The translations under genes were made by a program, and so were the position numbers. A DNA stretch of 64,000 nt from an uncultured Bacteroidia bacterium (GTDB lineage: Bacteria > Bacteroidota > Bacteroidia > Bacteroidales > UBA932), in contig CACZMF010000002.1 of the NCBI GenBank assembly GCA_902782225.1, forward strand, positions 124,001 through 188,000, written 5' to 3'. This document shows, piece by piece, positions 1-64,000 of the stretch (its first letter is position 1; each line of letters begins with the position of its first letter). A model generated the notes under the pieces. That model saw only the letters and a list, made by a program, of their open reading frames with translations, ran no database searches and was not told where the DNA came from.

Positions 1-86
1 TACATGCCTGTGGAAAAGGCGCAGGACCTGATGGCCAAGAATGCCGAATTCAGTGAATTGGTTAAAGATTTAGCATTAGATATACG

Positions 87-90
<4 letters not shown>
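1..90 (+). CDS. C-terminal fragment of an upstream gene, possibly dnaX
   Basis: The frame is open from the window edge to a TGA at 88-90 and gives 29 residues ending in [12 protein letters not shown]. The tail is charged and helical, with an ending of the type seen in Bacteroidetes DNA polymerase III gamma/tau (DnaX) proteins, where a short segment about a conserved terminal helix closes the protein. That resemblance is weak and from memory only. The stop overlaps the lptB start (ATGA), so the two genes are translationally coupled and probably lie in one transcript. Nothing else can be said without the upstream sequence. Confidence 0.55.
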
Positions 91-2630
<2,540 letters not shown>

Positions 2631-2652
<22 letters not shown>

Positions 2653-3704
2653 TCGCGGCCCTGGCGGCCCTGCTCCTTTCCCTTCCCCTCTTTGCGCAGG
2701 CGGAAGGCGAAGGGTCCGTGGAAGGGGCTGAAGCCCCTGCCCTCGATATGCAGGAATACATATTCGGTCATATCGGGGACGCCTATGAGTGGCATATCAC
2801 CACGATAAACGGCAAGCACATATCCATTCCCCTGCCCTGCATCGTGGTGGATAACGGAGTCCACATATTCAGCAGCGAAAAGCTCTCGCACGGCGCCGCC
2901 CATGAAGGCTACCGCATAGCCTCCAAGGGTGAAGCCCACGAAGGCAAGCTGGTGCGCGCCTCCGACGGCTCACGCCCGTTCGACATTTCCATCACCAAAA
3001 ACGTCTGCGGGCTGCTGATAGACAGCCTGCTGCTCATCGTGCTGATACTGGCCTGCGCCCGCTGGTACCGCAGGCACGACTATCTGAAAGAGGCCCCCAG
3101 GGGCATTGCAGGCCTGCTGGAGCCCGTCATCGTGATGATAGAGAACGACGTGATCAAGGAGGCCGTAGGGCCCGAATACAAGAAATTCTCCCCCTACCTT
3201 CTGACGGCTTTCTTCTTCATACTGATAAACAACCTGATGGGCATACTGCCCGTCTTCCCCGGAGGCGCCAACATCACCGGCAATATCGCCGTGACCATGG
3301 CAATGGCCCTTTTCACCTTCCTTGCCGTCAACCTGTTCGGCAACAAGCACTACTGGAAGGACATACTCTGGCCGGACGTACCCATCTTCCTGAAAGCCAT
3401 CCCCCTGATGCCCGTCATCGAGATCATCGGGATGTTCACAAAGCCTTTCTCGCTGATGATAAGGCTCTTCGCCAACATAATGGCGGGCCATATCATGTTG
3501 CTCAGCACTATAGCGATAGTGTTCCTGACCGTCAAGCTGGGGCCAGCCGTCAACGGCTCGCTCTCCTTCATGGCGGTCATCATAGGCGTGTTCCTGGACG
3601 TGCTCGAACTTCTCGTGGCGTTCCTCCAGGCCTACGTCTTCACCATGCTCTCGTCCGTGTTCATCGGACTTGCGCACCAACACCCTGAAACAGAAACCAA
3701 TTAA
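2631..3704 (+). CDS. atpB: F1Fo ATP synthase subunit a with N-terminal signal-like extension
   Basis: Membrane subunit a, which forms the two proton half-channels against the c-ring. I chose the ATG at 2631, which overlaps the end of atpC by 22 bp. It yields 357 residues starting with a signal-peptide-like segment (MRAGRSIIAALAALLLSLP, cleavage near AQA). The open frame extends further upstream but only as an alternate frame of atpC. A periplasmic region of about 90 residues follows, as in other Bacteroidetes AtpB, before the membrane helices. The conserved segment KPFSLMIRLFANIMAGH contains the essential arginine of the a subunit. The gene is followed 12 bp later by atpE. Confidence 0.94.
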
Positions 3705-3716
3705 ATCATCATTATT

Positions 3717-3959
3717 ATGTTAGGAACAATTCTTCAAGCAGCAGCTCTCGGTAAATTCGGCGGTGCCATAGGCGCCGGCATCGTGGCCATCGCAGCCGGT
3801 ATAGGAATCGGCAAGCTCGCACAATCCACAATGGAAGCATCTGCCCGCCAGCCCGAACTGGCAGGACACCTGCGTATGACCGCCATAATCATCGGCGCTC
3901 TCATCGAAGGCGTGTGCCTTTTCGGCGTGCTGGTGTGCTTACTTGCAGTTAACAACTAG
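3717..3959 (+). CDS. atpE: F1Fo ATP synthase subunit c
   Basis: The c-ring subunit, 80 residues, forms two membrane helices joined by the polar loop ASARQPE. The ion-carrying glutamate is in the second helix (IGALIEGVCLFG). The residues following it are EG rather than the ES/ET found in sodium-binding rings, and helix 1 (AGIGIGKLAQ) lacks the usual glutamine of the sodium site, so proton coupling is predicted. This is inference from motif comparison. The gene sits between atpB and atpF, with 2 bp to atpF. Confidence 0.95.
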   Translation: MLGTILQAAALGKFGGAIGAGIVAIAAGIGIGKLAQSTMEASARQPELAGHLRMTAIIIGALIEGVCLFGVLVCLLAVNN

Positions 3960-3961
3960 TC

Positions 3962-4465
3962 ATGTCCCTCATCACCCCAGATTTCGGCCTGCTTTTCTGG
4001 ATGGTCCTGATTTTCGGGGCTGTGTTCTTCATCCTTGCAAAGTTCGGCTTTCCCGTGATCACTAAGGCGGTGCAGAAGCGCTCCGACCATATTGAGGAGT
4101 CTCTCCGTATGGCCGAAAAGGCGCGGGCAAGCATCGATGACGCCATCAGGCAGCGGGAGCAGATGCTGGAGGAGACGCGTTCCGAGCAGGACAAGATGCT
4201 CAAGGAGGCTTCGCGCACCCGTGAGGCGATACTCGGGGATGCCCGGGAGAAGGCGCAGGCCGAGGCGGCCGAAATGATACGTAACGCCCGCGCGGAAATA
4301 GCGGCGGAGAAGGAGTTCGCAATGCAGGAAATCCGTTCGGAAGTGTCGGCCCTGTCCGTGGCCGTGGCTGAAAAGGTGGTGCGCGAAAAGCTGGAATCCA
4401 CCCCCGAGCAGCAGGCATTGCTGCAGCGTTACGCTGAAGAGGCCAGGCAGGCGGAATTGAATTGA
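3962..4465 (+). CDS. atpF: F1Fo ATP synthase subunit b
   Basis: Peripheral-stalk subunit b, 167 residues. One membrane helix near the N-terminus (LLFWMVLIFGAVFFILAKF) is followed by a long charged helix rich in Glu, Arg and Ala (about residues 35-160), which dimerises to form the stator. The hinge FGFPVITKAVQKRSDHIEESL is characteristic of the family. There is a 2 bp gap from atpE. The stop codon is within 2 bp of the atpH start, consistent with coupled translation of the stator proteins. Confidence 0.95.
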   Translation: MSLITPDFGLLFWMVLIFGAVFFILAKFGFPVITKAVQKRSDHIEESLRMAEKARASIDDAIRQREQMLEETRSEQDKMLKEASRTREAILGDAREKAQAEAAEMIRNARAEIAAEKEFAMQEIRSEVSALSVAVAEKVVREKLESTPEQQALLQRYAEEARQAELN

Positions 4466-4467
4466 TC

Positions 4468-4944
4468 ATGAACTCGGGAGCAATCACAAAGCGCTACGCC
4501 ACCGCGCTCCTCCGTCTCACCCAGGAGAACGGGAGCGGGGAAAAGGTGTGCGCGCAGGTGCTCCGGATGCTCCGTGATCCGTCATCCCTGCCCTCGCCGA
4601 TGGAGCCGGACCTTCGGAGTTTCCTCACGCTCCTGGTCCGGAACGGACGTGCGCCCTACCTTCAGCGTGTCCTTCGCACTTTCGTGGACCTTCACTGCGA
4701 GGCCGCGGGCCTTGCCCACGTGATACTGACTTCCGCGGTGCCTTCGGAGGCGCTCGAGAAGCAGGTCCGCGGGTCGATCGAAAGCTCCACCGGGAAAAAG
4801 GTGCTCATGGAGACGGAGCTGGATCCTTCCCTCATCGGCGGCTACCGAGTGGAAGTGGGCGGAATGATGCTGGACGCCAGCGTGCGCCGGCAGTTTGAAT
4901 TGCTGGAACGCAATTTTATTGAAAAGAACAACAGGATAGTTTAA
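4468..4944 (+). CDS. atpH: F1Fo ATP synthase subunit delta
   Basis: Stator subunit delta (OSCP), which joins the b-subunit stalk to the top of the alpha/beta head. I took the ATG at 4468 (158 residues). An in-frame TTG at 4462 overlaps the atpF stop and would add two residues. The family signatures are the N-terminal [10 protein letters not shown] helix and the C-terminal [24 protein letters not shown]. At 158 residues it is shorter than the common 175-180, the loss being in the central loop. It is followed 2 bp later by atpA. Confidence 0.92.
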
Positions 4945-4946
4945 CG

Positions 4947-6533
4947 ATGGCACAAAACTCAATAAAGGCAAGCGAGATTTCCGACATACTCCTTGAACAG
5001 CTCAAGGGAGTCGATACTTCGCTCAAATACGAGGAAGTGGGCAGCGTGTTGACCGTCAGCGACGGCGTGGCCCGCATCTACGGCCTGCAGAAGGCCGAGG
5101 CGGGCGAACTGCTGGAATTCGACTGCGGGGTCAAGGCCGTGGTGATGAACCTCGAAGAGGACAACGTGGGCGCCGTCCTGCTCGGCCCTACCGACCCCGT
5201 GAAGGAGAATATGCGCGTGCGCCGTCTTGGCCGCATTGCCGGCATCGACGTCGGTGAAGGCCTGGTGGGCAGGGTCGTGGATCCCATAGGCACGCCGCTG
5301 GACGGACTCGGTCCCGTGCAGGGTGAGACCCTGCGTATGCCGCTGGAGCGCAAGGCGCCCGGCGTCATCTTCCGCGAGCCGGTCCACGAGCCTCTGCAGA
5401 CCGGCCTGAAGGCCATAGATTCCATGATTCCTATCGGCCGCGGCCAGCGTGAGCTGATCATCGGCGACCGCCAGACCGGCAAGACCGCCATTGCCATCGA
5501 CACCATCATCAACCAGCGCAAGGGCTTCCTGGAAGGAAATCCCGTGTACTGTATCTACGTGGCAGTGGGGCAGAAGGGCTCCACGGTGGCCTCTATCGTG
5601 CAGACTCTCAGGGAAAAAGGCGCGATGGACTACACCATCGTGGTGGCCGCCACCGCTGCCGACCCTGCCGCCCTTCAGTACTACGCTCCTTTTGCGGGCG
5701 CTGCCATCGGCGAGTATTTCCGTGACACGGGCCGGCATGCCCTCGTGGTCTATGACGATCTCAGCAAGCAGGCGGTTGCCTACCGTGAGGTTTCCCTTAT
5801 CCTTCGGCGTCCTTCCGGACGCGAGGCTTATCCGGGCGACGTCTTCTACCTGCATTCCCGTCTGCTCGAGCGTGCCGCGAAGATCATTTCGCAGCAGGAG
5901 GTTGCGGAGCAGATGAACGACCTTCCGGAATCGCTGCGCGGCAAGGTCCGGGCGGGCGGTTCCCTGACGGCACTGCCCATCATCGAGACGCAGGCCGGCG
6001 ATGTGTCGGCATACATTCCGACCAACGTGATTTCCATCACCGACGGCCAGATCTATCTTGAGAGCTCCCTCTTCAACGCCGGCTTCCGTCCGGCCGTAAA
6101 TGTGGGCATTTCCGTGTCCCGAGTCGGCGGTGCGGCCCAGGTGAAGAGCATGAAGAAGGTAGCTGGCACCTTGAAGATCGACCAGGCGCAGTTCGCCGAG
6201 CTGGAGTCTTTCTCCAAGTTCTCTTCCGACCTGGACAAGGTCACGGCGATGGCTCTGGACAAGGGCCGCAAGAACAACCAGCTTCTGATCCAGCCGCAGT
6301 ATTCTCCTATGCCGGTCGGGGAGCAGGTTGCCGTGCTGTATTGCGGCACGAGGGGGCTCATGGCTGATATTGAGATTGACCAGGTGATCGAGTTCCAGCG
6401 TCTTTTCCTCGAGCGTATGAGGGCATCCTGCGCTGATGTTCTGGCTGAGCTTGAGGCGGGGGCTGTGTCTTCCGGGGCGGAGGAGCGTATTAAGGGTATT
6501 GCGGCTGATGTATGTCGTCTCTTAGGGAAGTAA
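4947..6533 (+). CDS. atpA: F1Fo ATP synthase subunit alpha
   Basis: Non-catalytic nucleotide-binding subunit of the F1 head, 528 residues, full length. The P-loop GDRQTGKT is at residues 173-180. The stretch [14 protein letters not shown] carries the arginine finger that completes the catalytic site of the neighbouring beta subunit. The gene follows atpH after 2 bp, and its last 22 bp overlap the start of atpG in a different frame. Confidence 0.98.
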
Positions 6534-7699
6534 AGGATCGTATCGCTTCTGTGCGTGGCACGCTGAAGATCACTTCGGCGATGAAGCTTGTGGCGTCTTC
6601 CAAGTTGCGGAGGGCGCAGAGGGCGATCGAGGCGTTGCGGCCGTATGAGGAGGCACTTGCTTCCATGCTGGCGGCTGCCTCATCTAGTGCATTTATGGCC
6701 GGTGGGGTATGGGGTCAAAGGGCCATAAACTTAGGACAAAGGCCCTTTGACCCCATACCCCGCCGGCCTGAAGATCCCGTAGAGTCAGGACAAAGGCCCT
6801 TTGACCCCATACCCCGCCGGCCTGAAGATCCCGCAGAGTCGGGACAAAGGCCCCTGGGACCATCTCCCCGCCGGCCTGAAGATTCTGCAGAGTCGGGAGA
6901 TGGGGATGAGCGGCCGGGAAGGGCTGTGGTGGTGGCTTTTTCGAGCAACAGCTCGATGTGCGGGGCGTTTAATTCAAACGTAATCAAGCGCACTCTCAGT
7001 GAGATCCGTGCGATCAGCGCTTCCGGCCGGCAGGTCGAGGCCTGGGCATTTGGAAAGAAGGTTGCCGAGGCGCTTCGTAAGGCGTCCGTTCCGGTGGAGC
7101 GTGATTATACGTCGCTGGTGTCGCATAGCGAGTATTCTGCCGTGGCTGCGATTGCGGAGGATCTTCGTGCGCTTTATGCTTCCGGCGATGTGGACAGCGT
7201 CCTGCTGGTCTACAACCATTTCGTCAGCACCGGCCGGCAGGAAGTCGTCGTGGAGCCGTATCTCGGTGCCGCGCAACTCCCTGACCTTCAAGAAATTGCG
7301 CAATTTGCCTGCATGGAAAAAGATGCAGGCAAAAGCGGTAAGGTGCTGAGGGATAGGGAGATAGGGGGCACCGGCGGCACGAACAGCATGAACGGCACGA
7401 ACGGCACGAACAGCATGAACGGCACGAACAGCACGGACGGCACGGAGGGGGACTATATATTGGAGCCGTCGAGGGGCGGGCTGCTGGAGTTCCTGATGCC
7501 GCAGGTGCTGGATCTGCGGCTGTATGCGGCCCTGCTGGATTCTGCAGCGGCGGAGCATGCCGCCCGCATGATAGCAATGCAGGCTGCCACCGACAATGGT
7601 GAGAGCCTGCTTGCGGAGCTTACGCTCGAGTATAACAAGGGGCGCCAGCAGAAGATCACCTCCGAGATTCTCGATCTCGTGGGCGGCTCGGCGCAATAA
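6512..7699 (+). CDS. atpG: F1Fo ATP synthase subunit gamma, enlarged by in-frame repeat insertions
   Basis: Rotor shaft of F1. The N-terminal coiled-coil helix ([21 protein letters not shown]), the middle Rossmann-like domain ([18 protein letters not shown]) and the C-terminal helix ([15 protein letters not shown], ending EILDLVGG) are all intact. The protein is 395 residues against about 290 for the family. The excess lies in two places. Residues about 62-128 hold three copies of an 18-residue proline/arginine-rich unit. Residues about 287-312 hold a Gly-Thr-Asn-Ser-Met low-complexity run. Both fall in loops known to vary in gamma subunits, so the reading frame and probably function survive. 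It overlaps atpA by 22 bp and ends 2 bp before the convergent gene; no terminator is visible at this junction. Confidence 0.93.
6697..6768 (+). repeat. 28-bp inverted repeat inside atpG
   Basis: The arms 6697-6724 and 6741-6768 are reverse complements at 27 of 28 positions and are separated by a 16-base spacer. The mRNA of atpG could fold this into a long hairpin in the middle of the coding region. The right arm is also the first part of the 54-bp tandem unit. The palindrome translates without a stop in the atpG frame, as do Rickettsia-type palindromic elements that enter genes in frame. Confidence 0.9.
6734..6895 (+). repeat. Three tandem 54-bp repeats inside atpG
   Basis: Units 6734-6787, 6788-6841 and 6842-6895 each encode an 18-residue block of the type [18 protein letters not shown]. 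Units 1 and 2 differ at only two bases; unit 3 is more diverged ([18 protein letters not shown]). The period is a multiple of three, so copy-number change would not break the frame. Together with the inverted repeat this forms the first gamma-subunit insertion. Confidence 0.93.
7293..7333 (+). repeat. Overlapping palindromes inside atpG
   Basis: The sequence 7293-7306 is a perfect 14-bp palindrome (AAATTGCGCAATTT). Its right end overlaps a perfect 11-bp inverted repeat with arms 7304-7314 and 7323-7333 around an 8-base loop. The two structures cannot form at the same time. They lie about 40 bp before the low-complexity run. Confidence 0.8.
7371..7447 (+). repeat. Nine-base tandem repeat run inside atpG
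   Basis: The stretch is built from a GGCACGAAC-like nonamer that alternates with a variant carrying AGCATG, giving a Thr-Asn-Ser-Met-Asn-Gly protein run at residues about 287-312. It stands immediately before the conserved DYILEPS segment of gamma. The unit is divisible by three, so length variation would remain in frame. Confidence 0.85.
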
Positions 7700-7701
7700 T
7701 C

Positions 7702-8559
7702 TTAAAAAGCGTATCCCAGACTGACGAGGAAGCTGTTGCCCAGCGTCTCGGACAGGAACACGTATGCTGCATCCAGTCTTATGCCTATGAATTTGGCTCC
7801 TATGCCCACTGATGCGAAGGTGGGCAGAGCCTTGGACGGGTCGCCGTAGTGGAAACCGGCGCGGGCAAACACCATGTCCGCGAAGCCGTATTCGACTCCG
7901 AGGGCGGCCATAAGCGCTCCGCTGAAGAGGTAATCCACTTCTGCATCGGCCCTGAGGCCCTCCAGGGGCCTGTATTCGCCGCTTATGGCAACCAGGGCAG
8001 GCAGAGCATAGGCCCCGCTCCCATAGTTGATATTTGAGCCGATATTGCGGCCTGCGATGGCAGCGGACCATTTTTCTCCGCCGTAGCTTGCAAAGATGTC
8101 GCCGCAGAAGGCGCTTCCCTTGCCGTCGTTGGAGAGATATGAAGTCACTGCGCGCAGTTTCAGGCCGGCGTAGAAATGGTCATTGATAAAGTATGTGCCG
8201 CCGAGGGCGATGTTGAAGTCGTAGGGCTTGAAAGTGTTCTTGACTTTGCCCTGCTCGCCGGCTTCTTCATAGGGGCTGTCCTGGAAAGTCTTGCCTTCCA
8301 GGGTGAGGAGTATGCTCCGTCCCAGGCACAGGGAGGCTTCGCCGCCGATTACCGTGCTTTTTATGGCCTTTGGAGCCCATATGCCGAAATAGGCCTGGGC
8401 ATCCATCGAGAAGTCGTTGGTGAGGGGCCTGGACACGCCGCCCATAGCCAGCGAACGGCTGTCGGTGGGAATGAGCAGTGAAGGAACGCTCTGTGCCGCT
8501 GCACCCAGTGCAAGACAGGCCGCCGTGATTGAAAGGATGAGTCTTTTCATAGCCATCAT
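7702..8559 (-). CDS. PorV/PorQ-like outer-membrane beta-barrel protein
   Basis: The 285-residue protein has a signal peptide (cleavage near AAAQS) and an N-terminal motif RSLAMGGVSRP. That motif and the closing aromatic strand GNSFLVSLGYAF are the signature of the PorV/PorQ branch of FadL-like barrels in Bacteroidetes. PorV shuttles or anchors T9SS cargo at the cell surface; PorQ acts with the PorU sortase. The directly preceding gene (overlap ATGA) encodes a protease with a T9SS sorting tail, which supports a role in its surface delivery. Whether this is the housekeeping PorV/Q or a dedicated paralogue cannot be told here. An alternative start is the third ATG (8550), giving MKRLILSITAACLALG. 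Confidence 0.7.
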   Translation of the reverse strand: MMAMKRLILSITAACLALGAAAQSVPSLLIPTDSRSLAMGGVSRPLTNDFSMDAQAYFGIWAPKAIKSTVIGGEASLCLGRSILLTLEGKTFQDSPYEEAGEQGKVKNTFKPYDFNIALGGTYFINDHFYAGLKLRAVTSYLSNDGKGSAFCGDIFASYGGEKWSAAIAGRNIGSNINYGSGAYALPALVAISGEYRPLEGLRADAEVDYLFSGALMAALGVEYGFADMVFARAGFHYGDPSKALPTFASVGIGAKFIGIRLDAAYVFLSETLGNSFLVSLGYAF

Positions 8560-11180
8560 ATTTTGACGATTGTGTAGGTCCCGTCAATGCCTGCGCCCTT
8601 GATGTTGACGGAATATGCTCCCGGATCGAAGCCGGTGACGTCGATGGCGATGGGGAAGAACGGGGAACTCTCGCTCTTGGAGGAATACACCACAGCACCT
8701 ATTTTGTTGATGATGGTGATTTCAAACGTCCCTTCTGCCGCAGGGCGTATGTTGAGCTTGGTTTTCACCGGATTGGGGTAGATATCCACGGAACGGTTGG
8801 GCTCCTTCACGAAAACGCGGAACATCAGGGAGTCGCTTGCGCCGCGGGCGTCTGTGGCTTTCACCTTTGCTTCCGCAAGACCGTAGCCAAGGGCAATTAT
8901 ACGCAGGGTGCCCTCGTCAGGGTAGAGGTGGACAACTCCTGCGGGAGAAGTACTGACGCTGTATTCCGGAGTCTCGCCGTCCTCATCGATGAACAAGCTC
9001 GCAAAACCGTGCTCCTGATACTCTCCAAGGGCCTTGAACAATATGTTGTCTATCTTTGATGCTGCCTTCGGTCCATGGTTGGGCTGCACTTCTCCGGTGA
9101 GGGTCCTGGTGGTGCCCAGCCCGTATTTGTCCGTGGCCGTGATGGCTATGGAGATAGGGCCGTAGTCTGCCTTCAGTGCATCCACCGTGCAGCGCAGCTT
9201 GCCGTCCACGAAATCCCATTCCACAAAGTCGGAAGCGGTCTCGACACTTATTTTGAACTCATGTCCGTCCGGTTCGAAAATGGGAATCTCGAATGTGCGT
9301 TTTTCGAACGCCTTGAAAGACATGTCGAGGCCGGCCGGCAGGTCGATGACAGGGGCTGAATTGGGGCCCGTCTTGACTTGGGCGATTTCGGAAAGGGCTG
9401 AATAGTTGCGGACGTAGTCATATGCGGCCACGGCCACGAAGTAGTCTTTTTCGAATTCGAAATCTTCCATGGTCAGCGACAAGTCGCTTCCGATCTCGAG
9501 ACGGCCTGCTTCAACGTCTGAAAATGCCACCCCCTCCGGAATCATTGACGGATCGAGATTGGCGAAGACGCTTCGGTCGGGGCTGACAATCACCCTGCAT
9601 CCGTAGGCCTTGACTTCGTCGGGATCGGCAGTCACCTTCATCGAGACGCTGATGAAATTGGACCTGGCGCTGCATTCCTGCACTTTGGTCGGCTCTGGAG
9701 CCGTGGTCCCGCCGTAGCTGAAAGACCCCATGGCGTCGACCAGAGGCCCTATCCTGCTTAAATAAGGAGCTTTATCTTTGTTCGCTCCTCCGAGGAGCCG
9801 ATCCACGAGCATCTCATTGGTGAAGCCAGGGCCTCCGAAATAGGAAGCGATGAGGGCTGCCACGCCGCTAACGTGCGGGCAGGCCATTGATGTGCCCTGC
9901 ATATTTGCATATTTGCTCTGATCGACACAACTAAGGATCGTAGGCCCTTCCTTGGCGTCTCCGCCAGGTGCGCATATATCCACCCAGTCTCCAAAGTTGG
10001 AATAATATGCCCGGCCGCCTTTGGCGCTCACGGCGCCCACTGCGACAACATTTTCGTATTCAGCCGGCCAGGCATGCTGCCAGCTCTCGTTCCCGGCTGC
10101 AAATATCACCACACCGCCTTTCATGGGGCTGTCTGCCCGCTGGTTGCCGTTTTTGTCGCATCCCGCGTTCTTGATAAAATAGTCTATTGCTGTCCTAAGG
10201 GTTTTGAAGCCGGGATTCCTGTCTCCCCTTGAGGCTTCTGTCTCAGATTCATACACAAATCCCCAGCTGTTGCTGGAGATAACTGCACCGTGGTCCGCAG
10301 CCCACACAAATGCACCGGCATCATCCCCGCCAAGGGTATTGTGCTCAGCATCCGGGTCCGGGTTGTCCATCATAATGGCGCAGGACATTATCCTCACGCC
10401 GGGCTCTCCCTTCCGTCCTCCTGCTATTCCGCTGATGCCCACGCCATTGTCGTTGACTGCGGCTATGATTCCGGCGCAGTGTGTGCCGTGGTCGTCGGCA
10501 GGGATGCTGTATCCGGAATAACCATCGACGAAACACTTGCTTCCGTCGGGGCCGGCAGGCAGGGTGATAGCTTTGAGGTCGGGGTGGTCGAGCTGGACGC
10601 CTCCGTCCATCACGGCAACGATGACGTCATTGCTGCCGGCGGTGAAGCGCTCCCACACAGGATAGACATTGATGTCTATACCGGCTTTGTGGGTGGAGGC
10701 AGGAGTGCCGGGGTTGTAGAGCGACCACTGCTTGTCAGCGTAGGGATCATTGAAGAAAGCTTGATACTTGATCCTCCTTTTAGGCTCGGCAGATATTACT
10801 CCGGGAATGCCGTAGAAGTCATTCGACGCCTTGGTCACGGCAATTTCCGGACTGAACCGGACGCGATACCAGCGGTGCAGGCCGGCCTCGCGGTGGCGGG
10901 GCTCCCACTCCCCGGCATCGGGGAAAATACGTTCCACGGATGTGACTCCCAGGGATGAGAACGCGGAGTTCAGGCCCGGGGATTTGGTCTCGAGGCAGCC
11001 TGTTTGCAAGCCTTCTTCAAGCAAAGCCGTCATTTCTTCGGAGAACTCGACGTTGAGCACTCCGGGGATTATGGCCTGGGCAGTCTCTGCTTTGGGGCCG
11101 GAGAGTTCCGGTTCGGTCGGAGCCTGTATCGTGCAGGACGCCAGAGCCAGAAGTGTGGCAAGTATGCAAGTTTTTCGCAT
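8556..11180 (-). CDS. Subtilisin-like (S8) serine protease with lipoprotein signal and T9SS sorting domain
   Basis: An 874-residue secreted protease. The N-terminus MRKTCILATLLALASC is a lipoprotein signal with Cys16. A propeptide-like region follows (about 35-130). The S8 catalytic domain has Asp192 (VAVMDGGVQLDHP), His231 (DDHGTHCAG) and Ser431 (QGTSMACPHVSG), with the oxyanion Asn in AAGNES. A fibronectin-III-like segment and other beta domains occupy about 490-790. The last 75 residues are a type A T9SS sorting domain (VDIYPNPVKTKLNIRP, ending YTIVKI). A lipobox together with a T9SS tail is unusual, because T9SS cargo normally carries a type I signal. The gene lies 5 bp after the preceding gene and overlaps the PorV-like gene. 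Confidence 0.9.
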   Translation of the reverse strand: MRKTCILATLLALASCTIQAPTEPELSGPKAETAQAIIPGVLNVEFSEEMTALLEEGLQTGCLETKSPGLNSAFSSLGVTSVERIFPDAGEWEPRHREAGLHRWYRVRFSPEIAVTKASNDFYGIPGVISAEPKRRIKYQAFFNDPYADKQWSLYNPGTPASTHKAGIDINVYPVWERFTAGSNDVIVAVMDGGVQLDHPDLKAITLPAGPDGSKCFVDGYSGYSIPADDHGTHCAGIIAAVNDNGVGISGIAGGRKGEPGVRIMSCAIMMDNPDPDAEHNTLGGDDAGAFVWAADHGAVISSNSWGFVYESETEASRGDRNPGFKTLRTAIDYFIKNAGCDKNGNQRADSPMKGGVVIFAAGNESWQHAWPAEYENVVAVGAVSAKGGRAYYSNFGDWVDICAPGGDAKEGPTILSCVDQSKYANMQGTSMACPHVSGVAALIASYFGGPGFTNEMLVDRLLGGANKDKAPYLSRIGPLVDAMGSFSYGGTTAPEPTKVQECSARSNFISVSMKVTADPDEVKAYGCRVIVSPDRSVFANLDPSMIPEGVAFSDVEAGRLEIGSDLSLTMEDFEFEKDYFVAVAAYDYVRNYSALSEIAQVKTGPNSAPVIDLPAGLDMSFKAFEKRTFEIPIFEPDGHEFKISVETASDFVEWDFVDGKLRCTVDALKADYGPISIAITATDKYGLGTTRTLTGEVQPNHGPKAASKIDNILFKALGEYQEHGFASLFIDEDGETPEYSVSTSPAGVVHLYPDEGTLRIIALGYGLAEAKVKATDARGASDSLMFRVFVKEPNRSVDIYPNPVKTKLNIRPAAEGTFEITIINKIGAVVYSSKSESSPFFPIAIDVTGFDPGAYSVNIKGAGIDGTYTIVKI

Positions 11181-11185
11181 AAAGT

Positions 11186-11884
11186 CTATTGAGCTGTGTG
11201 TGTGCCTATATATTCAAGTACCTTGAGGAGAGAATCGGTCTTCCTCCACTTGATCTTTTCCTGTTTGATGAAATTGTTGGCATCTTTCTTATCGATGCCC
11301 GGCAAATCCAGAATGTCGGACTTGCCCGCGCGGGTGAGGCGGTTGTGGCAATAGATGTAGGTTGTCACCTTCAGGGGGAGCACCTTTCCGCGCATCTTGT
11401 TGTCTGCTACGACCTGCAGGTTCTCGTTGAGGATGTTGACGTTGCCGCCGCTGTCAAGAGCCATCACGTTGAGGCCGTGCCGGGAGGATGAGGACACGGA
11501 CACTCCGTAGCCGACATCCACCTTTCCCAATTCCTCCATATCCACTTCCACGCCCTCCAGAATGCTGCCGTAGTCGTTTTCTGCCAGGACTTTGTACATT
11601 GCGCCCCGGACTTTCACGTATACGTCTTCACCCACGCGGGCGGTGAAGATGGATGCCATATCGGCTTTCATTACCTTGCCCTCGGATATGTAGTGCAAGG
11701 AACCGTCTGCGATGCAGACATTGTAGCTACCCTCTGCTATCAGGGCTCCGCTGCTGGTCCTGACTGCTCCGGGTTCGAAGTTTTCGTAAAGGTAGGGCCA
11801 AGTTTCCCTGGGCTCGAACGGGGTAAGAGCGAAAAGGGGAGTAAAAATGCAGATACCTGCAATAAGCAAAAGGACTCGTTTCAT
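11186..11884 (-). CDS. Secreted protein of unknown function, possible helix-hairpin-helix tail
   Basis: I start the gene at the ATG at 11884, which gives 232 residues with a clean signal peptide (MKRVLLLIAGICIFTPLFA). The longer open frame adds 12 residues that do not resemble a leader. The mature part looks like a mixed beta domain without recognisable motifs. The C-terminal stretch ILDLPGIDKKDANNFIKQEKI could form a small helix-hairpin-helix-like element. It is the first gene of a tight trio with the S8 protease (5 bp gap) and the PorV-like barrel, so a role at the cell surface connected with the protease is likely but unproven. It begins only 18 bp after a strong terminator hairpin. Confidence 0.75.
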   Translation of the reverse strand: MKRVLLLIAGICIFTPLFALTPFEPRETWPYLYENFEPGAVRTSSGALIAEGSYNVCIADGSLHYISEGKVMKADMASIFTARVGEDVYVKVRGAMYKVLAENDYGSILEGVEVDMEELGKVDVGYGVSVSSSSRHGLNVMALDSGGNVNILNENLQVVADNKMRGKVLPLKVTTYIYCHNRLTRAGKSDILDLPGIDKKDANNFIKQEKIKWRKTDSLLKVLEYIGTHTAQ

Positions 11885-11902
11885 ATTATTTCTTTTTAAT
11901 AA

Positions 11903-11947
11903 AAACCCGTTCCCGACCAAAAAAACCGTACGGTCGGGAGCGGGTTT
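11903..11947 (-). terminator. Rho-independent terminator after the susCD operon
   Basis: Read on the minus strand, a 16-bp stem with one wobble pair (arms 11932-11947 and 11903-11918) is followed by TTTTTATT. It lies 19 bp downstream of the Calx-beta lipoprotein stop. The next gene starts 18 bp beyond it, which leaves almost no room for a separate promoter, so the trio 11884-7702 may depend on read-through. Confidence 0.85.
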
Positions 11948-11966
11948 CTATCTGAGGTAATACTGG

Positions 11967-12800
11967 TTACTTGGTAAACACTGTAGTGTAGGAACCGGCC
12001 CACAAGTAAGCACTTGTTCCCTGGACATAGAACATATTCCAAGGGCCAAGCTCAATACCAGCGGCAGTCACAACTGCCTGGGCTGGAATGGATGTGCCCC
12101 AACCATTATCGAAGCCGATGATCAAGAGATTACCATATCCATAGGCTGTAGCATCCATAACAAGCTGCCTTGCAGGGAAGGACATTGTAGCAGAGTTGGT
12201 CGCTGCATCGAATGCGATGGTGCCCTGGATGGCATTGCCGCCACCCCACAGGTTGATGAGGGCCACGGTGGTATCGTCGATCTTCTTGAACTGGGCCTTG
12301 TAGGGATCTCCGTCAGGAGCACCGTTATCTAAGTCCTGTGCAGTCCAGGTGCCTTCGACGAATGCCCAGTCAACGGGGATGTCGTTGTCGAGGATGGTCA
12401 TGGAGAAAGTCTTCACTGGACCGATCTCAACACCGTCGGAAGCTTCTTTCAGCTCGAGCTTGAGGCCGGCATTTCCGAGGTACTCGTTCGGGTGGTTGAT
12501 GATATCGAACTGGAGGGTTTTCTTGCCGCTCTCGTCGAACTGGATCACACCGCTCTTATCGGAGAAGTTGTAGTGTTTGCCGGCAACGGCGTCACCGGAA
12601 AGGGTGTAGGCGACGGTGCAGGGGCCGGTCAGGTTGGATGCAACCACATCGACAGTCACCTTACCGGCATCTTCCTTCACATTGGCGGTTTTTGAGCTGA
12701 GCACCACGAAGGGCACTTTCTTGTACTCCATCTTATTGTTGCAGGACGCAAGGCTAAGAAGGGCGGCAGCGCAAATAAATACTTTATAGATAGTTTTCAT
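11967..12800 (-). CDS. Calx-beta domain lipoprotein of a SusCD locus
   Basis: A 277-residue lipoprotein (signal MKTIYKVFICAAALLSLASC, Cys20). Residues about 30-135 resemble a Calx-beta sandwich: KEDAGKVTVDVVASNL, then GVIQFDESGKKTLQFDI, then MTILDND. The C-terminal half (about 140-277) is a beta-rich module with many Trp and Gly residues and no assigned family. It is the third gene after susC and susD on the same strand, in the position where SusE/SusF-type surface ligand-binding lipoproteins usually sit, so it probably helps capture the substrate of this transporter. The ligand is unknown. The gene ends just before a strong terminator. Confidence 0.85.
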   Translation of the reverse strand: MKTIYKVFICAAALLSLASCNNKMEYKKVPFVVLSSKTANVKEDAGKVTVDVVASNLTGPCTVAYTLSGDAVAGKHYNFSDKSGVIQFDESGKKTLQFDIINHPNEYLGNAGLKLELKEASDGVEIGPVKTFSMTILDNDIPVDWAFVEGTWTAQDLDNGAPDGDPYKAQFKKIDDTTVALINLWGGGNAIQGTIAFDAATNSATMSFPARQLVMDATAYGYGNLLIIGFDNGWGTSIPAQAVVTAAGIELGPWNMFYVQGTSAYLWAGSYTTVFTK

Positions 12801-12818
12801 TTTCTAGCTGTTTTAGAA

Positions 12819-14318
12819 TTATTCGGTAACGTAGCCGGCGTTCTGGACGAGATTCTTGTTGATCTTCATCTCGTGAGAAGGGATGGGCCACTGGAAGTGG
12901 TAGTCGTCGGCCTTGAAGACCTTGCCGTCAAAGACGTCGCCGCTGTTGAGGGCTTCGGATGCGCCAGTCTGCATGGGACGGCCGTTGTAGCCGATTCCCC
13001 AGCGCTTCAAGCAGGTCATACGCTGGCCTTCGCCGATCATTTCCTTCATCCACTCCTTGCGGATGGTCTCTGTGGTGGCTTCGGTCTGGTTAGCTGCACG
13101 TGCGGCCTGGAGAGCATTGAGGTCTGCCTTTGCTGCGCCAGCGTTGCCTGCTGCAAGCTCAGCCTCTGCTGCGATCAGGTACTGCTCGCCGATAAGGAAA
13201 GGCTTGGGAGCCTGGCGGCCGTTCCTGAGTGCGTCGGTGAAGTCGGGGTTGCCCCAGTACCTTGTGAACACATAGAACTGGCCCTGGTAGAAAGTACCAT
13301 TCTGAAGTACCCACTCGTGGTTGTCGAACCAGGCAGCGAAGCGGAGGTCGCCTCCGTCATATGCATCGATGACGGTCTTGGTGGGGATGTAGTAAGGCCT
13401 GAACACCTGGCCCTTCTTGTCGTCGGCCTGGTAGAAAGTGTAGGGATTATTGCTGTTGGAGCCTTCCGACTTGCTGGCGAAAACCTGATAGATAGGCTCG
13501 GTGCCGTTGTCGTTGATATACTCGGCGGCCATTGCCTCGGCGCTGGCGGCAAGGGTGTAGACTCCGGAGTCGATCACCTTGTGGGCGCAGGAAGCGGCAT
13601 TCTCATAGTCGGCGATATCAAGATAGTAGCGGGCATAGAGAGCGTAGACTGCGTCGATGCTGGGCCTGTCCTTGCGGGGGGCACCCTTGACGTCCTTCAG
13701 GAGCTCCAGGGCGTTGTCGAGGTCGGACTTGATCTGCTCATAGACAGCCTTGACGGTGGCGCGGGCGGGCTTCTCCTGCTGGTCGTACTTGACAACGAGG
13801 GGAACGCAGAGCTCGGTTGCAGCGGTAGCGGCCTTGTAGGGCTTGGCGAAATGGCGGGCAAGGTTGAGGTAGCTGGCTGCACGGAGGAAATAGGCTTCGC
13901 CCAGAACGACCTGGGTGTCGGCTTTGATCTCTTCATCCACGTCGTCTGCGGCGGCGATGAAGATGTTGTAGTTCTTTATTGCGCTGTAGTTTGCGCTCCA
14001 GTAGTCCTCCACATAGTAGTCGCTGGAGGTGAAGTTGTAGTCGGTCTTGTGGATGCCGCCGTAGTTGTTGCCAAAGTCGATGGTAGCGTTGAAGCAATCC
14101 ATCTCGACTTCACTGGCGATGGTGTATTCTCCCATCTGGCAGGATCTGAAGGAACCGAGCAGACCGTTCTCGAGTGCGGTGAGGTTGGCCTTGGTCTGGA
14201 TCAGGCGGGCGTCCTCATCGTAGGCGATGGAACTGATAGGATAGAGGTCCAGGTTGCAGGAAGCAAGCAGGGAGACTGAAGCGACAGCCGAAATGATGTA
14301 TGTAAATATTCTTTTCAT
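12819..14318 (-). CDS. SusD/RagB-family nutrient-binding lipoprotein
   Basis: A 499-residue outer-membrane lipoprotein (MKRIFTYIISAVASVSLLASC, Cys21) with the SusD fold. TPR-like helices appear around LGEAYFLRAASYLNLARHFAKPY, and the C-terminal half carries the family segment FLIGEQYLIAAEAELAAGNAGAAKADLNALQAAR. SusD proteins close over the SusC barrel as a lid and hand it the bound glycan or peptide. The gene starts 12 bp after susC and precedes the Calx-beta lipoprotein. No glycoside hydrolase, sulfatase or polysaccharide lyase stands beside it. The nearest degradative enzyme is the subtilisin-like protease beyond the terminator, so a protein or peptide substrate is possible. Confidence 0.95.
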   Translation of the reverse strand: MKRIFTYIISAVASVSLLASCNLDLYPISSIAYDEDARLIQTKANLTALENGLLGSFRSCQMGEYTIASEVEMDCFNATIDFGNNYGGIHKTDYNFTSSDYYVEDYWSANYSAIKNYNIFIAAADDVDEEIKADTQVVLGEAYFLRAASYLNLARHFAKPYKAATAATELCVPLVVKYDQQEKPARATVKAVYEQIKSDLDNALELLKDVKGAPRKDRPSIDAVYALYARYYLDIADYENAASCAHKVIDSGVYTLAASAEAMAAEYINDNGTEPIYQVFASKSEGSNSNNPYTFYQADDKKGQVFRPYYIPTKTVIDAYDGGDLRFAAWFDNHEWVLQNGTFYQGQFYVFTRYWGNPDFTDALRNGRQAPKPFLIGEQYLIAAEAELAAGNAGAAKADLNALQAARAANQTEATTETIRKEWMKEMIGEGQRMTCLKRWGIGYNGRPMQTGASEALNSGDVFDGKVFKADDYHFQWPIPSHEMKINKNLVQNAGYVTE

Positions 14319-14330
14319 TGCTGCGATAAT

Positions 14331-17300
14331 TTAGAAGGTGAACTCAAGACCGACGAGGTACTGTTTGCTACCACCGAGGCGGCCGTAGGTCAAGTTGCCG
14401 TCGATTTCCGGATCGACACCAGTGTACTTGGTGAAGGTCAGGAGGTTACGTCCGGTGAATGTGAGCTTGACGCTGTCGAAGAGCTTCTGGGCTTCAAGCC
14501 ACTTGTTGGGGAGGGCGACGCCGACCTGGAGATTCTTCAGGCGGAGGAAGGAGGCATCTTCATAGAGGTGGGTGTCGAACTGCATCACATAGCCCTTGGT
14601 CCAGTCGGGATACTGGGCGTTCTTGTTGTTGGGGGTCCAGTAGTCGCTGACGTTCTTCATCTTGTTGTATGCAACGTTGTTGTTGACGTTCTCGTAGAAG
14701 TAGCGGTCGTTGTTGATGAGGGTCTTGCCGAGCACATAGGAGAAGTCCGCTGCGAAGGAGAGGAACTTCCAGCCGCCGCGCAGGCTGAAACCACCCACCA
14801 TAGGGGCGGAAAGCTGCATGCCGGTGTTCTGCATGAGGGCATCCTCGTCATAGTCCTTGGTGGTCTTGTCCTTGGTGGTCTTGTCGGGATCGTCGCCGGG
14901 CACATACCACATAGGGGCGCCGTCTTCAGGATCCACGCCTGCGTAGACAGGGGCGTAGAACATCACAGGGAGGCCCTGGATGTAGGCGAGACCGGAGGAA
15001 GCCATGATCCAGCGATACCTCTGGAACTCCTCGTCCCAGGCTGCGTCAAAGAGCTCGGACACCTTCTCCTTATTGTAGTTGAAGTTGGTGCTGAAACGCA
15101 GATATGCGTCGGGCTTCTGGATGATGTCGACGCCGAGGGTGATGTCCACACCGGTGTTCTTCAGGCCACCCACGTTGGCGGTCAGCTCGCTGAAGCCGCT
15201 GGTGTAGGGATAAGGAACATCCATGAGCATGTCCTTGGTGGTCCTGTCATAGAACTCGACCTCGAGGTCGATGAAGTCGAAGAAGCGGGCGCTGGCACCG
15301 ATGGAAAGCAGGGACTGCTTCTCCCAGGTGAGGTCCTTGTTGGAAGGCTGGCCGACTGCCCAGGCATTGCCGTCGTTGTAGTTGGTCATCGTGCCGATGA
15401 GGGCAAGGTGGCTGTAGTTACCGATTTCGGCGTTACCCTGGGTACCGTAGCTGGCCTTGAGGCTGGCGTTCTTGATCCATTTGGCATCCTTCATGAAACC
15501 TTCCTTGCTGAGGTTCCAGCGGGCACCGACAGACCAGAACAGAGCGTTACGGACGTTCTTACCGAAACGGGAAGATGCGTCGTTACGGATTGTTCCGTCG
15601 ATGGTGTACTTGCCGGCGTAGCTGTAGTCGGCGTGGCCGAAGAAGGAAAGGAACTTGCTGGCAGATGATGATTCGCTCACTGCCTTGGAAGTCTGGGTAC
15701 CCTGCTGGAGGATGTTGAGACGGTCTTCGGTCTGGCCGGTGGAAGATGCGGAGAAGGAGTCGTACCAGTTGCTGATGCCTTCGTGACCGACGAGCACTGA
15801 GAAGCGGTGGTCGTTGGCGATGGTGGTTCCGTACTCGATCGTGTTGGTGATCGTGTTGTTGGAGGTCATCTGTGCAGATTTGCCTCTTGCACCGGTGCCG
15901 CTGCGGATCTTGCTGGAAGGAATGGACTGGCTGTTGCTGAAGTAGAACATCGTATCGGTACCGATCTGGGAACGGAACTTGAGGTTCCTGATGGGCTCGA
16001 TCTCAATGTATGCGCCGCCGTTCAGGCCATAACGGTTGGTGACGGACGGGTAGGTCTCTATCCAATAATAAGGGTTGGTGGTTCCGTTGGGGAACTTGTA
16101 GGGATAGAGCTTGCCGTCCTCGTCGTAGGCGGGGTGCAGAGGGTTGTACATATAGGAAAGACCACCGGAAAGGTATGCACCTGCATCGGAGAAGGCTGCA
16201 TTGTTCCAGTTGCTGTTCTGCTGGTTCTGGTCGCCGGAGAGGTTGAGGTTGATGCCAACCTTGAGCCAGTCCTTCGGGTGTCCCTGGACGTTGGAACGGA
16301 CGGTGTAGCGGTCGTAGAAGTTGCCCACGGAAGTACCTCTCTGATGGAACTGGGAAGCACTGATGAGGTAGGCGACCTTTGCGCCACCGCCTTCGATGGT
16401 CACGTCGTTCTGGTACTGGGGATTGTTGAGCTGCTGGAAGATGGTATGCCACTTGGTGTTGGCGGTGTAGCCCTTGTCGTCGTAGTTGGCCTTGATCTGG
16501 TCTGCGGTGAACTTGCCGGTGCGGAGCCAGAGGTCTTTCAGTTCGTCGCCGGACATCATGTTGTCGTAGAACTGCTCGTTGGCGAGGGTTGAAATACCAT
16601 ACTGGGAACGGACGGTCACGCGGGCCTTCGTATCATAGGAACCGGACTTGGTGGTCACGAAGACGACACCGTTTGCAGCACGGGCACCGTAGATGGAAGT
16701 GGAGGATGCGTCCTTGAGCACGGAGATGGAGAGAATGTCGTTAGGGTTCATCGCCATGATCGTGCGGCTGGAGGACGGGATACCGTCGATGATGTAGAGC
16801 GGAGTGGTGCTGGAACCGAGGGAACCCATACCGTGGAGCTGCAGGGAGACGGAGTTGTCACCTGCGATACCACCGGTGGTGAGAACACTCAGACCGGCCA
16901 CCTGGCCCTGAAGGTTGTCGAGAGCAGAGGCGGCGGGTGCGTTGCGCACGACATCGGAGGTCACAGTCGTGACTGTACCTACGAGGTTGCCGACCTTCTT
17001 TGCGGAACCGTAACCAACAACGATGGCGTCACCGAGCACTTCTGCATCGGGGCGCAGGGAAACGTTAAGCTGGCTACGTCCGTTGAGCGCTACTTCCTCC
17101 GTGATGTAACCGATGGAGGAGAAGATGAGCGTTGCGTTGGACGGAGCAGAAAAACTGAATGCTCCGTTCGCATCCGTGGTCGTACCGGTGCTGGTGCCCT
17201 TGACCTGGATGGCCGCGAAGGGGATGCCGTCACCGGTGGATGCATCTTTGACCGTACCCTTGAAACTGACGTTCTGTGCTGCGAGCGTCACGCCAAGGAA

Positions 17301-17339
17301 AAGGAACAAAGCGCTGAAGAACAGTTTAGCTTTTTTCAT
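14331..17339 (-). CDS. SusC/RagA-family TonB-dependent outer-membrane transporter
   Basis: A 1002-residue protein. A signal peptide (1-21, ending TLAAQ) is followed by a carboxypeptidase-regulatory-like domain (about 24-105: FKGTVKDASTGDGIPFAAIQVKG), a plug domain (GDAIVVGYGSAKK and SSTSIYGARAANGVVFVTTK) and a beta-barrel ending in the aromatic strand YLVGLEFTF. This is the standard SusC architecture: energised by TonB, it imports the ligand presented by SusD. No extracytoplasmic sigma or anti-sigma pair is adjacent, and the N-terminus shows no extra signalling (STN) domain. The regulator must therefore be elsewhere. Confidence 0.96.
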   Translation of the reverse strand: MKKAKLFFSALFLFLGVTLAAQNVSFKGTVKDASTGDGIPFAAIQVKGTSTGTTTDANGAFSFSAPSNATLIFSSIGYITEEVALNGRSQLNVSLRPDAEVLGDAIVVGYGSAKKVGNLVGTVTTVTSDVVRNAPAASALDNLQGQVAGLSVLTTGGIAGDNSVSLQLHGMGSLGSSTTPLYIIDGIPSSSRTIMAMNPNDILSISVLKDASSTSIYGARAANGVVFVTTKSGSYDTKARVTVRSQYGISTLANEQFYDNMMSGDELKDLWLRTGKFTADQIKANYDDKGYTANTKWHTIFQQLNNPQYQNDVTIEGGGAKVAYLISASQFHQRGTSVGNFYDRYTVRSNVQGHPKDWLKVGINLNLSGDQNQQNSNWNNAAFSDAGAYLSGGLSYMYNPLHPAYDEDGKLYPYKFPNGTTNPYYWIETYPSVTNRYGLNGGAYIEIEPIRNLKFRSQIGTDTMFYFSNSQSIPSSKIRSGTGARGKSAQMTSNNTITNTIEYGTTIANDHRFSVLVGHEGISNWYDSFSASSTGQTEDRLNILQQGTQTSKAVSESSSASKFLSFFGHADYSYAGKYTIDGTIRNDASSRFGKNVRNALFWSVGARWNLSKEGFMKDAKWIKNASLKASYGTQGNAEIGNYSHLALIGTMTNYNDGNAWAVGQPSNKDLTWEKQSLLSIGASARFFDFIDLEVEFYDRTTKDMLMDVPYPYTSGFSELTANVGGLKNTGVDITLGVDIIQKPDAYLRFSTNFNYNKEKVSELFDAAWDEEFQRYRWIMASSGLAYIQGLPVMFYAPVYAGVDPEDGAPMWYVPGDDPDKTTKDKTTKDYDEDALMQNTGMQLSAPMVGGFSLRGGWKFLSFAADFSYVLGKTLINNDRYFYENVNNNVAYNKMKNVSDYWTPNNKNAQYPDWTKGYVMQFDTHLYEDASFLRLKNLQVGVALPNKWLEAQKLFDSVKLTFTGRNLLTFTKYTGVDPEIDGNLTYGRLGGSKQYLVGLEFTF

Positions 17340-17389
17340 AAGCGTTACGTTAAATTAAACAATAAAATTATACTAACTAAGCTTTAGTT

Positions 17390-17397
17390 CAAACTTA
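17390..17397 (-). promoter_or_regulatory. Putative -7 box upstream of susC
   Basis: On the minus strand the sequence TAAGTTTG matches the Bacteroidetes -7 consensus TAnnTTTG and would give a leader of about 45 bases before susC. No TTTG was found at the expected -33 spacing, so the call is weak. Confidence 0.35.
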
Positions 17398-17486
17398 AAA
17401 GTACTAATGCAAATTAGGCCGCAAGGTCGGAAAAATTTTTTACAAATCCAAATATTTCCTCCTCAAAATGCTGATTCAAAGACATC

Positions 17487-17530
17487 AACTCGCGTTTTCG
17501 GGGTGAAGAAAACGCGAGTTTTTAATTTTT
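17487..17530 (+). terminator. Terminator-like hairpin read on the plus strand between susC and the reductase gene
   Basis: The arms 17487-17499 and 17508-17520 form a 13-bp perfect stem followed on the plus strand by TTTAATTTTT. On the minus strand, in which both flanking genes run, no T-tract follows the stem. It is therefore either a hairpin that ends the 19 kb operon by another route or the 3' end of an antisense RNA. The intergenic interval 17340-17569 contains nothing else that I recognise apart from the susC promoter box. Confidence 0.5.
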
Positions 17531-17569
17531 TGTATTAATGTTTTAAATAATCAGGGCGATTCTTCTTAA

Positions 17570-18901
17570 TTATTCAAACTTTTCCTGCTTGATTTCTTCG
17601 ATATATTTATCTATTCTCTGGAGTTCCCGGGGAATCCGTATGTGCTGGGGGCAGGAACTCACACATTTTCCGCACGATATGCAGTGGTCCGCCTGCCTGG
17701 CGGACTCTACGGCCTTGTCGTATTCGGCCAGGTATTTTCTTCGTGCGCGTGCGTAGCGCTCCTGCTCGGGTCCTTTTACATAGGTCCCGTCCACGACGCT
17801 GCGGTCGTAGAATCGGAATATGCCGGGAATGTCGATGCCGTAGGGGCAGGGCATGCAGTACTGGCAGCCGGTGCAGCCCACCAGGGAGAATCTGGACTGC
17901 TCGTCCGCGATTTCTTCCAGCATCTTGAACTCTTCCTCGCTAAGGGGCTTGAAATTGCAGAAAGTCCTGAGGTTGTCTTCCAAGTGCTCCTTGTAGGTCA
18001 TTCCGCTGAGTGCGGTCAGCACGTTGGGGAAACTGCCCACGAAGCGGAAAGCCCAGGATGCCACGCTCCGGTCCGGCTCGATCGCCTTCAGGCGGGCGGT
18101 CTGGGGCTTTGTGAGGGTGGCGAGGCCGCCGCCGCGCAGGGGCTCCATGATCACGACAGGGATGCCCCTGGCCGACAGTTCCGCATACATATGGTCCGCA
18201 TTCGTGTTGCGCCCGCCGGCGTGCGTCCAGTCCAGGTAGTTCATCTGTATCTGCACGAAATCCCAGTGGTATTTGGGATGCAGTTCCATCATGGAATCGA
18301 AGCCTTCCTTGTGGCTGTGGATGGAGAAGCCCAGATTCCTGATGCGGCCGGCCTCCCTTTCCTTCAGCAGGAAATCCATAATGCCGGTGGAGCCGAAGCG
18401 GCGGTTGAAGTCTTCCGCGCTGCCTATGGAGTGCAGAAGATAGTAGTCTATGTGGTCCGTCTTGAATATTTTCAGCGAGCGGCGGTACATCTTGACGGAG
18501 TTCTCGTAGGTGGCGTTGGCAAAGTTGGACAGCTTCGTGGCCAGCAGCCAGCTTTCACGGGGATGCCGGTTGAGCGCTTCAGCGGAGGCCCGTTCGGAGT
18601 CGCCCCGCAGGTACACGGGAGAGGTGTCGAAATAGTTCACTCCGTGCTCCAGGGCCTCGTCCACGAGGGCGTTGACCTTTTCCTGGTCGATCACGTCATT
18701 GCCCTCGGCATCCTTTGTCATGGGCCAGCGCATGCAGCCGTAGCCGAGCACGCCTACTCCCGGAAAGTGCTGGAGCATAGGACCGAGCGCGGCCTCTTCC
18801 TGGCTGCTGCTGCCGCTTTCGGCGGCCTTGGGGGCGCAGGCGGCAAGACCCGCGGCGGCGGCAACTGCGCCGCTCCTCTTGAGGAATTCTCTTCTGTCCA
18901 T
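17570..18901 (-). CDS. Tat-exported aldo/keto reductase with C-terminal ferredoxin domain
   Basis: The ATG at 18901 is chosen, giving 443 residues with a twin-arginine signal (MDRREFLKRSGAVAAAAGLAAC). The further upstream frame is a shadow of the neighbour. An aldo/keto reductase barrel follows (GYGCMRWPM, FDTSPVYLRGDSE, DYYLLHS). The cysteine-rich C-terminus has CTGCQYCMPCP and CISCGKCVSSCP, the latter a ferredoxin-type 4Fe-4S motif. Such Fe-S aldo/keto reductases are common in anaerobes; their substrates are mostly unknown. It starts 2 bp after the polyferredoxin gene, which suggests that electrons pass from the membrane protein to this enzyme outside the cytoplasmic membrane. That link is inference. 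Confidence 0.88.
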   Translation of the reverse strand: MDRREFLKRSGAVAAAAGLAACAPKAAESGSSSQEEAALGPMLQHFPGVGVLGYGCMRWPMTKDAEGNDVIDQEKVNALVDEALEHGVNYFDTSPVYLRGDSERASAEALNRHPRESWLLATKLSNFANATYENSVKMYRRSLKIFKTDHIDYYLLHSIGSAEDFNRRFGSTGIMDFLLKEREAGRIRNLGFSIHSHKEGFDSMMELHPKYHWDFVQIQMNYLDWTHAGGRNTNADHMYAELSARGIPVVIMEPLRGGGLATLTKPQTARLKAIEPDRSVASWAFRFVGSFPNVLTALSGMTYKEHLEDNLRTFCNFKPLSEEEFKMLEEIADEQSRFSLVGCTGCQYCMPCPYGIDIPGIFRFYDRSVVDGTYVKGPEQERYARARRKYLAEYDKAVESARQADHCISCGKCVSSCPQHIRIPRELQRIDKYIEEIKQEKFE

Positions 18902-18903
18902 AC

Positions 18904-20319
18904 TTATTTCCTTATATGTTCTTCCAAACCTTTCACCGTGATGGCGCTGACGGGCCGCACGGGGCACAGATACTCGCATTTTCCGCATCCTATGCACTGT
19001 TCTTCGGCTACGACAGGACGCCTGATTCCATCCACCTTGACCATCGATATGGCGCCGGTGGGGCAGTGGCGCTCGCAGTTGCCGCAACCCTCCTTCCCCT
19101 GCGCCGCAAGGCAGGTCTCGGGGTTCACGACGGCGGTGCCGATGCGTATGAGGGTCTTTTCATCACGGTCCACGCGGCTGATTGCGCCGGCGGGGCAGAC
19201 CTCCGAGCAGGCGGTGCACTCGGGCCGGCAGAATCCGTTCTCATAGCCCATCATGGGCTGCAGGAGGTGCTCCAGGCCGGTGGAGGGACGCAGCACCTTG
19301 TTGGGGCAGGCGCTCACGCACAGCTGGCAGGCGGTGCAGCTGTCGTAGAAATTGTCCACGCTGCCTGCGCCCGGCGGCACCAGCAGGGGCTTTCGCTCCA
19401 GGCCGGACTTGGGCTCCAGGGGGGCGAGGCCGCCGTCCACCTTCATTTCCTGTGCGCGGGCGATACCGGAAGCGGCGGCTCCGGCTATCAGCACGGCGGA
19501 GGTGTTGAGGAACGCACGGCGTCCCCCGGAGGCCTCCGAAGGCTCCGCAGCTGCCTTTGCCGGACGGCCGAAGCTGATGGCCCCGACCTTGCAGGCGTCG
19601 ATGCAGTCGAAGCAGTCAACGCAGCGCGAGCGGTCTATCTTCAGGGTGCCCTCCTCGATGCAGGAAGCCTTGCACTGGCGGGAGCAGGCGCCGCATCTGA
19701 CGCACTTTTCGCTGTCCACCCTTATGCCCAGCAGGGAGCGGCTGCCGATTTTGCCGAGCACCGTGCCCACGGGGCAGACGGTGTTGCACCAGGCGCGTCC
19801 CCATAGCCAGGCGCACACGGCCACCAGGACAAAGGTCACGGCGGCTGCAATCACCACCGGCGCCGCTCCGTTGCCCGCGATGCTGCTGACCATACGGCCG
19901 TAGGCGCTGTAGGGCCCGAGCAGGGCCACTATCAGCTGGATGTCGGCCACTATGGCGGCGAGCATCACGCCGAGAAAGATATACCGGACGACCTTGCGCT
20001 CCTTGTTGAACTTGAAGCGCTTTCGCAGCGGCTTGATCCAGCGTCCGAGAGTACGGCGTAGCCAGAGTATCAGGTCCTGGAGCACGCCCAGGGGGCACAG
20101 TACAGAGCAGTAGATGCGGCCAAGCAGCAGGGTCAGCAGCACGATGCCGAGCAGCACGGCCACATTGCCGAGCGTGGCACCGGCCAGCACCCTCATCGTG
20201 GCGGGAAGGAACTGGAGCTTGGGGAGCCATCCCCACCAGTCGCGGCCTATGCCCACGAAGAGGAGCGTGATGCCGACAAAGCATAACGCGGCCAGGCAGA
20301 TTCTTGTCTTACGTAACAT
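18904..20319 (-). CDS. NapH-like membrane polyferredoxin
   Basis: A 471-residue electron-transfer protein. The N-terminal half has about four membrane helices and the two cysteine motifs of NapH/MauN proteins (CSVLCPLG and CNTVCPVG). A series of 4Fe-4S motifs follows (CVRCGACSRQC, CVDCFDCIDAC, CTACQLCVSACP, CTACSEVCP, CIGCGKCEYLCP). An internal Tat-like segment GRRAFLNTSAVLIAG near residue 270 suggests fusion of a NapH-like unit with a separately exported NapG-like ferredoxin. It is 2 bp from the phosphatase gene upstream and 2 bp from the reductase downstream. It probably draws electrons from menaquinol or passes them to it; the partner enzyme cannot be told from sequence. Confidence 0.85.
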   Translation of the reverse strand: MLRKTRICLAALCFVGITLLFVGIGRDWWGWLPKLQFLPATMRVLAGATLGNVAVLLGIVLLTLLLGRIYCSVLCPLGVLQDLILWLRRTLGRWIKPLRKRFKFNKERKVVRYIFLGVMLAAIVADIQLIVALLGPYSAYGRMVSSIAGNGAAPVVIAAAVTFVLVAVCAWLWGRAWCNTVCPVGTVLGKIGSRSLLGIRVDSEKCVRCGACSRQCKASCIEEGTLKIDRSRCVDCFDCIDACKVGAISFGRPAKAAAEPSEASGGRRAFLNTSAVLIAGAAASGIARAQEMKVDGGLAPLEPKSGLERKPLLVPPGAGSVDNFYDSCTACQLCVSACPNKVLRPSTGLEHLLQPMMGYENGFCRPECTACSEVCPAGAISRVDRDEKTLIRIGTAVVNPETCLAAQGKEGCGNCERHCPTGAISMVKVDGIRRPVVAEEQCIGCGKCEYLCPVRPVSAITVKGLEEHIRK

Positions 20320-20321
20320 AA

Positions 20322-21659
20322 TTAGGTAGTTTCCAGTATTTTATCAGCAAGGGCGAGGCGGCTTTCGCAGTGGGCCTTGAAATCGGTCCAGCGATAGAAG
20401 GCGGCATAAGTGCGTCCCTTGGCGTCGGTGTAGCAGGGGATGGGGAATTCGACGGGTTCTTCGTCGAGGGTGCAGCGGATGAGCACCTCGCCGCTGCGGC
20501 CCCGGTAGAGGGTGAAGAGCAGGGTGGAGGCCATCGGCATCCTGCCGAAATCATAGATCTCCCGGACCTTGCGCGGGTCGCCGGTGGTCTGGTTCCATCC
20601 GATGGCGTCCAGCAGCACCAGGGTGCCGGAAATCTTGTAGTCGTGGCCGAAACGGAGGCGCGCGGCCACGTCTCCCTCCATATCCGCTTCCCAGTATTTG
20701 AGGAAGTCGCGCAGGAGCGCCTCCTCAAGCGCCCAGTTGCGTCCGTGGTAGAGGGGAGTCGCCCCGCAGCAGCTGTACATCCTGAAATTTTCGCACTCCC
20801 AGGCCTTCCAGGCGTCGTCAGGATCCATCAGGTACATCAGGGATTCCTCTTCTCCCAGGGTCTCGGAGAAACTCAGGTAGAAATAGAACATCCTGGCGGC
20901 GTTGACGTAGGTCTTGAATGTTTTCAGGACCACGGAAGGGTCGGTGAAGAAACGGCCGAAGAAGCTCCCGGCGTCGAGGTTTTCGTTCCAGAGCTTCTGG
21001 AATGCGGGGTTCCATCGGGCCGTGTCGGCCTCGAATGCGCGGCTCCAGTCCCTTTCCTCAGCCCTCGGGTTGTATTTGCTCGTGGGATTCAGCACTCCCA
21101 TGTCGGCGGCGGAAGCGTCGAAGCATATGTGGAGCCTGGGGTCGAGGCGCCGGTACTCGTCGAGGGCCGCGGCCATCGAGAGTATGGTGCGGTTGGTCTG
21201 CGTGGAACGGGCGTCTATGGTGCGCCTCTGCCTGAAAACCGGCCTCCACGCCTTCCAGATGCGGTCTGCAACCTCCCGGTGCTGCCGCTGGCCGAGTCCG
21301 GTCAGGTCGTAGGCGCGTCCCCGCACACGGTGATACACGGCTTCGCTGCGCGAGAGGAGCTCCTTCCCGAGCGGAGTCAGCAGCCCGGAAGCGTCGGCCT
21401 CCGTCATCAGGGAGTGCATCTGGTCGTAGAGGCTTTCCTTGCTGTAGAGACGGGCTCCGTGGCGGGCGTAGGTGCTGATATTGAACGGTTTGAATCCGGC
21501 AGGAGCTTTCGGGGCTGCTGCCGGGGCGGTGTAGCGGTGCCCGGAAAACCAGCGCGCTGCGAGCCGCACGTCGGCGCGGACGTCTTCCCGCTCGAGGCCC
21601 TGGCCGTGGAGCAGGGCGGGGAAGACCAGCAGCAGCGCTATGAGGGGCAGTCGTCTCAC
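20322..21659 (-). CDS. Secreted histidine-type phosphatase
   Basis: A GTG at 21659 overlaps the stop of the FAD oxidoreductase (GTGA) and gives 445 residues with a signal peptide (VRRLPLIALLLVFPALLHGQ). The longer open frame upstream has no leader and lies inside the neighbour. The motif STYARHGAR is the phosphohistidine RHGxR motif of the histidine acid phosphatase clan, and LRFGHDYK near the C-terminus supplies the proton-donor HD. The layout resembles bacterial multiple inositol polyphosphate phosphatases, so phytate or another phosphorylated polyol is a plausible substrate, but specificity is not shown. It is the second gene of a four-gene minus-strand unit. Confidence 0.82.
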   Translation of the reverse strand: MRRLPLIALLLVFPALLHGQGLEREDVRADVRLAARWFSGHRYTAPAAAPKAPAGFKPFNISTYARHGARLYSKESLYDQMHSLMTEADASGLLTPLGKELLSRSEAVYHRVRGRAYDLTGLGQRQHREVADRIWKAWRPVFRQRRTIDARSTQTNRTILSMAAALDEYRRLDPRLHICFDASAADMGVLNPTSKYNPRAEERDWSRAFEADTARWNPAFQKLWNENLDAGSFFGRFFTDPSVVLKTFKTYVNAARMFYFYLSFSETLGEEESLMYLMDPDDAWKAWECENFRMYSCCGATPLYHGRNWALEEALLRDFLKYWEADMEGDVAARLRFGHDYKISGTLVLLDAIGWNQTTGDPRKVREIYDFGRMPMASTLLFTLYRGRSGEVLIRCTLDEEPVEFPIPCYTDAKGRTYAAFYRWTDFKAHCESRLALADKILETT

Positions 21660-23026
21660 GGCCTGAAATACACTCCTTCTTCGCGCAGGGCCTGCTGCAG
21701 GCGTGCTACATCGAGTTTGCGGGGCTCCACGCCTTCGCGCACGCAGAGCGCGGCTGCCTTTCCGGCTGCTTCGCCAAGGCACATGGCGGGCCCCATCACG
21801 CGCACGGAGGCGAGGGCCAGGTGCGTTGCCGAAATGTTGCGGCCGGCGCAGAGCAGGCCGTCTATATCCTTGGGCACCAGGCTCCTGTAGGGCACGTCGT
21901 AGCAGTCGGGGCACCACATCAGGGTGCAGTCTCCGCCCACCGGATGGTGCAGGTCCACAGGGTAGGAGGCAACTCCGATGACGTCCGGGAAGCGGGCGCA
22001 GTCGAAGATGTCCTGCTCGGTGAGTATGTATTCACCTATGATGCGCCTGGTTTCGCGTATGCCCATAAACGGGGCCACACGGTCCACGTAGGCGTTCTCG
22101 AATCCCGGGATGAAGGCCTTGAGGTAGCGGACGATTTCGTCGTTCTGCTTGATGCAGAGCTCCTCGCCCCTGGTGTACTGCTCCGGGTCGGTGGCGTCCA
22201 CGCCGTTGACCCGGGACATGTTGACCCACCATTCGTCCGGAGCCATTCCGGTCATGAATATGGTGCGCTCCACGGGCAGCTTGTAGCCCTGCTTGCGGGC
22301 CTCGCGCACCTGGTTGCGGAATCCCACCATGGTGCAGTTGTCGTCGGCGCGGAAGAACTCGTTGGGGATGAAATCTATGTCGTAGATGTCGGGGTGGTCG
22401 GCCACGGCGTCGCGGAGCTTGCGGGAATCCACGCCGCGCATCGAGAACATGAGGGTGGGCGGCTGGGCTATGCCCTGGTCGTTGCCGTAGGCCATAGGGG
22501 CGCCGGCCCTGAAGGCCACGTCGCCGTCGCCTGTGCAGTCCACCACACACTTTGCGAGTATTGCCTCGCGCCCTTTCTTGGACTCGATGATGACGCCGCG
22601 GACGCGTCCGTCTTCAACGATGGTGTCTACGCACATCACGTACATGAGCACCTTCACTCCGCACTCCTCCATGATTTCCCACGCAAGGCGCTTGGTGCCC
22701 TCAGGGTCTATCATCGTCAGGCTCACGTGGAGGGGGCAGGCACGGTGGTGGGTGGCCTGTCCGCGCTCGCGCAGGCGCTCCACGAATTTCAGCGGCAGGC
22801 CCTTGATCACTTCGTTGCCCTTGCGCCCGAGAAATCCCAGAAGAGGGAGTCCCTGGGTCATATTGCCGCCAAGTGAGCCGCGGTTCTCTATGAGCATGAC
22901 TGAAGTCCCTTCCACGAGGGCGGCTGCCTGCGCCGCCATAAGGCCGGCAGGACCTCCTCCGACTACAAGCACGTCCACCTCGTCCCTTACCGGGATGCTG
23001 CGTGCGGGTTCCTGAATGTATTTCAT
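21656..23026 (-). CDS. FAD-dependent oxidoreductase (FAD_oxidored family), copy 1
   Basis: I use the ATG at 23026 (456 residues), because the 29 residues upstream look non-coding and overlap the promoter region. The N-terminal FAD-binding glycine motif is VDVLVVGGGPAGLMAAQAAA, with RGSLGGNMTQGLPLLGFLG following. The family segment VVDCTGDGDVAFRAGAPM and the C-terminal GLLCAGRNISATHLA complete the fold. Substrates of this family are largely uncharacterised. A full-length paralogue lies at 26650-28014 on the other strand, across the greA-araB unit. The stop overlaps the phosphatase start. Confidence 0.9.
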   Translation of the reverse strand: MKYIQEPARSIPVRDEVDVLVVGGGPAGLMAAQAAALVEGTSVMLIENRGSLGGNMTQGLPLLGFLGRKGNEVIKGLPLKFVERLRERGQATHHRACPLHVSLTMIDPEGTKRLAWEIMEECGVKVLMYVMCVDTIVEDGRVRGVIIESKKGREAILAKCVVDCTGDGDVAFRAGAPMAYGNDQGIAQPPTLMFSMRGVDSRKLRDAVADHPDIYDIDFIPNEFFRADDNCTMVGFRNQVREARKQGYKLPVERTIFMTGMAPDEWWVNMSRVNGVDATDPEQYTRGEELCIKQNDEIVRYLKAFIPGFENAYVDRVAPFMGIRETRRIIGEYILTEQDIFDCARFPDVIGVASYPVDLHHPVGGDCTLMWCPDCYDVPYRSLVPKDIDGLLCAGRNISATHLALASVRVMGPAMCLGEAAGKAAALCVREGVEPRKLDVARLQQALREEGVYFRP

Positions 23027-23079
23027 AATTTTAATGATAGTAATACAAGGCAAAGATAGTAATATTTGAAAAAAATTCG

Positions 23080-23087
23080 TACCTTTG
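23080..23087 (+). promoter_or_regulatory. Promoter -7 box for greA
   Basis: TACCTTTG fits the Bacteroidetes -7 consensus TAnnTTTG exactly and is followed by CAG, the usual start-site context. A leader of about 48 bases would result. A TTTG at 23065-23068 is too close to be a standard -33 element. Confidence 0.6.
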
Positions 23088-23099
23088 CAGATGTAGTTA

Positions 23100-23129
23100 G
23101 AGTTCTGTCCCATGGCAGGACTCCTTTTT
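23100..23129 (+). promoter_or_regulatory. Hairpin plus T-tract in the greA leader
   Basis: The arms 23100-23107 and 23116-23123 form an 8-bp stem (one wobble pair) around an 8-base loop, followed by CTTTTTA. This is the form of an intrinsic terminator, and it sits between the -7 box and the greA start, so it could act as an attenuator. The short stem leaves doubt. Confidence 0.4.
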
Positions 23130-23141
23130 AATTAACCTATT

Positions 23142-25084
<1,943 letters not shown>

Positions 25085-25088
<4 letters not shown>

Positions 25089-26653
25089 AACGCTACACCA
25101 TAGGCATAGACTACGGCACCGACTCCGCGAGGGCGGTGCTGGTGGATGCTGCGGACGGCAGGATACTTGCCTCCGCCACAAGTGCTTACTCCCGCTGGGC
25201 CGGCGGCAGCTGGTGCGACCCGCTTTCGCAGCAGTTCCGCCAGCACCCTCTGGACTACATCGAGAGCCTTGAGGCCGTCCTCCGCGAGGTGGTCGCGGCC
25301 TGTCCGGATCCGTCTGCAGTCAAGGCTATAGCGGTGGATACCACCGGCAGCACCGTCTGCTTCACCGATTCCGAAGGCATGCCGCTGTCGCTGCGCCCTG
25401 AATTCGCCTCCGACCCGGACGCAATGTTCGTGCTCTGGAAAGACCACACCGGCACTGCTGAGGCGGAAGAATTCACCGCGGCAGGTGCCCGCTATACGCC
25501 CAACTACATCTGCCAGAGCGGCAACCACTATTCCGCCGAGTGCACCTGGGCCAAGGTCCTCCATGTGCTCCGCACCAACCCCGCGGTCCGGAAGGCGGCG
25601 GGCGGATTCATCGACGAGTGCGATTTCGTCACCAACCTGCTGACCGGCTGCCGCAGTTTTGCGGACATGAAGTGGGGCCATTGCATCCCCGCCGCCAAGC
25701 AGCTGTGGAACAAAGACTGGGGCGGATATCCTCCGGAGAGTTTCTTTGCGGAGATCGACCCGCTCCTGCCTCCGGTGCTGAAAATGGTGCCGCAAGTCAA
25801 TTACCCATGCTCCGAAGCGGCCGGCACGCTCTGCCATGAATGGGCGGCGCGCGTGGGCCTGGGCGAAGGAGTGGTGGTGGGCGTTGGCAACTGCGACGCC
25901 CATTCCGGAGCTGTCGGCGCGGGAGTGCGTCCGGGCACTGCCGTGCTCAATCTCGGCACTTCCGCATGCTATATGGCCGTGATGCCCGTGGAGGAAATGA
26001 AGGGCCACTTCATCGAAGGCCTCTTCGGACAGGCCGAGGGCACTATACTCGAGGGCTTTATGGGCTACGAGACCGGCCTTTCCGCGTTCGGCGACATCTT
26101 TGCATGGTTCAAGCGCCTGTGCGGCATACCGCTGCCTGAGCTGGCGGACCAGGCTTCCGGGATCGCCCTTCGCGACGACCTTCCGCTCGCCACCGACTTC
26201 TTCAACGGGCGCAGGGCTCCCAACCCCAGCAACATAGTGACCGCCAGCATCAGCGGGCTCCGTATAACTACCGGTCCCGCAGAGATTTACCGCGCCCTGG
26301 TGGAGGCCGCCGCCTTCGGCTCCAAGGCCTGCATCGACCAGTATCTGGATGGAGGTATCCGCATAGACAAGATGATTGCCGTGGGCGGCATCGCGCAGAA
26401 GTCTCCTTTCGTGATGCAGATGCTCTGCGACGTGCTCGGGCGTCCCGTCGAGGTGTCCGACTGCAAGGATGCCTGCGCCATGGGTGCTGCAATCCACGCC
26501 GCCGTGGCCGCCGGACTCTATCCTTCCGTGCTCGAAGCCGAGGATGCGCTCTGCCCGGGCGCCTGCGCCACATATACTCCCGACAAAGAACGGCACGAGT
26601 TCTACCTGCGCCGCTACGAAAGATATAAAGAATTAGCCAATTTCGTATTATGA
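25085..26653 (+). CDS. araB: L-ribulokinase
   Basis: FGGY-family sugar kinase of 522 residues that phosphorylates L-ribulose to L-ribulose 5-phosphate in arabinose use. Recognition rests on the ATP-binding N-terminus GIDYGTDSARAVLVDAADG, the ribulokinase block CQSGNHYSAECTWAKVLHVLR and the C-terminal GGIAQKSPFVMQMLCDVLGRPVEV. It is slightly shorter than the common 550-560. The usual partners araA and araD are absent from the window. Instead the gene is overlapped on both sides by a thioredoxin-fold lipoprotein and an FAD oxidoreductase, so the kinase may serve another pentulose pathway. Confidence 0.88.
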
Positions 26654-28014
26654 CAGTCCACGAACCCGCAAGGGATATCAAGGTCCGCGCCGAAGTCGAC
26701 ATACTCGTTGTCGGCGGCGGTCCTTCCGGCGTGATGGCGGCCTATGCCGCCGCGCGCACTGGCAAGCATAAAGTGATGCTCCTCGAAAGCAGGGGCTATC
26801 TGGGCGGCAACCTAACCATAGGCCTTCCCATCCTGGCTTTCCTCGGCCCCAAGGGCAACCAGGTGATCAAAGGCGAAGCCCAGCATTTCATCGACCGCCT
26901 CAGGGCGCGCGGCGCTGCCGGCCCCCATAAGCCCTGCAAGAATCATATGTCGCTGACTATCATCGACTCCGAAGAGGCGAAGAACGTCTGCGCCGAGATG
27001 ATGGAAGAGGCCGGGGTGGAGGTGCTGATGTATGTGTTCTGCTGCGGCGTGCTGAAGGACGGCGAGCGCGTGAAAGGAGTGATCATCGAGTCCAAGTGCG
27101 GCCGCGAGGCCATACTTGCCAAGACGGTGATCGACTGCACCGGCGACGGCGACGTCGCATTCCGTGCCGGCGTGGAGTGCCACAAGGGCGACGCCGAGGG
27201 CGGCATGCAGCCTCCCACCCTGATGTACCAGATGCGCGGGGTGAAGATGCAGGAGCTGCGCGATGCAATCGTCGGGCATCCGGATGTTTACGATATGGAC
27301 GTGATGCCGCCAGAGCAGTTCGTCAGCGGCCACTTCATCACCGTGGGCCTCCGCAACCAGATTCGCAAGGCCCAGGCCGACGGGCTCGACATCCCCGTGT
27401 CCCGCACCATTCTCATCACCGGCCTGAAGCCCGATGAGATTTGGGTGAACATGACCCGCGTCAGCGGCACCGACAGCACCGAGCCGTCAAGCTACACCCG
27501 CTGCGAGCTGATCGCCCACAAGCAGATGAAGGACGTCACCGAGTACCTGCGCCGCTATGTGCCCGGATTCGAGGACGCCACCGTGGAGAAGGTCGCTCCG
27601 TTCACCGGCATACGCGAGAGCCGCGTCATCGTGGGCAAATACGTGCTCACGGCGGAGGACATCCTTTCGTTGAAGCATTTCGACGACGTGGTGGTCGTGG
27701 CCGGCTATCCCGTCGATATCCACCACTCCAAGGGTGGCGACTGCACGATGCTCTTCACCAAGGACGCCTACGATATCCCGTACCGCGTGCTGGTGCCCGA
27801 GAAGGTCGGGTCGCTGCTTGTCGCAGGCCGTTGCTCGTCCATGAATCACGAGGCTATGGCAGGCACGCGCGTGATGTCCACCTGCATGGCCCTTGGCGAG
27901 GCCGCCGGCACGGCAGCCCGCATAGCCCTCGAGGACGGAGTGCAGCCCTCTGACGTGGATATACGCAAGCTCCAGGCCGAGCTCCGCTCGAACGGCGCCT
28001 ATCTGGGAGAGTAA
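26650..28014 (+). CDS. FAD-dependent oxidoreductase (FAD_oxidored family), copy 2
   Basis: The 454-residue protein is homologous over its whole length to the product of 21656-23026. They share ILVVGGGPSGVMAA, the YLGGNLTIGLPILAFLG block, IDCTGDGDVAFRAG, the WVNMTRVSGTD segment and the C-terminal ending with a conserved MNHEA in place of THLA. It is translationally coupled to araB (ATGA overlap), so it may oxidise or reduce a sugar or sugar acid feeding the kinase; that is inference only. It ends 15 bp before the convergent ettA gene, with no clear terminator between them. Confidence 0.9.
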   Translation: MTVHEPARDIKVRAEVDILVVGGGPSGVMAAYAAARTGKHKVMLLESRGYLGGNLTIGLPILAFLGPKGNQVIKGEAQHFIDRLRARGAAGPHKPCKNHMSLTIIDSEEAKNVCAEMMEEAGVEVLMYVFCCGVLKDGERVKGVIIESKCGREAILAKTVIDCTGDGDVAFRAGVECHKGDAEGGMQPPTLMYQMRGVKMQELRDAIVGHPDVYDMDVMPPEQFVSGHFITVGLRNQIRKAQADGLDIPVSRTILITGLKPDEIWVNMTRVSGTDSTEPSSYTRCELIAHKQMKDVTEYLRRYVPGFEDATVEKVAPFTGIRESRVIVGKYVLTAEDILSLKHFDDVVVVAGYPVDIHHSKGGDCTMLFTKDAYDIPYRVLVPEKVGSLLVAGRCSSMNHEAMAGTRVMSTCMALGEAAGTAARIALEDGVQPSDVDIRKLQAELRSNGAYLGE

Positions 28015-28028
28015 GCGGAGAGGGACTC

Positions 28029-29705
<1,677 letters not shown>

Positions 29706-29732
29706 AGGTGGAATGTGTTCTGTTACAGCTGT

Positions 29733-31889
29733 CTATGCGAGGCCGAGGCTGATGCGGCCGCGGTCGAGGTCGACGGAAAGGACACGCACGCGGATGTGCT
29801 GGTGGAGCTTCACCACGCGGGTGGGGTCGGTGCCGCGCGGGCCCATCTGGGACACGTGCACGAGGCCGTTGTCGTGGAGGCCTATGTCCACAAATGCGCC
29901 GAAAGCCGTGATATTTGTCACTATGCCGGGGAGTTCCATTCCGGTCTTGAGGTCTTCCAGTTCGTGGATATCGTCGGCGAATGCGAATTCGGAGGCCTGC
30001 TCGCGAGGGTCCAGGCCCGGTTTCGCGAGCTCCTTGAGTATGTCCTGCACGGTGGGGAGGCCCACGTCGCCGTCCACGAAGTCCTCGGCCTTGATGCGGG
30101 CGCAGAGCTCTCCGTTGCCCACCAGTTCGCGGGTGCTTACCCCGAGCGAGCGGGCCATGGCATCCACGATATGATAGGATTCCGGGTGCACGGCGGAGCC
30201 GTCAAGCGGGTTCTCGGCGTCGCGTATACGCAGGAACCCTGCGCACTGCTCGAAGGCCTTGGGCCCGAGTCGGGGCACCTTCAGCAGCTCTCTGCGGCTG
30301 CGGAATGCCCCGTTCCCGCTGCGCCAGGCCACTATGTTGGCGGCGAGTCCGGGACCTATACCTGCCACGTATGAAAGCAGATAGGGCGATGCGGTGTTGA
30401 GGTTCACCCCCACGCTGTTGACGCAGGATTCGACCGTGCCTTCCAGCTTTTCCTTCAGCAGGCCCTGGTCCACGTCGTGCTGGTACTGGCCCACACCGAG
30501 GTTCTTGGGATCTATTTTCACCAGCTCGGACAGCGGATCCATCAGGCGGCGGCCTATGCTCACTGCCCCGCGCACGGTCACGTCTTCGTCCGGGAACTCT
30601 TCACGGGCTATTTCGGAGGCGCTGTAGATGGAAGCGCCGTCTTCGCTGACCGTCCAGAGCTTGCACCCTTCGGGGAGCTGCACCCTCCGCATGAACTCTT
30701 CGGTTTCGCGGGAAGCGGTGCCGTTCCCTATGGCGACTGCCTGGATGTTGTATTTTTCAAGCATCCCCTGAATGGCCATCAGTGCCTTGACTTTCTCATT
30801 CTGAGGCGGATGAGGGAATACGACCGTATGGTACAACAGCCCTCCCTGCTCGTCCAGGCACGCTATCTTGCAGCCGTTCCTGAAGCCGGGATCGATGGCC
30901 ATGGTGCGCTTCTGGCCCACCGGGGCCTGCAGCAGCAGCTGGCGGAGGTTCTCGCCGAACACCTTTATGGATTCGGCGTCCGCCTTCGCCTTTGCCTCGC
31001 GTATCACTTCCGAAGTTATCGAAGGCTCAAGCAGGCGCTTGAACGAGTCTGCCACGGCCTCCTTGATCTGCTCTGCGAGCGCACCGCCCGGGTAGCCCTG
31101 GGCCTGGCAGAAATCGTAGTAGATCTTGTTGCCGCACTTTTCGGCGTCGGTGTCCAGCCCTATGGAGAGAAAGCCTTCCTTCTCGGCACGCAGCACGGCG
31201 AGCAGGTTGTGCGACGGCATACGGTCCAGAGGCATCTTGAAATCGAAATAGTTGCGGTATTTTGCAGCGTCCGGGTTGCCTGAGGCGGCTTTTGTGGCCT
31301 TCGCTTCGAGGCGGCGGACCTTGAAGATGGCACGCAGGTCGCGCCGTATGGTCTCGGTCTCGCTGAGCCGTTCGGCGATGATGTCCCGGGCGCCGGCGAG
31401 GGCCTGTCCGGCATCTTCCGCGCCCGGCTTGTCCCCGAGGGCGGGGGAGCCTTTGACGTAGGCCTTTGCGCTTGCCAGGGGGTCGCGCGTCCCCAGTTTC
31501 CACATAAGGTCGGCAAGAGGTTCGAGCCCGAGCTCACGTGCGGCCGTGGCCCTGGTGCGGCGCTTGGGGCGCCAGGGGAGATAGATGTCTTCCAGTTCCA
31601 CGGAGTCCACGCAGTTCTCTATGCGCTCCCGCAGGCTCTCGTCCAGCGCGCCGGCTTCTTCTATCGTCTTGATTATGGTGGCTTTGCGGACTTCCATTTC
31701 GGTGTAGACATCCACCCAGTGCTTGACCTCGGCCACAGTGGCGTCGTCCATCCCGCCTGTCTTTTCCTTGCGGTAGCGGCTGATGAAGGGGATGGTGTCG
31801 CCCTCTGCAAACATGTCTGCACAGTTCTCCACCTGCCACAGCTTTGCGCCGACGGCGGAAGCGATGGCCTTCAGATATATCTCTTTCAT
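29733..31889 (-). CDS. tex: Tex family RNA-binding transcription accessory protein
   Basis: A 718-residue protein with the complete Tex arrangement. It has an N-terminal helical region, a YqgF-like nuclease-fold domain (MAIDPGFRNGCKIACLDEQG), helix-hairpin-helix segments (NTASPYLLSYVAGIGPGLAANIV) and a C-terminal S1 domain (LPGIVTNITAFGAFVDIGL). Tex-type proteins bind RNA and nucleic acids and affect transcription and stress survival; the nuclease fold is usually inactive. The start overlaps the glycosyltransferase stop (ATGA). It is followed by ettA. Confidence 0.95.
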   Translation of the reverse strand: MKEIYLKAIASAVGAKLWQVENCADMFAEGDTIPFISRYRKEKTGGMDDATVAEVKHWVDVYTEMEVRKATIIKTIEEAGALDESLRERIENCVDSVELEDIYLPWRPKRRTRATAARELGLEPLADLMWKLGTRDPLASAKAYVKGSPALGDKPGAEDAGQALAGARDIIAERLSETETIRRDLRAIFKVRRLEAKATKAASGNPDAAKYRNYFDFKMPLDRMPSHNLLAVLRAEKEGFLSIGLDTDAEKCGNKIYYDFCQAQGYPGGALAEQIKEAVADSFKRLLEPSITSEVIREAKAKADAESIKVFGENLRQLLLQAPVGQKRTMAIDPGFRNGCKIACLDEQGGLLYHTVVFPHPPQNEKVKALMAIQGMLEKYNIQAVAIGNGTASRETEEFMRRVQLPEGCKLWTVSEDGASIYSASEIAREEFPDEDVTVRGAVSIGRRLMDPLSELVKIDPKNLGVGQYQHDVDQGLLKEKLEGTVESCVNSVGVNLNTASPYLLSYVAGIGPGLAANIVAWRSGNGAFRSRRELLKVPRLGPKAFEQCAGFLRIRDAENPLDGSAVHPESYHIVDAMARSLGVSTRELVGNGELCARIKAEDFVDGDVGLPTVQDILKELAKPGLDPREQASEFAFADDIHELEDLKTGMELPGIVTNITAFGAFVDIGLHDNGLVHVSQMGPRGTDPTRVVKLHQHIRVRVLSVDLDRGRISLGLA

Positions 31890-32605
31890 TTCGATGCTTT
31901 GAACTTGCGGAAACGAAGTTTGAGCACGCCCCAGAATGCTTCTCCGAATATGCCTCCGGACATTTTGGAAGTGCCCTCCTTGCGGTTGACGAATATCACC
32001 GGCACCTCGGCTATCTTGAAGCCGAGCTTGTAGGCCGTGTATTTCATTTCTATCTGGAAGCCGTAGCCTTTCATCTGCACGGCGTCCAGGTCGATGGTCT
32101 CAAGCAGCCGGCGGCTGTAGCAGATGAAGCCTGCGGTGCTGTCGAAAATCTTGAATCCCAGGGTTTTGCGCACATAGACCGATGCGAAGTAGGAAATCAG
32201 TATCCTGCCTATCGGCCAGTTCACCACGCTCACACCGTTGCAGTAGCGTGAGCCGATGGCCATATCCGCGCCTCCGGTGCAGGCCTGAAGGAGCCGGGGA
32301 AGGTCGGAGGGGGCGTGGGAGAAATCGGCGTCCATCTCGAAAATATAGTCGTAGCCGCGCTCCAGGGCCCATTTGAATCCGGTGAGATAGGCGGTGCCGA
32401 GCCCGAGCTTGCCGCTGCGTTCGATAAGGTGGAGCCTGGAGGCGAACTCCTGCTGCAGGCCCTTCACCACGGCAGCGGTGCCGTCGGGGGAGCCGTCGTC
32501 GATGATCAGTATCTCGAATCCGTCCTCCAGCCCGAGGACGGCGCGGATAATCTTTTCCGCATTTTCGACCTCGTTGTAGGTCGGAATTATCACCAGATTC
32601 TTCAT
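31886..32605 (-). CDS. Polyprenol phosphate mannosyl/glucosyl transferase (GT2, DPM1-like)
   Basis: The ATG at 32605 yields 239 residues; a TTG at 32614 would add three. It is a GT2 enzyme of the dolichyl-phosphate mannose synthase type. The N-terminus is LVIIPTYNEVENAEKII, the acidic donor-site motif is FEMDADFSHAP, and GSRYCNG with NWPIGRILIS complete the fold. It has no C-terminal membrane domain, so it works at the inner face of the membrane charging a polyprenyl phosphate with a hexose for later transfer outside. A promoter box lies six bases before the ATG. The stop overlaps the tex start. Confidence 0.9.
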   Translation of the reverse strand: MKNLVIIPTYNEVENAEKIIRAVLGLEDGFEILIIDDGSPDGTAAVVKGLQQEFASRLHLIERSGKLGLGTAYLTGFKWALERGYDYIFEMDADFSHAPSDLPRLLQACTGGADMAIGSRYCNGVSVVNWPIGRILISYFASVYVRKTLGFKIFDSTAGFICYSRRLLETIDLDAVQMKGYGFQIEMKYTAYKLGFKIAEVPVIFVNRKEGTSKMSGGIFGEAFWGVLKLRFRKFKASK

Positions 32606-32611
32606 ATCCAG

Positions 32612-32619
32612 CAAATATA
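32612..32619 (-). promoter_or_regulatory. -7 box six bases before the glycosyltransferase ATG
   Basis: On the minus strand TATATTTG matches TAnnTTTG exactly and is followed by CTGGAT and then ATG. The same arrangement (box, six bases, ATGAAG) occurs at 44316 upstream of the histidine kinase. Transcription from such a box would start at or near the start codon. No good -33 element is present. Confidence 0.5.
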
Positions 32620-32633
32620 ACTTAATTTTCAGA

Positions 32634-34403
32634 TTAATCCGAATTGGAGATTTCCTTCAATTCGTCGCGGTAGGCAGTGAGCAGGCGGGACCGGGAGATG
32701 AATCCCAGATAGCGGCGTCCGGAATCGACCACGGGAAGCCGCCACGCCCCGGTGGAGTCGAACTTCCGCATCACGCTGTCCATCTTTTCGTTCTCTTCGA
32801 TGAGGGCCGGGGCGGTCTCCATCACCCCCTCCACTCCGAGCTTGTCGTAGAGGTCGGTGCGGAGCAGGTACTTGCGCACGTTGCCTATGTCGATGAGGCC
32901 CTGGAAGCGCTGCTCCTCATCCAGCACTGCGATCACCGCGGCTGTGCTTCCCGTCACGGCGGCCACAATGTCCCGGAGGTGCTGGCCGAGGTAGATCCTG
33001 GGGTATTTGTCCCGGATGAGGGACCTGGTGTTCATAAGCGTCAGGACGGCCTGGTCGTTGTCGTGGGTCAGCAGGTCGCCGCTCTGGGCTATGCGTTTGT
33101 TGTAGATGGAATACTTGTCGAAGAGGCGCACCGTGCCGTAGGAGACCGTGGCGGTGAGGATCAGAGGGATGAGCAGCTCGTAGCCGCCTGAAATCTCGGC
33201 GATGAGGAAGATTGCGGTCATCGGGGCCTGCATCACGCCCGCCATGAGCGCGGCCATGCCCACCAGCACGAAATTCTGCTCCGGCACCGAAGCTCCCATC
33301 AGGTTGAAGCTGCGCGCCAGGACGAAGCCCGCGATTGCCCCGCAGAACAGCGTGGGGCCGAAGGTTCCTCCGTTTCCGCCGCCTGCGTTCGTGACCGTCA
33401 TCGCTATGACCTTGGTGAAGAACACAAGAGCGAAAAACACTGCGACGCCCCATCCCGAACCGGTCATGAACGACAGGACCGAACGGCCCTCCACCTCCAC
33501 TTCGCGGCCGTTCAGCAGGTCGCCCAGGACCTCGTAGCCTTCGCCGTAGAGCTGCGGGAATAGGAATATCATCAGGCCGAGGCCCAGGGCGCAGAACACC
33601 CATTTGGCGTAGGCGTTGGAAATCTTTGCGAGCTTGTCTTCGAGCCAGAGGGTGGTGCCTGTGAAGTACAGGGAACCGAAACCCAGGATGACGCCCATCA
33701 GTATGTAGAAGGGAATGTTGCCCATCGAGAAGGGCGTCAGGGTGCAGGCGAACATAGGCGTCTGCCCCCTGAAAATGTAGGCCACCACCGTTGCGGAGAT
33801 CGTGGAAATGAGCAGCGGCAGCATCGAAGACAGGGATATGTTGAACAGCAGTATCTCCATCGTGAAGAGCACCCCTGCCAGCGGGGCCTTGAAGATGCCG
33901 GCCACGGCTCCGGCCGCGCCGCACCCAAGAAGGATGGTCACGTTGCGGTAGGAGAGGTCGAAATAGCGGCCCAGGTTGCTTCCGATGGCGGCGCCGGTGT
34001 AGACTATGGGCGCTTCGGCACCGACGGAGCCGCCGAAACCAATGGTGATCGAGGATGTCAGCATCGACGACCACATGTTGTGGGGCTTTATCTTTGATTC
34101 TCCGCGGCTCACGGCCAGCAGCACCTTGGTCACTCCGTGCCCGATGTTGTCGCGTATGAGGTAGCGGAGCAGCAGCAGGGAGACCAGCATGCCGATGCCG
34201 GGCAGCAGCAGGTACTGGATGTTGTAGCTCAGGGACAGGCGGTTGTCCAGCAGGTGCTTGATGGCATCGATGCAGGTGGTCAGGAGCACGGCGGCGAGGC
34301 CTGCGCACACGCCCACGACAAAACTGAGCAGAAGCAGCCGGCTCCGCTCAGGCAATCTGTCTTTCAGGGATTTATGAGTCTGATGAGTCGTCGTCCCCGC
34401 CAT
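32634..34403 (-). CDS. ClC-family chloride channel/antiporter with CBS pair
   Basis: I place the start at the ATG at 34403 (589 residues); the longer frame to 34466 overlaps the upstream gene with a low-complexity leader. About 11 membrane helices are followed by two CBS-like segments at the C-terminus. The ion pathway motifs are present as GGSVGAEAP, retaining the gating glutamate, and GGNGGTFGPTLF. With the gating glutamate kept, coupled chloride/proton exchange is possible, although the second proton glutamate was not located. The start overlaps the preceding acidic-protein gene by about 32 bp. The glycosyltransferase follows after 28 bp. Confidence 0.9.
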   Translation of the reverse strand: MAGTTTHQTHKSLKDRLPERSRLLLLSFVVGVCAGLAAVLLTTCIDAIKHLLDNRLSLSYNIQYLLLPGIGMLVSLLLLRYLIRDNIGHGVTKVLLAVSRGESKIKPHNMWSSMLTSSITIGFGGSVGAEAPIVYTGAAIGSNLGRYFDLSYRNVTILLGCGAAGAVAGIFKAPLAGVLFTMEILLFNISLSSMLPLLISTISATVVAYIFRGQTPMFACTLTPFSMGNIPFYILMGVILGFGSLYFTGTTLWLEDKLAKISNAYAKWVFCALGLGLMIFLFPQLYGEGYEVLGDLLNGREVEVEGRSVLSFMTGSGWGVAVFFALVFFTKVIAMTVTNAGGGNGGTFGPTLFCGAIAGFVLARSFNLMGASVPEQNFVLVGMAALMAGVMQAPMTAIFLIAEISGGYELLIPLILTATVSYGTVRLFDKYSIYNKRIAQSGDLLTHDNDQAVLTLMNTRSLIRDKYPRIYLGQHLRDIVAAVTGSTAAVIAVLDEEQRFQGLIDIGNVRKYLLRTDLYDKLGVEGVMETAPALIEENEKMDSVMRKFDSTGAWRLPVVDSGRRYLGFISRSRLLTAYRDELKEISNSD

Positions 34404-34758
34404 ACTGCGAAATGTTGTCGTCGGGGAGCGGGGTGTCGCCGTCGGGAGCGGCGGTGGTGCCGGCAACTTCTTCAGTCTCGGCTTCCTCTTCTCCTTCGAG
34501 CCAGCGCTCCACGTCTTCGGGATTGTCTATGTCCACTTTGATCTTGACCAGATAGATGTCCGTGTCGGTCTCGATGGTCACGGCATAGAAGGGTTCGATC
34601 AGCTTTCCCGTGCGGGGGTTGACTCCGGGGGAGTACTTCACCAGGTCCGGAAGGAGGTCGCTGAATCCTTTCGGGTATTTTTCGTTGAACAATGCGGCGA
34701 TTTCGGCCGGAAGGTTCTCCTGGCTGATGACGTGTCTCTTCTTGCTATCTGAGTTCAT
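34372..34758 (-). CDS. Small acidic protein of unknown function
   Basis: The ATG at 34758 gives 128 residues. The N-terminal 80 residues form a compact domain with the pattern FNEKYPKGFSDLLPDL, then FYAVTIETDTDIYLVKIKV, which I recognise as a conserved Bacteroidetes hypothetical family without assigned function. The last 45 residues are very acidic and probably disordered (EGEEEAETEEV, ending GGDDDSSDS). It is the first gene before the ClC channel on the minus strand and overlaps its start, suggesting coupling. Cytoplasmic location is expected, since no signal is seen. Confidence 0.75.
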   Translation of the reverse strand: MNSDSKKRHVISQENLPAEIAALFNEKYPKGFSDLLPDLVKYSPGVNPRTGKLIEPFYAVTIETDTDIYLVKIKVDIDNPEDVERWLEGEEEAETEEVAGTTAAPDGDTPLPDDNISQYGGDDDSSDS

Positions 34759-34824
34759 TTCCTTAACTGGGATTATTCCAGTGCAATAATAAGTCAAATA
34801 TTTCAATCAAACAAGAAATATTTT

Positions 34825-34832
34825 TATCTTTG
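34825..34832 (+). promoter_or_regulatory. -7 box immediately before the sirtuin gene
   Basis: TATCTTTG matches TAnnTTTG exactly. It ends three bases before the GTG at 34836 that I take as the sirtuin start, so the transcript would have little or no leader. The interval 34759-34829 otherwise holds only AT-rich sequence. Confidence 0.5.
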
Positions 34833-34835
34833 GGT

Positions 34836-35558
34836 GTGAAGACGAAAAAAAATATTGTGGTGCTCAGCGGCTCGGGCATCAGCGCGGAAAGCGGAATCTC
34901 CACGTTCAGAGGAGGTAACGGGCTGTGGGACAATGTCCCGGTGGAAGAAATATGCACTCCTGAGGGCTGGATGCGGAATCCGGCCAAGGTGCTGAAGTTC
35001 TACAACAATCTGCGTGCGCAGATGGCCACGAAGGAGCCCAACGAGGCCCACCGCATCGTGGCGGAGCTCGAATCGGACCACAATGTCTGCGTGGTCACGC
35101 AGAACGTCGACAACCTCCACGAGCGCGCCGGCAGCACCCGCGTGGTCCATCTCCACGGCGAACTGACCAAGGTGCGCCCGGAAGACTGCTACACCGAGCG
35201 CGACGGCTATTCCCTCAAGTACGTCCAGGACATAGGCTACCGGGCTGTGGAGCTGGGCGAGGTCGGCGGGCCCCGCTCGCGGCAGCTGCGGCCTCACATC
35301 GTGTGGTTCGGGGAGGCGGTGCCCAATCTGGAGACTGCGGCGCGGCTCGTCAGCGTGGCCGACATCCTGGTGATCGTGGGCACCTCGCTGCAGGTCTATC
35401 CCGCCGCCAGCCTCTACCACTACGCCCCCTCCGGCTGCCGCATCTATCTCATCGACCCCGACGACAAACTCGGCGGCCACATCCCAGGAGTGACCTTTAT
35501 CAATGATGTGGCCACTGCCGGTATGCGGCGATTCAAGGAAGATTTGCAGAATCTCTGA
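34836..35558 (+). CDS. cobB: Sir2-family NAD-dependent protein deacylase
   Basis: A sirtuin of 240 residues starting at GTG 34836; a TTG at 34830 lies inside the promoter box and is less likely. NAD-binding motifs are GSGISAESGISTFRG near the N-terminus, TQNVDNLHERAG and VVHLHGE with the catalytic histidine, and GTSLQVYPAASL. The two CxxC pairs that bind structural zinc in most sirtuins are missing; the region reads RPEDCYTERDGYSLKY. Zinc-free forms of this kind are known in Bacteroidetes. It removes acyl groups from lysines using NAD. The tRNA-Thr promoter overlaps its last bases. Confidence 0.9.
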   Translation: MKTKKNIVVLSGSGISAESGISTFRGGNGLWDNVPVEEICTPEGWMRNPAKVLKFYNNLRAQMATKEPNEAHRIVAELESDHNVCVVTQNVDNLHERAGSTRVVHLHGELTKVRPEDCYTERDGYSLKYVQDIGYRAVELGEVGGPRSRQLRPHIVWFGEAVPNLETAARLVSVADILVIVGTSLQVYPAASLYHYAPSGCRIYLIDPDDKLGGHIPGVTFINDVATAGMRRFKEDLQNL

Positions 35559-35574
35559 AAAAGATTTATATTTG
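35543..35574 (+). promoter_or_regulatory. Promoter of tRNA-Thr
   Basis: TTTG at 35543-35546 and TATATTTG at 35567-35574 are separated by 20 bases, which is the expected spacing of the Bacteroidetes -33 and -7 boxes. The tRNA begins 12 bases downstream. The -33 box lies inside the end of the sirtuin gene. Confidence 0.75.
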
Positions 35575-35585
35575 CAGTCCCAAAA

Positions 35586-35658
35586 GCCACTTTAGCTCAG
35601 TCGGTAGAGCAGCGCATTCGTAACGCGCAGGTCGTCAGTTCGAGCCTGATGAGTGGCT
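35586..35658 (+). tRNA. tRNA-Thr (anticodon CGT)
   Basis: The 73 bases fold into a full cloverleaf. The acceptor GCCACTT pairs with GAGTGGC, the D stem GCTC with GAGC, and the T stem GTCAG with CTGAT around TTCGAGC. The anticodon loop TTCGTAA gives CGT, reading ACG threonine codons. The last pair of the anticodon stem (A31-C39) is a mismatch. No 3' CCA is encoded. Promoter and terminator flank it closely. Confidence 0.93.
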
Positions 35659-35659
35659 C

Positions 35660-35697
35660 AAAAAAAGAGATTCGCTATCCAGCGAATCTCTTTTTTT
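35660..35697 (+). terminator. Intrinsic terminator after tRNA-Thr
   Basis: The 17-base arms 35660-35676 and 35681-35697 are perfectly complementary around a four-base loop, beginning with seven As and ending in seven Ts. It can terminate in either direction, serving the tRNA on the plus strand and possibly nhaA on the minus strand. Confidence 0.93.
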
Positions 35698-35756
35698 GAG
35701 CCATCTATAATCCCCCTGCACCCCCAGGGGACGGGGGGCGTTCCCCCCGACACCCC

Positions 35757-35787
35757 CTGTCATTCTGAGCGAAGCGAAGAATCTGCA
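35757..35787. repeat. Dispersed repeat of the CATTCTGAGCGAAGCGAAG type at the end of nhaA
   Basis: The sequence matches a short repeat widespread between bacterial genes and has a diverged relative at 52249-52286 in the opposite orientation. Here it supplies the last residues (DSSLRSE) and the stop codon of nhaA. Two further small hairpins made of C and G runs lie at about 35711-35755. Confidence 0.7.
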
Positions 35788-37199
35788 TCCTTCAGGGGCT
35801 TGGAGGCCTTGTGGACGAGGGTGATGAGCAGCGAGCCGAGGAGGCCGGCGCTGACGGACCCCATCAGGACGGCGATCTTGCCGGCGTTGCGGAGATGCTC
35901 GGTGACGTGGGGAAGGAGGTGGCCGAAGGACAGCGTGTCCACGAAAATGCTCATCGTGAAGCCGATGCCTCCGAGGCAGGCCACGGCGAAGAACATCTTC
36001 CAGTTGGCCTTTTCCGGCATCGCGCCGGCTTTCAGCTTGATGGCGAGCCAGCTGAAAAGGGTGATACCCACCGGCTTGCCCAGCAGCAATCCAAGGAAGA
36101 TACCCATCGAGACGCTTCCCAGGGCGGGGTCGTAGGCGAACACGTTGAAATACGACGGGTCGCTAATCTCCACACCCGCGTTGGCAAGGGCGAAGATGGG
36201 CATTATCAGGAAGTTGACCCAGGGGCTCAGGGCGTGCTCCACCCGGTAGCTCATGTCCATGGAGCCGTGGGCTATGCTCTCGAGCTTGCGCAGGCAGTGC
36301 TTCTGCGGCCCGTTGGGGAACGGCTCCCCGTCGATGCCGTCGTAGGAGTCCAGCTTGGCTATGTAGCGGTTGCGCTTATGGATGTACTGGCTCTTGTTGT
36401 ATCGCGACGTGGACGGAATAAGGAAGGCCATCACAACGCCGGACATCGTGGCATGTATGCCGCTGTAGTAGAAGAGGGCCCACACCACTATCGCCAGGAA
36501 AATGTAGGGGAACATGTTCTTTTCCCCGAGCTTTCGCAGTAGGAAGGTGAACCCTATGACCATCAGGGCGATGAGCAGCAGGGGGAAGTTGATGCTGCCC
36601 CCGTAGAAAATGGCCACGACCAGGATGGCGATGAGGTCGTCCGCGATGGCGAGCGCCGTCAGGAACACCTTCAGCGACACCGGGACCTTGTCCGACAGCA
36701 CCGACAGTATGCACACGGCGAAGGCGATGTCGGTGGCGGTGGGGATGCCCCAGCCGGAAGAGGCTGCAGTGCCATGGTTCACAAGGGTGTAGATGAGGGC
36801 GGGAACGATGACTCCGCCGAAAGCCGCGATCACGGGCAGCATTGCTTTCCTGACGGACGAAAGCTCTCCGTGGGAGATCTCACGCCGGATTTCGAGCCCG
36901 ACGGTGAAGAAGAACACCACCATCAGGATGTCGTTGATGAACTTCTCGACGGTGAGGTCCCTGGGGAACAATATGTTGACGGATCCGTCCGGGCTGGCGA
37001 AGTGCAGCTGCATGCTCGTCTCCAGGAACGCGTGGTAGAAATGCTTGGTGAACGGAAGGTTCGCCAGGAGCATTGCCACGATCACGCACAGCAGGAGCAG
37101 AGCCCCCTGGAACCAAGGTTTCTTGCTGATGCTGTCGCTGCGCTTGTTGATGGCGACCATGCTTTTGTTCCAGGTGTAGATGGGGATAAGTTTTGCCAT
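35760..37199 (-). CDS. nhaA: Na+/H+ antiporter NhaA
   Basis: An inner-membrane antiporter of 479 residues exporting sodium in exchange for protons. The conserved ALAIADDLIAILVVAIF stretch carries the paired aspartates of the ion site. Further family blocks are LPVIAAFGGVIVPALIY and GIPTATDIAFAVCILSVL. The enzyme is longer than the 388-residue E. coli protein because of an extended N-terminus and a cytoplasmic loop of about 60 residues (after STSRYNKSQYIHKR). The C-terminal DSSLRSE and the stop codon come from a dispersed intergenic repeat. It lies 15 bp after the exonuclease gene. Confidence 0.93.
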   Translation of the reverse strand: MAKLIPIYTWNKSMVAINKRSDSISKKPWFQGALLLLCVIVAMLLANLPFTKHFYHAFLETSMQLHFASPDGSVNILFPRDLTVEKFINDILMVVFFFTVGLEIRREISHGELSSVRKAMLPVIAAFGGVIVPALIYTLVNHGTAASSGWGIPTATDIAFAVCILSVLSDKVPVSLKVFLTALAIADDLIAILVVAIFYGGSINFPLLLIALMVIGFTFLLRKLGEKNMFPYIFLAIVVWALFYYSGIHATMSGVVMAFLIPSTSRYNKSQYIHKRNRYIAKLDSYDGIDGEPFPNGPQKHCLRKLESIAHGSMDMSYRVEHALSPWVNFLIMPIFALANAGVEISDPSYFNVFAYDPALGSVSMGIFLGLLLGKPVGITLFSWLAIKLKAGAMPEKANWKMFFAVACLGGIGFTMSIFVDTLSFGHLLPHVTEHLRNAGKIAVLMGSVSAGLLGSLLITLVHKASKPLKDADSSLRSE

Positions 37200-37214
37200 A
37201 GTCGGACTGAAATG

Positions 37215-38048
37215 TTAGCTGCGTTTGAACTTCTCCGCAAGCTTTTCGAGCTTGAACTGGTTTTCAAGCTTTTCGAACTGCTTCTTGGTGTCGAGGGTGA
37301 AGCTGCCCTGCTGTATCCAGGCGAAATAAGAAGGCTCGGTGAAATAGACCTGCCTTGCCGTCTTGCCTTTGTGCTTGCCGAAATTGATCACGGCTTCGCC
37401 GGCGTCGTTGTAGATGAGGTGACCGGAGAAATCCACGTATTTGCGGCCCACGAAGGAAGACAGGCATTCGATATCGTTTTTCAGCTGCGTGGGATAGCGG
37501 TCCAGCTGGGCCTTGAGCACTTCGTAGGTGGCCAGGGTGTCGGCTTCGGCGGTGTGGGCGTTTTCGAAATCCTCGCCGCCGCAGTAGAAGCGGTAGGCGG
37601 CCCGGAGGTTGCGGGGCTCCATCGCGTGGAAGATGTTCTGCACGTCCACCATCTTGGGCTGATGGAGGTCCACCCCAAGGTCTTTGCCTGCGGCCGCAGC
37701 CCTTTCGAACTCCTCCGCCAGCATAGGCAGGTCGAATTTCTGGGAGTTGAATCCGGCAAGGTCGCTGTCCTGTATCCAGGATGCGATCTCGTCGGCCAGT
37801 TCGAAGAAAGTCGGGCAGCCGGTCAGCATGTCGTCGGTCACTCCGTTCACGGCGGAGGCGCCGGGCTCGATGGGCCGCTGGCAGGCGTTGATGTAGTCCC
37901 AAGGCTTTATCTTCCAGGTCTTTATGCGCTGCTCGCCGCCGGGAAATACCTTCACGAAACTGAGCTCTATGATAGAATTTACAGCAATATCCAGCCCCGT
38001 GCTTTCTATGTCGAAGAACAGAAGGGGCCTTTGCAGTTGGAGTTCCAT
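37215..38048 (-). CDS. DnaQ-like 3'-5' exonuclease
   Basis: A 277-residue DEDD exonuclease. Exo I is LLFFDIESTGLD, Exo II NSQKFDLPMLAEEF and Exo III in AHTAEADTLATYEVL (H then D, the DEDDh type). The C-terminal 60 residues include VINFGKHKGKTARQVY, a small domain often attached to such nucleases in Bacteroidetes. The gene follows dnaN by only 4 bp on the same strand, so a proofreading or repair role connected with the clamp is likely. It could alternatively act in RNA or DNA end trimming; it is not the polymerase-bound epsilon subunit by sequence alone. Confidence 0.88.
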   Translation of the reverse strand: MELQLQRPLLFFDIESTGLDIAVNSIIELSFVKVFPGGEQRIKTWKIKPWDYINACQRPIEPGASAVNGVTDDMLTGCPTFFELADEIASWIQDSDLAGFNSQKFDLPMLAEEFERAAAAGKDLGVDLHQPKMVDVQNIFHAMEPRNLRAAYRFYCGGEDFENAHTAEADTLATYEVLKAQLDRYPTQLKNDIECLSSFVGRKYVDFSGHLIYNDAGEAVINFGKHKGKTARQVYFTEPSYFAWIQQGSFTLDTKKQFEKLENQFKLEKLAEKFKRS

Positions 38049-38052
38049 ATTG

Positions 38053-39171
38053 TCAAGAAATCATTATAGGCATCAGGATGCCGCAGATCTTTTCGCTGGC
38101 GGCCTCTTCCTCGGAAGGAATGATGAGGGCGGCCCTGCGGGCGTCCATAAACTTCATCACCAAGGTCTCGCAGCTCATGTTGTTGAGTATGTCCACGAGG
38201 AACGAGGACTTGAACCCTATCGCAAGCTCTTCGCCGGCATAGTCGCACTCGAGCTTCTCATAGGCGGCAAGGGCGAAGCCGAGGTCCTGGGCGGTGATTT
38301 CCAGCTGGCCGGGGGCGAGGTTGAACTTCACGTGGTTGGAGGCCTTGTTGGCGCACACCGACACGCGGCGCACGGTGTTGAGAAGCTGGATGCGGTCTAT
38401 CCTCAGCACGTTGGAATTGTTCTGGGGGATGACGTCGCGATACTTGGGGTACTTGCCCACGATGAGGCGGCAGACCATCATGGTGGCGCCGTAGGTGAAG
38501 ACCACGTTTGCAGCATCGAAGCGGACGGTCACGTCGCCTTCGCCCTTGTCGATGAGGGAACGGAGCACTGCTGCCGGCTTCTTGTGGAGTATGAACGAGG
38601 ACTTCTGGGCGGCCTTCACGTCGTCTGTGGTGTAGCAGATGAGTTTGTGGGAGTCGGAAGCCACGAGGGTCGTGCTGGCAGTGTCGATATCGAAGAAGAT
38701 ACCGTTCATCGCGGGACGCATCTCGTCGTCTGCGGTGGCGTAGATCGTGCCTCCGATGCCGTCAGCCAGGGACTGGGCCGGGAACTCCACGGTCTCGGCG
38801 TCGTCGCCCACGGTCTTGATTTCCGGATAGTCGGCGGCGGGGAAGAACGGAAGCGAGGAGTTACCGTTGTTCCAGATGCATTCGAAGGATGCGTCGGTCT
38901 TTGTCTTGATGGTCAGCGGCTGGTCGGGGAGGGCCTTGAGAAGCTCTGCGAGCTGGCGGGCGGGCACTGCGATGCTGCCGCCTTCCTTGACGTCGACCTC
39001 CACGGCCGTGCGCAGGGTCAGTTCCTGGTCGGAAGCCGTTATCTCCAGCTTGCCGTCGCCGAGGACGAAGAGGAAATTTTCCAGAATGGGGAGGGAAGTC
39101 TTGGCCGGAATCGCCTTGGAGACGTTCAGCACTCCTTTGAGCAGCTCTGCGCTTGAAACTATGAATTCCAT
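38053..39171 (-). CDS. dnaN: DNA polymerase III beta sliding clamp
   Basis: A 372-residue protein, the usual length, with three repeated clamp domains. The start MEFIVSSAELLKGVLNVSKAIP and the C-terminal ending GILMPIMI are typical for Bacteroidetes beta subunits. It encircles DNA and tethers replicative polymerase. The gene leads a minus-strand unit with the exonuclease and nhaA. It is transcribed divergently from the HtrA gene across 107 bp. Confidence 0.96.
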   Translation of the reverse strand: MEFIVSSAELLKGVLNVSKAIPAKTSLPILENFLFVLGDGKLEITASDQELTLRTAVEVDVKEGGSIAVPARQLAELLKALPDQPLTIKTKTDASFECIWNNGNSSLPFFPAADYPEIKTVGDDAETVEFPAQSLADGIGGTIYATADDEMRPAMNGIFFDIDTASTTLVASDSHKLICYTTDDVKAAQKSSFILHKKPAAVLRSLIDKGEGDVTVRFDAANVVFTYGATMMVCRLIVGKYPKYRDVIPQNNSNVLRIDRIQLLNTVRRVSVCANKASNHVKFNLAPGQLEITAQDLGFALAAYEKLECDYAGEELAIGFKSSFLVDILNNMSCETLVMKFMDARRAALIIPSEEEAASEKICGILMPIMIS

Positions 39172-39199
39172 ATAAATAAATCCTTTGTTATAATTCGCA

Positions 39200-39207
39200 C
39201 AAAAATA
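39200..39207 (-). promoter_or_regulatory. Putative -7 box for dnaN
   Basis: On the minus strand TATTTTTG matches TAnnTTTG and would start transcription about 20 bases before the dnaN ATG. The region is AT-rich, so chance occurrence is possible, and no -33 TTTG stands at the right distance. Confidence 0.35.
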
Positions 39208-39237
39208 ATAAAAATATTCGGGACATTTGGCACACTC

Positions 39238-39270
39238 TTTGACTTTTTAAGGGACTCGGAAACAAATTTG
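39238..39270 (+). promoter_or_regulatory. Putative promoter for the HtrA protease
   Basis: TTTG at 39238-39241 is followed after 21 bases by CAAATTTG (39263-39270), one mismatch from TAnnTTTG. The spacing is right. The ATG lies eight bases after the box, so the leader would be very short. Confidence 0.4.
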
Positions 39271-39278
39271 AACATTAT

Positions 39279-40694
39279 ATGGCAAAAAATTTCTTTACAG
39301 TGTTTGCGTCAGTGCTGCTCAGCGGCCTGACAGCCTGGGGGATAGTCAAGGCTGCAACGCCCCGGCAGAGCGAAATTGTGTACAATGAACAGGGGGAACC
39401 GGTGGCTGGTACTGTCAATTTGTCAGTATCGGACTATCCGGATTTCACCTACGCGGCTGAACACGCTGTCGAGGCGGTGGTCTACGTGAAGGTCACCGTC
39501 AAATACCAGCAGCAGTATATGATAGATCCGTTCTTCCGCTTCTTCTTCGGCGACGAGGGCCAGCCCCAGACCCGCGAGCAGGAGCGCCAGGGCAGCGGAT
39601 CCGGCGTCATCATACGCCCCGACGGCTACATCGTGACCAACAACCACGTGGTCCAGAACGCCAGCAAGATTGAAGTCACCCTGAACAACAACAAGACATA
39701 TTCCGCCACCGTCATCGGCACCGACCCCGCCACCGACGTGGCCCTGATAAAGATCGACGCTGCCGGCCTGCCCACCCTGAAGTTCGCAGACTCCGACAAG
39801 CTCCGCCTCGGCGAGTGGGTGCTCGCTATCGGCTCTCCGCTCGGCGAAGAACTCCGTTCCACCATCACCGCCGGCATCGTGAGCGCAAAGGGCCGTTCGA
39901 TGCCCAGCAACGGTGAATTCAAGATCGAATCCTTCATCCAGACCGATGCGGCCGTCAATCCCGGCAACTCCGGTGGCGCCCTCGTGAACAAGGCCGGCGA
40001 ACTGGTGGGCATCAACACCGCCATCATTTCGACCACCGGATCCTACACCGGATACTCTTTCGCAGTGCCTTCCAACATAGTCAGCAAGATTGTCAGCGAC
40101 CTGATCGACTTCGGATCCGTGAAGCGCGCCCTGCTCGGCGTGACTATGTCCCCGGTCACGGACAAGATTGCCAAGGATATGAAGCTCAACTCGCTGGACG
40201 GCGTCTATATCAACGAAGTGGCCAAGGGCAGCGCGGCAGACAAGGCCGGCGTCAAGAAGGAAGACATCCTGGTGAAGGTCGACTCCACCTTGATCAAGAC
40301 CCCGTCCGACCTGCAGGTCGTAGTGAACCAGTTCCACCCCGGCGACAGGGCAGTCCTCACCGTGATCCGTGACGGCCGGGAGAAGGAACTCGAAGTGCAG
40401 TTCCAGGGCACGACTGAGGCCACGGGCACTGTCGCCGAAGACGGAAGCGTCGCTTTCTACGGCGCCCGCATCGGCCTCACTTCCAGGGGAGTGGAGATCC
40501 TTTCCGCGGGCAGCGGCAAGCTCGCCCAGGCCGGCGGCGAAGACGGCTTCGTGATCCAGTTCGTCAACGACCAGAAGGTGTCAAAGCCCCAGGATGTCAT
40601 CGAGATAGCCAAGAAGGCCCGCCGCAGCATCGTCATCGAAGGCGTGACCTCCACCGGCCGCCAGGGCTACTTCGCCTTCGGCAAGGATGAATAA
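39279..40694 (+). CDS. HtrA/DegP-family periplasmic serine protease
   Basis: A 471-residue protease-chaperone of the cell envelope. The N-terminal hydrophobic segment (about 4-26) is a signal peptide or anchor. The trypsin-like triad is His123 (TNNHVVQNA), Asp153 (DPATDVALI) and Ser231 (NPGNSGGAL). Two PDZ regions follow (about 265-355 and 385-471). HtrA proteins degrade or refold misfolded exported proteins and often respond to envelope stress. It is a single-gene unit with a promoter candidate upstream and a clear terminator downstream. Confidence 0.95.
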   Translation: MAKNFFTVFASVLLSGLTAWGIVKAATPRQSEIVYNEQGEPVAGTVNLSVSDYPDFTYAAEHAVEAVVYVKVTVKYQQQYMIDPFFRFFFGDEGQPQTREQERQGSGSGVIIRPDGYIVTNNHVVQNASKIEVTLNNNKTYSATVIGTDPATDVALIKIDAAGLPTLKFADSDKLRLGEWVLAIGSPLGEELRSTITAGIVSAKGRSMPSNGEFKIESFIQTDAAVNPGNSGGALVNKAGELVGINTAIISTTGSYTGYSFAVPSNIVSKIVSDLIDFGSVKRALLGVTMSPVTDKIAKDMKLNSLDGVYINEVAKGSAADKAGVKKEDILVKVDSTLIKTPSDLQVVVNQFHPGDRAVLTVIRDGREKELEVQFQGTTEATGTVAEDGSVAFYGARIGLTSRGVEILSAGSGKLAQAGGEDGFVIQFVNDQKVSKPQDVIEIAKKARRSIVIEGVTSTGRQGYFAFGKDE

Positions 40695-40729
40695 ATATCG
40701 TTTTTTCAAACGATCTTAAATAGCATATT

Positions 40730-40766
40730 GAGGGTGTATTCCACGTGTTGAATACACCCTCTTTTG
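40730..40766 (+). terminator. Intrinsic terminator after the HtrA gene
   Basis: The 12-base arms 40730-40741 and 40750-40761 pair perfectly around an eight-base loop and are followed by TTTTG. It marks the boundary between GC-rich sequence and the AT-rich region that follows. Confidence 0.88.
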
Positions 40767-40798
40767 TGCATTTACCTAGTTTTTTTGATTATTTATGC

Positions 40799-40806
40799 TA
40801 TTTTTG
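40799..40806 (+). promoter_or_regulatory. Putative -7 box for the small-peptide and lipoprotein genes
   Basis: TATTTTTG matches TAnnTTTG and lies 27 bases before the small ORF start. The sequence context is AT-rich, which raises the chance of a random match. A TTTG at 40784-40787 is too close for a -33 element. Confidence 0.45.
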
Positions 40807-40833
40807 CTGAGAGTAAGACAATCATGCATTTTT

Positions 40834-40965
40834 ATGAAAAGGCACCCTTATTATGATTCTCCTGATGCGGAAGTACTGCAACTGGATTTCTTGACCATGT
40901 TCTGCGACAGTTTTACTGGTGGTAATGAGCAATACGAAGAAGAAGATTACGTTTGGAATTCTTAA
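40834..40965 (+). CDS. 43-residue peptide of the Bacteroidales small-protein type
   Basis: An ATG at 40834 opens a 43-codon frame ending in TAA at 40963-40965, four bases before the next gene's ATG. The peptide starts MKRHPYYDSPDAEVLQLDF and has one cysteine (TMFCDSF), then GGNEQYEEEDYVWNS. I recall many short Bacteroidales ORFs with the same plan: a Lys/Arg start, a proline followed by an EVL/EVI strand, one cysteine, then Gly/Ser and acidic residues. They often stand before large surface proteins and have no known function. The tight spacing to the downstream lipoprotein gene suggests translational coupling. It is too short for standard gene callers, and coding status is inferred from the pattern and context. 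Confidence 0.6.
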   Translation: MKRHPYYDSPDAEVLQLDFLTMFCDSFTGGNEQYEEEDYVWNS

Positions 40966-40969
40966 AGAA

Positions 40970-43900
40970 ATGAGGATTATGTCTAAATTTGGATTTGCTT
41001 CGATTGCTGTCATTGCAATAGCACTGATTGTTTCTTGCGAGAGAGAAATAGGGTCGGATAAGTCAGCGATGGAAATGGAAGGAGTTCAGCGCCAGTTTAT
41101 CGGATACTTTTGCGATAATACAAAGACAGTTCTTGATGATAGTGGCACCCTTGTCTGGCAGACTGGCGACAAAGTTCGTTTCTACACAGATGGTTCAAGT
41201 GATGCGGAAGTATGTGAAATCGCTGAATCGGGATCATCCGCTCGCTTTAATGTTATAGCAAATCGTTATTTAATAGCTCTTTATGGGGCAGTCGCCAGTA
41301 TGTGGAGCGACAATGGAGTAGTGGCAGGGAATGTTGTTAAAGCAGTCCAAGATGGCAGTTTCGGTGGTGCTCACGTATCAATGGCGCGTACTACTGATTT
41401 TGACTCTGAAGAGTTGTTGTTTTATAACGTTACGAGTATTTTGAAGTTCAGAATACAACGACAGGATGTAGATTATGTCTTACTTGAAAGTCGTTCAAAT
41501 GCTCAGTTATTTGGGGAAACAGAGGTACTGTTTAATGTGTATGGTATCCCTGTGGGGAGCTTTACTGGTAGTGAAGACTGTAGTGCAGTTAAAGTGAAAG
41601 TTAACGGAAATACAGGCACTTTCTATATTGCCCTGCTACCAGGAACATACAAAGACGGCTTTACATTGTCGTGCTTCGATGTCAAAGGGAAGATTGTCGG
41701 CACGGTTGTTATTGATAGAGACATAAAATTATCCAGAAATAAGATTCTTAACCTTGGAGTGATAGATGAACATCTTACTGTTGAGCCCCAGACTGTTTTG
41801 GAAAGCATAATTCCTGTTTCCCAGATTGAAGGGTCTGAGACTCCAGTTTTCAATTACCATTATATTGCTGGTTATTATTGTGCTCCATCTGGCAGTAAAA
41901 CTGGAATTGATTATGAGGGACAGATTAAATATAACGTCCAGAGGTTGAATGCTCCCGGCCCAACTAGGATTAAGTATTGTATTGGATCTATGGACACGGC
42001 GGAGTACCATATCCGGCCTGCCGAATATCTTTTTGAAACAGAAGTCAGCCAGTGGTCTTTTTGTTGCTATGACAGAAATAGCGACAATTCAGTGTCTGGA
42101 GCTACGCAGTGGAGCGCTGATTTTAGTGATATCTATCGTGTTGATAAGGATCTGGCTAGGGTTGAATATGTTATCAACAACGCGGATAAGTTGAAAGAAT
42201 CTTCAATATGCCTGTCAGCCATAGACAAGTCTAATAATTATTCAACCATTACGTCCGATTATGCGTATCTCAAGCCTTCTCTGGATGAATTTGAACACTT
42301 CGAATTTATAGGTGATTATTCTGGGATAGATTGTGCATCAACCCCATCTTTGCCTGGAAAAAGAATGCTATATGAAAGTGCAGGAGATGCTGCCGAGAAC
42401 CCGGCAAGTATTGAAGTTATGTATAATGGGAATCCTTTATGCATTGATTTCTTGGGCATTCATATGAAGGGAAATGATAATCCCGTTAGCATTCAGCAAC
42501 TACAATCTTTGTATCCTGACCTTGTGCTAAAATTGCAATTAGTCCCTTACACGATTGGATTAAATACAATTCCTGAAAGTGCTTATGGAATAATTGAAAG
42601 CCAGCTTGATAATGTATATTTTTATCCTTCTTATCCTGATCTCACTAATAAGAATAACGAGATAATTAAGGTGGGTAGCAACGAGAGCGCCGGCAAGGCG
42701 GCTATCGGGCACCGCCCAATTGTCGTTGCCACTTTGATCAACCAAACAAACAATAGAATTATTCTTACTGGTTATTTCAAGATCAGTATAGTCTCTCCTC
42801 CTCTTCCCTACGTGACTGATGACTTCGTCGTGTTGGATTACAATACGATATTGTATACTTGTGGCGTTCAGGAAATTCCGTGTTCTTGGACGGATGTGGA
42901 GTATCAAGTGGTGGCTCAGTCGCTGGGTATTACATTTAATGAATTCCAAAAACAATATACTTGGGAAACTGGAGCTACTTACGAAAAGACAAGCGCGGGG
43001 GTGTTTAGTATAGCCAAGACAGGCTCAATGGATACTTATGGTACCGTTTCATATGAAAAAGCTGACGAGGTTAATGATAATAAGGCATTATTTAAGCTGA
43101 CGTTGAATAAAACCCAAGTGGATGCGGTCGGTATAAGTAATAGCAAAACCTTGTATGCGCGTTTTACAAGTGATGGTGGAGAGGTTTACCTTGGTTTGAC
43201 TTTTAAGATTGGAAGCACCCCAAAACTGAATTGGTATCAAAAGAATCCTGTATATTGGTATGATGATGTTGCTGCTGGCAATTCATCTGATAACGACAGA
43301 GCTACTACTTTGCGTTGCGGAGTTCATGTTCCAATGAAATGGATGAAGGGCGGCTCTGACAACTCGGTTTCAGTGAGATATTTTGTAAATAATTTAAATG
43401 ATTATTGGATTGATAATAAAGTTCAGGTACGATCAGATTATGGTATAATTAACAATAATAATAAAGCTATCATCAAATATCGATTCAGTAATGATAACAA
43501 CAATATAAAAGTTAATAATAAACCGTGGCTAAAGATTGATGACAATACGTTATATTGGTGTGGGGAGCCTGCTTTGACCCTTGGGGAGGATGGTATTCTT
43601 ACTTTTAAGTATAATAGCATAACAAAGAATCTTTTGAACTGGGCTGCAAATCCTCATGAGAAGGAGGATAAAGAGAATATGCTGTATTGCAATATTGACA
43701 TAGTGTGCTACCTTGAGGATTCTCTTGGTATAGAATGCGAATTCCAGTTCTACCAAATACACGTGCGCTTTCTCCGCCCAATAACTATGTATGTTGACTC
43801 GAAGAACTACTCCTTGACTGATGGCCGCCCTATGGGTTCCAGTATTCCGATTCATGAGTTCTTTAGTGTCCGCGACTGGAATAATTTCACAGTATTTACA

Positions 43901-44314
43901 TTTGACAGTAACACTCAAAGTCTTGAGAAAGGGTATTATCCGGAAGGTGGCGGTGAAGCAAATGCCAAGATAGACTGGTATGACTATTATGGCATAAAAA
44001 GAATGAATTTTTACCTCGATTCTGTTGAAACGGATGTTTGGGAACCAGGTACAGGACATTTTACGTCTCTCGAGAAGGCCATACCATCTGCTGCGATTGG
44101 TCTTGTTGATCCCCAGGATCCAACCAATCCTCGTGTTTTCTCTACATCATCTATTGACCTGACAAATCTTAATACTTTAAATGGCTGGTCCATATGGTTT
44201 GCAAACAATGCTGTCTATGGGTCTAATTATAATATCAAGATTAAAGTTGGCCTTGAATACGAATGGGGAGAATATTTCACAGATCTTGTTGTCCCAGTGA
44301 ATGCACCATATTAA
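40970..44314 (+). CDS. Giant AT-rich lipoprotein, fimbrillin-like N-terminus, function unknown
   Basis: I place the start at ATG 40970 (1114 residues), because the longer frame overlaps the small peptide gene; ATG 40979 is also possible. The signal MSKFGFASIAVIAIALIVSC is a lipoprotein signal. The first 120 mature residues (KTVLDDSGTLVWQTGDKVRFYT) resemble the opening beta-sandwich of fimbrillin-like proteins in Bacteroidales. The remainder is a long series of beta-rich segments with no domain I can name and no catalytic motif. Base composition differs sharply from the neighbours: 13 of 60 G+C at 43441-43500 against 40 of 60 at 39781-39840. It is likely a surface or adhesin-like protein acquired by transfer. 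Confidence 0.8.
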   Translation: MRIMSKFGFASIAVIAIALIVSCEREIGSDKSAMEMEGVQRQFIGYFCDNTKTVLDDSGTLVWQTGDKVRFYTDGSSDAEVCEIAESGSSARFNVIANRYLIALYGAVASMWSDNGVVAGNVVKAVQDGSFGGAHVSMARTTDFDSEELLFYNVTSILKFRIQRQDVDYVLLESRSNAQLFGETEVLFNVYGIPVGSFTGSEDCSAVKVKVNGNTGTFYIALLPGTYKDGFTLSCFDVKGKIVGTVVIDRDIKLSRNKILNLGVIDEHLTVEPQTVLESIIPVSQIEGSETPVFNYHYIAGYYCAPSGSKTGIDYEGQIKYNVQRLNAPGPTRIKYCIGSMDTAEYHIRPAEYLFETEVSQWSFCCYDRNSDNSVSGATQWSADFSDIYRVDKDLARVEYVINNADKLKESSICLSAIDKSNNYSTITSDYAYLKPSLDEFEHFEFIGDYSGIDCASTPSLPGKRMLYESAGDAAENPASIEVMYNGNPLCIDFLGIHMKGNDNPVSIQQLQSLYPDLVLKLQLVPYTIGLNTIPESAYGIIESQLDNVYFYPSYPDLTNKNNEIIKVGSNESAGKAAIGHRPIVVATLINQTNNRIILTGYFKISIVSPPLPYVTDDFVVLDYNTILYTCGVQEIPCSWTDVEYQVVAQSLGITFNEFQKQYTWETGATYEKTSAGVFSIAKTGSMDTYGTVSYEKADEVNDNKALFKLTLNKTQVDAVGISNSKTLYARFTSDGGEVYLGLTFKIGSTPKLNWYQKNPVYWYDDVAAGNSSDNDRATTLRCGVHVPMKWMKGGSDNSVSVRYFVNNLNDYWIDNKVQVRSDYGIINNNNKAIIKYRFSNDNNNIKVNNKPWLKIDDNTLYWCGEPALTLGEDGILTFKYNSITKNLLNWAANPHEKEDKENMLYCNIDIVCYLEDSLGIECEFQFYQIHVRFLRPITMYVDSKNYSLTDGRPMGSSIPIHEFFSVRDWNNFTVFTFDSNTQSLEKGYYPEGGGEANAKIDWYDYYGIKRMNFYLDSVETDVWEPGTGHFTSLEKAIPSAAIGLVDPQDPTNPRVFSTSSIDLTNLNTLNGWSIWFANNAVYGSNYNIKIKVGLEYEWGEYFTDLVVPVNAPY

Positions 44315-44315
44315 T

Positions 44316-44323
44316 TATCTTTG
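44316..44323 (+). promoter_or_regulatory. -7 box six bases before the histidine kinase ATG
   Basis: TATCTTTG starts two bases after the giant lipoprotein stop and is followed by CAGGAT and then ATG. Transcription from it would begin at or beside the start codon, giving a leaderless message. The arrangement repeats the one at 32612-32619. Confidence 0.55.
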
Positions 44324-44329
44324 CAGGAT

Positions 44330-46246
44330 ATGAAGAAAATTTGGTCCGTAATAGTTCTGCTGGCAGCGGCGCTTTCGGCCGCTGCCCAGAACAATCCCTA
44401 TGAGATTGATGATGAATGCTATGCTATCCTGTGCGAAGCAGAACAGCTGGAGGGCCGGACTGGCTTCGACCATGCAAATGCTGCGCTCCTGAGCATGGCG
44501 GTGGAGAAGGGGGACACGAAGGCGCAGGCGCTCTACTATGTCGAGCGCCTTAAACATGAAGTAGCTCTGCTCAAAGACAAGGAATCCACATCCCAGAAGG
44601 ATGACGCCGCCATTCTGAAATACATGGAGGACCTCAAGAGGGTGGCGTCCGACCTCGGCCAGAGCCAGTTCTACTACTACGCCTACGACATCGCCCAGGG
44701 GTATTTCTATTCCCACGGCAAACTGGTCCACACCATGGAGCTTGTGCAGGATATGCGTGAGCAGGCGGTCGCCCGCAAGGAGCCATACGGCATCTGGATG
44801 GGCAACCGCTACATCATTTCCCTCTACATACTCCAGAACGACTACATCTCCGCGAAGAAATACATCAAGGAAGCTATCCGTGTGTATGAGACTACGGACG
44901 ACCCGACCATCAGGAAAGAGTCCGCCACGCGCCTGTACTGCGACATGTCGGATACTTTCCCCATAGGCAACGATTCCGTACCCTATTTCCTCTCGAAGGC
45001 AAGCGCAGCGCGAAAGCAGCATATGGATACGCTCCGCTGCGAGTACCACAATGCCAAACTGGCTGCATTCCAGAAGGATGTCAAAAAGTACGAATACTCC
45101 AGGGACTATTGCCTCGCCGATCCGAACCTGGACAAGATAAGCACTACAGCCCCCATAATGTTCGGCTACATCGACAAGCTGGTGTATGGAGAGAACATAG
45201 ACGAGGAGTTCGACATCGACGCGATGGCCAGACACCTCAGGGAGGTCAAGTATATTGCGAACATTGCCGAAGAATACGGCAGGAAGGATCTGGCTTTCGG
45301 GATTGAGAAAAAGCTGCTGGCCTATGAAGAGAAGGTGCTTGCCACCGCCAACCAGTCCAAACTCACTGAGATAGAGGCGAAGATGGGCAACGACGTCCTC
45401 TCGGCCAAGGTGAATGAGGAGGCCAGGCGCGCCGAAGCCGCATTCCGGCTTGCTGCGATTCTGCTTGTCGTCATCCTCGCGGTCGTGATCATATTCCTCG
45501 TCATCTACACCCGGTCCCTGAAGCGGACCAACGAAAGGGTGCGTCTGGCCGACGCCGCCAAGACCCGCTTCGTGCAGAACATGAGCCACGAGGTGCGCAC
45601 CCCCCTGAACGCCATCGTCGGCTTCTCCCAGCTGCTGAGCCTCCCCGACGGGAGTTTCCCCGAAGAGGAGAAACAGGAGTTCTCCGGCCACATCGTCAAC
45701 AACACCAAGATGCTGACCATGCTCCTGGACGACATTCTCAACGCGTCCGCCATGGACAGCGGCAACTACCGCATCACATACGAGGACGGGGAGATGAACT
45801 TCATGGCCGAGGCTGCCATCTCCAGCGCCGAACACCGTCTCCAGCCGGGCGTGCGCATGTATTACGCTCCTGAAAGCACGGAGCCCTACACTTTCCGGAC
45901 CGATCCCAGGCGCGTGCAGCAGATACTTATCAACCTTCTGACCAACGCCTGCAAGCACACATCCGCCGGTGAAATCAAACTGTCCGCCTCGCTCACGGAG
46001 ACGCCCGGATTCGTGACATATTCCGTGACCGACACCGGCCCCGGCATACCGGCCGACCAGGCGGAAAAGATTTTCGAGCGCTTCACCAAGCTCAACGAGT
46101 TCGTGCAGGGCACCGGCCTGGGCCTCAGCATCTGCCGTGACATCGCCGGCCGCATGGGCGCGAAGGTTTATCTCGATACCACTTACTCGGCCGGCGGCTC
46201 CCGCTTCGTCTTCACCGTTCCCTGCAATCCCGACGAACAGATATGA
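44330..46246 (+). CDS. Membrane sensor histidine kinase with periplasmic helical-repeat sensor
   Basis: The ATG at 44330 gives 638 residues; a TTG at 44321 falls inside the promoter box. A signal peptide (MKKIWSVIVLLAAALSAAAQ) is followed by about 350 residues of TPR-like helices starting NPYEIDDECYAILCEAEQ. A membrane helix lies near 378-400 and the HisKA domain has phospho-acceptor His420 (NMSHEVRTPLNAIVGFSQ). The HATPase has NLLTNACKHT, DTGPGIP and GTGLGLSICRDIAG. No receiver or DNA-binding domain is attached and no response regulator gene lies nearby. The sensor half is paralogous to the next gene, which it overlaps by 4 bp. Base composition is back to the GC-rich norm. Confidence 0.92.
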   Translation: MKKIWSVIVLLAAALSAAAQNNPYEIDDECYAILCEAEQLEGRTGFDHANAALLSMAVEKGDTKAQALYYVERLKHEVALLKDKESTSQKDDAAILKYMEDLKRVASDLGQSQFYYYAYDIAQGYFYSHGKLVHTMELVQDMREQAVARKEPYGIWMGNRYIISLYILQNDYISAKKYIKEAIRVYETTDDPTIRKESATRLYCDMSDTFPIGNDSVPYFLSKASAARKQHMDTLRCEYHNAKLAAFQKDVKKYEYSRDYCLADPNLDKISTTAPIMFGYIDKLVYGENIDEEFDIDAMARHLREVKYIANIAEEYGRKDLAFGIEKKLLAYEEKVLATANQSKLTEIEAKMGNDVLSAKVNEEARRAEAAFRLAAILLVVILAVVIIFLVIYTRSLKRTNERVRLADAAKTRFVQNMSHEVRTPLNAIVGFSQLLSLPDGSFPEEEKQEFSGHIVNNTKMLTMLLDDILNASAMDSGNYRITYEDGEMNFMAEAAISSAEHRLQPGVRMYYAPESTEPYTFRTDPRRVQQILINLLTNACKHTSAGEIKLSASLTETPGFVTYSVTDTGPGIPADQAEKIFERFTKLNEFVQGTGLGLSICRDIAGRMGAKVYLDTTYSAGGSRFVFTVPCNPDEQI

Positions 46247-47469
46247 AAAGACTAGCTGCAATTATTGCAACCGTGTTTCTCGCGTCCGTTTCTGTGTGGG
46301 CGCAGCACAATTCCTACGCCATTGATGACGAGTGCCATTCATGGTTCATGAAGGCGGAGCAATCCATGGACGACTTTGAGAGCGACGAGTTCGACACGGC
46401 GCAGCAGATGTTCCTGGAGACCTCGCTCCGGAAGAAGGACACCAAGGCCCAGGCAATATATTATGTGGAGCAGCTCAAACGCACCTCCCATCTGGCCCAG
46501 CACGTCAGGTCGCAGGATCCGATCGCCTGGGACAGCCAGGCCTGGAACGCCCGCATCGAGCAGGAGAAGGAGACCGCGCAGCGCATAGCCAGATCTACCG
46601 GATATATGCAGTACTACTACTATGCCTCCGAACTGTGCCAGACCTACTACTACAACACCACCCAGGACGTGCTTGCGAGCGAAATGCTCATGGACATGAT
46701 GGAAGAGGCGAGGGCGACGGATGACGAATATGCCCTGTGGAAAACCCTTATCTATCTGGAGAGGCTGTACCTGAGGGCCGGCGACCGGCTCCACACGCAG
46801 AGGTATCTCCTCCAGGCAGTCAAAATTTTTGAGACGACAGCCGACCAGACAATACGGCGCCAGGGCATGACGGTGCAGTTCTGCGAACTTGCCGACACTT
46901 ATCCTCCGGCCTCGGATTCCGCGCGGTTATTCTACAGAAAGGCCGAGGCCACCAGCCGCACGAAACTGGATACGTTGAGGTTTACCTACTACAAGGCCCT
47001 GCTGGCCGCTGCGGACGGCAAAATGGATGAATACAGGAAACACCGTGATTTCTGCCTGTCCTTCGCCCCTTTCCCCAGCCAGATACGTTCCGGCAGGCAG
47101 TGCTTCGATTGCGTGGACAACATACTGGCAGGCAAGCCCGCCAAGTCTTACGCGGGCAGCATAAATGCCCTGTACTCCCTCCAGCAGATGGAGTTTACCT
47201 CATATCTTGCCGCAATGCACGGCCAGTGGGAGACTGCTGCCGCCATACGCCACCGCCTGGTGGAACGCCAGTATCTTAATATCTTCTACCTCAACGGCCA
47301 GAGGCTGGATTACATGACGGCCCAATATGAGAACAACCGCCTGTCGGCCGATCTTGAGCAGGCTGCGCAGAAAGTGAAGCGCACAACCATACTGGCCATA
47401 GTGCTGGTGGTCCTCATGTTGTCGGGGGCTCTGGTCTATGTACTGTTGCAAAGACGGAAGAAAAAATAA
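46243..47469 (+). CDS. Kinase-less paralogue of the adjacent sensor domain
   Basis: A 408-residue protein with the same layout as the sensor half of the preceding kinase: signal peptide, an N-terminus NSYAIDDECHSWFMKAEQS, the KKDTKAQAIYYVEQLKR segment and helical repeats. A single membrane helix (about 383-402) is followed only by QRRKKK. HisKA and HATPase domains are absent. The kinase and this protein share long blocks, so they arose by duplication with loss or gain of the kinase part. Overlapping translation (ATGA) suggests that they act together, possibly as a heteromeric receptor or a decoy, but this is inference. A strong terminator follows. Confidence 0.82.
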   Translation: MKRLAAIIATVFLASVSVWAQHNSYAIDDECHSWFMKAEQSMDDFESDEFDTAQQMFLETSLRKKDTKAQAIYYVEQLKRTSHLAQHVRSQDPIAWDSQAWNARIEQEKETAQRIARSTGYMQYYYYASELCQTYYYNTTQDVLASEMLMDMMEEARATDDEYALWKTLIYLERLYLRAGDRLHTQRYLLQAVKIFETTADQTIRRQGMTVQFCELADTYPPASDSARLFYRKAEATSRTKLDTLRFTYYKALLAAADGKMDEYRKHRDFCLSFAPFPSQIRSGRQCFDCVDNILAGKPAKSYAGSINALYSLQQMEFTSYLAAMHGQWETAAAIRHRLVERQYLNIFYLNGQRLDYMTAQYENNRLSADLEQAAQKVKRTTILAIVLVVLMLSGALVYVLLQRRKKK

Positions 47470-47470
47470 G

Positions 47471-47502
47471 CCGCTGCAAGTTGAAACTTGCGGCGGTTTT
47501 TT
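47471..47502 (+). terminator. Intrinsic terminator after the kinase/sensor pair
   Basis: The 12-base arms 47471-47482 and 47485-47496 pair with one wobble around a two-base centre and are followed by six Ts. The tight loop would in practice open to four or six bases. It separates the sensor unit from rpoD. Confidence 0.88.
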
Positions 47503-47529
47503 CCGTATATATGGTACAACAGTTTTTAT

Positions 47530-48390
47530 ATGAGACAGCTTAAGATCACCAAGTCCATCACCAACCGCGAAAGCGCTTCCCTGGACAAATACCTGCAGGA
47601 AATAGGCCGCGAGGAGCTCGTGAGCCCCGAGGAGGAAGTGGAGCTTGCCCAGCGCATACGCAAGGGCGACCAGGCGGCGCTCGAGAAACTCACCCGCGCC
47701 AACCTGCGTTTCGTGGTGTCCGTGGCAAAACAGTACCAGAACCAGGGCCTCAGCCTGCCCGACCTTATCAATGAAGGCAATCTCGGACTCATCAAGGCCG
47801 CCGAGAAATTCGATGAAACCCGCGGCTTCAAATTCATATCCTACGCCGTGTGGTGGATACGCCAGAGCATACTCCAGGCGCTCGCCGAGCAGAGCCGCAT
47901 AGTGCGCCTCCCGCTCAACCAGGTGGGCTCCCTGAACAAGATCAACAAGGCCCTCGGCAAATTCGAACAGGAAAACGAGCGCCAGCCTTCGGCTGAGGAG
48001 CTCTCCGAAATGATAGACGTGCCCAAGGACAAGATAGCCGACACCCTTCGCGTGTCCGGCCGCCACGTCAGCGTGGACGACCCGTTCGTGGAAGGCGAAG
48101 ACAACTCCCTGCTGGACGTGCTTCCCAACGACGATTCCCCCAGCGCCGACAAGGGTCTCACCAACGAGTCCCTGAGCACCGAAATCGAGCGCGCCCTCCA
48201 GATCCTGACCCCCCGCGAGAGGGAAATCATCAAGAGTTTCTTCGGCATTGGCTGCCAGGAAATGACCCTCGAAGAAATAGGCGAGAGGCTCGACCTCACC
48301 CGCGAGCGCGTGCGCCAGATTAAGGAAAAAGCCATACGCAAGCTCAAGAAGCCCTCTGCCAGCAAACTCCTTAAATCCTATCTGGGCTGA
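47530..48390 (+). CDS. rpoD: RNA polymerase primary sigma factor RpoD
   Basis: The ATG at 47530 gives 286 residues ([21 protein letters not shown]), the form usual for the short Bacteroidetes primary sigma factor. Region 2 contains [30 protein letters not shown] and [22 protein letters not shown]; region 4 has [27 protein letters not shown]. It recognises the TTTG/TAnnTTTG promoters, several of which appear in this window. No sigma region 1.1 is present, as expected. The stop overlaps the argS start. Confidence 0.97.
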
Positions 48391-50120
48391 TGACAACAGA
48401 GCAATTCATAGCCGCGAAGGCCGTTGAGGCGGTCAAGGCGCTCTACGGCGCCGATGTCCCCGCCGATCTGATGCAGGTCCAGGTGACCCGCAAGGATTTC
48501 GAAGGCGACTACACCCTGGTGGTGTTCCCGCTCCTCCGCACTTCCCGCCAGGCTCCGGCCGCGACCGCCCAGGCGATAGGGGAGTGGATGACGGCTTCCT
48601 GCCCCGAAATCAGCGGCTTCAATGCCGTGCAGGGCTTCCTCAACCTCAGCCTGAGCAATGTCTGGTGGCGCGAGGCGCTTGAAGAGGTCATCTCCGACCC
48701 TTCTTTCGGCACCCTCCCGTCCACGGGCAGGCGCGTGATGGTGGAATTCTCTTCCCCCAACACCAACAAGCCCCTCCACCTCGGCCACATCCGCAACAAC
48801 CTCCTCGGCTCCAGCGTGTCCGACCTTCTCAAGGCCGCCGGCGACCAGGTCATCAAGGCCACCCTGGTCAACGACCGCGGCGTCCACATCTGCAAGTCGA
48901 TGTATGCCTGGGAGAAACTCTTCGACGGAGCCACCCCTGAAAGCACCGGCATCAAGGGCGACCACCTCGTCGGCGACTGCTATGTGGCTTATGCCAAATA
49001 TGAAAAGGAGCACCCGGAGGCCATAGAAGACGTCCACAGGATGCTCGTCAAGTGGGAGGAAGGCGACCCTCAGGTGCGCGCCCTCTGGGAGAAGATGAAC
49101 GGCTGGGTGTTCGACGGCTTCGAGCAGACCTACAAGGCACTCGGCATCAGTTTCGACCGCACCTACTATGAGCACGACACCTACCTCCTGGGCAAGGAAC
49201 TTGTGCAGAAAGGCCTGGATATGGGCGTGTTCGTCAAGGATCCCGACGGCTCCGTGTGGTGCGACCTGACCGCCGACGGCCTTGACCGCAAGCTCCTGCT
49301 CCGTTCGGACGGCACTTCCGTGTATATGACCCAGGACCTCGGCACCGCCGAGCGCCGCTTCGCCGAGTATGACCTGGATTCCCACGTCTATGTGGTCGGC
49401 GACGAGCAGAACTACCACTTCCAGGTGCTCAAGCTCGTGCTGAAGAAACTCGGTTACGCCTGGTCCGACCAGATTTTCCACCTCAGCTACGGCATGGTGG
49501 AACTGCCCGAAGGCAAGATGAAGAGCCGCGAAGGCACCGTCGTGGACGCCGACGACCTCATCGAGAAGATGTACCAGGAGGCGAAGGCCACCAGCGAGGA
49601 GTCCGGCAAGCTGGACGGGATAGCAGAAGAAGAGAAGGAACGCCTCTTCCGCATGATAGGGCTCGGCGCTCTCAAGTACTTCATACTCAAGGTGGATCCC
49701 AAGAAGAAGATGCTCTTCAATCCCAAGGAGTCCATCGACTTCAACGGCAACACCGGCCCCTTCATCCAGTACACCCACGCCCGTATCTGCAGCATACTCC
49801 GCAAGGCGGAGGAGGCCGGCGTCAAAGCCGCCCTTTCTGCTGATGCAGTGCTCAGCCCCAAGGAGATACGCCTCGTCAAGCTGCTTGCCACATATCCCCA
49901 GAAGGTGGCCGAAGCCGCTGCCGCCTACTCCCCGGCCCTCATCGCCAATTTCGCCTACGACCTGGCGAAGGAGTTCAACCAGTACTACCACGAAACTCCC
50001 GTGCTCAAGGAGCCCGATCCCGTGCTGCTTTCGATGCGCCTCGCCCTCATCGGCACCCTCGCATCCACGCTGCGCAAGGCAATGGGCATCCTCGGCATAG
50101 AACTTCCTGAAAGGATGTGA
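48390..50120 (+). CDS. argS: Arginyl-tRNA synthetase
   Basis: Class I aminoacyl-tRNA synthetase, 576 residues. The HIGH-type motif is HLGHIRNN (starting near residue 130), and the KMSK equivalent is in PEGKMKSREGTVVDADDL, a variant in which KMSK reads KMKSR as in other ArgS. The N-terminal Add1 domain and the C-terminal anticodon-binding domain (ICSILRKAEEAGV to ELPERM) are present. It charges tRNA-Arg in the cytoplasm. It overlaps the rpoD stop, and its own stop overlaps the GTG of the radical SAM gene. Confidence 0.97.
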   Translation: MTTEQFIAAKAVEAVKALYGADVPADLMQVQVTRKDFEGDYTLVVFPLLRTSRQAPAATAQAIGEWMTASCPEISGFNAVQGFLNLSLSNVWWREALEEVISDPSFGTLPSTGRRVMVEFSSPNTNKPLHLGHIRNNLLGSSVSDLLKAAGDQVIKATLVNDRGVHICKSMYAWEKLFDGATPESTGIKGDHLVGDCYVAYAKYEKEHPEAIEDVHRMLVKWEEGDPQVRALWEKMNGWVFDGFEQTYKALGISFDRTYYEHDTYLLGKELVQKGLDMGVFVKDPDGSVWCDLTADGLDRKLLLRSDGTSVYMTQDLGTAERRFAEYDLDSHVYVVGDEQNYHFQVLKLVLKKLGYAWSDQIFHLSYGMVELPEGKMKSREGTVVDADDLIEKMYQEAKATSEESGKLDGIAEEEKERLFRMIGLGALKYFILKVDPKKKMLFNPKESIDFNGNTGPFIQYTHARICSILRKAEEAGVKAALSADAVLSPKEIRLVKLLATYPQKVAEAAAAYSPALIANFAYDLAKEFNQYYHETPVLKEPDPVLLSMRLALIGTLASTLRKAMGILGIELPERM

Positions 50121-51973
50121 TTCCGGCGCAGGACTATATGTTCCCGACTTCCATAAAGGAGGTCCAGGCACTCGGATGGGACTACATCGACGTCATCTTC
50201 TTCACGGGAGACGCCTTTGTGGACCATCCGAGTTTCGGTACCGCCTGCATTTCCCGCTGGCTGCAGAAGGCCGGCTACAGGGTGGCGGTGGTGCCGCAGC
50301 CCAACTGGCGCGACGACCTGCGGGATTTCCGCAAGCTCGGCGCCCCGCGCCTCTATTTTGCAGTCAACGCCGGTGCGATGGATTCGATGGTGAACCACTA
50401 CACCGCAGCGAAGCGCCTCCGCCACGACGACGCCTACACCCCTGAAGGCCGTGCAGGGCAGCGTCCCGACAGGGCAGTGACCGTCTATACCCGCATCCTC
50501 AAGCAGCTCTGGCCCGACGTGCCCGTGGTCATAGGCGGCGTCGAAGCCTCCCTGCGCCGCCTCACGCACTACGACTACTGGGACGACCGCCTCATGCCCT
50601 CCATTCTCGTGGACAGCGGCGCCGACTGGCTCTGCTACGGCATGGGCGAAAAACCCATGCTCGCCCTCACCCGCGCCATCGAAAAGGGCTGGTCCCTCCG
50701 CCAGATCCAGCAATTACCCCAGATAGCATTCTACCGTACCGGCAGCAAGGCTGGCGGAGCGGAGACTGGCAGTGGTTCCCGAAACTGTGGCCGCCCATGG
50801 CCACATGAATGGGAGGGGCCCGCTGCGAAGCAGTGGGAGGGACGGAGCGAAGCGGAGGTTTCGGGAACTGCTGGCAGCGCAGCGGAGCCGTTTATACTTC
50901 ATTCCTACGAAGAGTGCTGCCGTAGCAAGCAGGCATTTGCGGAGAACTTCCACCATATCGAGATCTACGCCAATATGCTGCACCCCCCGGTGCTCATAGA
51001 GCCCGTGGGCCAGGGCTACGTGCAGGTCAACCCCACCTGCGACCCCTCCACGACTGCGGAAATGGACTCCTACTGGGACCTCCCTTTCACCAAACTCCCG
51101 CATCCCCGCTACAAAGGCAAACGCATCCCCGCGTACGATATGATCAAAGACAGCATCATCACCCACCGGGGCTGCTTCGGCGGCTGCAACTTCTGCACAA
51201 TCGCCGCCCACCAGGGCAAATTCATCCAGAGCCGCAGCGAGGAAAGCATACTGAAAGAAGTACGGAAACTGGCCGCGATGCCCGAGTTCCACGGCAACAT
51301 TTCCGACGTCGGAGCCCCCACGGCCAATATGTACGGAATGACCGGCCAGGACCCCGGCCGCTGCGAAAAGTGCCGCCGCAAATCCTGCCTCTACCCGGCT
51401 CCCTGCGTGAATCTGGACCGTTCCCACGAAAGGTTGCTGCGGCTCTATGAGCGCATCGACGCAGTCAAGGGCGTGCGCCATTCCTACATAGGCAGCGGCA
51501 TACGCTACGATCTCTTCCTCGATGAAAAGGGCTTCGTGGACAAGACCTCTTGTCCGTATCTGGAGACCGTGATGCTCAGGCACACATCCGGCCGTATGAA
51601 AGTGGCCCCGGAGCACACTTCCGACAAGGTGCTGGGCTATATGGCCAAGCCGTCGTTCCGCCTTTTCGAGCGCCTGCGCAAGGAATTCGACGGCATTAAC
51701 CGCAGGCACGGGACCCACGTGGAGCTGGTGCCGTATTTCATTTCGTCGCACCCGGGCTGCACCCTGCGGGATATGCAGGAACTGGCCCACCACCCCGCCC
51801 TGAAGGGCATCTGGATGGACCAGGTGCAGGATTTTATGCCCACACCGATGACCACCAGTTCAGTGATGTTCTACAGCGGGATCGATCCCCGCACGATGAA
51901 GCCGGTGTTCGTGGAACGCGATCCCGAGCGCAAACGCCAGCAGAAGTCCCAGTTCTTCAGGAAGAAGTCCTAG
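50117..51973 (+). CDS. YgiQ family radical SAM protein with in-frame insertion
   Basis: A 618-residue protein starting at a GTG that overlaps the argS stop; an ATG at 50138 is an alternative. The family N-terminus (WDYIDVIFFTGDAFVDHPSFG) and the radical SAM cysteines Cys353, Cys357 and Cys360 (RGCFGGCNFCTIAAHQG) are intact. MKVAPEHTSDKVLGYM and the C-terminal DFMPTPMT also match YgiQ/UPF0313, whose role is unknown. Residues about 209-259 do not fit the family: they hold a Gly/Ser-, Arg- and Trp-containing stretch between YRTG and FILHSYEECCRSK encoded by an inverted-repeat element. The frame is preserved. A repeat-rich gap follows. Confidence 0.9.
   Translation: MIPAQDYMFPTSIKEVQALGWDYIDVIFFTGDAFVDHPSFGTACISRWLQKAGYRVAVVPQPNWRDDLRDFRKLGAPRLYFAVNAGAMDSMVNHYTAAKRLRHDDAYTPEGRAGQRPDRAVTVYTRILKQLWPDVPVVIGGVEASLRRLTHYDYWDDRLMPSILVDSGADWLCYGMGEKPMLALTRAIEKGWSLRQIQQLPQIAFYRTGSKAGGAETGSGSRNCGRPWPHEWEGPAAKQWEGRSEAEVSGTAGSAAEPFILHSYEECCRSKQAFAENFHHIEIYANMLHPPVLIEPVGQGYVQVNPTCDPSTTAEMDSYWDLPFTKLPHPRYKGKRIPAYDMIKDSIITHRGCFGGCNFCTIAAHQGKFIQSRSEESILKEVRKLAAMPEFHGNISDVGAPTANMYGMTGQDPGRCEKCRRKSCLYPAPCVNLDRSHERLLRLYERIDAVKGVRHSYIGSGIRYDLFLDEKGFVDKTSCPYLETVMLRHTSGRMKVAPEHTSDKVLGYMAKPSFRLFERLRKEFDGINRRHGTHVELVPYFISSHPGCTLRDMQELAHHPALKGIWMDQVQDFMPTPMTTSSVMFYSGIDPRTMKPVFVERDPERKRQQKSQFFRKKS
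50767..50876. repeat. Inverted-repeat insertion inside the ygiQ-like gene
   Basis: The region around 50767-50787 is an imperfect reverse complement of 50856-50876, with an 11-bp perfect core GTTCCCGAAAC on the left (50775-50785). The interior (50800-50855) contains further GAAGC/GCTTC-like short palindromes. It lies in the coding frame and creates about 50 residues not expected in the family. Confidence 0.75.
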
Positions 51974-52002
51974 CGGCTAAACTGTCGGGGAAGGGGTGGT
52001 GA
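51973..52002 (+). repeat. Left copy of a 30-bp direct repeat bounding the repeat cluster
   Basis: It matches 52843-52872 at 29 of 30 positions, with the copies exactly 870 bp apart. It begins at the last base of the ygiQ-like stop codon. Recombination between the copies would remove the intervening cluster. Confidence 0.88.
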
Positions 52003-52048
52003 CACTGATTGTCATCACCAACAACCGGATGGCGCAAGACTCTTAAAA

Positions 52049-52095
52049 GAGGTGAGCAGAAAACCGATGAATCAAGGCGGTTTTTTGTTCACCTC
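52049..52095 (+). terminator. Long hairpin, probable terminator of the argS/ygiQ unit
   Basis: The 18-base arms 52049-52066 and 52078-52095 pair with two wobble positions around an 11-base loop. The inner part (AAAACCG with CGGTTTTTT) alone has the form of an intrinsic terminator, lying 87 bp after the ygiQ-like stop. It could equally be part of the repeat cluster. Confidence 0.6.
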
Positions 52096-52168
52096 CCCCT
52101 CAAATCAGCCTCCTGGAAGTCAAAACAGGGAGAGGTGTACATACAGAATGAACAGGATGAAGGTTTTC

Positions 52169-52261
52169 TGTTCACCTGTTGGGCCGTCTGAGATTCTTCG
52201 GTTCACCTGTCGGGTCGCCTGAGATTCTTCGGTTCACCTGTCGGGTCGCCTGAGATTCTTC
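52169..52261. repeat. 31-bp tandem repeat, three copies
   Basis: Copies at about 52169-52200, 52200-52230 and 52231-52261; the second and third are identical and the first is diverged. The unit ends in GAGATTCTTCG, the sequence that begins the dispersed repeat directly downstream, so the array may have grown from that element. Confidence 0.85.
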
Positions 52262-52286
52262 GGTCGCTACGCTCCCTCAGAATGAC
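52249..52286. repeat. Dispersed repeat, opposite orientation to the nhaA copy
   Basis: Reads AGATTCTTCGGTCGCTACGC followed by TCCCTCAGAATGACA. Its reverse complement corresponds to the nhaA-end element at 35757-35787 with a few substitutions and an inserted triplet or two. The ends can pair to form a hairpin. Confidence 0.7.
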
Positions 52287-52312
52287 ACCGGGATGTCATT
52301 TTGAGCGCCAGA

Positions 52313-52364
52313 GATGTCATTCTGATTTCCGTGATGTCATTCTGATTTCCGTGATGTCATTCTG
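52313..52364. repeat. 20-bp tandem repeat
   Basis: Two complete copies (52313-52332 and 52333-52352) and one partial copy (52353-52364) of a unit beginning GATGTCATTCTG. The core GTCATTCTG again matches the end of the dispersed repeat. Confidence 0.85.
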
Positions 52365-52516
52365 CCCGGGAACTGGTCGCTAGGGACACCAAGCCCGAGC
52401 CGTCGGAATGGAAGGCCCCGGTCTTCATTCCGTCCGAAATGATAAGAATATTTTGCCAATACTGAGCCACCCGTGGTCGAGATTTTTGCCGGAAGGCCGA
52501 GACGGTTGTAGGGGTT

Positions 52517-52604
52517 GGCGCAGGTCCCCACTCTCTTTGGCGCGGGCCCCTACTCTCTTTGGCACAGGTCCCCACTCTCTTTGGTGCAGGCCCCTACTCT
52601 CTTT
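52517..52604. repeat. 22-bp tandem repeat with alternating variants
   Basis: Four units (52517-52538, 52539-52560, 52561-52582, 52583-52604), all ending CTCTCTTT. Odd units carry AGGTCCCCA and even units GGCCCCTA, so the true period is 44 bp. A fifth start at 52605 leads into a hairpin with arms 52605-52612 and 52632-52639; another with arms 52667-52677 and 52691-52701 repeats the same core. Confidence 0.88.
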
Positions 52605-52842
52605 GGCGCAGGTCTGTTTTTTGGCAAGGGGCCTGCGCCACTGGCATGCACAGGAAGCCGTTTCGCGGTGCAGGTCCCCACTTCTTTTTCGGACCTGCGC
52701 CAAACAACCGGGGACCCGCGCCGCAATAATGTCATTCCGCGCTATTCCGAGCGCGCGAAGACAACGTCAACACTCCCACATCGTCTTCGCGAAAGTTTTC
52801 CGCACTGGCAGCCGCAACCTCCCCGGCACCCACGGCCGGCTT

Positions 52843-52872
52843 GCGGCCAAACTGTCGGGGAAGGGGTGGTGA
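52843..52872 (+). repeat. Right copy of the 30-bp direct repeat
   Basis: See the copy at 51973-52002. It lies 49 bp beyond the end of the convergent TapB-like gene and has a single base difference from the left copy. Confidence 0.88.
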
Positions 52873-52921
52873 TAAAGGGCCTGGGAAAACGTTAGTATTT
52901 ATGGCAGCTCAGGAAGAAGGC

Positions 52922-53605
52922 CTAGCGGATGGAGACGAGCTGCTCGGAGGTCTCTTCTTCGCCGCCTATAAAGAACGTGTCGTGGCGCACCATCCCGTAG
53001 CCTTTGGCGTACCAGGTATATGTGATGCGGTCACGCTTGTAAAAAGGAGCCCTTTCGAGCTTGTGCTCCCGGACCACTATGCAGTCGAAAGTGCCGGCCG
53101 GCACGGTCACGGACTCCTGCCGGACAACCTTCCGTTCGGTGTAGTCGATGGTGTATTTAATTCCGCTCCAGGCCACTACGGCGTGGATATCATCCAGCGT
53201 GTCTCCCGGTTTCAAGGTGGCCGGAAGCAGGGAAGTCCCGCCGCTTGCCGTGAAATCGAAGGCGGCGAATCGCTGCTTTGCAGCCACAACGGCGGCTTGT
53301 GCCACATCCAGTTCCACCGTGCCGTCGGGATGGAGGGTGACGAACGATGAGACCGGGCTCCTGAGAGGGGATTTCATCTTGCCGGAGATGATGGTGGTGG
53401 TGAAATCCACCTTCATCGAGCCGTCTTCCAGCGTCTGCTTCGATTTGATGCTGGATTTGTGGGTCCAGCTCAGGTCTTCCGATCCGGGAGCATAACGCTC
53501 ATAATGCAGGGTGGCGCCGGGAGTGGTGAAAAAATAGCCCTGAGGCGGCGCTGCATGGCAGACCGTGCAAATCAGGGCCAACAACAGTGATAATCTCTTC
53601 TTCAT
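52922..53605 (-). CDS. Secreted TapB/DUF3108-like protein
   Basis: A 227-residue exported protein (signal MKKRLSLLLALICTVCHA). The body is beta-rich, with the pattern TVPAGTFDCIVVREHKLERAPFYKRDRITYTWYAKGYGMVRHD. This is the recurrent AGTFDC...WYAKGVG signature of the TapB/DUF3108 family in Bacteroidetes, whose function is not established. It overlaps the end of the transglutaminase gene (ATGA), placing it last in the tricorn-transglutaminase unit. Its 3' end faces the repeat cluster, and no terminator is evident before it. Confidence 0.75.
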   Translation of the reverse strand: MKKRLSLLLALICTVCHAAPPQGYFFTTPGATLHYERYAPGSEDLSWTHKSSIKSKQTLEDGSMKVDFTTTIISGKMKSPLRSPVSSFVTLHPDGTVELDVAQAAVVAAKQRFAAFDFTASGGTSLLPATLKPGDTLDDIHAVVAWSGIKYTIDYTERKVVRQESVTVPAGTFDCIVVREHKLERAPFYKRDRITYTWYAKGYGMVRHDTFFIGGEEETSEQLVSIR

Positions 53606-55842
53606 CTTAATCTTAAGATTCCTTCCAGATCACTTGCCAGAGATGTATTGTAGCCTTTTGAAATATAGAAAACGCGTCCGAAACTGTCGCAGAGCGCTAT
53701 TATCGGAAGCGTGGTGCCGGGAGTGCCAATCGCCGCGAATGAATGGAGCAATTTATCGTCGAATGCGGGATAAAGTTTAACCACCGGGCGCCCCCAGGCG
53801 TTGATCCTGTCCGCTGCTGATGCAAGCTCGCGCAGGGCGTGGTTGGTCGGTTCGTTTCCCCTGTCGCCGAGCAGGCAGAGCAGGAACTCACCCCGTCCTG
53901 TGGCGCTAAGAAGGCTTTCCGCGTCGAAATTTCCAATCACCGAAAGTTCACCGTCTGTGCTTCTCAGGTGGACGGGAACTTCAACAGTGCCGTTGCCGCC
54001 TGGCACGGTGAAGAACTCCATACTAGCGAGCACGCTGCCGTCCTGCAGGCGTGTGCCTGTGGTCAGCAGGTAATAGCCGGCATCGCAGATGAGAATCTCC
54101 GTCTCGTCCTGCCTGAGCCCCCATCCTTCCGGATACTCGAGCAGCCGGATGCCTTCCGGATGGATAGCCGAAAGGGTGAAATGGCGGTAGTATTCGGGGT
54201 TGGGGACGGACGAGCCTGCTTCCAGGCGAGGCATGATGTTGCCTTTGTCGCTTTGGGGGGCTTTCTCTTCGCCGAATTTCACGTCAGTCCATAAATCCTT
54301 CTGGAAGTACTGTGTTTTGCCTGTGACAGGGTCGATCCTGGCCGGGAATCCGAGCGTCCTGCACAGGGCGACGAAGAAAATGTCGCGGGCTTTGGAATCG
54401 GCAAGGCGGGAGAGCCAGACGGCCGCGGGAGCCGTGCGCAGGCGCTGCGGGTTGCGGTTTTCGACAATCTTTATGCTGTCGCGCACCCAAGCCACCACCT
54501 CTTCGGGGGAGTGCAGGCGGGCGGCAATTCCGGAGGAAAGCACTTCACCGCGGAAGGGCCGAAGGGGCTCCAGCTCCACGCGGGGCGAAAGCACGTCTTT
54601 ATCCGTGGATTCTATGCACATGGCATCCACCAGCACCGAGGCCGACACATCGCCCCTGTCCTTTGCGGGGAGCATATCCAGCAGGCGCTGCCCCTCTGCG
54701 CCGCGGGCGGCAAGGAAGGCGTCGGCTTCTGGATTGTTGTGCGGGTGGGAGCCCCGGATGGCATCCTCTTCGGAAAGCCTGCGGCGGTTGGCCTCTTCCT
54801 GCTCAGGAGTGGCTCCCGAGGGGATGGGATTCTCGGGCGGGGGCACAATTTCGACGTCGGCGCTGAAACGCTCGCCGATGCTGTGCTCCAGCCGTACGGT
54901 AACTCTGTCGGAATCAGCCTTCGCAAAACCGAAACGCCCGTCCTTCTGCGCCCAGACCAGCATGTCGCCCAGGCCGGTATCGAGCGCGGCGGTGCCGTCC
55001 GCTCCGGTGGTGTAGGAGGCCACCGTGTAGAACTCGGCGTAGTTGTAGATCTTGAAGTCCACCCGGGCTCCTTCAGCCGGAGCATCGCCGTCCAGCACCG
55101 TGACGGTGGTGCGGCGGGCCGGCACGTAGCCGCGTATCACGTTGATCTCCGTGTAGCAGGGTGTCCGCTGGATCACGTCTTCGGGGCCGTCGTAGTCGCC
55201 ATACACCTTTGTGTGGAGGATGAGGGCCCTGGACACCGGGGCATTGAACCAGGCGTTGTCCAGGGTGGGAGCGGGCTCGCAGGCGCCAAGGAAATGCCAG
55301 CGGCCGTCGGTGTAGACCTCCACCCAGGCGTGGTTGTCGTCGGTGTGGGCCCAGCGGGGCGTATACACCTGGCGCGCCGGAATGCCTGCTGCGCGCAGGG
55401 CCGCTACCGCCAGCACCGACTCCTCCCCGCAGCGGCCCACGCCCCTGCGCACCGTCGCCATCGGGGCGCTCGTCCTCGCGTCCGACGGCTCGTAGCACGC
55501 CTGCTCGTGGCACCAGTGGTTGATTTCCAGCGCCGCCTGCGTGATGTCCATACCTTTCACGCGGGCGCACAGAGTGTCTGCATATACGGTCCGGAAGTCA
55601 TCCAGCGATTCATTATTCACCCTGAGCGGCAGCACGAAATGCCGGAACTCCCTCTCCGGGACGTCCCAGCCCATCTTCTCGCGCACCTCCAGAGTCTTCG
55701 CCACATTCGCCTCCCAGAACTCCCTGGGATACATCAGGCTGTCCGGCAACGGCATCGATTCATACAGCCATTCCACATAGTCGACCTTCCTGCCGCAGCA
55801 GCAAAGCACGAGCACCGTTAAAGCAACTGCAATCCTCTTCAT
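53602..55842 (-). CDS. Transglutaminase-like lipoprotein
   Basis: The ATG at 55842 gives 746 residues with a lipoprotein signal (MKRIAVALTVLVLCCCGRK). A transglutaminase-core domain is recognisable from the cysteine segment RRGVGRCGEESVLAVAALRAAGIPAR and the histidine segment DDNHAWVEVYTDGRWHFLGACEP. Beta-sandwich regions follow (RTTVTVLDGDAPAEGARVDFKIYNYAEF) and then a second, less clear protease-like part. Such proteins may act as peptidases or peptide-crosslinking enzymes at the cell surface. The gene starts 1 bp after the tricorn-like protease stop, so the two are co-translated. The substrate is unknown. Confidence 0.85.
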   Translation of the reverse strand: MKRIAVALTVLVLCCCGRKVDYVEWLYESMPLPDSLMYPREFWEANVAKTLEVREKMGWDVPEREFRHFVLPLRVNNESLDDFRTVYADTLCARVKGMDITQAALEINHWCHEQACYEPSDARTSAPMATVRRGVGRCGEESVLAVAALRAAGIPARQVYTPRWAHTDDNHAWVEVYTDGRWHFLGACEPAPTLDNAWFNAPVSRALILHTKVYGDYDGPEDVIQRTPCYTEINVIRGYVPARRTTVTVLDGDAPAEGARVDFKIYNYAEFYTVASYTTGADGTAALDTGLGDMLVWAQKDGRFGFAKADSDRVTVRLEHSIGERFSADVEIVPPPENPIPSGATPEQEEANRRRLSEEDAIRGSHPHNNPEADAFLAARGAEGQRLLDMLPAKDRGDVSASVLVDAMCIESTDKDVLSPRVELEPLRPFRGEVLSSGIAARLHSPEEVVAWVRDSIKIVENRNPQRLRTAPAAVWLSRLADSKARDIFFVALCRTLGFPARIDPVTGKTQYFQKDLWTDVKFGEEKAPQSDKGNIMPRLEAGSSVPNPEYYRHFTLSAIHPEGIRLLEYPEGWGLRQDETEILICDAGYYLLTTGTRLQDGSVLASMEFFTVPGGNGTVEVPVHLRSTDGELSVIGNFDAESLLSATGRGEFLLCLLGDRGNEPTNHALRELASAADRINAWGRPVVKLYPAFDDKLLHSFAAIGTPGTTLPIIALCDSFGRVFYISKGYNTSLASDLEGILRLR

Positions 55843-55843
55843 A

Positions 55844-58800
55844 TTACGGGAGCTGGGGAAGGCCAAGGTCCTTGAATGTGCGGTCGGCGGGGACGGGCGG
55901 CAGCGGCTTGCGGTCTTTAAGCTGCTCGAGCGCCACTTCGACGGCCTTCAGCAGCTGTTCGTCCGTGCCTGCGTATTCCTTCAGCGGGTCATTGTCCAGC
56001 AGGATGTCCGGATCCACGCCGTGGTTCTCCACTATCCACTGGCCGGTGGCCCTGTCGTAATTGGTGAAGAAGGGCACGCGCACGTCGGTGCCGTCCATAT
56101 ACGGCAGGGGGCCGCTGATGCCCACGATGCCGCCCCAGGTGCGGGTACCAATCACGGTGCCGAGTTTGTTCGCCTTGAAACTCCATGGGAACAAGTCCCC
56201 GTCGGAAGCGGAATACTTGTTGATCAGCAGCACCTTGGGACCGGTGTGAGTCGCGTCTGGGACGGTGCCGGTCATCGTGGACGTACGGCTCATGGTCATA
56301 CGGTAAACCTCCCTCTTGAGCCTCTCGATGAGCATGGGGGACACGTTGCCGCCGCCGTTGGCTCGGTCGTCGATGATGAGCGCCTCCTTGTCCACCTGCG
56401 GATAATAGTAACGGGCGAACTCGCTGAGGCCCTCGGGACCCATATCGGGAATGTATATGTAGCCGACCTTGCCGCCTGACAGTTCGTCCACGGTCTTTAT
56501 GTTCTTCTGTACCCATTCATAGTGGTAGAGGGGGTATTCATCGGGTATCGGCTTCACGACCACTTTCCTGCCGCCTTCGGCGGGCTTTGCCGATATGGTC
56601 AGTTCGGTGAGCACACCTGCCTTGCCGACAAGCAGGCTGTAGATATTGTCCACGCCTTTCACGCTCACTCCGTCCACTGCTGTGATATATTCTCCTGCCT
56701 TCACGCCGAGTCCCTGCTCGCCGAGTGGAGAGCGCAGTTTTTCGCTGTAGGGAGCCCCTTCAAGTATGCGGTCGATCTTGAAGAAACCGCTCTTGTCGCG
56801 GGAAATCTGTGCCCCGAGCAGGCCCATATCGACGCGGGCTGGCTTAGGATACTCGCCGGGGGATACGTAGGCGTGGCCGCAGCCCATTTCGGATATCATT
56901 TCGCCTATGACATAGTTGAGGTCGAGGCGGGTGCGGACATAGGGAAGCAGGACGGAGTACTTGTCCTTTATGGCCTTCCAGTCGCGTCCGTGCATGTTTT
57001 CCACGTAGAAACCGTCCCTGAACGCCCTCCAGACCTCGTCGAATATCTGGGGCCACTCCTCGCTGTAGTCTATGATGGCGATGCAGTCGTCGGTGGAGAC
57101 TGCATCGCCGCGCATCTTGTCTCCGACTTTGGCAACGGAGAACTTGCCTCCTTCGCGCAGGAGGGCTTTCTTGTCGCCGGGGCGATATGAGAAGAAGCCT
57201 TTTGCGCATTCTTCGTCGGTCTGCTTCTCAAGGTCGAAAACGCGGGTGCCGCCCCTTCCGGAGTACCAGATTTTCTTTCCGTCGGAATAGTAGTTGCGGC
57301 CGCTGAAAGGCAGCTTCACTATGCGGGCGAAAATGCCTTCAGGCACAATTTTCACGGTGACTTTGGGCTTCGCAGGGGCCTCTTCGCCTTTCTTGGGCTC
57401 CTCTTTTCCGGCCTTGGGGCCGGGTTTCTCGGGCTTTTCGGACTTCACGGCTTCGCCGTCCTTAGGAAGCAGCGGGGAAGGCGTGGCGGAGTCGAGCAGG
57501 GCGATGTAGGCAGAGCTCATATTGCCCAGCGTGAAGTTCCATTCAACTCTGTTGTACTGCGGGTTGATGTCGCGGTCGGAGCTGAATATCAAGTATTTGC
57601 CATCGGACGAGAAGACGGGGCTGCTGCTGTTGTACCAGCGCTCGGTGACGGGATATTCCTTGCCTGATGCCAGTTCGTACACATAAACGACGTTCATTTC
57701 ATTCTTTGCCGGACGGGTGTAGGTGAGCCATTTGCCGTCGGGAGAGAAATTGGCGTTGTAGAATTCGGCCTCGGGGTTCTGGAGCACGGTGCGTCTTTCG
57801 CCCGTGGCTATCTGCACTTCGACGATGCGGTTCTTGCGGTCGCCGTAGAAAACGGACTTGCTGTCCGGAGCCCACTGCAGGCCGCGGATATAGGTGTCGG
57901 AACCGGAGGTCAGCTGCCTGGGCTCACCGCCTGCAGCCACGTCGTAGATGTAGATTTCGGTCTCGCCGGTGGAGTCGCCTATCCAGGCGATGTATTTCCC
58001 GTCCGGGCTCCAGTCGGCACTGCGGTCGTTGGAACCGGGACTGCGGCTGATGTTGCGCGTAACTCCTTTGCCCACAGGGATATCGAACACCTCGCCGCGG
58101 GCTGTCGCCACCATCCTCGTGCCGTCGGGAGAGAGGGCTGAGCCGTTGATGCGCTTGCCGACCGCGCGCCTTTCGGGACGTGCCTGGATGTTGTCGCCGG
58201 CAAGTGTCACGGGCACCTTGGCGCAACTGCCGTCGGCAGGGTTGAACCTCCATATCCATCCGCCGTTCTCGAAGACTATGGTCTTGCCGTCGGAGCTGGG
58301 GAATTTGACGTCATATTCCTTGAAATCAGTGACTTTGGAGGTTTTGCCGGTCTTGGTTTCGTAGCAGAACAGGTTCATTGTCATATCCCTGTCGGAGGCG
58401 AAATATATCTTGTCTCCTATCCACATCGGGAAGATGTCCTGGGCGTCGTTCGAAGTGATGTTGGACACTTTCTTCGCCTTCGGGTCCCAGATCCAGATGT
58501 CGTCGGCCATACCGCCGCGATAGTACTTCCAGGTGCGGAATTCACGCATCACGCGGTTGTAGGCCAGCTTTTTGCCGTCGGGCGACCAGCTGCAGAAGCC
58601 GCCTTCCGGGAGGGGAATCTCTTCCGGCATTCCGCCTTTCGGAGATACTTTATACAGCTTGGCGGCGAAGCCGTCGCTGATGCGGTTGCGAAAGACTATG
58701 CTCTTGCCGTCCGGGGTCCAGTTCATCACTATGTTGTTCGGGCCCATACGGTCGCCCATATCGTCGCGGCTGTTGGTTGCGGTCCAGGTGAGGCGTACTG

Positions 58801-59098
58801 GCTCGCCGCCCTCGGCCGGGATGAGATAAACCTCACGGTTGCCGTCGTATTCTCCGGTGAAAGCGATCTGCTTTCCGTCGGGGGAGAAGCGGGCGAACGC
58901 TTCGTAGCCCAGGTGGGAAGTAAGGCGTCGGGCTTCACCGCCGGCTGCGGGCACAGTCCACAGGTCGCCGGCATAGGTGAACACTATTTCGTTGCCGTTG
59001 GTTGCGGGAAAACGCAGGAGACGGGCCTCTTCGCGAGCCGTACATACTCCGGAAATAAACAGGGCGGCCAGAACGGCCGGCAGGATGTACTTATTCAT
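55844..59098 (-). CDS. Tricorn-like S41 protease with beta-propeller
   Basis: The ATG at 59098 gives 1084 residues with a signal peptide (MNKYILPAVLAALFISGVCTA). The N-terminal half is a run of WD40/PD40-type blades, recognisable from the repeated FSPDGKxIAF and WSPDGKYIAW motifs, interrupted by a linker rich in Lys, Glu and Pro (PEKPGPKAGKEEPKKGEE). A tricorn C1 core, a PDZ domain and the S41 peptidase domain follow, with KYSASDGDLFPWSF holding the catalytic serine and DDRANGGGNVSPML upstream. Tricorn homologues cut peptides into small pieces; this one is exported, so it likely digests peptides in the periplasm. It leads a three-gene unit. Confidence 0.92.
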   Translation of the reverse strand: MNKYILPAVLAALFISGVCTAREEARLLRFPATNGNEIVFTYAGDLWTVPAAGGEARRLTSHLGYEAFARFSPDGKQIAFTGEYDGNREVYLIPAEGGEPVRLTWTATNSRDDMGDRMGPNNIVMNWTPDGKSIVFRNRISDGFAAKLYKVSPKGGMPEEIPLPEGGFCSWSPDGKKLAYNRVMREFRTWKYYRGGMADDIWIWDPKAKKVSNITSNDAQDIFPMWIGDKIYFASDRDMTMNLFCYETKTGKTSKVTDFKEYDVKFPSSDGKTIVFENGGWIWRFNPADGSCAKVPVTLAGDNIQARPERRAVGKRINGSALSPDGTRMVATARGEVFDIPVGKGVTRNISRSPGSNDRSADWSPDGKYIAWIGDSTGETEIYIYDVAAGGEPRQLTSGSDTYIRGLQWAPDSKSVFYGDRKNRIVEVQIATGERRTVLQNPEAEFYNANFSPDGKWLTYTRPAKNEMNVVYVYELASGKEYPVTERWYNSSSPVFSSDGKYLIFSSDRDINPQYNRVEWNFTLGNMSSAYIALLDSATPSPLLPKDGEAVKSEKPEKPGPKAGKEEPKKGEEAPAKPKVTVKIVPEGIFARIVKLPFSGRNYYSDGKKIWYSGRGGTRVFDLEKQTDEECAKGFFSYRPGDKKALLREGGKFSVAKVGDKMRGDAVSTDDCIAIIDYSEEWPQIFDEVWRAFRDGFYVENMHGRDWKAIKDKYSVLLPYVRTRLDLNYVIGEMISEMGCGHAYVSPGEYPKPARVDMGLLGAQISRDKSGFFKIDRILEGAPYSEKLRSPLGEQGLGVKAGEYITAVDGVSVKGVDNIYSLLVGKAGVLTELTISAKPAEGGRKVVVKPIPDEYPLYHYEWVQKNIKTVDELSGGKVGYIYIPDMGPEGLSEFARYYYPQVDKEALIIDDRANGGGNVSPMLIERLKREVYRMTMSRTSTMTGTVPDATHTGPKVLLINKYSASDGDLFPWSFKANKLGTVIGTRTWGGIVGISGPLPYMDGTDVRVPFFTNYDRATGQWIVENHGVDPDILLDNDPLKEYAGTDEQLLKAVEVALEQLKDRKPLPPVPADRTFKDLGLPQLP

Positions 59099-59136
59099 AC
59101 CAACATTATTTTTTCGCAATATAAGAAAGTTTTTGC

Positions 59137-59144
59137 TAAATTTG
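59137..59144 (+). promoter_or_regulatory. Putative -7 box for the acyltransferase pair
   Basis: TAAATTTG matches TAnnTTTG and lies 21 bases before the ATG at 59166. It is in the AT-rich divergent spacer between the tricorn-like gene and the acyltransferases. No -33 TTTG is at the right distance. Confidence 0.45.
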
Positions 59145-59165
59145 AAAGCTAAACCTATTGCCAGT

Positions 59166-60197
59166 ATGTCAAAATATTGGGGCAGAAACCGATGGTATTA
59201 CATCCTGCGGCCTTATGTGGACCATATCGCCCGCAGCAGTTTTGCAAGCATAGAAGTGGAAGGCAGTGTCCCGGACGACGGACGCGCCGTGATTTTTGCG
59301 CCCAACCACACCAATACACTCCTGGACCCTCTGGTGCTGCTTCAGCACTTCCCCCGGAAGGCCATCCTTTTCGGAGCAAGGGCCGACATATTCAACAAGC
59401 CCCTGGCTGCCAAGCTGCTGCACTTCCTTTATATGGTTCCCCTTGCCAGGGAACGCGACGGGCGCAGCAGCGTGGAAAAGAACCTGGAGGTTTTCCCGGT
59501 CATCATCGACGTGCTGAAAGACGGAATCCCCTTCTGCCTTTTCCCCGAGGGCGCCCATAAGCTCAAGCATACCCTCCGCCCCCTGCGCAAGGGGACTCAG
59601 CGCATCGCATTCGAGAACGCCGCCACCCAGCCCACCTGCGTGGTGCCTGTGGGCTTGGAATACAGCGACTTCCTGACTTTCAGGGGCCGTTGCAAGATGC
59701 GTTTCGGCGAGCCCATAGACGTGAACGGATTCATCGAGGCGCACAAGGACGATCTGAAGTCCGACCAGTATGAGGCTTTCGGAGATCTGCTCTGGAACCG
59801 TATGGCCGGCCTTATCAACTATATTCCGGAAGACGAGAATTATGAGAAGCGCCTGGACGAGACCATGCCTGTGCCTCCCAGGCCCTGGTGGCGCATACCC
59901 CTGGCTGTCATCACCTTGCCATTCTTTGTGGCCGCTGCGGCGCTGTCCCTCCCTATGTGGCTCCCGGCAGAGCTTCTCTGCCGCTTCAAGATCAAGGACA
60001 AGGCGTTCAGCAATTCGGTGCGTTTTCTATGCAAACTCTTCCTGACTCCTTTGCTGCTGATACTCTGGGCCGTGCTCGGCTTTTGCCTCCTGCCTACGCT
60101 GAGTGCGGCGGCCCTGCTGGTGTATTTCCTCTTCTCATACAGCATTTTCTACGATTGGCTAAACCTTGTCTTATGGAAGCACAGACGACTATCCTGA
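59166..60197 (+). CDS. 1-acyl-glycerol-3-phosphate-type acyltransferase (PlsC family)
   Basis: The ATG at 59166 gives 343 residues; the longer frame crosses the promoter and overlaps the divergent gene. The acyltransferase motifs are PNHTNTLLDPLVLL (block I, histidine and aspartate) and CLFPEGAHK (block III). Two or three membrane helices lie near the C-terminus (VITLPFFVAAAALSLP and LTPLLLILWAVLGFCLLP). It transfers acyl groups to lysophospholipids or a related acceptor at the inner membrane. Its last 25 bp overlap the start of the bifunctional acyltransferase, so the two act in one pathway. Confidence 0.9.
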   Translation: MSKYWGRNRWYYILRPYVDHIARSSFASIEVEGSVPDDGRAVIFAPNHTNTLLDPLVLLQHFPRKAILFGARADIFNKPLAAKLLHFLYMVPLARERDGRSSVEKNLEVFPVIIDVLKDGIPFCLFPEGAHKLKHTLRPLRKGTQRIAFENAATQPTCVVPVGLEYSDFLTFRGRCKMRFGEPIDVNGFIEAHKDDLKSDQYEAFGDLLWNRMAGLINYIPEDENYEKRLDETMPVPPRPWWRIPLAVITLPFFVAAAALSLPMWLPAELLCRFKIKDKAFSNSVRFLCKLFLTPLLLILWAVLGFCLLPTLSAAALLVYFLFSYSIFYDWLNLVLWKHRRLS

Positions 60198-61975
60198 CGG
60201 CGGAAGAACTTCAGAAGTTCATAGGAATCAAAGGCTTTTTCGGCCGGTTCATAGCTAAGTCATTGTTGAAACTCTTCCGGATCGACGAGGCGAACCGTAT
60301 CCAGAACAAGTATCGCGACTATACCGGGCCCGAATTCTCCGCCCGTGTGCTGGAGGAATGCGGAGTGAGCTGGGAAATCCCTCAGGAGCAGCTCTCCAAC
60401 ATTCCCGCCGAAGGCGGATTCATCACCATTTCCAACCATTCCTACGGCAGCATCGACGGAATGATACTGAGCTGCGTCGTGGGGTCCCGCCGGCCGGAGT
60501 ACAAAATACTGACCACCTTCCTTCTGTCCCTTATCCCCAGCCTCCGTGACAGCTTCCTGGCTGTCGATAATTTCAGTTCCGGGGGCGCCCGCAGCATACA
60601 GGGCATACGCCAGGCCCTGGGGCACCTCGCTTCCGACGGCCCGCTGGGGCTTTTCCCCGCCGGGGAAGTGGCCACATGGCAGAAGAAGGGCGAGCGAACT
60701 GCCCTCGGAAATGGCCGCATCATCGAAGACAGGCCGTGGGCGGACAACATAATCAAACTTATCCGCAGGTCCGGAATGCCTGTGGTACCCATTTATTTCG
60801 ACGGCGGTAATTCAAAGCTCTTCCATCTTCTGGGCTGTATCCACCCCCGGCTCCGCACGGTGCGTCTCGTCCAGGAGCTTTTCAACAAGAGGGGTACCTG
60901 CGTGAAAGTGCGGATAGGCCGTCCCATACTTCCCGTAGAGACGGAGGGTCTGGACCTTGACACCTATGGAAAGTACCTTCGCAGCCGCTGCTATGCCCTC
61001 GAGTCGGAATGCCGGGAACCCCCCGTACACGAGTCTTTGCAGCATGCCGAGCCGGTGGCACCTGAGACTGACAGGGAGCTGGTGCGCGCTGAAATTGAAA
61101 GGATTTCCGACCGTATGCTGTTCGAGAATGCCGGCTACAGGTGCTATCTGACCCGGAGCGACGACGTGCCGTCCATCATGAAGGAACTCTCCCGGCTGCG
61201 GGAACTCACTTTCCGTGCGGTCGGCGAAGGTACGGGCAATGCCTGCGACACCGACAAGTACGACAGTTACTATTACCAGCTGATTCTCTGGCACATGGAG
61301 GATGCCTGCATTGCAGGCGCCTACCGTATCGGGGTGGGAAGCGAGATTATGGCGATGCCGGGAGGGGCTTCCGGATTCTATACCACGTCTCTTTTCAGGT
61401 ATAAGCCCGGCACAGACGCCATGTTGCGGGAGACCGTCGAACTTGGCCGCAGTTTCGTGCTGGAGAAGTATCAGGGGGAATTCCTGCCGCTCCGCCTGTT
61501 GCTGACGGGCATCGTGTACACCCTGCTCAAGTTCCCTGATGTCAAGTATATGATAGGTCCGGTGAGCCTGAGCTCAAGCTACCCTGACCTGTATAAGAGC
61601 TTGATAGTCAGATTCTTTATGCGCGCATACGGGGCTTCTGAAAAGGACCGTTACGCTGAGCCGACGCATCCCCTGAAAGAGAATTTCCTCAGGGTGGACC
61701 CCGATCCTCTTCTGGCCTCGGTGGGCGATGCGGATGCGCTGGACAAACTGATTGTCAACATGTCCGGGGGCGCCTGGAGGCTGCCGCCCCTGATGCGCGC
61801 CTATGTGGCCTGGGGCGCCCGTATGGTGTGCTTCAACGTGGATCCCGATTTCAACGACAGCGTGGACGGCCTGATCCATTCCCGCCTCTCGGAATTCCCG
61901 GAGCGGATGATAAAAATGCTCTTCCGTTCCGCAGGGGAGGAAGAGCTTGAAAGAATTATCCGCCGTTTCAGCTGA
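60173..61975 (+). CDS. Bifunctional O-/N-acyltransferase, OlsF/GlsA-GlsB-like aminolipid synthase
   Basis: The ATG at 60173 gives 600 residues. The N-terminal half is a PlsC-type O-acyltransferase (ISNHSYGSIDGM, LGLFPAGEVATW). The C-terminal half (about 310-600) resembles the OlsB/hemolysin-type N-acyltransferase (LRELTFRAVGEGTG, YDSYYYQLILWHMEDACIAGAYRIG, LGRSFVLEKYQGEFLPL). The same fusion order is known in OlsF, which makes ornithine lipids, while Bacteroides makes glycine lipids with two separate enzymes, GlsB and GlsA. The product is therefore predicted to be an N-acyl, O-acyl amino acid lipid, with glycine the likely head in this lineage. Headgroup is inference. Confidence 0.85.
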   Translation: MEAQTTILTAEELQKFIGIKGFFGRFIAKSLLKLFRIDEANRIQNKYRDYTGPEFSARVLEECGVSWEIPQEQLSNIPAEGGFITISNHSYGSIDGMILSCVVGSRRPEYKILTTFLLSLIPSLRDSFLAVDNFSSGGARSIQGIRQALGHLASDGPLGLFPAGEVATWQKKGERTALGNGRIIEDRPWADNIIKLIRRSGMPVVPIYFDGGNSKLFHLLGCIHPRLRTVRLVQELFNKRGTCVKVRIGRPILPVETEGLDLDTYGKYLRSRCYALESECREPPVHESLQHAEPVAPETDRELVRAEIERISDRMLFENAGYRCYLTRSDDVPSIMKELSRLRELTFRAVGEGTGNACDTDKYDSYYYQLILWHMEDACIAGAYRIGVGSEIMAMPGGASGFYTTSLFRYKPGTDAMLRETVELGRSFVLEKYQGEFLPLRLLLTGIVYTLLKFPDVKYMIGPVSLSSSYPDLYKSLIVRFFMRAYGASEKDRYAEPTHPLKENFLRVDPDPLLASVGDADALDKLIVNMSGGAWRLPPLMRAYVAWGARMVCFNVDPDFNDSVDGLIHSRLSEFPERMIKMLFRSAGEEELERIIRRFS

Positions 61976-61985
61976 AACTTCAGCT
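61970..61985. other. Small palindrome at a convergent gene junction
   Basis: AGCTGAA at 61970-61976 and TTCAGCT at 61979-61985 form a seven-base stem around two bases, bridging the stops of the acyltransferase and KbaZ-like genes. No T-tract accompanies it, so termination is doubtful. Confidence 0.35.
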
Positions 61986-63312
61986 ATTCCAGCACGTTAC
62001 CGGTGCGGTAGTCTTGCCTGGTGGCGTAGTTGTAGTCTTCGCATACGATGCGTACAGCGTCCTTCACCAGGGCCCTGGGGTTCATCGCGAGCACGCCGTT
62101 CCGCACGCGGATGTACTGGATGGGCATATACTGATGCAGCATGCCCATAGGGATGTCGGCGCCTTCGAGGTTGGCGAACAGCTTTGCCATCGCGGCCTCG
62201 ATGCGCGGATCCGGCATATAGTAGCGGCTGCGGTCGGAGTAGCTGTAGGCGCGCTTGAGTGCCTGCTCCTTTGGCGTGCCGTGGTAGTACTTCTGCCAGT
62301 TCTTGGGATTCTCCAGCATGGCCTGCTCCACCACTTCGATGTAGTTGGAACGCTTCGCGGGCTCGTCTATTAGTTCGGCCTCCATGTGGGCGAGGGCGAA
62401 GAGGGCTTCGCGGGCTGCGAAAGTCAGGGCCGGTCCCACCTTCAGTATGCCTATGCCGTCTTCGACCATCTGCCGCAGGGCCTGCGGGCTCTGGTAGTCG
62501 GTGGAGTGGCCTTCGAACATAAGCTCCGGGAAGTCTTTCAGCCTGGCGCACAGGGCTTTGGCGTCGGGACGGTTGTACATGTGCACGTCGGCATCGCCGA
62601 ATTCCACGCCAGGCTGCACCACCACGGCGATGACGTACTGCCATTTGTCGGAAAGGCCTTCGCGGGCGAAGACTTCCTTGTAGGCCTTGACGGTGGCTGC
62701 AAAGGCGTCGGGATCGGTGACCTGCATCTCCTCCTTTTCCTGTGCGCCGCCGGGAATGGGCACTTCGCTGCCTATGATATAGACGGGGTGTACGGCAGTG
62801 GGATCCTGCTTGTGCAGCTCCTCCCAGGCGGCCTCTGCCACGCGCATCAGGATGGCGCCGCGGCGGGCAATCGTCTGGTCGCTGAGGGGCTGGCTGCGGT
62901 CGTCGTCGGCGACGCGCATACTTGTGTCGAGGTGGATTTTGGTGTAGCCGGCGGCGGCGTACTGGCGCACCATTTCCTTCGCATTCTCCATGGCTTCGGC
63001 CTCGGGCTGGTTCTGGAAGGGCTGAGGGCCGAGGTGGTCGCCTGCAAGTATGATTTTAGAGCGGTCGAAGCCAATGCGGTCGGCAATGCGCCAGACGTAG
63101 TCGCGGTAGTCGGCCGGCTTCATTCCGGTGTAGCCGCCGAACTGGTTGACCTGGTTGGAGGTGGCTTCGATGAGCACGCTGTCGCCGAAGCGCCCGGCCT
63201 GCTCGAGTACGCCTTCTATCACTATCTCGTTCGCGGTGCAATAAGAGGGAATACCGGCCGGTATTCCCTCCCTGCGGGCCGCGATGAGTTTCATCATCGG
63301 GTTCTGTGTCAT
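61984..63312 (-). CDS. KbaZ/GatZ-like tagatose-bisphosphate aldolase accessory subunit
   Basis: The ATG at 63312 gives 442 residues and overlaps the stop of the upstream gene by one base. Family blocks are MMKLIAARREGIPAGIPSYCTAN, SVLIEATSNQVNQFGGYTGM, ILAGDHLGPQPF and YTKIHLDTSM. KbaZ and GatZ associate with the class II aldolase KbaY/GatY and stabilise it; the catalytic partner is not in the window. Here the neighbour is a glycerol-1-phosphate dehydrogenase-like gene, so the physiological role may differ from tagatose use. In E. coli the protein lacks aldolase activity by itself. Confidence 0.88.
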   Translation of the reverse strand: MTQNPMMKLIAARREGIPAGIPSYCTANEIVIEGVLEQAGRFGDSVLIEATSNQVNQFGGYTGMKPADYRDYVWRIADRIGFDRSKIILAGDHLGPQPFQNQPEAEAMENAKEMVRQYAAAGYTKIHLDTSMRVADDDRSQPLSDQTIARRGAILMRVAEAAWEELHKQDPTAVHPVYIIGSEVPIPGGAQEKEEMQVTDPDAFAATVKAYKEVFAREGLSDKWQYVIAVVVQPGVEFGDADVHMYNRPDAKALCARLKDFPELMFEGHSTDYQSPQALRQMVEDGIGILKVGPALTFAAREALFALAHMEAELIDEPAKRSNYIEVVEQAMLENPKNWQKYYHGTPKEQALKRAYSYSDRSRYYMPDPRIEAAMAKLFANLEGADIPMGMLHQYMPIQYIRVRNGVLAMNPRALVKDAVRIVCEDYNYATRQDYRTGNVLE

Positions 63313-64000
63313 TATTTTATCTCCCAAACGCCTCCCTTTCCGAAGACTTTGTCCATAAGTTCATCATAGAAGCAGCCGCGCTTGGCAAGGTCGAGGAGGT
63401 TGATTCTCCAGCGCATAAGCTGCACGTAATCGGTGATTCTGCGAAGGTCTGCGCGGGTTGCGCCGATCTCTTCGGGAGAGGTCGGGGCGCCGGCACGGCG
63501 GAACATGTCGCGCATCTTCTCGAAGCTCCAGACCTGGGCCTGCAGCTTCTTCTTGAGCTCGGGCCAGTTTTCCTTGACCTTCTGCAGCTGCACGCGGACT
63601 TCCTCCTTGGGCTGCCATTTCTTTGTGATTTCTTCGTAGCCGAGGGTGGGGACGGGGAAGTCGGCGTAGATCTTCTTTGCTCTCTCCTGTTCTTCTTCGA
63701 GGCTGGGCCAGGCTTCGACGCACTTGTCGACGTCGAGCTTGCTGAGGTCCATTTCGAAGAGGGCGTCGAAGAAGGCGCAGAGGGTGAGTTCACCGATGGC
63801 AACCTGGAAACCGTGGGACACGGGACGGCCGTTGTTGGTGTGGTGGGTCATATCCCAGTAGTGGCCGTAGAGGTGCTCGGCGCAGGATGCGGGGCGGCTA
63901 GATCCGGCCACTTCCATGCCTATTCCGGCGAGGGTGAGGCCGAGGAAGAGCTTCTCGATGGCCTCGGGCTTGCCGTTGCGCACGCCTTCAGGGTCGTCCA
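63312..64000 (-). CDS. sn-glycerol-1-phosphate dehydrogenase-like protein (AraM family), partial
   Basis: The frame runs open to the window edge, so the N-terminus is missing; 229 residues are visible. The segment LAGIGMEVAGSSRPASCAEHLYGHYWD is the metal-site region of the AraM/EgsA family in iron/zinc-type alcohol dehydrogenases, with family variants reading SRPASGAEH. AraM of Bacillus makes glycerol 1-phosphate from dihydroxyacetone phosphate. The C-terminal half is helical and charged (EEVRVQLQKVKENWPELKKKL). The stop overlaps the KbaZ-like gene, suggesting co-expression in a sugar-phosphate or lipid-precursor pathway. Confidence 0.82.
   Translation of the reverse strand, partial: DDPEGVRNGKPEAIEKLFLGLTLAGIGMEVAGSSRPASCAEHLYGHYWDMTHHTNNGRPVSHGFQVAIGELTLCAFFDALFEMDLSKLDVDKCVEAWPSLEEEQERAKKIYADFPVPTLGYEEITKKWQPKEEVRVQLQKVKENWPELKKKLQAQVWSFEKMRDMFRRAGAPTSPEEIGATRADLRRITDYVQLMRWRINLLDLAKRGCFYDELMDKVFGKGGVWEIK

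Follow-up and report, generated by a model that had tools for sequence, protein, structure and literature searches.

Within the gene for the γ-subunit of ATP synthase (atpG), positions 6697–6768 of the window (the whole 64,000-nucleotide stretch of DNA analysed here) are probably a copy of a dispersed mobile palindrome of about 72 bp, seen in one genus, whose head is constant and whose free arms are templated on each other. We observed a family of such hairpins in which the head is constant and the arms are free, together with matched changes in the two arms, empty sites in relatives, in-frame copies in protein genes and one apparent inversion of the loop between close relatives. The family resembles the palindromic elements of Rickettsia in entering coding frames and, should self-templating be proven, might represent a new class.

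A translated hairpin in atpG

The host gene occupies positions 6512–7699 of the forward strand, and the ORF listing gives it without interruption over the whole 395 amino acids. Its product is an ATP synthase γ-subunit (PF00231, E = 1.3 × 10−75; the score exceeds the cut-off of TIGR01146), as the alignments to PDB chains also indicate. An inverted-repeat search placed the two 28-nt arms of the hairpin at 6697–6724 (left, forward strand) and 6741–6768 (right, forward strand), 16 nt apart and 96% complementary, with a single G–T pair and the rest Watson–Crick. The 16-nt loop between them, ATAAACTTAGGACAAA (6725–6740, forward strand), is the conserved part that repeats across the family, with exact copies at other loci and in other genomes. 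Folded as single-stranded DNA, the 72-nt element reaches −37.1 kcal/mol (z = −9.98), a value that none of 200 shuffles equalled. Because the frame stays open, the element is translated. The 28-bp inverted repeat and the 54-bp units reported in an earlier note on this DNA were both recovered by the repeat search and by TRF, and its claim that the insertion keeps the frame holds over the entire matched ORF. Alignment to solved γ chains places the additional residues between query residues 1–63 and 141–255; in the best of them, 6n2y_G, which we take to be from Bacillus PS3, residues 61–78 stand opposite query residues 64–140, an excess of about 59. This agrees with the position that the note had assigned to the insert, presumably between the N-terminal helix and a Rossmann-like (nucleotide-fold) domain.

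TRF also detected an in-frame tandem array with a period of 54 bp (6733–6898, forward strand; 3.1 copies, as in the assembly). The corresponding direct repeats at 6723–6776, 6777–6830 and 6831–6884 are 100, 93 and 72% identical to the first copy. In each unit, the right arm is accompanied by the 3′ half of the loop and by 18 bp of flank; this composition leads us to interpret the array as a tandem duplication that arose secondarily from half the hairpin and lies outside the element proper. The palindrome and the repeats had been taken for one insertion; of the two, the palindrome stands as the element and the units appear to be later additions. Half-hairpins, consisting of an arm and the start of a loop, lie beside full copies in the left flanks of two other loci (L206 and L207), as in atpG, and at L237 repeats follow a full copy in the right flank, again as in atpG. 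Elsewhere in the window, three more tandem arrays (31-, 20- and 22/44-bp units) lie close together at 52166–52614.

The atpG insertion site holds other repeats in the relatives G011, G004 and G027 (L005, L007 and L004), among them a hairpin with arms of about 12 bp, judged by eye, and, in G004 and G011, a stretch coding for RPERS. Given these other repeats at the same place in the γ-subunit, in-frame repeats may have a hotspot here.

The gene contains a second palindromic insertion, absent from the earlier note. This element, which we call element B, is a REP-like in-frame palindrome at 7304–7333 (forward strand; similarity search and hairpin check) with a constant stem (TTTGCCTGCAT/ATGCAGGCAAA; TTTGCCTGCA) and a variable loop, and thus provides an internal contrast: the same gene hosts an element of the opposite design. 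Eight more regions of the genome are similar to that of element B at E < 1 × 10−3. Seven of them still form the hairpin, and the one that does not is at the 3′ end of what we read as an oxidoreductase frame. Element B is dispersed in the window's genome (L053–L062), lies in frame in rsmA (L056, PF00398), and occupies the same site in the atpG of G027. It is adjoined by 9-bp repeats of the GGCACGAAC type (7366–7449, forward strand; repeat search and TRF), which code for N-G-T/N-S-T-like runs and form a second variable stretch of the γ-subunit.

Constant heads and free arms

A 26-bp stretch centred on the atpG loop matched exactly at two contig ends of the window's genome. These ends overlap (99% over 124 bp) and yield a single locus between serC and serA, both named by eye, at which the same loop is enclosed by different arms in a perfect 29-bp palindrome. 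We therefore rejected the arm as the repeated unit: the earlier suggestion that the 28-bp arm recurs through the genome found no second copy, as the arm pattern occurred only in atpG genome-wide even with up to two mismatches; it is the 16-nt loop that recurs, with different arms. An exact 20-mer based on the loop hit three records in the GTDB species collection, all from uncultured Bacteroidales or Bacteroidia, in line with the proposal that a Bacteroidales carries an in-frame palindromic element distinct from those of Rickettsia. Loop searches of the genus and of the GTDB species collection returned more hairpins in which this loop is combined with unrelated arms. Several candidates were discarded on the way. 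Loop matches with two mismatches in the genus were mostly chance, since backward-read controls gave counts of the same order and few of the fetched matches had arms; an exact loop in G111 and loop-pattern matches on three viral contigs were without arms, and a one-mismatch loop in G112 had arms of only 6 bp.

Seven seed elements aligned without gaps over 72 columns, and 26 of the 28 pairs changed on both sides, a count reached in none of 500 shuffles. Among 69 elements measured by gapless extension, arms are 27–31 bp long in 40 and loops 16–17 nt long in 47. Identities and pairing counts were taken from the 49 of these with loops of 16–18 nt and arms of at least 21. Identity is 0.73 in the loop (546 pairs of the same length) and 0.60 in the inner 11 bp of the stem, and falls to 0.29 in the outer 17 bp, against a chance level of 0.26. 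The conserved head thus comprises the loop, 16–17 nt with a consensus near ATAAAACWTGGGRAAA, and the roughly 11 bp that close it. Most seeds have the loop ATAAACTTAGGACAAA, whereas the commonest loops among the copies found are ATAAAACATGGGAAAA and ATAAAACTTGGGAAAA; the consensus is therefore more than a reflection of the query. A second head type is possible: at L306 in G219, which is orthologous to the G023_L211 locus, a hairpin with a different loop was seen by eye. Capture of the arms from phage DNA was considered and dropped, as 27 of the 49 arms, joined and compared with phages, gave one match at E = 0.8.

Insertion at empty sites

The joined flanks of ten loci were compared with nine genomes, and for several loci the match ran contiguously over the junction, which identifies empty sites. 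At the serC–serA site, G129 has 5 bp between stop and start; at the site of G023_L210, the upstream stop codon in G219 abuts the end of the convergent gene. The whole element is absent from the relative at both of these clean sites, which indicates that the arms arrived with the element, barring clean loss in the relatives. This bears on a different account, in which only the head moves and the arms are local host sequence, made at each insertion by inverted duplication of the flanking DNA. In its favour, about 8 basal arm bp at G023_L214, upstream stop codon included, resemble the empty site of G071, and the basal 5–8 bp of one arm at G000_L208 resemble the corresponding sequence in G129 and G219. 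However, neither arm is present in the relative at serC–serA or at G023_L210, barring deletion there, which contradicts a host origin of whole arms; we regard this account as very unlikely, and judge from the basal matches that a few of the outermost arm bases may be host-derived. At the G023_L215 site, G071 retains a shortened hairpin, consistent with deletion.

The ends of 57 of the 69 elements were analysed for repeats and flanking motifs. Direct repeats of at least 5 bp showed no excess (8 of 57, against 8.9 by re-pairing), whereas those of 4 bp were found in 26 of 57 against 16.5 by re-pairing. No terminal tag emerged within 15 bp on either side, where no base exceeded 27 of 57 at any position. 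By approximate gene calls, 16 of the 69 elements lie between convergent, 22 between codirectional and 12 between divergent genes; nine lie inside ORFs, and ten, near contig ends or at cut loci, were left unassigned. These calls miscount the atpG copies of G000 (the window's genome), G023 and G072 as intergenic, and of the nine inside ORFs seven are backed by family models, the other two (L209 and L215) being unsupported by a real gene.

Family models place in-frame copies in six gene families: atpG, dnaG, dnaX, hutI, rsmE and uppP. The atpG copies are in G000, G071 and G072, where family models identified the gene, and in G023 and G424, where it was identified by sequence. In dnaG, the copy codes for amino acids 452–475 in G023, on which the family model was run, and is also present in G071; the same site holds a hairpin in G219 (by script) and G072 (by eye) and a decayed one in G319 (by eye), and no hairpin was detected at the dnaG site of G000, G129 or G424. 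The hutI copy, in the window's genome, covers amino acids 66–91 of a stop-to-stop frame and precedes the model-matched part (106–450). The remaining copies code for amino acids 199–224 of rsmE (L233), 137–161 of uppP (L252) and 462–478 of dnaX (L249), the last with the weakest hairpin. In the linker of this dnaX, from G072, two model matches are adjacent (L249:1378–1546; 26.0 and 34.4 bits), and the gene that follows it resembles the window gene at 87–878.

A patchy distribution within one genus

A covariance model of the family, R1, matched 17 of 400 genomes of the genus at E ≤ 0.01. Thirteen of the 17 match at E ≤ 2 × 10−8, their copies having been fetched in part, and four weaker genomes (G092, G220, G298 and G356; E = 4 × 10−4 to 7 × 10−4) are assigned by model score alone. 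Across the order, 393 genomes spanning 206 genera were searched, and the window's own was the only one to match. Stricter filters applied in both searches, and no more than 12 candidates were scored in any one genome, a ceiling that G023 and G129 reached, so that copy numbers are lower bounds. The window's genome has at least six element loci: atpG, serC–serA, two on contig C4 and one each on C3 and C17. At the Rfam gathering threshold, the window and six element loci searched with it returned a single match, to a tRNA in the window. No other description of this dispersed hairpin was found in the open-access literature searched, a scope outside which most subscription papers fall.

The distribution also speaks to whether the insert is an artefact of assembly, or a loop of ancient origin conserved in γ-subunits. 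Some features would fit an artefact: the exact-loop relatives are all assemblies of uncultured bacteria, and two G072 palindromes (L245 and L246) that reach the script's 80-bp limit near contig ends look like assembler fold-back. Against this, the element is present in the atpG of five genomes from separate assemblies, and the exact loop recurs elsewhere in the window's genome. An ancient loop is contradicted by the relatives: atpG matched in 49 of them, 29 loci were fetched, and R1 matched one (G023) and left 28 without a match, a result against the ancient conserved loop that the note had named as refuting its reading. We consider either explanation extremely improbable.

Arms that change together

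The 22 inner pairs of 49 elements give 1,078 pair cells, of which 1,032 are Watson–Crick, 31 are mismatches and 15 are G–U. Changes that keep Watson–Crick pairing are two-sided in 424 cases and one-sided in 28. Selection on RNA pairing should prefer G–U to A–C. Among the non-Watson–Crick cells, A–C/C–A number 19 and G–T/T–G 15, so that, against the expectation for RNA, G–U is not favoured; the equality of the arms thus seems, from these counts, to be kept at the level of DNA rather than RNA.

A conserved loop on a covarying stem, as in the seven seeds, would also be expected if the hairpins served as terminators or attenuators, or as a structured RNA whose loop is bound, with arms diverging by ordinary compensatory mutation. 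Many copies are intergenic, including the 16 of 69 between convergent genes, as such roles would favour. Yet A–C mismatches are as common as G–U pairs, placement over the three intergenic classes is near random (on approximate gene calls), copies lie in frame within coding sequence, the seven sources searched contain no Rfam family other than the tRNA, and just 17 of 400 genomes of the genus have the hairpin. Selection at the RNA level is, on balance, an unlikely origin of the pattern.

Copies at orthologous sites illustrate the changes. The atpG copies of the window's genome and of G023 differ at 5 of 21 arm positions, each difference being matched on the opposite arm, and their loops show 0 of 16 differences but are inverted relative to the gene. 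G023 and RUG392 (L173, G424), whose atpG flanks are 89% identical over 2,794 bp, have left arms that are identical over 21 nt and loops in opposite orientation, the right arm of RUG392 being cut to 10 bp. Read along atpG, the loop is in the plus orientation in G000 and G424 and inverted in G023, G071 and G072. G023 and RUG392 are the one case in which the loop is flipped beside a common left arm; elsewhere, differences in orientation accompany different arms. Several copies, such as the dnaG copy common to G023 and G071, retain 3–4 uncorrected mismatches, so arm matching is not continuous. Other possible sources of the matched changes are strong selection to maintain a hairpin in DNA, and repeated insertion at one site.

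Homogenisation of arms and inversion of the spacer or loop by template switching have been published (PMC8604942, PMC8794818), as have palindromes with concerted arms in the coding sequences of nematomorph mitochondria (PMC6649704). The present hairpin shares arm homogenisation, without a G–U bias, with these systems, and the G023/RUG392 pair may show loop inversion as well. Those palindromes are resident and altered in place, whereas the present hairpin has also been dispersed to new sites.

Relation to known palindromic elements

MITEs retain terminal inverted repeats related to a transposon, whereas the ends of the present hairpin are its least conserved part. The family might nevertheless be an ordinary REP or MITE that depends for its movement on a RAYT, or on a full-length insertion sequence from which it has its ends. 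As small palindromes that are dispersed and have empty sites in relatives, a mark of mobile elements, its members would fit, and Y1_Tnp genes are widespread, present in 143 of 200 genomes of the genus. However, the outer ends are unconserved and the flanks of the 57 elements carry no conserved tag such as the terminal tetranucleotide of REPs. Around 26 Y1 transposase genes in seven carriers, the 1.5-kb flanks contained no copy of the hairpin above chance (one match, 14.8 bits, E = 0.63), so a RAYT link finds no support at these loci. A search of an eighth carrier, G299 (83% complete), gave no Y1 match, and G014 (70% complete) was likewise without one. Element B, REP-like and opposite in design, has one copy (L326:1285–1314) that precedes a RAYT-like open frame by about 70 bp. 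An ordinary REP or MITE is therefore improbable.

According to a published account, the REP elements of the GTAG/CGTC families associated with RAYTs are dispersed hairpins with complementary stem changes, sometimes arranged in tandem with flanking DNA (PMC3733652). Dispersal, complementary stem changes and tandem grouping with flank are found here too. REP families, however, have a terminal tag and a family-specific stem or loop sequence; the present hairpin has no tag, a free outer stem and no Y1 neighbour among those found. In PMC10969869, MITEs are described as short inverted-repeat elements able to form in-frame fusions, and the palindromic elements of Rickettsia as small palindromes, about 150 bp long, that sit in frame within unrelated genes, are translated and encode a conserved peptide. 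Like the Rickettsia elements, our hairpin lies in frame in several unrelated protein genes. Unlike them, it is 72 bp long with a loop that may invert, and its conservation is confined to the head, with outer arms near chance identity rather than a sequence or peptide conserved along the element.

A possible mechanism and its meaning

In the mobile, self-templated palindrome that we favour, the element would have inserted into a variable loop of the γ-subunit and left the frame open. What would keep the arms matched is DNA synthesis templated within the hairpin, by template switching or by fold-back (hairpin-primed) copying, in which one arm is rewritten from its partner: an alteration on either side would then appear on both, and the same synthesis would flip the loop. 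Slippage at the hairpin could produce tandem duplications of half an element, such as the 54-bp array. The conservation of the head suggests recognition by a mobilising factor, and the head may be the site that this putative machinery recognises.

More tentatively, and with appreciable doubt, the family could be a new class of selfish DNA in which only the loop and the tip of the stem are heritable and each round of replication or transposition rebuilds one arm from the other. The same tentative reading would have the arms drift as perfect complements, the loop flip, and the element spread through the genus with repeated exonisation into essential proteins.

In the papers cited here, it is the ends or stems that identify dispersed palindromes; the present element conserves its loop and varies its stem. 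With a constant loop and a variable stem, function and history are separated within 72 bp. The copies at orthologous sites, with differing arms and with loops in either orientation, preserve, in natural bacterial genomes, a record of how palindromes evolve, and they make testable how such hairpins persist and spread, and how essential proteins such as the γ-subunit, the primase and the clamp loader take up foreign in-frame peptides.
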